Virus record (IMG/VR): IMGVR_UViG_3300044712_002305
Coordinates: 1-24,020 of that record
Length of the DNA stretch: 24,020 nucleotides
Source of the DNA: a virus
Reading direction: 5' to 3' (one strand)
The notes under the pieces were generated by a model that worked only from the letters and a program-made list of their open reading frames with translations, searched no databases and was not told the origin of the DNA. This document shows, in pieces, positions 1 through 24,020 of the stretch (position 1 is its first letter; every line of letters starts with the position of its first letter). Both the position numbers and the translations under genes were made by a program.

Positions 1-2
1 TG

Positions 3-971
3 ACCCAGGCCATCAACATCCTGCCCAACCTCTACACGCGGCTGGGCCAGATGGGGCTGTTCCGCTTCGAAGGCGTCACCCAGCGCTCGGTGATCATTGA
101 GCAGGCCGAGGGCGTCCTCAACCTGCTGCCCACCGTGCCGCTGGGCGGGCCGGCCACCGTCGCCAATCGCGACAGCCGCTCCATGCGCTCGTTCACCGTG
201 CCGTGGATCCCCCACGACGACGCCATCACGCCCCAGGATGTCCAGGGCGTGCGCGGCTTCGGCGTCGCCGATGCCGCCGATCCGCTGGCCACTGTCATGG
301 AGCGCAAGCTCACCCGCATGCGTGCCAAGCACGCCCAGACGCGGGAGTTCATGGAGGTCAACGCGCTCAAGGGCATCGTCCGCGACGGTGCCGGCTCCAC
401 CCTCTACGACTACTTCGCCGAATTCGGGCTCGATCGCCAGCAGGTGGACTTCACCCTCGGCACCGCCGCCACCAACGTGCAGGCCAAGGTTCGCGAGGTG
501 CTGCGCAAGGTCGAGACCGAACTCAAGGGCGAGACCATGACCAGCGTGCTGGCCCTGGTCAGCCCGGAGTATTTCGACAAGCTAATCGGCCACGCCAAGG
601 TGGAAGCAGCCTACCAGTACTATTCCTCGACCGGCGCCCAGCCGCTGCGAGAGGACGTACGCCGCCGTTTCCCCTTCGCCGGCATCGTGTTCGAGGAATA
701 CAACGCCACCGTCACCCTCTCGACCGGCGCCACCGAGACCCTGATCCCGGCGGGCGAGGGCATCGCCTTCCCGCTGGGCACCATGGACACCTTCGTCACC
801 TATGGTGCCCCGGCCAACCTGATCGAGACGGTCAACACCCTGGGCGTGCCCATGTACGCCCGCCAGCTTGCCCGCATGGACGGCAGCGCCATCGACGTCA
901 AGACCGAGGCGTCGATCCTGCCGGTCAACAAGCGGCCCCGCCTGGCGGTCCGTCTCTTCTCTGGCAACTGA
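3..971 (+). CDS. Major capsid protein, lambda gpE-like (5' end outside window)
   Basis: Head shell protein that assembles the icosahedral capsid. The reading frame is open from the first bases of the window, and the residues before the first internal ATG (position 51) read as protein (INILPNLYTRLGQMGLF), which resembles the N-terminal region of gpE-family capsid proteins. The true start therefore lies upstream and the ATG at 51 is internal. About 322 codons are visible; the family usually has roughly 340, so only a short N-terminal piece is missing. The C-terminal part has a long open stretch with the alternating hydrophobic pattern expected of this fold. The next gene starts 2 bases after the stop, in an arrangement typical of a phage head-to-tail operon. 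The family call is from recognition of sequence style and gene order, without a database search. Confidence 0.85.
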   Translation, partial: TQAINILPNLYTRLGQMGLFRFEGVTQRSVIIEQAEGVLNLLPTVPLGGPATVANRDSRSMRSFTVPWIPHDDAITPQDVQGVRGFGVADAADPLATVMERKLTRMRAKHAQTREFMEVNALKGIVRDGAGSTLYDYFAEFGLDRQQVDFTLGTAATNVQAKVREVLRKVETELKGETMTSVLALVSPEYFDKLIGHAKVEAAYQYYSSTGAQPLREDVRRRFPFAGIVFEEYNATVTLSTGATETLIPAGEGIAFPLGTMDTFVTYGAPANLIETVNTLGVPMYARQLARMDGSAIDVKTEASILPVNKRPRLAVRLFSGN

Positions 972-973
972 CC

Positions 974-1270
974 ATGACCGCGTTCGCCGCCGCCCTCGAC
1001 GACCTGTTCGCCGACCCGAACATGGCCGTCGCCGTCAGCTACCAGGGCCGCCCCGTGCGTGCCCTCGTGCGGCGGCCCGACCGTGACGTCGAGTTCTCGG
1101 ACATCACCGTGCAGACCGGCACGGCGGTGTTCGAGATCCGGCGGCATGACGTTCCGGCACCCCTGGCCGGGGACACCATCGTCCATGACGGCGACAACTT
1201 CGTCGTGCAGGGCGAACCCCGCCTGGATGCCGAGCGGCTGATCTGGACCCTGGATACGAGGCCCGCATGA
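974..1270 (+). CDS. Small head-tail joining protein (gpFII-like, putative)
   Basis: A 98-residue protein starting with ATG at 974, just after the capsid stop, and ending in a 4-base overlap (ATGA) with the next start at 1267. The frame is open much further upstream (to 203), but that part lies inside the capsid gene and reads as arginine-rich shadow, so the short start is chosen. Position right after the capsid gene, small size and mainly beta-type sequence (VQTGTAVFEIRRHDVPAPLAGD, split by a proline-rich turn) fit the small connector proteins that join head and tail in lambda-like phages. Annotation by position and size; individual residues do not prove the function. Confidence 0.65.
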   Translation: MTAFAAALDDLFADPNMAVAVSYQGRPVRALVRRPDRDVEFSDITVQTGTAVFEIRRHDVPAPLAGDTIVHDGDNFVVQGEPRLDAERLIWTLDTRPA

Positions 1271-1905
1271 AGCTGGCGGCGGCTATTTCCGGCGATCTGC
1301 GCAAGATCATGGCCGAGGAGGTCCAAGCCGCCGAGGATGCCGTCGCTGCCGGAATGCGGCAGGCCGCCGACGGTCTGAAGGCTGATCTCCGCCGCCAGGT
1401 TACCGAGGCGGGCATGGGCCCGCGCCTCGCCAACACTTGGCGGGCCGAGCTTTATCCCAAGGGCCGGAAAAGCATCAAGGCGGCGGGCTTCGTCTTCACC
1501 AAGGCCCCCACCATCATCCGCGCCTTCGACCAGGGCACGGTAATCAAATCCAAGCACGGCTTTTGGCTGGCGATCCCCACGCCCGCCGCCGGAACCGGCA
1601 CCCGAGGCAAGCGCATGACGCCCGGCCTGTGGGAGCAAATGCATGGTGCCCGGCTGCGCTTCATCTATCGCCGCGGCGCCTCGTCGCTGCTGGTGGCGGA
1701 GAACATGCGGACACGAACCGGGAAACGGGGCGGTTTCGCCCATGGCAGTGACTCGGCGCTCCGCACCGGACGCGGGCTGGCCACGGTGGTGATGTTCATC
1801 CTGGTGCCGCAGGTGAACCTGAAAAAGCGCCTGGACGTGGATGCCGCCGCCGAGCGGTGGGCCGATGCCCTGCCGGGGCTCATCATTGGAAATTGGAGTT
1901 CCTGA
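1267..1905 (+). CDS. DUF6441-like phage structural protein
   Basis: A 212-residue protein in the slot usually held by minor head-tail or neck proteins (gp10/gpZ-like), between the connector and the tail terminator. The N-terminus (residues about 1-50) is a charged, alanine-rich helix. The middle has a basic segment (YPKGRKSIKAAGFVFTKAP) followed by FDQGTVIKSKHGFWLAIPT and a helical tail with many Arg/Lys. This pattern matches what I recall of the DUF6441 family in alphaproteobacterial prophages. Start and stop both overlap neighbouring genes by 1-4 bases, so translation is probably coupled. The exact role in tail completion is inferred from position only. Confidence 0.6.
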   Translation: MKLAAAISGDLRKIMAEEVQAAEDAVAAGMRQAADGLKADLRRQVTEAGMGPRLANTWRAELYPKGRKSIKAAGFVFTKAPTIIRAFDQGTVIKSKHGFWLAIPTPAAGTGTRGKRMTPGLWEQMHGARLRFIYRRGASSLLVAENMRTRTGKRGGFAHGSDSALRTGRGLATVVMFILVPQVNLKKRLDVDAAAERWADALPGLIIGNWSS

Positions 1906-2333
1906 TGGCTTCCGTCCGCGAACAGATCCTCGCGGCCCTGCTAGTCTGCCTGGAAGCAGTGCCCGGCGCCACGGCCAAACGGGAAGCGCCGCTGCCCGAG
2001 ACGGTTCCTGCCGGTGGCCTGATCATCCTGCGCGACGGCGATCCCGGCGATCCCGAGGTGGTGCTGTCGCCGGTCTCCTACCTGTGGGAACACCAGACGG
2101 AGATCGAAGTCATCCTCCAGCGTGGCCAGGATGACAACAGTGCCGCCCTCGACACCTTGCTGGTGGCCATCGGACAGGCGCTGGCCGCCGATCGCTCCCT
2201 CGGTGGTCTGGCGGAATGGCTGGACTGGGGCGCCCCCAAAACTTCCGGCCTCGCCATCGACGGCGCCGCGTCCCTGCGCGGCGCGACGGTGCCCGTCACC
2301 ATCCATTACGCCAGCCCAGATCCGCTGGGCTGA
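1905..2333 (+). CDS. Probable tail terminator / tail completion protein
   Basis: A 142-residue protein. The ATG at 1905 shares its A with the TGA of the upstream gene (TGATG), which decides the start over the upstream ATG at 1857. It begins MASVREQILAALLVCLEA, a typical N-terminal helix of gpU-like tail terminators, followed by mixed alpha/beta sequence (YLWEHQTEIEVILQRG, then LVAIGQALAADRSLGG) and ends with a strand (ATVPVTIHYAS). This helix-strand-helix-strand order and the location directly before the tail tube gene are those of tail terminator proteins. Some databases label such proteins acyl-CoA transferases, which does not fit the context. Confidence 0.6.
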   Translation: MASVREQILAALLVCLEAVPGATAKREAPLPETVPAGGLIILRDGDPGDPEVVLSPVSYLWEHQTEIEVILQRGQDDNSAALDTLLVAIGQALAADRSLGGLAEWLDWGAPKTSGLAIDGAASLRGATVPVTIHYASPDPLG

Positions 2334-2359
2334 TTTCCAATCCATCAAGGACTCCGATC

Positions 2360-3319
2360 ATGGGCAAGACGCGCGCTTACGGCGCCGATTGCGTGCTGCT
2401 GGCTGCCTTCGAGGCGAGCTACGGCGTGCCTCCGGCCGACGGCTACACCCGGCTTTCGTTCAAGGACTGCGCGTTGGGGGCCGAGCGCCCGCTGGGCTAC
2501 GACCCGCTCCTGGGCCAGGGCCGCGATGCCCAGGATCCCTATTACGAGGCGGTCAAGGACGAGGGCGATGTCGGCGTTCCCCTCGACACCAGAGCACTGG
2601 GGTTCTGGCTGAAGGGCCTGTTCGGCGCTCCCGCCACCTCGGGCGACGCCGACACCGCCTTTACCCATGTGTTCACTTCGGGCTTCGATCTGCCCAGCCT
2701 GGCCCTGGAAATCGGCCACGCCAAACTGGCCAGCCCTAAGTTCTTCCGCCATGCCGGGGCCAAGCTCGACAAGCTGTCCTTCGACATGGCCCGCAGCGGT
2801 GCGGCCAACGCCAGCATAGCCGTCATCGCCCAGGGCGAGACCGAAACCACCAGTACCACCGACACCACTCCGGCCAGCTTTGCGCTCAAGCGGTTCAGCC
2901 AGGGCAGCGGTACCATCCGTGTCGGCGGCAGCCAACTCGCCAACGTGGTCGGCGGCAAGCTGTCCTTTTCCAATAACCTGGAGCGGGTCGAGACCATCCG
3001 CGCCGACGGCCTGATCGACGGCGTGGACGAGACCGAGGCCACCGCCGAAGGCTCGGTCGACATCCGCTTCGGCACCGACACCACGCTGACCGCCGCCATC
3101 GCCGCCGAAAGCCCGGTGGAGATGGAATACGGCTTCACCATCCCGGGTTCGGACTTTGCCCTGACCTTCCATCTGCCCCGCGTCTTCCTGCCCAAGAAGA
3201 AGCAGGAGATCAAAGGTCCCGGCGGCATCCAGGCCAGCTACGACTGGCGGGCGGCCCGCGATCCGGAGGCCGGCTACCTGCTGCGCGTCACCCTGGTCAA
3301 CGACGTGGCGGGGTACTGA
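2360..3319 (+). CDS. Phage major tail tube protein
   Basis: A 319-residue protein that should polymerise into the tail tube. The chosen ATG (2360) has an upstream CAAGGA (2346-2351) at normal spacing; the frame extends further upstream only through the preceding gene. The sequence is rich in Gly, Thr and Ser with alternating beta-strand patterns (for example GSGTIRVGGSQLANVVGGKLSF), as expected for tube proteins, and ends in a beta-rich segment (GYLLRVTLVNDVAGY). It lies between the tail terminator and the tail chaperone, the standard place for the tube gene. The family is assigned from sequence style and position. Confidence 0.75.
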   Translation: MGKTRAYGADCVLLAAFEASYGVPPADGYTRLSFKDCALGAERPLGYDPLLGQGRDAQDPYYEAVKDEGDVGVPLDTRALGFWLKGLFGAPATSGDADTAFTHVFTSGFDLPSLALEIGHAKLASPKFFRHAGAKLDKLSFDMARSGAANASIAVIAQGETETTSTTDTTPASFALKRFSQGSGTIRVGGSQLANVVGGKLSFSNNLERVETIRADGLIDGVDETEATAEGSVDIRFGTDTTLTAAIAAESPVEMEYGFTIPGSDFALTFHLPRVFLPKKKQEIKGPGGIQASYDWRAARDPEAGYLLRVTLVNDVAGY

Positions 3320-3321
3320 CC

Positions 3322-3837
3322 ATGATCCGCCTGACCATCCCCAAGGAACCCTACTGGATCGATCTGCCCCACGGCGTACGGGTGTTCGTCCGTCCCCTGA
3401 CCACGGCGGTGTATGAGGCCGCCAGGGCGCGGGGCTGGCGCATGGCCCGCGCCATCGCCGCCGAGCATGCCGATCTGAAGGCGGCCGGGGCCGACATCAC
3501 CGGCCTGCCGGACCTGTCCGACGAGGACGCCCTGGCCGGGCTGTCGCAGATGCTGTTTGCCCAAGGTCTGGCCCGTTCCGCCATCACCAAGTGGGAGGGC
3601 GTGCTGGACGAAGCCGATCAACCGGCGGAAGTCACCGACACCGCCATCGCCGATCTGATGCAGTTGCCCCGCATGGCGGAGGGCTTCGTCGTCCAATACA
3701 CCGAAACCCACGAAGCGGTGATCGCCGAGGGAAACGTCTCCAGGCCCGCGCCGAATGGCACTTCGGCGGCGGGCCGGACTACTGCCGAGGCTGCAGCGGA
3801 AACTGCGACTGCCCCTATGAGCGCAACGCCCCCCTGA
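3322..3837 (+). CDS. Tail assembly chaperone, short (gpG-like) product
   Basis: A 171-residue protein starting 2 bases after the tube gene stop. In lambda-like phages this gene makes a chaperone that coats the tape measure protein, and a fraction of ribosomes shift frame to make a longer product. Residues 1 to about 138 read as a normal helical protein (YEAARARGWRMARAIAAEH, then DLMQLPRMAEGFVVQYTET). After the slippery site the zero-frame tail is low in complexity (Ala/Thr/Pro), as expected when the same bases also encode another protein in the -1 frame. The tape measure gene follows the overlapping frame, which completes the classic G, G-T, H order. Confidence 0.8.
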   Translation: MIRLTIPKEPYWIDLPHGVRVFVRPLTTAVYEAARARGWRMARAIAAEHADLKAAGADITGLPDLSDEDALAGLSQMLFAQGLARSAITKWEGVLDEADQPAEVTDTAIADLMQLPRMAEGFVVQYTETHEAVIAEGNVSRPAPNGTSAAGRTTAEAAAETATAPMSATPP

Positions 3838-4049
3838 CTGAAGCAGGCTGGCAAGCCTGGGAACTCCTGGCCGGCTCCATTGGAACCATCCGTCTCGGCC
3901 CCCGTGGCGGCATCACCGGCCTCGACCTTCCAGCTCTGCTGATCCAGGCCCAAGCACTCGGTTATGACCAGCCCCTGCTGGCGCGGCTGCTGCCTTTCGC
4001 CGAGCGGGGAATGGTCGCCGGTTCCGCCAAGGTTCAAACCGAGACCTGA
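3322..4049 (+). CDS. Tail assembly chaperone, -1 frameshift fusion (gpG-T-like)
   Basis: Predicted 242-residue fusion: codons 3322-3735 in the zero frame, then base 3735 is read again and translation continues in the -1 frame to the stop at 4047-4049. The -1 frame after the shift reads as real protein, with RAEWHFGGGPDYCRGCSGNC, a following CDC, and then an LTEAGWQAWELLAG helix. The Cys pattern CxxCxxxCxC could bind a metal. Between the slip site and the zero-frame stop there is no ATG, GTG or TTG in the -1 frame, and upstream of the slip that frame is arginine-rich shadow, so independent initiation is unlikely. Frameshift efficiency cannot be judged from sequence. Confidence 0.72.
3729..3735 (+). 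promoter_or_regulatory. Programmed -1 ribosomal frameshift slippery site
   Basis: The heptamer GGGAAAC is placed as G GGA AAC relative to the chaperone frame, which is the X XXY YYZ form required for -1 slippage. It differs from the lambda G/T slippery site (GGGAAAG) in the last base only. It lies exactly where the -1 frame becomes protein-like. I did not model a downstream stimulatory RNA structure. Confidence 0.75.
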
Positions 4050-4052
4050 CCG

Positions 4053-7043
4053 ATGGCCACCAAATCCGTCTCCATCCGCCTGTCCTTGCAGGACGGCGAA
4101 ACCGTCCGCCGTGCCCTGCTGAAACTGGGCGAAGATGGTCAGCAGGCGTTGGCGCGGATCGAAGGGGCGGCGCAACCGGCTTCCCGGTCGCTGCTGGCCA
4201 TCAATGCCGCCAGCCAGGACATCCAGGGCGGCATGGCGGCTTTCGCCTCGCGCCTCGGTCCCATCGGTTCGGTGATGATGGCGCTGGGGCCGGCCGGGCT
4301 GGCGGCGGGCGCGGCCATCGGCCTGTTCGGCAAGGCCATGATCGAGTCCACCATCAAGGTGGAAAGCCTGGAGGCCCGGCTGAAGGGGCTGGTGGGCGCC
4401 GCGGCCCTGACCGAAACCACCTCGTATCTCTATGCCCAGGCCCAGAAGACCGGCACCGCCCTGGAAACGGTGATCGGGGCCTATTCCCGGCTGGCGGCGC
4501 TGCAGAAGGCCGGGATCATCACCACCGGCGAAAGCCGGGCGCTGCTGGAGGGCTTCCAGTCCACCGCCATCGCCCTGGGCGCCTCGTCCGAGCAGTTGGA
4601 GCAGTCGCTGTTCGGTCTGGCCCAGGGGCTATCCTCGGGAACGTTGCGCGCCGAGGAACTGAACCAGATCGTCGAGCCGATGCCGGGCCTGCTGCAGGCC
4701 CTGGATCGTGCCGCCGGGCTGCCCTCGGGCGGCTTCCGGCAGATGGTGACCCAGGGCAAGGTCACGGCGGATTTCTTCCGCGACACCCTGATCAAGGCGC
4801 TGAAGGGCTTTGATGCTGCGGCCCTGGAGAGTGCCGACACCGCCGAGCGGGCCTTCACCCGCATGGCCAATGCTTGGCAGGGTTTCACCAATGCGCCCTG
4901 GCTGCGCGGCATCCTTTCCGGCGGTGCCAATGTAGGTGCCGCCACGCTGGAGTCTCTGACGCCGGGGGACAATTCCCTCAAGACCCGGCTGGCGGCGCTG
5001 GACAAGCGTATCGCTGCCCTCGGTGGCGAGCAGGCGCTCGACAAGCCGTTGCCGGCCGGCACCCATTCGGTGGTGGTGCAGGCGGTTCAGCAGGAAAACG
5101 AGGAACTGCGTCGTCTTCTGGCCGAGCGCCAGGTGATTTCCGACGATCTCGACGAGATCACCCGCAAGCGGGCGGGCATGGAAGCCCATGCCAAGATGCA
5201 GCGCGACCAGATCCGCAGCGAGCAGCGGGAACCCACCTATGTGGAGAAACTGGCCGACCTGAAGTTCGAGGTGGAATGGCAGGAGAAGCTCAACGCAGCC
5301 CGCGCCGCCGGCAACGCCGAGTTCACCCGCACCAAGGCCCAGTACGATGCGGCCAAGGGCTTTCGCCAGCTTGAGAAGGAATTGTTCCAGCAGGGCGGTG
5401 TCTATCGCACCCCGGCCAAGGAACAGGAAATCCGCGACATGCTGGCCCGCGAGGCCCAGGCCAAGGGCGCAGGCGAAATGTCCGCCCAGGCCCAGGCCGA
5501 GGTTCTGGGCCTCGACATCCAGGCCCGTGGCCAGGAGCGCCTTGCCCTGGCGGCCCGTGAGGGTGGCCGTGCCCAGATCGACGCGGCGCGCGCCGCCAAG
5601 GTACTCGAGTTCGCTTTCAAGAACGGCGGTGTCGCCGTCGCCGCCTATGACCAGGCGCTTCGTCGGATCGACGACGCCAAGCTGCTGGAGCAGAAGAACG
5701 GCCTGATCCGGTCGCTGGAGCAGGAAACCGCCGCCAACGACCGGCTGGCCGAGGCCGCCAAAGGTTCGGTGGCCGACATCATTCTGGCGGAACGCACCAA
5801 CTGGCTGGCCGAGCAGGCGGCCAAGGGGCTGACCGACGCCAATGGCGAACTGGCGACCTCCTATGCCCAGGTGCAGAAGTCCCGCGCCAACAGCGAAGCG
5901 GCTCGTGCCGTCGCCGATCTGGAGCGCGAGATCGACGCCCAAATGCGACTGGCCGAGGCGGTGCGCAGCGGCGACCGCAATCGTGCCCGCGACGTCACCA
6001 TCGACGGCGACGTGGCCAAGTTCGCCCGCAGCCACAAGCTGGCCGAGGACGATCCCCAGGTGGGCGAGTATCGGGCCGCCCGGTCACGTCAGTATGCCGA
6101 GGCGGTCAAGGACGAGGCCCAGCAGACCAATCTGGCCTATGACGCCACGCTGCGGTTCAAGGATGAACTGGCCAAGCTGAACGAACAGCAGGCCAGCGGT
6201 GCCTTGTCGGGGGAAGCCTACGCCCGCCGCTACAAGGAACTGGAGCAGGACAAACTGGCCGCCAGCCGCGACTGGCAGGATGGAGCCATCCGAGCGGTGC
6301 GGGCCTATGTGGATGAGGCCAGCAATGCGGCGGCTTCTGCCGAGCGGGCCATGTCCGGCGCGTTGCGGGCCAGCGAGGATGCCTTTGTCAAATGGGCCAC
6401 TACCGGCAAGCTGGCCGGGCAGGATCTATTCAACAGCCTGGCCGAAGAGGCGCTCCGTGCCGCCTGGCGCATGGCGGTGGTGGCGCCCTTGTTCGGCGGG
6501 GCCAGCGGTGGGCTGTTTGGCGGCATGATCGCCAGTGTCGGCAGTTTCTTTTCCGGCACCGGATCCTCCGGGGCCAGCAGCGGCGGCTCGGTGCCGGTCC
6601 CGGATACCGGCAATTTCGCCATCGCCCATACCGGCGGTCTGATTGGTTTGGACCGGTTGGCAACCCGCTCCTACAGCACCTCAGTGTTTGCCGGGGCGCC
6701 CAAATACCACACGGGCGGGCTGGTGGCGGGCGAGCGCCCGATCATCGCCCGTGTCGGCGAAGGGGTGTTCACGCCCCGGCAAATGGATAATGCCGACCGC
6801 CTGCTGGGGACTGCACTGTCCCGTCCGGCAGCGGCCAATGTCCAGGTCATCGTCCACAACAATGCGGGCAACACCGAAGCCAAGGCCCAGTGGTCCCAAG
6901 GGGCGGATGGCGGCGTCCAGATCGACATCTTCGTCGAGGAGATCGAGGGCCGCATGAGCCGCCGTATCGGTCGTGGCGAAGGCATGGCCCCGGTGCTGGA
7001 GCACCGCTATGGGCTCAACCCGGCCGCGGGGGCGTATAGGTAA
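4053..7043 (+). CDS. Tail tape measure protein
   Basis: A 996-residue protein that sets tail length and is later released at DNA injection. Residues about 70-97 form a hydrophobic Gly/Ala segment. Residues about 96-277 match the tape measure N-terminal domain in style (for example GTLRAEELNQIVEPMPGLLQ, then VTQGKVTADFFRDTLIKALK). A long charged helical and coiled-coil region follows to about residue 800, then a Gly-rich hydrophobic segment (FGGASGGLFGGMIASVGSFF). The C-terminus carries the common tape measure ending HTGGLVAGERPIIARVGEGV followed by FTPRQM. With the usual rule of about 1.5 angstroms of tail per residue, a tail near 150 nm is expected. It is preceded by the chaperone and followed by a gene pair on the other strand. 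Confidence 0.92.
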   Translation: MATKSVSIRLSLQDGETVRRALLKLGEDGQQALARIEGAAQPASRSLLAINAASQDIQGGMAAFASRLGPIGSVMMALGPAGLAAGAAIGLFGKAMIESTIKVESLEARLKGLVGAAALTETTSYLYAQAQKTGTALETVIGAYSRLAALQKAGIITTGESRALLEGFQSTAIALGASSEQLEQSLFGLAQGLSSGTLRAEELNQIVEPMPGLLQALDRAAGLPSGGFRQMVTQGKVTADFFRDTLIKALKGFDAAALESADTAERAFTRMANAWQGFTNAPWLRGILSGGANVGAATLESLTPGDNSLKTRLAALDKRIAALGGEQALDKPLPAGTHSVVVQAVQQENEELRRLLAERQVISDDLDEITRKRAGMEAHAKMQRDQIRSEQREPTYVEKLADLKFEVEWQEKLNAARAAGNAEFTRTKAQYDAAKGFRQLEKELFQQGGVYRTPAKEQEIRDMLAREAQAKGAGEMSAQAQAEVLGLDIQARGQERLALAAREGGRAQIDAARAAKVLEFAFKNGGVAVAAYDQALRRIDDAKLLEQKNGLIRSLEQETAANDRLAEAAKGSVADIILAERTNWLAEQAAKGLTDANGELATSYAQVQKSRANSEAARAVADLEREIDAQMRLAEAVRSGDRNRARDVTIDGDVAKFARSHKLAEDDPQVGEYRAARSRQYAEAVKDEAQQTNLAYDATLRFKDELAKLNEQQASGALSGEAYARRYKELEQDKLAASRDWQDGAIRAVRAYVDEASNAAASAERAMSGALRASEDAFVKWATTGKLAGQDLFNSLAEEALRAAWRMAVVAPLFGGASGGLFGGMIASVGSFFSGTGSSGASSGGSVPVPDTGNFAIAHTGGLIGLDRLATRSYSTSVFAGAPKYHTGGLVAGERPIIARVGEGVFTPRQMDNADRLLGTALSRPAAANVQVIVHNNAGNTEAKAQWSQGADGGVQIDIFVEEIEGRMSRRIGRGEGMAPVLEHRYGLNPAAGAYR

Positions 7044-7046
7044 CGG

Positions 7047-7343
7047 TCAGGACTCGATATGGCGTTCGCTGTCCATGGAATGGTGCAGCACGCGCACGAC
7101 GAAGATGCCGGGATCCTCGATCAGATAGTAGATCACATGCGCGGCATGGGCGTGGCGCAGCAATCCTTGCCGGGAAAGGCCGGCCGGACGCCCGAGCCGG
7201 GGATTGTCGGCCAGCATCCGCAAGCAGCCGGACAGGTCCAGATAATAAGCGTCGGCCCGAGCTTCGCCGAAGCTGCGGTATGAATAGGTATAGATCTCTG
7301 CCAGATCGCCGTCGGCGGCCTTGGAAAGGACGTAGTCAGCCAT
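7047..7343 (-). CDS. parE: ParE/RelE-family toxin
   Basis: A 98-residue protein of the ParE/RelE toxin fold. It starts with a helix (MADYVLSKAADGDLAEIYTY), has the typical central part (LRMLADNPRLGRPAG) and ends with the strand pattern HVIYYLIEDPGIFVVRVLHH, in which the conserved RVLH segment is the hallmark of ParE toxins. ParE toxins poison DNA gyrase; that target is known for the family and not shown here. The start overlaps the end of the antitoxin gene by 8 bases, so the two are co-translated. It is on the strand opposite to the tail genes, and its stop lies only 3 bases from the tape measure stop, so the two genes converge. Confidence 0.88.
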   Translation of the reverse strand: MADYVLSKAADGDLAEIYTYSYRSFGEARADAYYLDLSGCLRMLADNPRLGRPAGLSRQGLLRHAHAAHVIYYLIEDPGIFVVRVLHHSMDSERHIES

Positions 7344-7569
7344 TCCGCAGGCGGGCCTTGGCCTCGGCCATGATGTCCTCGGCCTTGCGCGGGCTGCGTC
7401 CGCTCTCCAGCCCCTCGGCGATGGCCGCTTCCAGAGCCTGGGCGCGCCGCTGGTCGTGGCGGATCAGGTCGCGGATGTAGTCGCTGGCATTGGCGTACTC
7501 GCCGCCTTTGATCTGGGCTTCCACCCAGTCCCGCATGGGATCGGGCAGGGAAACGTTCATGGTCGCCAT
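7336..7569 (-). CDS. parD: ParD-like ribbon-helix-helix antitoxin
   Basis: A 77-residue protein. The N-terminus (MATMNVSLPDPMRDWVEAQI) is a classic ParD/CopG ribbon-helix-helix start, and residues about 25-45 (GEYANASDYIRDLIRHDQRR) form the two helices. The C-terminal half (AIAEGLESGRSPRKAEDI) is the usual flexible toxin-binding tail. The start at 7569 is chosen because a perfect AGGAGGT (complement of 7574-7580) sits 4 bases upstream; an in-frame extension to 7647 lacks such a site and adds non-typical sequence. It precedes the toxin in the same operon, and such antitoxins repress their own promoter. Confidence 0.9.
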   Translation of the reverse strand: MATMNVSLPDPMRDWVEAQIKGGEYANASDYIRDLIRHDQRRAQALEAAIAEGLESGRSPRKAEDIMAEAKARLRNG

Positions 7570-7593
7570 GGGCACCTCCTGTCGGGGGTCAAT

Positions 7594-7620
7594 ATGGCAT
7601 GGTTTGCCAAAGAATGCCAT
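7594..7620. promoter_or_regulatory. Inverted repeat, probable parDE operator
   Basis: A perfect 7-base inverted repeat, ATGGCAT at 7594-7600 and ATGCCAT at 7614-7620, separated by 13 bases. It lies just upstream of the antitoxin ribosome-binding site and between the antitoxin and the next + strand gene. ParD-type antitoxins bind such palindromes to autoregulate. No clear -35/-10 pair could be assigned with confidence. Confidence 0.5.
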
Positions 7621-7627
7621 TAACCGG

Positions 7628-8134
7628 ATGGGTCCGATGATCGCCACCCTCTCCTGGCCCGCCCGGCTGCCCCTGCCGACCTACGACGGCTATGCCGTCG
7701 AGCCGCAGGACGCCACATCCCGCACCGACATGGAGGCGGGACCGGCGCGCCAGCGGCGGCGGTTCACCAGCGTACCGACCCGCATCCCGGTGCGCTGGCG
7801 GTTGTCGCAGATGGATTTCGCCACCTTCGAGGCGTGGTTCCGCCTCAAGATCTCCGCTGGGGCCGAATGGTTCGCCGTCGACCTGCTCGGCGGGATCGGC
7901 ATTGCTCCGCACGAGGCCCGTTTCCTCGGCCAAGGCGGCAGCCCCTATCGGGCCGTTCCCAGCCGAGGTGGCACCTGGATCGTCACCTCGGTGCTGGAAG
8001 TGCGCCAGCGCCCGATTCTTGACGAAGGCACGCTGGATATCCTGCTCGAAGCCGAACCGGTGACGCTCCTGGCCGCCATCGGGCAGCTGCATTCCATCCT
8101 GCATGCCGGCTTGCCCGGCGCGGAGTCCTGGTAG
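7628..8134 (+). CDS. Putative minor tail protein (gpM/distal-tail-like)
   Basis: A protein of 168 residues from ATG 7628, or 165 from ATG 7637; neither has a strong ribosome-binding site. The frame is open upstream through the antitoxin gene, which is shadow. The sequence has the pattern RRRFTSVPTRIPVRWRLSQM, DFATFEAWFRLKISAGAEWF and GGTWIVTSVLEVRQRPILDE. This resembles the small minor tail proteins that follow the tape measure in siphophages (lambda gpM-like: beta-strands, a helix with FEAWF, a Trp-Phe pair, final strand). It ends 3 bases before the next gene. The function is inferred from this layout and position; the family name is not certain. Confidence 0.6.
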   Translation: MGPMIATLSWPARLPLPTYDGYAVEPQDATSRTDMEAGPARQRRRFTSVPTRIPVRWRLSQMDFATFEAWFRLKISAGAEWFAVDLLGGIGIAPHEARFLGQGGSPYRAVPSRGGTWIVTSVLEVRQRPILDEGTLDILLEAEPVTLLAAIGQLHSILHAGLPGAESW

Positions 8135-8137
8135 CCC

Positions 8138-9595
8138 ATGTCCCTGCAAGACGATCTTCAGACCGCCGTCGCCAAGGTGACAGCGGATAGCGGGCTGTTG
8201 CACCGCATCGTCCACGGCGATGCCAGCACGACCGTCGTCACCGAGGGCGGCCCGGTCAAGTCCGTGGCCAAGGCCATCGCCGACGTCGCGGAGAGTCTCC
8301 ATCGCGAGGCCGGCGACCTGGTCGGCGCGGTCGCCGAGGCCCGCCAGGCAAAGCACGAGGCGGCGGAATTCGCGGCCACGGCCGGAACCATGGCGGATGA
8401 AGCAAACGCCGCCGTCGGCCGGGCCAATGCCGCCGCACTGGCCGCCGAAAGCGGGATCGGCGATCTGGTGGCCCGGGCGGAGGTCGAGACCCAGGCCACA
8501 ATCGCCGCCGCTGCTGCTGCCGCCTCGGATGCCCAAGATGCCGCCGCCGAAGCCCGCGCCCACAGCGCCCGCTTCGCCCTGCCCATCGAGGAGGTGGCGC
8601 GGCGGGCGCTGACGGCGCAGGCGCGGCAGGTGGCCGGGACCCGCGACACGCTTTCCCTGTTCTCCGCCTTCGCCGACGAAGCCGGACGATCCGAAGCATC
8701 GGCCAGGGCCAGCGCCGATGAAGCCGCCCGCCAGGCGGACATCGCCACCGGGCAGGTGGCGACCGTCATCCAGGCGGTCGAGGACGCCCGGACCCATGCC
8801 GGCGCGGCCGCCGTCATCGTCGATGCCGCCGGAGAGCGGCTGCGCACACTTGTCGAGGCGGCGACCGATACGGCGACGACGGCAATTCAAACGATCGCCG
8901 ATGACGCAGAGTCCGGCATCACCGATCTGGTTGCCCGATCCGGCGACGCCGTGATGATGCAGGTCGCCGCCGCCGGTGCCGCCGTCGCGGAAGCGGAGGA
9001 AGCGGCGGCAGAAGCCCGTGCCCATGCCGCCCGCTTCGCCTTGCCCATCGAGGCGGTCGCGCGTCGGGCCCTGACGGCGCAGAGCCGGCAGTTGGTGGGT
9101 ACCCGTGACACCCTCACGCTGTTCTCCGCCTTTGCCGACGAGGCCGGGCGATCCGAGGCCGCAGCGAAGGCCAGCGCCGACGAAGCTGGCCGGCAGGCCG
9201 CTCTCGCGGCCGAGCATCTGGTGGCTGCGGCTCAGGCTGTTGACGACGCCCGTGCCCGTGTCACCGAGGCCGGAGGCCTCGTTGAAGAGGCTCAGGCCAC
9301 CTTTCACGACCTTTCCGCTGCAATGGACGCCGCAGTGCTGTCCGCCAAGGCGGAGATCGCCGCCGCCGGCACGACCGCCGAGGACCACATCGGCACGGTC
9401 TCTGCCGCCTTTGAGACCGAAGTGCAGGGACTGGTCTCCGCTGCCACGGGGCAGATCAACTCCGCCTCCGCCCACGTCGCCCGCTTTGCCGTCCCCATCG
9501 AGCAGATGGCCCGTGCCGCCCTCGACGCCGAGCGCCGTCGGCTGCTGGGTGCCCGCGACGATCTGCTGCGTTTCGTCACCGTCATCGAGTCCTGA
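8138..9595 (+). CDS. Alanine-rich coiled-coil repeat protein, putative tail fibre or spike stalk
   Basis: A 485-residue, Ala/Glu/Asp-rich protein predicted to be almost all helix and coiled coil. It contains an internal duplication: a unit starting ESGIGDLVARAEVE at about residue 104 recurs as ESGITDLVARSGDA at about residue 258, and the segment ARFALPIEEVARRALTAQ recurs at residues about 144, 298 and, more diverged, 448 (spacings 154 and 150 residues). The related FSAFADEAGRSEA follows the first two copies. Nothing like a signal peptide or membrane segment is seen. It sits between the minor tail protein and the RCC1 gene, so a fibre shaft or tail accessory role is likely, but I do not recognise a named family. 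Confidence 0.72.
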   Translation: MSLQDDLQTAVAKVTADSGLLHRIVHGDASTTVVTEGGPVKSVAKAIADVAESLHREAGDLVGAVAEARQAKHEAAEFAATAGTMADEANAAVGRANAAALAAESGIGDLVARAEVETQATIAAAAAAASDAQDAAAEARAHSARFALPIEEVARRALTAQARQVAGTRDTLSLFSAFADEAGRSEASARASADEAARQADIATGQVATVIQAVEDARTHAGAAAVIVDAAGERLRTLVEAATDTATTAIQTIADDAESGITDLVARSGDAVMMQVAAAGAAVAEAEEAAAEARAHAARFALPIEAVARRALTAQSRQLVGTRDTLTLFSAFADEAGRSEAAAKASADEAGRQAALAAEHLVAAAQAVDDARARVTEAGGLVEEAQATFHDLSAAMDAAVLSAKAEIAAAGTTAEDHIGTVSAAFETEVQGLVSAATGQINSASAHVARFAVPIEQMARAALDAERRRLLGARDDLLRFVTVIES

Positions 9596-9597
9596 CC

Positions 9598-9915
9598 ATG
9601 CCCACCCTGCAAGAACGTATCGACGCCTTCTTCGCCGATCCCCTGGCCGACATCGACGCCCAGCGTCAGGCGCTCGACGCCATGGTCGTGGTGCCCAACG
9701 CCGCCGCCCGCGACGCCATTCCGCTGTCCGATCGCCCCCTGAACCTGTGGGTCAAGGTAGAGGCCCCCGAGGGGCTGTTCCGCTGGGATGGCGCCGTTTG
9801 GGAGCCGTTCTCGCCCCTTGATGCCCTGCTGCCCGCACCCGTCACCACGCGCCAGCCCGCCGATGCCGGCGAGTTGCTGGAGGACATGGCGCTGCTGGGC
9901 ATCGATCTCCTGTAA
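9598..9915 (+). CDS. Small phage tail-associated protein, function unknown
   Basis: A 105-residue acidic protein that begins 2 bases after the preceding stop. The central part (DRPLNLWVKVEAPEGLFRWD, then GAVWEPFSP) resembles the short beta modules in phage fibre proteins that precede or carry the text 'x-L-F-x-W-D-G-x-x-W'. The ends are helical (MPTLQERIDAFFADPLADID; ELLEDMALLGIDLL). It may be a trimerisation or chaperone partner for the following RCC1 protein, which is an inference from adjacency. No family was recognised. Confidence 0.6.
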   Translation: MPTLQERIDAFFADPLADIDAQRQALDAMVVVPNAAARDAIPLSDRPLNLWVKVEAPEGLFRWDGAVWEPFSPLDALLPAPVTTRQPADAGELLEDMALLGIDLL

Positions 9916-9939
9916 TTCCATCCACGGAGGACTACGCTC

Positions 9940-12153
9940 GTGTCCATTGCATCCCTTCGCAGTCTGATCGAATCGATCAAGGGGCGGGGTCAGAACCTGG
10001 CCGCCGCCAGCGGCCAGGACGGCGCGTCGGCCCGCGATCTCGTCTATCTCGCCAAGGCGGTCGAAGCCATGGTCGGCGCCGACGCCCTGCTCGGCCTGAT
10101 CGACGAAACCGGACGCCCGGCCGAGATCGTCGTCGTCGCCTCGCCCGGCACCGCTATCGTCGCCCTCACCGACGATCAGGTCGCCCGCGACGTGGTGGTG
10201 TTCCGCCCCGACCAGGGGACGTACTCCGCGCCCTTCGTGACGATCGACGCGCCCGCACGCGGCTGGGCAGTCGTCATCGACAACGAATTGCCCGTCCCGG
10301 TGCGGATCAAGACGGCGAGCCAGGGTACTCATGCGGTGATCGGCGCTGGCAAACGCGGCTGGGTGTACTGCGATGGCGGCGTGATCGACCATGTGTTCGA
10401 TCTGAATGCCGCCGTTGCCGCCGCCGCCTCGCCGCTGGCGGCACGCGGCGATATCTATGTGCGTGATGCCGGTGGCAACGCCCGTCTGGCCGTTGGCGAC
10501 CCGTCCAAATTCCTCGGTTCCGATGGCACCGACCCGAAATGGTTGCTGCCGCCGGGCCGACCGAACACGCGGGTCCGCTATCTCGCGAACGACTTCATCG
10601 CCCGAGACCTGGACGGCAATCCGATCCCCGGCGGCACCGCCGTTTCGCTGGTGGCGACACCGCGTCTTGCCAACCTGATCGCCGACACCGTGACGTTCCC
10701 CGACCACGCCAACATCGGCATCTGGGACGCCGATAGCCAGTCCTGCATGACCTCGATCTATCGCGGCCTGGCGGCGGTGTTCCAGGATGGCGGCGCCTCG
10801 ATCTGGGGCAATGCCAATTCCGGACGCAACGGCGATCCCAACGGCTCGCACTGGCCGCACTTCCTGCCGGCCCTCTACCGGACCACCAACGAGGGCCACC
10901 TGGTCACCGAGAGCCTGACCGATGCCGCCATCAAGCAGGTCTACGGCAATTACGGCACCACCATGATCCTGCTGGAGAATGGCGAGCTTTACGCCACCGG
11001 CTATGGCGGACACGGGCAGCAGGGTGACGGCACCACCTCGAGCAAATCGTTCTTTCAGCGCATCCTGTTTCCCGGTGATGCCGGCCCGGTGCGTTACGTC
11101 GTCTCCACCTGCATGACCGGCCCGGACAGCAGCGCCGCGTTCTACGCCCTGATGGAGGACGGTGACGTCTATTCCTGGGGCTACAACGGTTATGGCCAAC
11201 TCGGTCTGGGCGACACCGTCAACCGGACCATGCCGACCAAGCTCGCCACCTTCAATCAGAACGTCCAGTGCATCGTGGCGGCGGGCGGCTCCTACGGCTT
11301 CGCCCATTTCGTGACCACCGACAACAAGCTCTTCGGCTGCGGCTACAACGGATGCGGCAATCTGGGTGACGGCACGGCGGCCAACAAGCCTGCGCCGGTG
11401 CTGATCGACGCCGGACCGGTGGTGAAATGCGCCAATACCGGCTACGGCTCGCACAACTTCGCCTTCTACATCAAGGCGGACGGCAAGCTCTACGCCATGG
11501 GCTTCAATGAGAGCGGGCAGCTTGGCGACAACTCGACCACCCAGCGCAATTCCCCGGTTCTGGTCAGCAACCTGGGACTGACCGATCCTACCAAGGTGAT
11601 CGACATCTGGGCCTATGGCGCCCGTTACGGTTCGGGCGGCTTTGCTTTGACCAAGAACGGACAGTTCTGGGCCTGGGGGCAGAACGCCAACGGTCAGCTC
11701 GGCCTGGGCGACACCACCAGCCGGCAAGCCCCGGGTCTGGTTCCCGGCGTCGAGCACGTCTCCCAGGTGGTCTCGCCGACCACGGGGATCAGCCAGGCCA
11801 CCCAGTACCACTACAACAACGTCCTCATCCTGCGCCACGCCACCGCGGCCGACCGCATCGCGCGCAAGAACGGCTATCCCATGACCGTCGGCTATGGCAG
11901 CGCCTTCATCGGTACCCCGAATGCCGCCAACCCCACCACCGCGTTCAAGTACGTCGGCCTGCCGCCAAAGTACCACGGCAAGATCCGGCGCATCGCCTGC
12001 TCGGGATACCACGACGGCACGGCCAACGCCGAACAGGACGCCTACGCCTTGGCCATGGACGGCACCGTCTTCGCCTGGGGGCCGTCGGCCAACTTCTCGC
12101 TCGGCGACTGGATGAATACCGGCACCACCTGCCCGCAGCCGCTGCGGTTCTGA
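9940..12153 (+). CDS. RCC1-repeat (beta-propeller) tail protein, putative receptor-binding
   Basis: A 737-residue protein starting with GTG at 9940, set by a strong CGGAGG at 9925-9930. The N-terminal ~250 residues look like phage fibre modules, with GDIYVRDAGGNARLAVGDPS followed by KFLGSDGTDPKWLLPPG, a motif known from tail fibres. The C-terminal half has six RCC1-type repeats at residues about 350, 410, 464, 517, 576 and 710, seen as LYATGYGGHGQQGDG, VYSWGYNGYGQLGLGD, LFGCGYNGCGNLGDG, LYAMGFNESGQLGDN, FWAWGQNANGQLGLGD and VFAWGPSANFSLGD. Such repeats form a seven-bladed propeller in other proteins; here six are clear. The protein is therefore a candidate for host binding at the tail tip. 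Confidence 0.82.
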   Translation: MSIASLRSLIESIKGRGQNLAAASGQDGASARDLVYLAKAVEAMVGADALLGLIDETGRPAEIVVVASPGTAIVALTDDQVARDVVVFRPDQGTYSAPFVTIDAPARGWAVVIDNELPVPVRIKTASQGTHAVIGAGKRGWVYCDGGVIDHVFDLNAAVAAAASPLAARGDIYVRDAGGNARLAVGDPSKFLGSDGTDPKWLLPPGRPNTRVRYLANDFIARDLDGNPIPGGTAVSLVATPRLANLIADTVTFPDHANIGIWDADSQSCMTSIYRGLAAVFQDGGASIWGNANSGRNGDPNGSHWPHFLPALYRTTNEGHLVTESLTDAAIKQVYGNYGTTMILLENGELYATGYGGHGQQGDGTTSSKSFFQRILFPGDAGPVRYVVSTCMTGPDSSAAFYALMEDGDVYSWGYNGYGQLGLGDTVNRTMPTKLATFNQNVQCIVAAGGSYGFAHFVTTDNKLFGCGYNGCGNLGDGTAANKPAPVLIDAGPVVKCANTGYGSHNFAFYIKADGKLYAMGFNESGQLGDNSTTQRNSPVLVSNLGLTDPTKVIDIWAYGARYGSGGFALTKNGQFWAWGQNANGQLGLGDTTSRQAPGLVPGVEHVSQVVSPTTGISQATQYHYNNVLILRHATAADRIARKNGYPMTVGYGSAFIGTPNAANPTTAFKYVGLPPKYHGKIRRIACSGYHDGTANAEQDAYALAMDGTVFAWGPSANFSLGDWMNTGTTCPQPLRF

Positions 12154-12168
12154 TCGGAGGAGACCGTC

Positions 12169-12438
12169 ATGAAGATCTACGCCTATACCCCCGCCAATGG
12201 CCTGCATTGGGCGCCGGCCGATCAGTACGAGTCGCTCGGCCAGTGCGGCGGCAAGCATTACTTCGCCATCTCCAACGATGCGGTCATTCCCGAGCAGCCC
12301 GAGGACATCGGCTTCGGCCCGATCACCGACACTGCAGAACTGCAGCATGTGGTCGATAACGCGCCCTATTTCTTCCGTTGGCGCGGCAGCGCCGATCTGA
12401 CCGCCGAGGCGGCCAAGGTCGGCATCGTGCTGGAGTAG
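12169..12438 (+). CDS. Small hypothetical phage protein downstream of RCC1 gene
   Basis: An 89-residue acidic protein with a strong ribosome-binding site (GGAGGAG, 12156-12162). It starts MKIYAYTPANGLHWAPADQY and has a Phe/Trp/Tyr-rich centre (APYFFRWRGSADL). No membrane segment or signal peptide is seen. Because it directly follows the putative receptor-binding gene it may be a fibre assembly or accessory protein, in the way that many fibres are followed by a small chaperone gene. This is inference from position; I do not recognise the family. Confidence 0.65.
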   Translation: MKIYAYTPANGLHWAPADQYESLGQCGGKHYFAISNDAVIPEQPEDIGFGPITDTAELQHVVDNAPYFFRWRGSADLTAEAAKVGIVLE

Positions 12439-12444
12439 GCGGCC

Positions 12445-12801
12445 ATGGTTGCGGAACAGTCCCCGGATATCTGGGCCGGCGTCGCCACCCAGTATGTCGG
12501 CGCCTGGGGGCAGGCGGATCCGATGGTGCAGATCGCCGCCATCGTTGCATTGGTGATTGTCGTGGCGATTGTGGCCTGGGCTTGGTCGCGGAAGAAGGGG
12601 GCGCACGAGGTCTCCGGCATTCCGGTCGAAGCCTTCGCCCATGTGGTGGAGGAACAGGCCCGCCAGACCGAGGCGCTACGTTCAGCGGTCGAGGGACTGT
12701 CCGAGATCGTCCACGAGATGCGCAAGCTGCTGGAGGCCCGGACCTTCTGTCCATTCCCGGTTCCCACCTGTACAGCATCGGCCAAGAACACCGATGCCTG
12801 A
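12445..12801 (+). CDS. Small single-span membrane protein with coiled-coil tail
   Basis: A 118-residue protein with one clear membrane helix at residues about 27-47 (VQIAAIVALVIVVAIVAWAW), followed by the positive charges SRKKG, then a helical, probably coiled-coil segment (EAFAHVVEEQARQTEALRSA). The charge order suggests the C-terminal part stays in the cytoplasm. It could be a holin-like or lysis-accessory protein, or a membrane protein linked to DNA injection. It sits among tail genes, away from the lysis genes at 16085-17127. Its last 8 bases overlap the next gene. No family recognised. Confidence 0.6.
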   Translation: MVAEQSPDIWAGVATQYVGAWGQADPMVQIAAIVALVIVVAIVAWAWSRKKGAHEVSGIPVEAFAHVVEEQARQTEALRSAVEGLSEIVHEMRKLLEARTFCPFPVPTCTASAKNTDA

Positions 12802-13318
12802 TCCCTCTCTCAGCCAAGCGCTGAGAGAAGCCTTCGCCTCCGCCCCCAGCGACACGGTGATCCTGGATACGCTGGAAATCTGGCACCCCAGCTTCACCGA
12901 GCCGATCCGGGTGGTACGCGACCATGCCGACCTCGTCGCCCGGCTGGAGACCGGTGCCCCCCGTGACGGTGGCCGCAAGGTCACCTTCACCGCCCTGGCC
13001 TTCGAATTCTCCCCGCCGCCGGTGGATACCGCTCCGGTCCCCGAAATCACCCTGTCCCTCGACAACGTCGGACAAGAACTGGCCGACGCACTGGAAGCCG
13101 CCGCCACTAGCCAGGATGTGATCACGGTCACCTGGCGGCCCTTCCTCTCCACCGATCTGGAGGGGCCGCACATGGACCCACCGATCACGCTCACGTTGAC
13201 CGACGTCGAGGCCGACACCCTGCGTGTCACCGGCCGCGCCCGCATGCTCGACATCGGCAACAAGGCGTTCCCCTCCATCACCTACACCGCCCGGCGCTTT
13301 CCTGGACTGGCGCGGTAG
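12794..13318 (+). CDS. DUF1833-type phage tail protein
   Basis: A 174-residue protein from ATG 12794, chosen over a longer open frame because the upstream part lies inside the membrane protein gene and reads as shadow. The sequence (ILDTLEIWHPSFTEPIRVVR, then TFTALAFEFSPPPVDTAPVP and TLTLTDVEADTLRVTGRARM) matches the DUF1833 style: an N-terminal helix, then beta-strands with the pattern FEFSPPPV and a C-terminal strand ITYTARRFPG. DUF1833 proteins occur just before an NlpC/P60 gene and the tip protein gene in many prophages, occupying a slot comparable to lambda gpL. That order is found here. Confidence 0.75.
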   Translation: MPDPSLSQALREAFASAPSDTVILDTLEIWHPSFTEPIRVVRDHADLVARLETGAPRDGGRKVTFTALAFEFSPPPVDTAPVPEITLSLDNVGQELADALEAAATSQDVITVTWRPFLSTDLEGPHMDPPITLTLTDVEADTLRVTGRARMLDIGNKAFPSITYTARRFPGLAR

Positions 13319-13329
13319 CGAGGCTCTCC

Positions 13330-13725
13330 ATGCATTGGGCTGCCGCTTATATCGGCCTGCCATGGTCACCCCATGGCAGAGGGCCGGACCTGTTCAATTG
13401 CTGGGAATTCGTCCGGGCGGTGCAGGCCCGGCATTTCGGCCGCGTTCTGCCCGACATCGCCAATCCCGAAGACATGCTGGCCATGGGCCGCACCTTTCGC
13501 GACCACCCGGAACGGCGGCGCTGGACCAAGGTCACCGATCCCCGGGAAGGCGATTGCGCCCTGCTGCGCCGCTCCCGCCATCCCATCCATGTGGGCGTCT
13601 GGCTCGACCTGGATGGTGGTGGCGTTCTGCACTGCGCCGAAGAAGCCGGTGTGGTGTTCCAGCGCCCCGACGCGCTCCGCCTCAATGGCTGGGCGATCGA
13701 GGGCTTTTATCGGTTCTCGCCATGA
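13330..13725 (+). CDS. NlpC/P60-family tail peptidase (gpK-like)
   Basis: A 131-residue cysteine peptidase-like protein of the NlpC/P60 fold that would cut cell-wall peptides during DNA entry. The likely catalytic residues are visible: Cys24 in GPDLFNCWEF, His87 in HPIHVGVWLD and His101 in GVLHCAEEAG. The size is close to a bare catalytic domain, without a separate JAB-type domain such as lambda gpK has. The gene ends in a 4-base overlap (ATGA) with the tip protein start at 13722, so both are co-translated. Its position between the DUF1833 gene and the tip gene supports the tail role over a lysis role. Confidence 0.86.
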   Translation: MHWAAAYIGLPWSPHGRGPDLFNCWEFVRAVQARHFGRVLPDIANPEDMLAMGRTFRDHPERRRWTKVTDPREGDCALLRRSRHPIHVGVWLDLDGGGVLHCAEEAGVVFQRPDALRLNGWAIEGFYRFSP

Positions 13726-16022
13726 CCGCATCCGTCGTCATCGTCACCAATCCTTTCGAGCCCGTCGCCAGCCGCTCGGTCCACACCATCGCGGCGGGGT
13801 TGACCGTGGGGGCCTTGCTGCTCGATTGCTGCATCGCCGAGGAAAGCTGGGCAGATGGCCCGGAAATCCGCATCGGCACCGACATGGTGCCGGCGGACGT
13901 TTATTCCCTGCGGGTCATCGGCGAAGGCGACATCGTCACCGTCATCCGCTGGCCCATGGGCGGCGGTGGCGGTGGAGGCGGCGGCAAGAACCCCCTGCGG
14001 ATCGTGCTGACCATCGCGGTGATGGTGGCCGCCATCTATCTCGGGCCAATGGCGGCGGTCGCCATGGGCTACACCGCCACCGGCACCGCCGCGGCGATGG
14101 CCACCGCCGGCATCGCCATGGTCGGCTCGGTGCTGATCAATACCGTGATCCCGGCGCCCAAGCCGTCGATGCCCTCGCTCAACTGGGGAGGCAGCGGCAG
14201 CGCGCCGGCTCCCAGTCCGACCTATTCGCTCCAGGCCCAGGGCAACCAGGGGCGACTAGGCCAGCCGATCCCGGTGATCTATGGCCGCCACCTGATCTTC
14301 CCCGACCTCGCCGCAGAGCCCTACCAAGATTACGTCGGCGGCGAGCAGTACCTGTATCAGCTCCATGTCATCGGCCAGGGCGAGTATGCGGTCGAACAGA
14401 TCCGCATCGAGGACACCCCCATTGCCTCCTTCGAGGAGGTGCAGACCCAGATCGTCCCGCCCGGTGGCGAGGTGACGCTGTTCGAGCCCGACGTCATCAC
14501 CGCCGCCGAGATCGCCGGCCAGGAACTGGTCGCCCCCAATCTGGTGGCCTCCGGCGACGACGGATATATCGGCCCGTTCACCGCCAATCCGGTGGACACG
14601 TCGGCGGGGGCGCTGGGCATCGACGTGGTGATGCCGCGCGGCCTCTATTACGCCAATGACGGCGGCAGCCTCGATACCCGCACCGTCCAATGGCAGGTCG
14701 AGGCGCGCGCCATCGGTGCCGATGGCGAGGCTCTTGCCGGCTGGTTGGTGCTGGCGACCGAATCCCACACCGCCGCCACCAATACCGCCATCCGCCTGTC
14801 TTTCCGTTATGCGGTGCCGACCGGGCGCTACGAGGTCCGTCTCAGACGCCTCGACACCAAGGACACCGCCGAGCGGGCCGGGCATGAGATCCGCTGGGCC
14901 GCGCTGCGCGCCTACCTTGTCGGCCAGCCCGATTTCGGCGCCGTTACCCTGCTGGCGGTAAAGATGCGGGCCACCGACAATCTGTCGCAACGATCCAGCC
15001 GCATGATCAACGTCATCGCCACCCGCAAGCTGCCGGTGTGGTCGGCTGATGGCGGGTGGTCGGCACCCCAACCAACCCGCTCCATCGCCTGGGCCTTCGC
15101 CGACGCCTGCAAGGCGCAGTACGGCGGCAAGCTGGCTGATGCCCGCATCGACCTGAAGGCGCTGCTGGCCCTGGATGCCATCTGGACCGCCCGAGGCGAC
15201 AGTTTCGACGCGGTGTTCGACACCAGCATGACGGTGTGGGAGGCGTTGACCCGCATCGCCCGCTGCGGCCGCGCCGTGCCCATTCAGCAAGGCGGCATCG
15301 TCCGCATCATCCGCGACCAGCCCCAGGCCATCCCGGTGGCCATGTTCGGGCCGCGCAACATCGTGAAAGGCTCGTTCAAGATCAAATATGTCATGCCGGG
15401 CGCGGACACCGCCGACGCGGTGACGGTGGAATATTTCTCGTCGCGCACCTGGAAGCCCGACGAGACCACCGCCAAGCTGCCCGACAGCGGCGGCGACAAT
15501 CCCGCCAAGGTCAATCTGTTCGGCTGCACCGCCAAGGACCACGCCCAGCGGGAAGGTCTCTACATCGCCGCCAACAACCGCTACCGCCGCCGCCTGGTCA
15601 CCTTCCGCACCGAGCTGGAGGGCATGATCCCCACCTACGGCGATCTGGTCGCCATCACCCACGACATGCCCCGCTGGGGGCAAGGCGGCGAGGTGGTCGG
15701 CCACCAGGGCGACGTGCTGGCCCTGTCCGAGCCGGTGGAATGGACCGAGGGCGCCACTCATTACTTGGCACTGCGCCGCCAGGACGGTGGGCTGGCCGGG
15801 CCGTTCCGAGTCCAGGCGGTGCCCGGCGATCCCACCCTGGTCCGCGTCCTCGATCCCCTGACCATCACCCCCTATGTCGGTGGCTCCGAAGAGCGGACGT
15901 ATTTCAGCTTCGGCCCCGGCCAGGCCTGGGCGCAATCCGGTCGCGTCCTGGGCATCCGTCCCCGTGGCGAGCAGGTGGAGATCGCCGCCGTCGCCGAGGA
16001 TGCCCGCGTCCACGTCAATTGA
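13722..16022 (+). CDS. Tail tip / host specificity protein, gpJ-like
   Basis: A 766-residue tail tip protein. The start at 13722 is set by the ATGA overlap. Near residues 80-88 there is a run of nine Gly, then a hydrophobic region (residues about 92-145, RIVLTIAVMVAAIYLGPMAA and onward) that is a known feature of J-like and related tip proteins. Residues about 165-200 carry QAQGNQGRLGQPIPVIYGRH, also typical. The C-terminal half has the tip-domain pattern WEALTRIARCGRAVPIQQGG and the later GDLVAITHDMPRWGQGGEVV. Lambda J is about 1130 residues; this protein lacks the long C-terminal receptor-binding part, so host recognition may be carried by another protein such as the RCC1 product. Confidence 0.88.
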   Translation: MTASVVIVTNPFEPVASRSVHTIAAGLTVGALLLDCCIAEESWADGPEIRIGTDMVPADVYSLRVIGEGDIVTVIRWPMGGGGGGGGGKNPLRIVLTIAVMVAAIYLGPMAAVAMGYTATGTAAAMATAGIAMVGSVLINTVIPAPKPSMPSLNWGGSGSAPAPSPTYSLQAQGNQGRLGQPIPVIYGRHLIFPDLAAEPYQDYVGGEQYLYQLHVIGQGEYAVEQIRIEDTPIASFEEVQTQIVPPGGEVTLFEPDVITAAEIAGQELVAPNLVASGDDGYIGPFTANPVDTSAGALGIDVVMPRGLYYANDGGSLDTRTVQWQVEARAIGADGEALAGWLVLATESHTAATNTAIRLSFRYAVPTGRYEVRLRRLDTKDTAERAGHEIRWAALRAYLVGQPDFGAVTLLAVKMRATDNLSQRSSRMINVIATRKLPVWSADGGWSAPQPTRSIAWAFADACKAQYGGKLADARIDLKALLALDAIWTARGDSFDAVFDTSMTVWEALTRIARCGRAVPIQQGGIVRIIRDQPQAIPVAMFGPRNIVKGSFKIKYVMPGADTADAVTVEYFSSRTWKPDETTAKLPDSGGDNPAKVNLFGCTAKDHAQREGLYIAANNRYRRRLVTFRTELEGMIPTYGDLVAITHDMPRWGQGGEVVGHQGDVLALSEPVEWTEGATHYLALRRQDGGLAGPFRVQAVPGDPTLVRVLDPLTITPYVGGSEERTYFSFGPGQAWAQSGRVLGIRPRGEQVEIAAVAEDARVHVN

Positions 16023-16045
16023 TCCTGCCGAAATTCCGCATTCCC

Positions 16046-16067
16046 AAGCCGCCTCCGGGCGGCTTTT
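16046..16067 (+). terminator. Intrinsic terminator after tail tip gene
   Basis: A perfect 8-base stem, AAGCCGCC (16046-16053) pairing with GGCGGCTT (16058-16065), with a TCCG loop and a short T-run ending at 16067. It lies 23 bases after the tip gene stop and before the ribosome-binding site of the next gene. The T-run is short, so it may be partial and reduce rather than end transcription into the lysis genes. Confidence 0.65.
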
Positions 16068-16084
16068 CTCGTTGGAGACAGCCC

Positions 16085-16522
16085 ATGACTAAGACCTGCA
16101 CCTTGCCGCGCGGTATCCGCCTGAACAATCCCGGCAACATCAAGGAAGCGCCCGGCGACAAGACCCAGTGGCAGGGCGAACGGGCCACCGACGACGACCC
16201 GGTGTTCGAGGAATTCGTCAGCCCGGAAGCGGGCATCCGGGCGCTGGCCCGCATCCTGGTCGGCTACCAGCGCCGCTACGGCCTGAACACCGTCGCCGGG
16301 ATCATCAATCGCTGGGCGCCGGGCTGCGAGAACGACACCGGGGCCTACATCGCCCATATCGCCTCCCGCCTCGGCGTGACGCCCGACCAGACCATCGACG
16401 TCACCCGGCCGGAAACCATGGCTGATCTGGTGGAAGGCATCATCCGCCATGAAAACGGACAGCAGCCCTATGCCCGCGAGGTGATTCTGGCCGGTGTCGG
16501 CATGGGCCTGGGGAGGGCCTGA
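16085..16522 (+). CDS. P5-like structural/muralytic protein, probable endolysin
   Basis: A 145-residue protein from ATG 16085, with GGAGA at 16074-16078 deciding the start; the frame is open further upstream only as shadow of the tip gene. It has RGIRLNNPGNIKEAPGDKTQ followed by WQGE, then a helical core (EAGIRALARILVGYQRRYGL and NTVAGIINRWAPGCENDTGA). This is the pattern of 'structural protein P5' proteins in prophages, which resemble lysozyme/transglycosylase-type enzymes with the NNPGNI motif. Here it lies just before a holin-like gene, so peptidoglycan cleavage at lysis is the likely role. The catalytic residue cannot be fixed from sequence alone; the only Glu residues near the motif are in the segment after NNPGNI. 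Confidence 0.78.
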   Translation: MTKTCTLPRGIRLNNPGNIKEAPGDKTQWQGERATDDDPVFEEFVSPEAGIRALARILVGYQRRYGLNTVAGIINRWAPGCENDTGAYIAHIASRLGVTPDQTIDVTRPETMADLVEGIIRHENGQQPYAREVILAGVGMGLGRA

Positions 16523-16524
16523 CC

Positions 16525-17127
16525 ATGAAGCTGCTCGACCTGCTCGGCGATGCCGCCGCCATCGCCGCCAATCCCGTCGTCGGGCTGGCCAAGGTGGCGT
16601 TGGACGTGGCTCCCGACATCGCCGGCCTGTTTGGCGATGATGCCGAGAAGGCCGTCGGCAAACTGGCCGACACCGTCCGCGCCGTCACCGGCACCTCCGA
16701 TCCCGCCCAGGCCCGCGAGGCACTGGCCGATCCCAATCTGGTGTTTCAGCTTCGCTCCCAGGCCCAAACCTTCGCCCACGAGGAGCGGATGCAGGAGATG
16801 GCCAATGCCGTCACCACGCTGACCGCGACCCTGACCGACCGTCAGAACGCCCGTGCCCGCGACACCGAGTTCATCAAGGCCGGGCGAAGCAACGTCCGCG
16901 CCAATGTCCTGCTGGTGACGGCGGGTGCAGGCATCGTCGGCGGCATCGCCTTCATGGTGTTCGGTCACGTCGATGGCAACACCGCTGTCGGCGGCTGCAT
17001 TATCTCGGTGGTGACCCTACTGGCGGGCAAGTTCGCCACCGCCTTCGATTTCGAGTTTGGCGGCTCGGCGGACGCTGAGCAGACTCGCAGTCTGCTGGCA
17101 CACGCACCACCGATCACCGGGAAATAG
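16525..17127 (+). CDS. Holin-like membrane protein
   Basis: A 200-residue protein with a strong ribosome-binding site (GGGAGGG, 16511-16517) inside the end of the preceding gene. The N-terminus has amphipathic, weakly hydrophobic helices (AIAANPVVGLAKVALDVAPD). A charged helical centre follows, then two membrane helices at residues about 127-148 (VLLVTAGAGIVGGIAFMVFG) and about 153-177 (AVGGCIISVVTLLAGKFATA). This fits the '3TM' holin group found next to P5-like genes. Holins form the membrane pore that releases the endolysin. It is the last gene of the phage late region here and is followed by a strong terminator. Confidence 0.72.
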   Translation: MKLLDLLGDAAAIAANPVVGLAKVALDVAPDIAGLFGDDAEKAVGKLADTVRAVTGTSDPAQAREALADPNLVFQLRSQAQTFAHEERMQEMANAVTTLTATLTDRQNARARDTEFIKAGRSNVRANVLLVTAGAGIVGGIAFMVFGHVDGNTAVGGCIISVVTLLAGKFATAFDFEFGGSADAEQTRSLLAHAPPITGK

Positions 17128-17145
17128 ATCAGAAAACTGAGGCAT

Positions 17146-17182
17146 GCGGCCGACCGGGGGAAACCCTGGTCGGCCGCTTTTT
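17146..17182 (+). terminator. Strong intrinsic terminator after the lysis genes
   Basis: A perfect 10-base stem, GCGGCCGACC (17146-17155) with GGTCGGCCGC (17168-17177), enclosing a GGGGGAAACCCT segment whose G and C runs can extend the stem, and followed by five T (17178-17182). It starts 18 bases after the holin-like gene stop and probably ends the phage late transcript. Confidence 0.88.
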
Positions 17183-17285
17183 CATTTTGGGGCCATGCCT
17201 TGGGCCATATGTGCATCCTGTGGCAGTGGCGAGCCATGGCGCAGAAACAAGTTCACGGCATCAATCGGTCGAAGATCCTCGATGG

Positions 17286-17999
17286 TCAATCCTCTGGCCA
17301 CAGGTGCTCAGGGAACGGGTCTGGCCCCTCAAGAGCGTCCCATTGGGAAAGCATGTCTTCGCAATATGCATCTGCGACCAACTTCATCCTGTCGTCCTCA
17401 AGATGGTCGATGACAGAAGGGTAATCGGCCACGCGCTCGCCGAGACTGCGCGCGGCATGTTGTGCCATTCGCCTGAGTACATGCGCTCCATAGCCATCGA
17501 TCCGGCTGTAAATCCCGTCGGCCTCAGCCTGACATGCCGCCTGGTAGGCCCCCAGCAGATCTCCTGCAGCATATCGAATCCGAACTTCATCATCATAAAT
17601 CGACGACAATGCCTCGTCTCGTCTGCGATTCACCTCGGCCACCCAGCCCGCATAGATGTCGCGCACCAAGTCGCGCTGTTCCGATCTGCTCATGATCGTG
17701 TCAAGGTGCTCGTGCAGCGCCATGCGCCAGCTGGCGAGGTCGTATGGGCCAGGGAACGGCCCGAAATACTCGCCAGATCTGGGCGCATATCCGGATCTCA
17801 GGCTTTCGACGAAATCCGTGACCTCGCGTCGATAATCAGCGTCGGGTGCCAGGAAACGGAGAAAGTTCAGGGCAAGAAGTTGAAGGTGTGTTTGATTGTC
17901 GACAACAAGTCCGTGAGGTGACGTCAGTTCCTTATAGGCAGCAAAAATCATCTCATCTGTTGTTTCCGAGAATAGCGGCAGCCCTGCCAGACGTGACAT
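17286..17999 (-). CDS. Unrecognised accessory protein
   Basis: A mostly helical, acidic protein of 237 residues from the ATG at 17999 (MSRLAGLPLFSETTDEMIFA). The frame stays open to an ATG at 18170 (294 residues), but there the opposite strand looks more protein-like, so the shorter start is preferred; neither start has a good ribosome-binding site. Notable segments are THLQLLALNFLRFLAPDADY, SLRSGYAPRSGEYFGPFPGP and HLDTIMSRSEQRDLVRDIYA. No signal peptide, membrane helix or nucleotide-binding motif is seen. The region is visibly less GC-rich than the phage genes, and the gene points away from the helicase gene, so it belongs to an acquired accessory segment. I do not recognise a family. Confidence 0.65.
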   Translation of the reverse strand: MSRLAGLPLFSETTDEMIFAAYKELTSPHGLVVDNQTHLQLLALNFLRFLAPDADYRREVTDFVESLRSGYAPRSGEYFGPFPGPYDLASWRMALHEHLDTIMSRSEQRDLVRDIYAGWVAEVNRRRDEALSSIYDDEVRIRYAAGDLLGAYQAACQAEADGIYSRIDGYGAHVLRRMAQHAARSLGERVADYPSVIDHLEDDRMKLVADAYCEDMLSQWDALEGPDPFPEHLWPED

Positions 18000-18053
18000 T
18001 TTCTCGGGGTCGGCAACCCATTCGCGAAGTGGTCCAGAGCCTTCGTCACCCGG

Positions 18054-18271
18054 GTGAAAAAGGCACTCTTGGGTCCGTCCCAGCCGAGCTTCGATTCGCT
18101 CGCGAAGCCCCCAGTCGCTGCATCTAAACGGATTGCAGCGTTCTCCCGCCTCCTGGACGATGAAAATCATTATGCTGAGGCGCAGTTCCCGCAGCGTGCC
18201 GTAATCTTCAGACCATCGAATCGCTGATTGTTCAGCCTGTTCTCGACCAGTACCAGGATGAGATCTTCCGC
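18054..18271 (+). pseudogene. Probable N-terminal coding segment of the helicase, out of frame
   Basis: In the frame starting with GTG at 18054 the sequence reads KKALLGPSQPSFDSLAKPPV, AASKRIAAFSRLLDDENHYA and EAQFPQRAV up to about 18203. It then continues naturally in another frame as LQTIESLIVQPVLDQYQDEI from 18206, which runs directly into the helicase. The join needs a shift of one base near 18201-18206. Between the in-frame stop at 18176 and the TTG at 18272 there is no ATG, GTG or TTG in the helicase frame. This suggests a one-base deletion (or a sequencing error) in a once longer gene. The upstream limit is uncertain: a TGA at 17994 bounds this frame. Confidence 0.5.
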
Positions 18272-20263
18272 TTGCCGATGGACAAGCGCCTGTTCATTCT
18301 CGGTCCACCGGGCACCGGGAAGACCACCACCTTGATCCGTCGCCTGGGTCAAAAGCTTCATCCCGAATTTCTGACGGAAGAGGAGCGCCGCCTTGTAGAA
18401 GGGGGAACGACGACGCACGCCAGCAGTTGGCTGATGTTCACCCCAACGGAACTTCTCAGGCAGTATCTGAAGGAAGCTTTTGCCAGAGAGGGCATACCGG
18501 CCTCGAACCTCCACATTCAAACTTGGCGCGATTACCAGCTTGAACTGGCCAAGAGCACGTTCGGTATTCTGAGGTCTGCGACCGGCGGCTTCTTCGTGCT
18601 CAGGGACGCACACCCCACCTTGCGGCCAGGCACAGAGGATCGATTGATCGAGCTGTTTGCTGATTTTGACGCTTGGGAGAGATCGACCTACCTCTCCGGC
18701 CTGATGGACGCAGCCGGGCTTCTCGCGAAAAGCCCGTTGGCGGAAGGCCGGACGTGGGGGGCACGTTTCGAGGCAAGTCTAGCAAAGGAATCCGACCTTG
18801 TCGCACTGCTGGAGGGGCTGGCGGCGCACGCGCCGAACCTGCAGACGTTTGTGGCCGGCTTAAAAAAAGCATCGGACGAAAAGATTCAGCGCTCTCTGAA
18901 CGTCATCATGAACCGGGACAAGCGGTTCCTTGATGACCTATCGCGATACATTGACGGCCTGCAGCAGGCGCAGGCGAGTGAACCCGATGATCTCGACGAC
19001 GTTGAAGCCGAAGACGACGAGGAGAGCAACCTGCCGCGAGGTCGGGCTGCGGCAACGATCACTGCCTACATGCAGGCTGTCCGGGCTTACGCCCGGGCCG
19101 AGGCGGCGGGCCGCCCGTTGAACAAGGCATCCCGCAACGGGAAGATCATCGAATGGCTTGGAGAACGCATTCTTTCCAAAGCAGACCGGGTACAGGTCGG
19201 AGAAAGCCTGCTTGTCCAAACCAGCGCCCGACACTTTGTGAACCCCGTCAAACGCTACCTAGATGGTATTTCCAAGCGCTATCGCGCCTTTAGGCGGGTT
19301 CGGCAGGACAATGGCGCTTGGTATGTGAACGAGGGCTTCAAGCCAAGGGACATTCATCCACTCGAACTGGACGTTCTGCTCCTTGCAGTGATCCGTGCTG
19401 CAGGCAGTCTCGCGACCAAGAAGAACGAGCTGAGAGATACATCTGATCCAGCCTGGACAGTGCTGGAGCCGATGCTTAGGCTATACCGCAACCAAATTTT
19501 GGTCGATGAGGCGACTGATTTTTCGGCCATTCAGATGGGGTGTATGGCTGGTCTTGCCGACCCTCGCATCCGTTCATTCTTTGCTTGCGGCGACTTTAAC
19601 CAGCGCCTGACGACCTGGGGTGCCCGCTCCGCTGATGACGTGCGTTGGGTGTTTCAGGACCTGGAGATCAAGGAAGTCACGGTATCATACCGCCAGAGCG
19701 AGCAGCTGAACGACCTGGCTCGTGCCATCATTCTTGCGGTTGGAGGAAGCGAACAGGCCGTCACTCTCCCGGACTATGTGGAGAACAAAGGCGTTGCCCC
19801 GGCGCTGCTGGAAATGGCTGGCGATGCAAATGTGCGGATTGGCTGGCTTGCAGATCGCATCCTCGAAATCGAACGCCAGCTAGACCAGCTTCCTTCGACC
19901 GCGATCTTCGTTAATGGCGAGGACGAGGTCGGTCTTGTCGCAACGCAGTTGGGAGAGGTTCTTGCCGACCACAACATCCAAGTGGTTGCTTGCCCCCAAG
20001 GAAAAGTGATGGGGCAAGACAGTGACGTCAGGATTTTTGACATCCAGTACATAAAGGGGCTTGAGTTTGAAGCGGCGTTCTTCATGTCCGTTGACCGCTT
20101 AGCCGAGATGCACCCAACCTTGTTCGATAAATATTTATATGTCGGCACGACGCGCGCTGCGACCTATCTAGGAATTACCTGCGACATGACCTTGCCCACC
20201 AGGATTGACTCGCTGAGAAGCCGGTTTGTATCTGACTGGCAATCCTTCGGTGCAGATGGATGA
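18272..20263 (+). CDS. UvrD-like superfamily 1 helicase/ATPase (N-terminus probably frameshifted)
   Basis: A 663-residue ATPase from TTG 18272, the only usual start codon near the helicase frame's upstream end. SF1 motifs are in order: Walker A GPPGTGKT (residues 11-18), motif II VDEATDFS (around 412), motif III CGDFNQRL (around 440), motif IV SYRQSEQL (around 472), motif V IKGLEFEAAF (around 595) and motif VI VGTTRAATYL (around 626). Motif II has Thr where UvrD/Rep have Gln. The probable Q-motif (LDQYQDEIFRL, encoded at 18242-18271) lies before this start, so the intact protein begins upstream. The acidic linker EPDDLDDVEAEDDEESN lies near residue 235-255. Similar UvrD-like proteins are common in defence and repair loci; the substrate here is unknown. 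Confidence 0.85.
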   Translation: MPMDKRLFILGPPGTGKTTTLIRRLGQKLHPEFLTEEERRLVEGGTTTHASSWLMFTPTELLRQYLKEAFAREGIPASNLHIQTWRDYQLELAKSTFGILRSATGGFFVLRDAHPTLRPGTEDRLIELFADFDAWERSTYLSGLMDAAGLLAKSPLAEGRTWGARFEASLAKESDLVALLEGLAAHAPNLQTFVAGLKKASDEKIQRSLNVIMNRDKRFLDDLSRYIDGLQQAQASEPDDLDDVEAEDDEESNLPRGRAAATITAYMQAVRAYARAEAAGRPLNKASRNGKIIEWLGERILSKADRVQVGESLLVQTSARHFVNPVKRYLDGISKRYRAFRRVRQDNGAWYVNEGFKPRDIHPLELDVLLLAVIRAAGSLATKKNELRDTSDPAWTVLEPMLRLYRNQILVDEATDFSAIQMGCMAGLADPRIRSFFACGDFNQRLTTWGARSADDVRWVFQDLEIKEVTVSYRQSEQLNDLARAIILAVGGSEQAVTLPDYVENKGVAPALLEMAGDANVRIGWLADRILEIERQLDQLPSTAIFVNGEDEVGLVATQLGEVLADHNIQVVACPQGKVMGQDSDVRIFDIQYIKGLEFEAAFFMSVDRLAEMHPTLFDKYLYVGTTRAATYLGITCDMTLPTRIDSLRSRFVSDWQSFGADG

Positions 20264-20321
20264 AGATGGCTAAATATATTATCATATTGGCAGATTAATC
20301 ACGTTAGCTGCCGTGTGACGG

Positions 20322-20345
20322 AAGGGGAGCCATCGCGTTCCCCTT
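20322..20345. other. Stem-loop downstream of the helicase gene
   Basis: AAGGGGA (20322-20328) pairs with TCCCCTT (20339-20345) around a 10-base loop, with one extra T after. It follows an AT-rich stretch (20268-20300) and a looser inverted repeat, GGCAG (20289-20293) with CTGCC (20308-20312). It may be a weak terminator for the helicase transcript; the T-run is too short to be sure. Confidence 0.4.
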
Positions 20346-20377
20346 TGTCATTTCTGTCGCAGCCAGGAGACATCATC

Positions 20378-20467
20378 ATGGCCGAGGCCGAGGAGCCGTC
20401 ACAGGTAGCCGCCGGCGGCCTGGTGGGCTCCGAACGGGTTCGCCGCCATCCCCACCCCCGCCATTGA
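20378..20467 (+). CDS. Possible very small protein or gene remnant
   Basis: A 29-codon frame (MAEAEEPSQVAAGGLVGSER, then VRRHPHPRH) preceded by AGGAGA at 20365-20370 with 7-base spacing, which is a good ribosome-binding site. It stops just before the recombinase unit's GC-rich left flank. It could be the stub of a longer gene interrupted by arrival of the recombinase unit, or have no function. The stretch between its stop and 20545 shows no further gene. Confidence 0.25.
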   Translation: MAEAEEPSQVAAGGLVGSERVRRHPHPRH

Positions 20468-20544
20468 TCCGTCCCTCGCGACGGCGTCTCCGGCGGTCCC
20501 CGCGCTTAATGGGTCCGGGTCCCCAGCCGAGCGTCCCCCAACCG

Positions 20545-21444
20545 TCAATTCGTCGACGCCGTTTGATCGAGGGAAGCCGCGGAGATGATCGCCCTGAATT
20601 CCTCGAGGAATTCCGGGTGGTGCGCGGCCAGATACCGTGTGATGTCGGCGTTGCCCACCAGCTTCGTGAGGTAGCCGGTGGCGATGACCAGCTGGAGCAC
20701 GTCGTCGCCGTACGAGGCCTCGATGGCTTTGAAATCGCGCTGCAGAGACTCCATCTCCCGCTCCATCCGGGCCATTTGCTCGGGCGTGATCCCACCTACT
20801 TCCTTTGGCTTCTCCGCGTTGACAAGATCGTGCTGCCGGGTGGCGGCAAGCAAAGCCTGGGCATAGCTTCCGGTAAAATTCCCAGCCGCCGCCATCAGTT
20901 CGGCCGCCTCGATTTGCCGGCCGGGCTTCATCTTCTTCAGGGTCTCAATGGTCCTTGGATTGACCGACTTATCCTTCAGAAGTTCGATGACCTCTGGGCA
21001 GATGCCCTCCAGCAGGGTGCGCCGCCGCTTGATCTGCTTGATGTCAAGATCCAGGGCTTTGGCGATCTTCTCCTCCGGAACCCCGCGCGCAAGGGCGCGC
21101 ATGATCATGTAATGCTCCTGAATGGTCGCCAGCCGGTTGATCCGTTTGTTGTAGGTGTAGGATTCATCGTCGTCGGAGATGAGGCAGCGGATCTCGCGCT
21201 CTCCCAGGTCCACAAGCACCGCGAAGCGAAGGTGCCCATCCAACAACAAGTACCGGCTGTCACCGTCCTTCGGACGGGCGACGACGAGGGGTTCGATGAT
21301 GCCGACTTCCGCGATGGAGGTCGCGATCAGCTTGTACTTGGTGGATTGCTTTTGGGCCTCCGTCACCTGATGCAGGGGCAGAATGGCGTCCGCCGGCACG
21401 GTGACGAGGGCGGATTCGAAGGCGACCTTCACCGGTTCCGGCAT
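20545..21444 (-). CDS. ParB/RepB-like protein B (RepB C-terminal domain)
   Basis: A 299-residue protein of the ParB/RepB partition family. Residues about 14-90 are a ParB-N-like domain in which the nucleotide-binding box is degenerate: GHLRFAV (70-76) where CTP-binding ParB has GxxRxxA, and NKRINRL (99-105) in place of ENxxR. Residues about 105-150 hold a helix-turn-helix-type segment (GVPEEKIAKALDLDIKQIKR). Residues about 190-290 match the RepB C-terminal domain (AEKPKEVGGITPEQMARMER and DVLQLVIATGYLTKLVGNAD). The start lies 1 base past the stop of the gene before it in the operon. A plasmid-like partition role is not implied, as no ParA gene is seen; DNA binding that aids the recombinase is an inference. 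Confidence 0.82.
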   Translation of the reverse strand: MPEPVKVAFESALVTVPADAILPLHQVTEAQKQSTKYKLIATSIAEVGIIEPLVVARPKDGDSRYLLLDGHLRFAVLVDLGEREIRCLISDDDESYTYNKRINRLATIQEHYMIMRALARGVPEEKIAKALDLDIKQIKRRRTLLEGICPEVIELLKDKSVNPRTIETLKKMKPGRQIEAAELMAAAGNFTGSYAQALLAATRQHDLVNAEKPKEVGGITPEQMARMEREMESLQRDFKAIEASYGDDVLQLVIATGYLTKLVGNADITRYLAAHHPEFLEEFRAIISAASLDQTASTN

Positions 21445-21445
21445 G

Positions 21446-22324
21446 TCAGCCTCCGCTTCCGCCCAAACGCTCCGCCAACGGGCGCGGAATGGTGTGCAAC
21501 GACTCGGCCCGCAGCAAGGTTACGAAGTGCTCATCCGCGAGCAGGCGGCGCAGGGCGTTCACCACGAAGATCAGACGGCTCTGGGTCAACGTCGCCTTCT
21601 TGACCAGCAGTTTCTGTCGCTCGGTTTCTTTGCGATAGGCGCGGACCAGCGCATCGGCCGTGACCTGCTTCCTCGATCGGTTGCCGCCAGTAGATTGCAT
21701 GCGCTTGCCGCTCAGGTTGCGCTGCTCGATGATCCGCCGGATGGCCACCAGCTGATTGCCGGGAAGGGATCGGTTCTCGTAAGCCTCGGCCAGTGCCTGC
21801 TGAACGTCGGCATCCTTTGCCTTGGCGATTTCCATGGCGATGCTGTAGGGCATCACGCCACGTTCGATAGCCGCTAAGAGCCGCTTCTCCCCATGGTCCA
21901 GGAGATAGCAGAGCGCGTAGATGTACTCGTTGCTGAAGCCGGTCTTGGTGGCGATTTCGCCAATCGAATATCCGCGCTCCTTGAGCAAGCCGATTTCCCC
22001 TAGCAGTTCGAGTGGCGTGTGGTGACGGCGGGCCAGGTTTTCCACCAACGACATGACGAAGCAGTCGTCCTTGGATGCCTGAACGACCACCGCGGGGATC
22101 TTCTTCTGACCCAATGAGACGAAAGCCTCCAGCCGGCCCTGGCCGCACACGAGGTCATAGCCGGAGCCGTCCCCCCGGAGGCTGACGGTAATCGGCTTCT
22201 TCAGGCCGAGGGTGGCAATGCTGGTCACCAGTTCCTGGAAGATCCGTTTATTTCGGACGCGCGGGTTCAGCACCGTAATGGCGTCGACCGGGACCATATG
22301 GATCTGCTGAACGTTGTCGGTCAT
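21446..22324 (-). CDS. ParB/RepB-like protein A
   Basis: A 292-residue ParB-domain protein. Its N-terminal domain keeps both ParB boxes: GQGRLEA (residues 61-67, GxxRxxA form) and ENLARR (95-100, ENxxR form), the residues that bind CTP and phosphate in chromosomal ParB. Residues about 119-141 form a helix-turn-helix (YSIGEIATKTGFSNEYIYAL). The C-terminal part (SRLIFVVNALRRLLADEHFV) is helical and RepB-like. The ATG at 22322-22324 overlaps the recombinase stop (ATGA), so translation is coupled. It differs clearly from protein B, so the two are not a recent duplication; they may form a pair. Confidence 0.85.
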   Translation of the reverse strand: MTDNVQQIHMVPVDAITVLNPRVRNKRIFQELVTSIATLGLKKPITVSLRGDGSGYDLVCGQGRLEAFVSLGQKKIPAVVVQASKDDCFVMSLVENLARRHHTPLELLGEIGLLKERGYSIGEIATKTGFSNEYIYALCYLLDHGEKRLLAAIERGVMPYSIAMEIAKAKDADVQQALAEAYENRSLPGNQLVAIRRIIEQRNLSGKRMQSTGGNRSRKQVTADALVRAYRKETERQKLLVKKATLTQSRLIFVVNALRRLLADEHFVTLLRAESLHTIPRPLAERLGGSGG

Positions 22325-23883
22325 GCGACCCTCCTGATGTTCGCGCGCGAAGCCAGCCAGAAGAAGTGGTCGATCAAATCAAACCGGTAGGCGTCCCAAT
22401 AGATGCCGTTATCCTCCTTCAGCCGGACTGCTGCCGCCGCCAGATCGACGCGCGGCAAAAGGTAGTAGTCGAACGGATGCTCGTTTTCGGCATCCATGCG
22501 GACGGCCACGGTGATGTCTGGACGCAGGCCAGCGTCGAAGCGGAGCTTCCAGCGCAGCGCGCCCGTGGACATCGTGAAGCTGCGCACGATCACGATGGAC
22601 GCCGTGAACTCGTCGTTCACGGTCAGGAGGTCGGTTGCCGGATCACACCGGACGCTGCCGCCGAGGCGTTCGATGTTGGCGATCACCTCGGCCAGGATAT
22701 CCGGGTACATGCGCCGGAGGGCGCGGTTGATCTCGATGTAGCGGTAATCCCGGGCCGGCGAATAGCCGACCAGCTGGTAGGCGCGTAACAGGCTGCCGAA
22801 TCGGGTGCGATACGCCGAACTGGAGGGGAGGTGCTCGGCCTCGTCGATGATCAGACCCGAGAGAAACCCGCGTTCCTGCACCAGCTGCCTCAAACCATCC
22901 AGCATCTCCTCGTCGGAGAACCGAAGGGACCGCAGGTGAATGATCGCCTGCGCAGCATCGAACAGCTCACGATCGACGATCGGCTCGAATGCGCCGTCCG
23001 ACCGGACCCACATGTCCGGCCGGTTCCTGACCCGCCTCTTCTTCAGTTTGAAAGACACCCGGTTCCAGACGTTGTTGCCGATATATTTTTCATTGATCAG
23101 CACCTGGTGAACGGTGCCGGGCGACCATGGGCGGCCGAGGTCGGTGGCAATGCCGCGGGTGTTGAGGATGGCGGCAATTTCCCGTTCCGATTTCCCGTCT
23201 TCCACGAACGCCCGATACATCCACTGGACGACCATCAGTTCCTCGGCCGGCCCGGGGATCAGAATCACGCGGTCAGTGTGGATGCTCTTGTGCTCGCCTC
23301 GCACTAGCTCGCCCTTGGGGGCGCCGGTGTGGTCGATGAGCTCCCGACGAAGCCCGAAGCCGGGCGGCCCGCCCTGCCGGTAACCGTGCTCGATCAGACG
23401 GCACTGGCCGGCAAAGACCTTGACCGACAATTCGCGACTGTATTCGCCCGCCATCTTGCGCTTGAGCATCTTCTGGATGTCGGAGCCGAAGCTGCCGTCA
23501 TTGTCGAAGGGCTCGGCGCAATACTGGACATCGATCCCGGCACGCCGGCAGATGAATTCGTTGTGCGCGGCCTCGTCAGCGTCCTGGAACCGACCCCAGC
23601 GGCTTACGTCGTAGACCAGGATGAGGGAGAAGTCGGCGGCCCCTCCTTGGACGTCGTCCAACAACCGCTTCAGTGCGTCCCGGCCGTCGAGGCTCAGCCC
23701 GCTCTTGCCTTCATCGGCATAGGTCCGAACGATTTCGATGCCGCGCTTTGCCGCGTACTGGCGGATGGCCTCTTCCTGGTTCTCCGTCGAGTACTGCTGG
23801 TGCTCGGTCGACATCCGCACGTACTGGGCGGCCCGGACCGAGCGCGAATGTGGGGAGGTGGCGTGTTCAGATGGCTGCGACAT
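22321..23883 (-). CDS. Large serine recombinase
   Basis: A 520-residue recombinase. Residues about 17-165 are a resolvase domain with the catalytic Ser25 in YVRMSTEHQ, and a conserved Arg in YDVSRWGRF (around residue 91-99). From about residue 175 (PPGFGLRRELID) the 'recombinase' domain follows, with the typical KSEREIAAILNTRGIATDLG and WSPGTVHQVLINEKYIGN. The usual zinc-ribbon with Cys pairs is not present in the C-terminal third; instead there is a 200-residue tail with LIIDEAEHLPSSSAYRTRFG and a long beta-rich end. The start at 23883 has only a weak ribosome-binding site. It is the first gene of a coupled operon with the two ParB/RepB-like genes. Confidence 0.9.
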   Translation of the reverse strand: MSQPSEHATSPHSRSVRAAQYVRMSTEHQQYSTENQEEAIRQYAAKRGIEIVRTYADEGKSGLSLDGRDALKRLLDDVQGGAADFSLILVYDVSRWGRFQDADEAAHNEFICRRAGIDVQYCAEPFDNDGSFGSDIQKMLKRKMAGEYSRELSVKVFAGQCRLIEHGYRQGGPPGFGLRRELIDHTGAPKGELVRGEHKSIHTDRVILIPGPAEELMVVQWMYRAFVEDGKSEREIAAILNTRGIATDLGRPWSPGTVHQVLINEKYIGNNVWNRVSFKLKKRRVRNRPDMWVRSDGAFEPIVDRELFDAAQAIIHLRSLRFSDEEMLDGLRQLVQERGFLSGLIIDEAEHLPSSSAYRTRFGSLLRAYQLVGYSPARDYRYIEINRALRRMYPDILAEVIANIERLGGSVRCDPATDLLTVNDEFTASIVIVRSFTMSTGALRWKLRFDAGLRPDITVAVRMDAENEHPFDYYLLPRVDLAAAAVRLKEDNGIYWDAYRFDLIDHFFWLASRANIRRVA

Positions 23884-23890
23884 ATGGCCT

Positions 23891-23939
23891 AGCAGGGCTT
23901 GGGGTGCTCTTGAGCCCTACCATGTTTTTACGCAGCGTA
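23891..23939 (-). promoter_or_regulatory. Leader region of the recombinase operon with two inverted repeats
   Basis: Upstream of the recombinase start are a 6-base inverted repeat, AGGGCT (23894-23899) and AGCCCT (23913-23918), and a near-perfect 11-base palindrome TACGCAGCGTA (23929-23939) flanked by A/T-rich bases. The palindrome could bind one of the ParB/RepB-like proteins, or the recombinase, to control expression. A promoter is expected around 23930-23990 but I could not fix a convincing -35/-10 pair. Confidence 0.35.
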
Positions 23940-24020
23940 TAATTTCAAGAGGCGGCCAGGCCGTGTGTGAAGCGAAACTCAGGAGCGGCGGGGCTTCAGA
24001 ATCACGACGCGGCTCTTAGC

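What the first reader, a model, noticed from the sequence alone, without database searches (positions are those of the whole stretch)
20545..23883. Serine recombinase coupled to two different ParB/RepB-like proteins
Three genes on one strand are joined by an ATGA overlap and a 1-base gap: recombinase, ParB/RepB-like A, ParB/RepB-like B. No ParA, replication gene or cargo gene is between them. Large serine recombinases normally act alone or with one small directionality factor; two ParB-family DNA-binding proteins encoded as part of the unit suggest a recombination complex with nucleotide-controlled DNA-binding partners. I recall similar triplets in alphaproteobacterial genomes, annotated only by domain, without a described function. 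That the three act together is inference from coupling.
Basis: partly seen in the sequence, partly recalled or inferred. Interest (0 to 1): 0.78.

Follow-up and report, generated by a model that had tools for sequence, protein, structure and literature searches.

The report
Mobile-DNA integrase with two ParB partners
A DNA-cutting integrase gene, two different ParB-type DNA-clamp genes and, in many cases, a folded RNA travel together as one unit on bacterial viruses, plasmids and genomic islands (about 12% of complete E. coli genomes carry one form), and nobody seems to have described this unit or why an integrase would need such partners.

Summary
The order serine recombinase (REC), RepB_near, RepB_far is not local. 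In two recombinase scans (80 viral, 80 GTDB loci) and three plasmid loci, every copy with room downstream has both partners, except one decayed copy. In a class sample of 289 alphaproteobacteria all 17 close relatives have both; two of five distant ones do not. One form sits in 651 of 5,426 complete E. coli genomes.

REC is a large serine integrase (SprA/Bxb1/PhiC31-like catalytic and recombinase domains) that lacks the zinc ribbon. Both partners are ParB/Noc-type proteins with CTP-pocket motifs, and neither is a RepABC RepB.

About 60 relatives have it. It shows strong compensatory base changes and no Rfam match.

Relatives give partial evidence on function. Units lie inside tyrosine-integrase or methyltransferase genes, with the target's 3' end present on both sides; uninterrupted integrase genes exist elsewhere. 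Of 32 proviral records, 25 have no tyrosine integrase. I conclude: an integration module of mobile elements with obligate ParB-type partners. That partners and RNA take part in recombination is inference. No attachment site was found for the window itself.

The parts
22321..23883 (-). REC: large serine recombinase, 520 aa; Resolvase + Recombinase domains, no zinc ribbon; C-terminal part weakly resembles a PD-(D/E)XK homing-endonuclease fold
21446..22324 (-). RepB_near: ParB/Noc-type protein, 292 aa; GxGR and ENxxRR motifs (nearly) invariant in 40 relatives; overlaps REC by ATGA
20545..21444 (-). RepB_far: second, divergent ParB/Noc-type protein, 299 aa; 1-base gap after RepB_near
20397..20527 (-). 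conserved structured element, probably an RNA of about 140 nt or more, directly 3' of RepB_far; model R1, 122.7 bits
   Evidence: no Rfam match

Best explanation
The unit is an integration/excision module of mobile elements: prophages (probably the window's), small islands of 4-12 kb and plasmid-borne elements. REC cuts and rejoins DNA like other large serine integrases, so the element enters a chosen sequence, often near the 3' end of a gene of another mobile element, and supplies a replacement 3' end for that gene. RepB_near and RepB_far are ParB/Noc-type clamps that most likely bind sites near the element's ends and do the work that other serine integrases do with a zinc-ribbon/coiled-coil domain and a small directionality factor: pairing the ends and deciding between insertion and excision. 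The structured RNA at the end of the operon belongs to the module in one large branch. Shown by sequence: the conserved unit, the domains, covariation in the RNA, and duplicated target ends in several relatives. Inferred: catalysis, the partners' role, CTP control, and any role of the RNA.
For: Order kept down to about 45% REC identity in viral contigs, in 78 of 83 GTDB and plasmid loci (the other 5 end at contig ends), and in all 17 relatives of at least 56% identity in a class sample of 289 genomes. Catalytic and recombinase domains match SPbeta SprA complexes (VIA Z 19.9, 276 residues). 25 of 32 proviral records with the unit (up to 62 kb) have no PF00589 integrase, and in many REC lies within about 1 kb of the record's edge. 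Insertion footprints: E. coli tyrosine-integrase gene at ssrA, 262-bp 3' end on both sides, unit 3,958 bp; Roseomonas plasmid integrase, 89 bp on both sides ending at the palindrome GACCTGGGCGAGGTC, unit 5,235 bp, with uninterrupted alleles on other plasmids; DNA-methyltransferase gene in a viral contig, 131 bp on both sides, unit 5,776 bp. A second E. coli unit type with different cargo ends at the equivalent point of an integrase remnant (read by eye).
Against: No attachment site was found for the window, or for any RNA-bearing unit (11 checked with up to 51 kb downstream). Duplicated gene ends could also come from tandem islands followed by deletion. E. coli islands carry a tyrosine integrase as well, so REC is not their only recombinase. 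Two distant REC relatives lack detectable partners (L229, L234). No experiment links the partners or the RNA to recombination. The RNA model finds no match in roughly half of the units.
Confidence: 0.6

Rival explanations
1. The RepB pair and REC form a maintenance module (site-specific resolution plus a ParB-like centromere function) that stabilises plasmids and islands; REC resolves dimers and does not integrate the element.
For: RepB/ParB families are known from partition; 149 plasmid records carry RepB_far relatives.
Against: No ParA in the unit in any annotated locus seen. Most copies found are on chromosomes or in proviruses. Insertion footprints and the absence of another integrase in most proviral records point to integration.
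Confidence: 0.15
2. The unit is a defence or exclusion cassette carried by mobile elements, like the restriction and toxin genes beside it; recombination is used for regulation or for attack on incoming DNA.
For: Neighbours are often defence-like: type I RM, Fic, AbiE, hxs, ResIII/PIN. A PD-(D/E)XK-like C-terminal domain is possible.
Against: No convincing PADLOC match for any of the three proteins. The unit has its own insertion footprints without any cargo (L070/L168).
Confidence: 0.12
3. The duplicated integrase 3' ends are relics of two islands integrated in tandem followed by deletion; the unit is cargo of tyrosine-integrase islands and REC is not proven to act.
For: Tandem islands at ssrA are common, and the E. 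coli unit always follows the island integrase in the ssrA cases seen.
Against: The same arrangement recurs in unrelated targets (methyltransferase, Roseomonas integrase) and in both unit orientations. The break is at the equivalent codon in two E. coli unit types. 25 of 32 proviral records lack any tyrosine integrase.
Confidence: 0.2
4. The structured element is not part of the system but an independent regulatory or parasitic RNA that happens to sit after RepB_far.
For: Absent from about half of the units; 19 gains or losses on the REC tree. A second copy lies 5 kb away in Ruegeria (L094) and there are two other copies without RepB_far (L188 weak, L203).
Against: In an unbiased sample of 289 genomes 15 of 16 copies are directly after RepB_far, one of them a remnant. 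Presence is clustered on the tree (35.1 changes expected by shuffling).
Confidence: 0.3

Closest known systems
Large serine integrases (SPbeta SprA, Bxb1, PhiC31, TP901-1)
   Same: Catalytic resolvase domain plus recombinase domain over residues 14-321; sole detected integrase type in most proviral records; insertion within genes, as SprA and others do (general knowledge).
   Different: No zinc-ribbon cysteines; a different C-terminal region; always two ParB-type partners instead of one small directionality factor; structured RNA in one branch.
SCCmec cassette recombinases CcrA/CcrB/CcrC
   Same: Serine recombinases that insert defence-bearing cassettes near the 3' end of a gene (general knowledge); CcrB is the best NCBIfam match (82 bits).
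   Different: Far below the CcrB cut-off of 900 bits; different partners and hosts.
ParB / Noc / KorB CTP-switch DNA clamps
   Same: Fold of RepB_far matches Noc and ParB-CDP structures (VIA Z 10.7-11.1); profiles of both partners match Noc and Spo0J.
   Different: No ParA; two paralogues side by side in a recombinase operon; C-terminal PF07506 region.
IS110 elements with bridge RNA
   Same: A recombinase gene with an adjacent structured RNA in a mobile element (PMC11208158).
   Different: IS110 recombinase is a different enzyme family (general knowledge); the RNA here has no detected guide-like matches to its flanks and the unit has two ParB partners.

Membership tests
Large serine integrase | Resolvase-type catalytic domain with the nucleophilic serine | tested here: met
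   PF00239 E 7.7e-23; S25 in the YVRMS motif invariant in 50 relatives
Large serine integrase | Recombinase domain PF07508 | tested here: met
   88.3 bits against a cut-off of 21.1; VIA Z 19.9 to SprA over 14-318
Large serine integrase | Zinc ribbon with coiled-coil insertion | tested here: not met
   No zinc-ribbon Pfam match and no CxxC pair in the protein. Whether another fold replaces the coiled coil is open; 384-517 gives only Z 7.9 to I-Ssp6803I
Large serine integrase | Site-specific attB x attP recombination | tested here: inconclusive
   Footprints at duplicated gene ends in relatives; none for the window; no assay
ParB/Noc CTPase | ParB N-terminal fold with GxxR and ENxxR motifs | tested here: met
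   RepB_near: PF02195 above cut-off, G61, G63, R64, E95, N96, R99 invariant. RepB_far: below the Pfam cut-off, motifs altered (G70, R73, N99), fold matches Noc
ParB/Noc CTPase | CTP binding and DNA clamping | not testable with these tools
   Motifs only
ParABS partition / RepABC RepB | Partner ParA ATPase and membership of TIGR03454 RepB | tested here: not met
   No ParA in the unit in annotated loci; TIGR03454 25.3 and 17.8 bits against a cut-off of 201.5
IS110-type bridge-RNA recombination | RNA loops that pair with target and donor DNA | tested here: inconclusive
   No excess of exact matches between an RNA and its own flanks over other units' RNAs; true target sites of RNA-bearing units unknown
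SCCmec Ccr | Score above the NCBIfam Ccr cut-offs | tested here: not met
   CcrB 82 bits against a cut-off of 900

The most novel reading that the evidence does not exclude
A new kind of recombination machine: a serine recombinase whose choice of site and direction is set by two CTP-switched ParB clamps and a structured RNA that is a working part of the complex, in place of the zinc-ribbon/coiled-coil and small directionality factor.
Probability: 0.18. Interest if true: 0.93.

Novelty: new variant of a known kind. Interest (0 to 1): 0.72.

Why it matters
Serine integrases are main tools of genome engineering and are thought of as one protein plus one small switch. A widespread family (651 of 5,426 complete E. 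coli genomes hold one form) that always keeps two ParB-type proteins, and often a structured RNA, suggests another way to control direction or synapsis. The E. coli and Roseomonas junctions give concrete test substrates. If CTP controls recombination, it would extend the CTP-switch principle from chromosome segregation to DNA integration.

Tried and rejected
Rfam for the structured element: no match at gathering scores; only chance-level hits with lax settings. The element as a coding region: stops in some copies, and covariation fits RNA better. Guide-like matches between RNA and flanks: no excess; two apparent hits (L003, L012) were slicing artefacts because their upstream region is too short. 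Distant right ends of 11 RNA-bearing units within 28-51 kb downstream: none found by duplicated gene ends. Empty sites for Sphingomonas pokkalii (left host boundary about 2,054 bp upstream of REC, right end not reached) and for Magnetospirillum SS-4 (only a deletion derivative). tRNA targets: only a few tRNA genes in 60 loci, mostly far from the unit; the closest upstream, a tRNA-Ser in L102, is 2.1 kb from REC. Paper searches with six term sets found no description of the unit; the library holds open-licence papers only. Right-hand break points near +3370 to +3600 were first read as element ends; they mark the end of the conserved module, not a proven crossover point. Duplicated RfaH, small-ORF and XRE genes beside L053/L055, L037 and L100/L113 may be paralogues and are not counted as footprints.

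Full report
1. What is in the window. The window is a 24,020-base virus record from IMG/VR. Positions 0-17 kb hold phage head-tail and tail genes (head-tail attachment, tail tube, tape measure, minor tail); 18272-20263 is a UvrD-like helicase. The last 3.5 kb, on the minus strand, are the three genes of the finding, exactly as described: REC 22321-23883, RepB_near 21446-22324, RepB_far 20545-21444.

2. The triplet is a real unit. I used the REC protein to scan viral contigs (80 loci kept) and an alignment of REC relatives to scan 84,980 species genomes (the best 80 kept of at least 562). In the viral set every locus with enough sequence downstream has RepB_near then RepB_far on the same strand, down to about 45% REC identity; one exception (L042) keeps only a truncated RepB_near. 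In the genome and plasmid set 78 of 83 loci have all three and the other five run into contig ends. These two sets were found through REC, so they show that REC brings its partners. A class sample of 289 alphaproteobacteria gave 22 REC matches in 17 genomes. All 17 matches of at least 56% identity have both partners. Of five matches near 40%, two have both, one is cut by a contig end, and two show none.

3. Distribution. 149 plasmid records carry RepB_far relatives. One form is on the chromosome of 651 of 5,426 complete E. coli genomes, usually directly after the tyrosine integrase of the island in ssrA; a second form is in 11 E. coli genomes, in those looked at beside the pao genes at the CP4-6 site. 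Upstream of REC about 67 loci have a small divergent gene (about 130 aa, no Pfam match). A beta/gammaproteobacterial group has a different small zinc-ribbon-like gene upstream and a fourth gene of about 457 aa downstream instead.

4. The proteins. REC has the resolvase and recombinase domains but no zinc-ribbon cysteines. A model (mean pLDDT 80.7, pTM 0.52) matches SPbeta SprA, Bxb1 and PhiC31 integrase structures over residues 14-321 (VIA Z 19.9 for SprA, 276 residues). Residues 384-517 match only I-Ssp6803I, a homing endonuclease of the PD-(D/E)XK class (Z 7.9, rmsd 4.5, 121 residues). That is a lead and may be a common arrangement. Both partners match Noc and Spo0J by profile; the RepB_far model matches Noc, ParB-CDP and KorB. 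RepB_near keeps G61-x-G63-R64 and E95-N96-x-x-R99 in all 40 relatives aligned. RepB_far has altered motifs. Neither is a RepABC RepB (TIGR03454 25.3 and 17.8 bits against 201.5).

5. A structured element after RepB_far. A comparison of nucleotide break points led to a conserved stretch beginning GGGGACCCGGACCC directly after the RepB_far stop. In the window it lies at 20397-20527, minus strand. In 50 aligned sequences RNAalifold gives 33 pairs, 18 with changes on both sides that keep the pair. Against shuffles: 95.4% of cells paired against 87.8%, 132 double-change cells against 35.4, none of 500 shuffles as high. G-U cells outnumber A-C cells 121 to 17, which favours RNA from the coding strand, although the folding program itself favours G-U. 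No Rfam family matches. A covariance model finds about 60 of the loci, nearly all directly after RepB_far. In the sample of 289 genomes, 15 of 16 copies follow RepB_far, one of them a remnant. On a REC tree the element is clustered but gained or lost about 19 times (35.1 expected by shuffling). One Ruegeria locus has a second copy 5 kb downstream, after a helicase-like gene and a PIN gene. Whether it is transcribed is unknown.

6. Evidence on function. Of 32 proviral records with the unit, 25 have no tyrosine integrase, including records of 40-62 kb, and in many REC is close to the record's edge. The records may be fragments. Direct footprints come from relatives where the target's 3' end lies on both sides of the unit. 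(a) In E. coli L168/L070 the island's tyrosine-integrase gene is followed by the unit, and after RepB_far comes a 262-bp copy of the integrase 3' end, 3,958 bp away; integrase genes without the unit exist (B7A). (b) In the Roseomonas plasmid pSKB0092-3 an 89-bp integrase end is repeated 5,235 bp apart, the shared stretch ending at the palindrome GACCTGGGCGAGGTC, and three other plasmids have the gene uninterrupted. (c) In viral contig L065 a DNA-methyltransferase end is repeated 5,776 bp apart. (d) In E. coli WS4437A-1 a second unit type with hxs cargo ends in an integrase remnant at the equivalent position, and its other end carries a decayed integrase 3' end; I read this by eye. Tandem islands followed by deletion remain an alternative for any single case. 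The identity break between E. coli copies is near, but not exactly at, the proposed point.

7. Conclusion. The unit most likely serves integration and excision of mobile elements, with REC as the enzyme and two ParB-type proteins as obligate partners. The class of enzyme is known; the fixed pairing with two ParB paralogues and the structured element are not described in the literature I could search. I therefore call it a new variant of a known kind. How the partners and the RNA act is open and can be tested on the E. coli junctions.

Noticed in passing
window 18272-20263 (+): UvrD-like helicase next to the unit, with weak resemblance to GajB and NERD+UvrD defence helicases; may be a defence gene carried by the phage.
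   Followed up: no
window 9940-12153 (+): 737-aa protein with RCC1 repeats among phage tail genes, unusual for a phage structural region.
   Followed up: no
L094:13627-18523: Helicase-like (ResIII-like) gene and PIN-domain gene lie between two copies of the structured element 5 kb apart, like a defence cassette bounded by the element.
   Followed up: partly
L153, L134, L140 and others, about +3290 to +4790 from REC: In a beta/gammaproteobacterial group a conserved gene of about 457 aa follows RepB_far where others have the RNA, and a small cysteine-rich gene precedes REC.
   Followed up: no
L168:18854-23877, L191, L195, L197: TIGR04141 plus hxsABCD (His-Xaa-Ser radical-SAM system) repeatedly lies next to the unit in E. 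coli, inside or outside the unit's ends.
   Followed up: partly
L094:9475-9861 (-), L083:9095-9502 (-): Conserved divergent small gene upstream of REC (67 loci), no Pfam match, weak match to PHROG 23106 of unknown function; a candidate regulator or directionality factor.
   Followed up: partly
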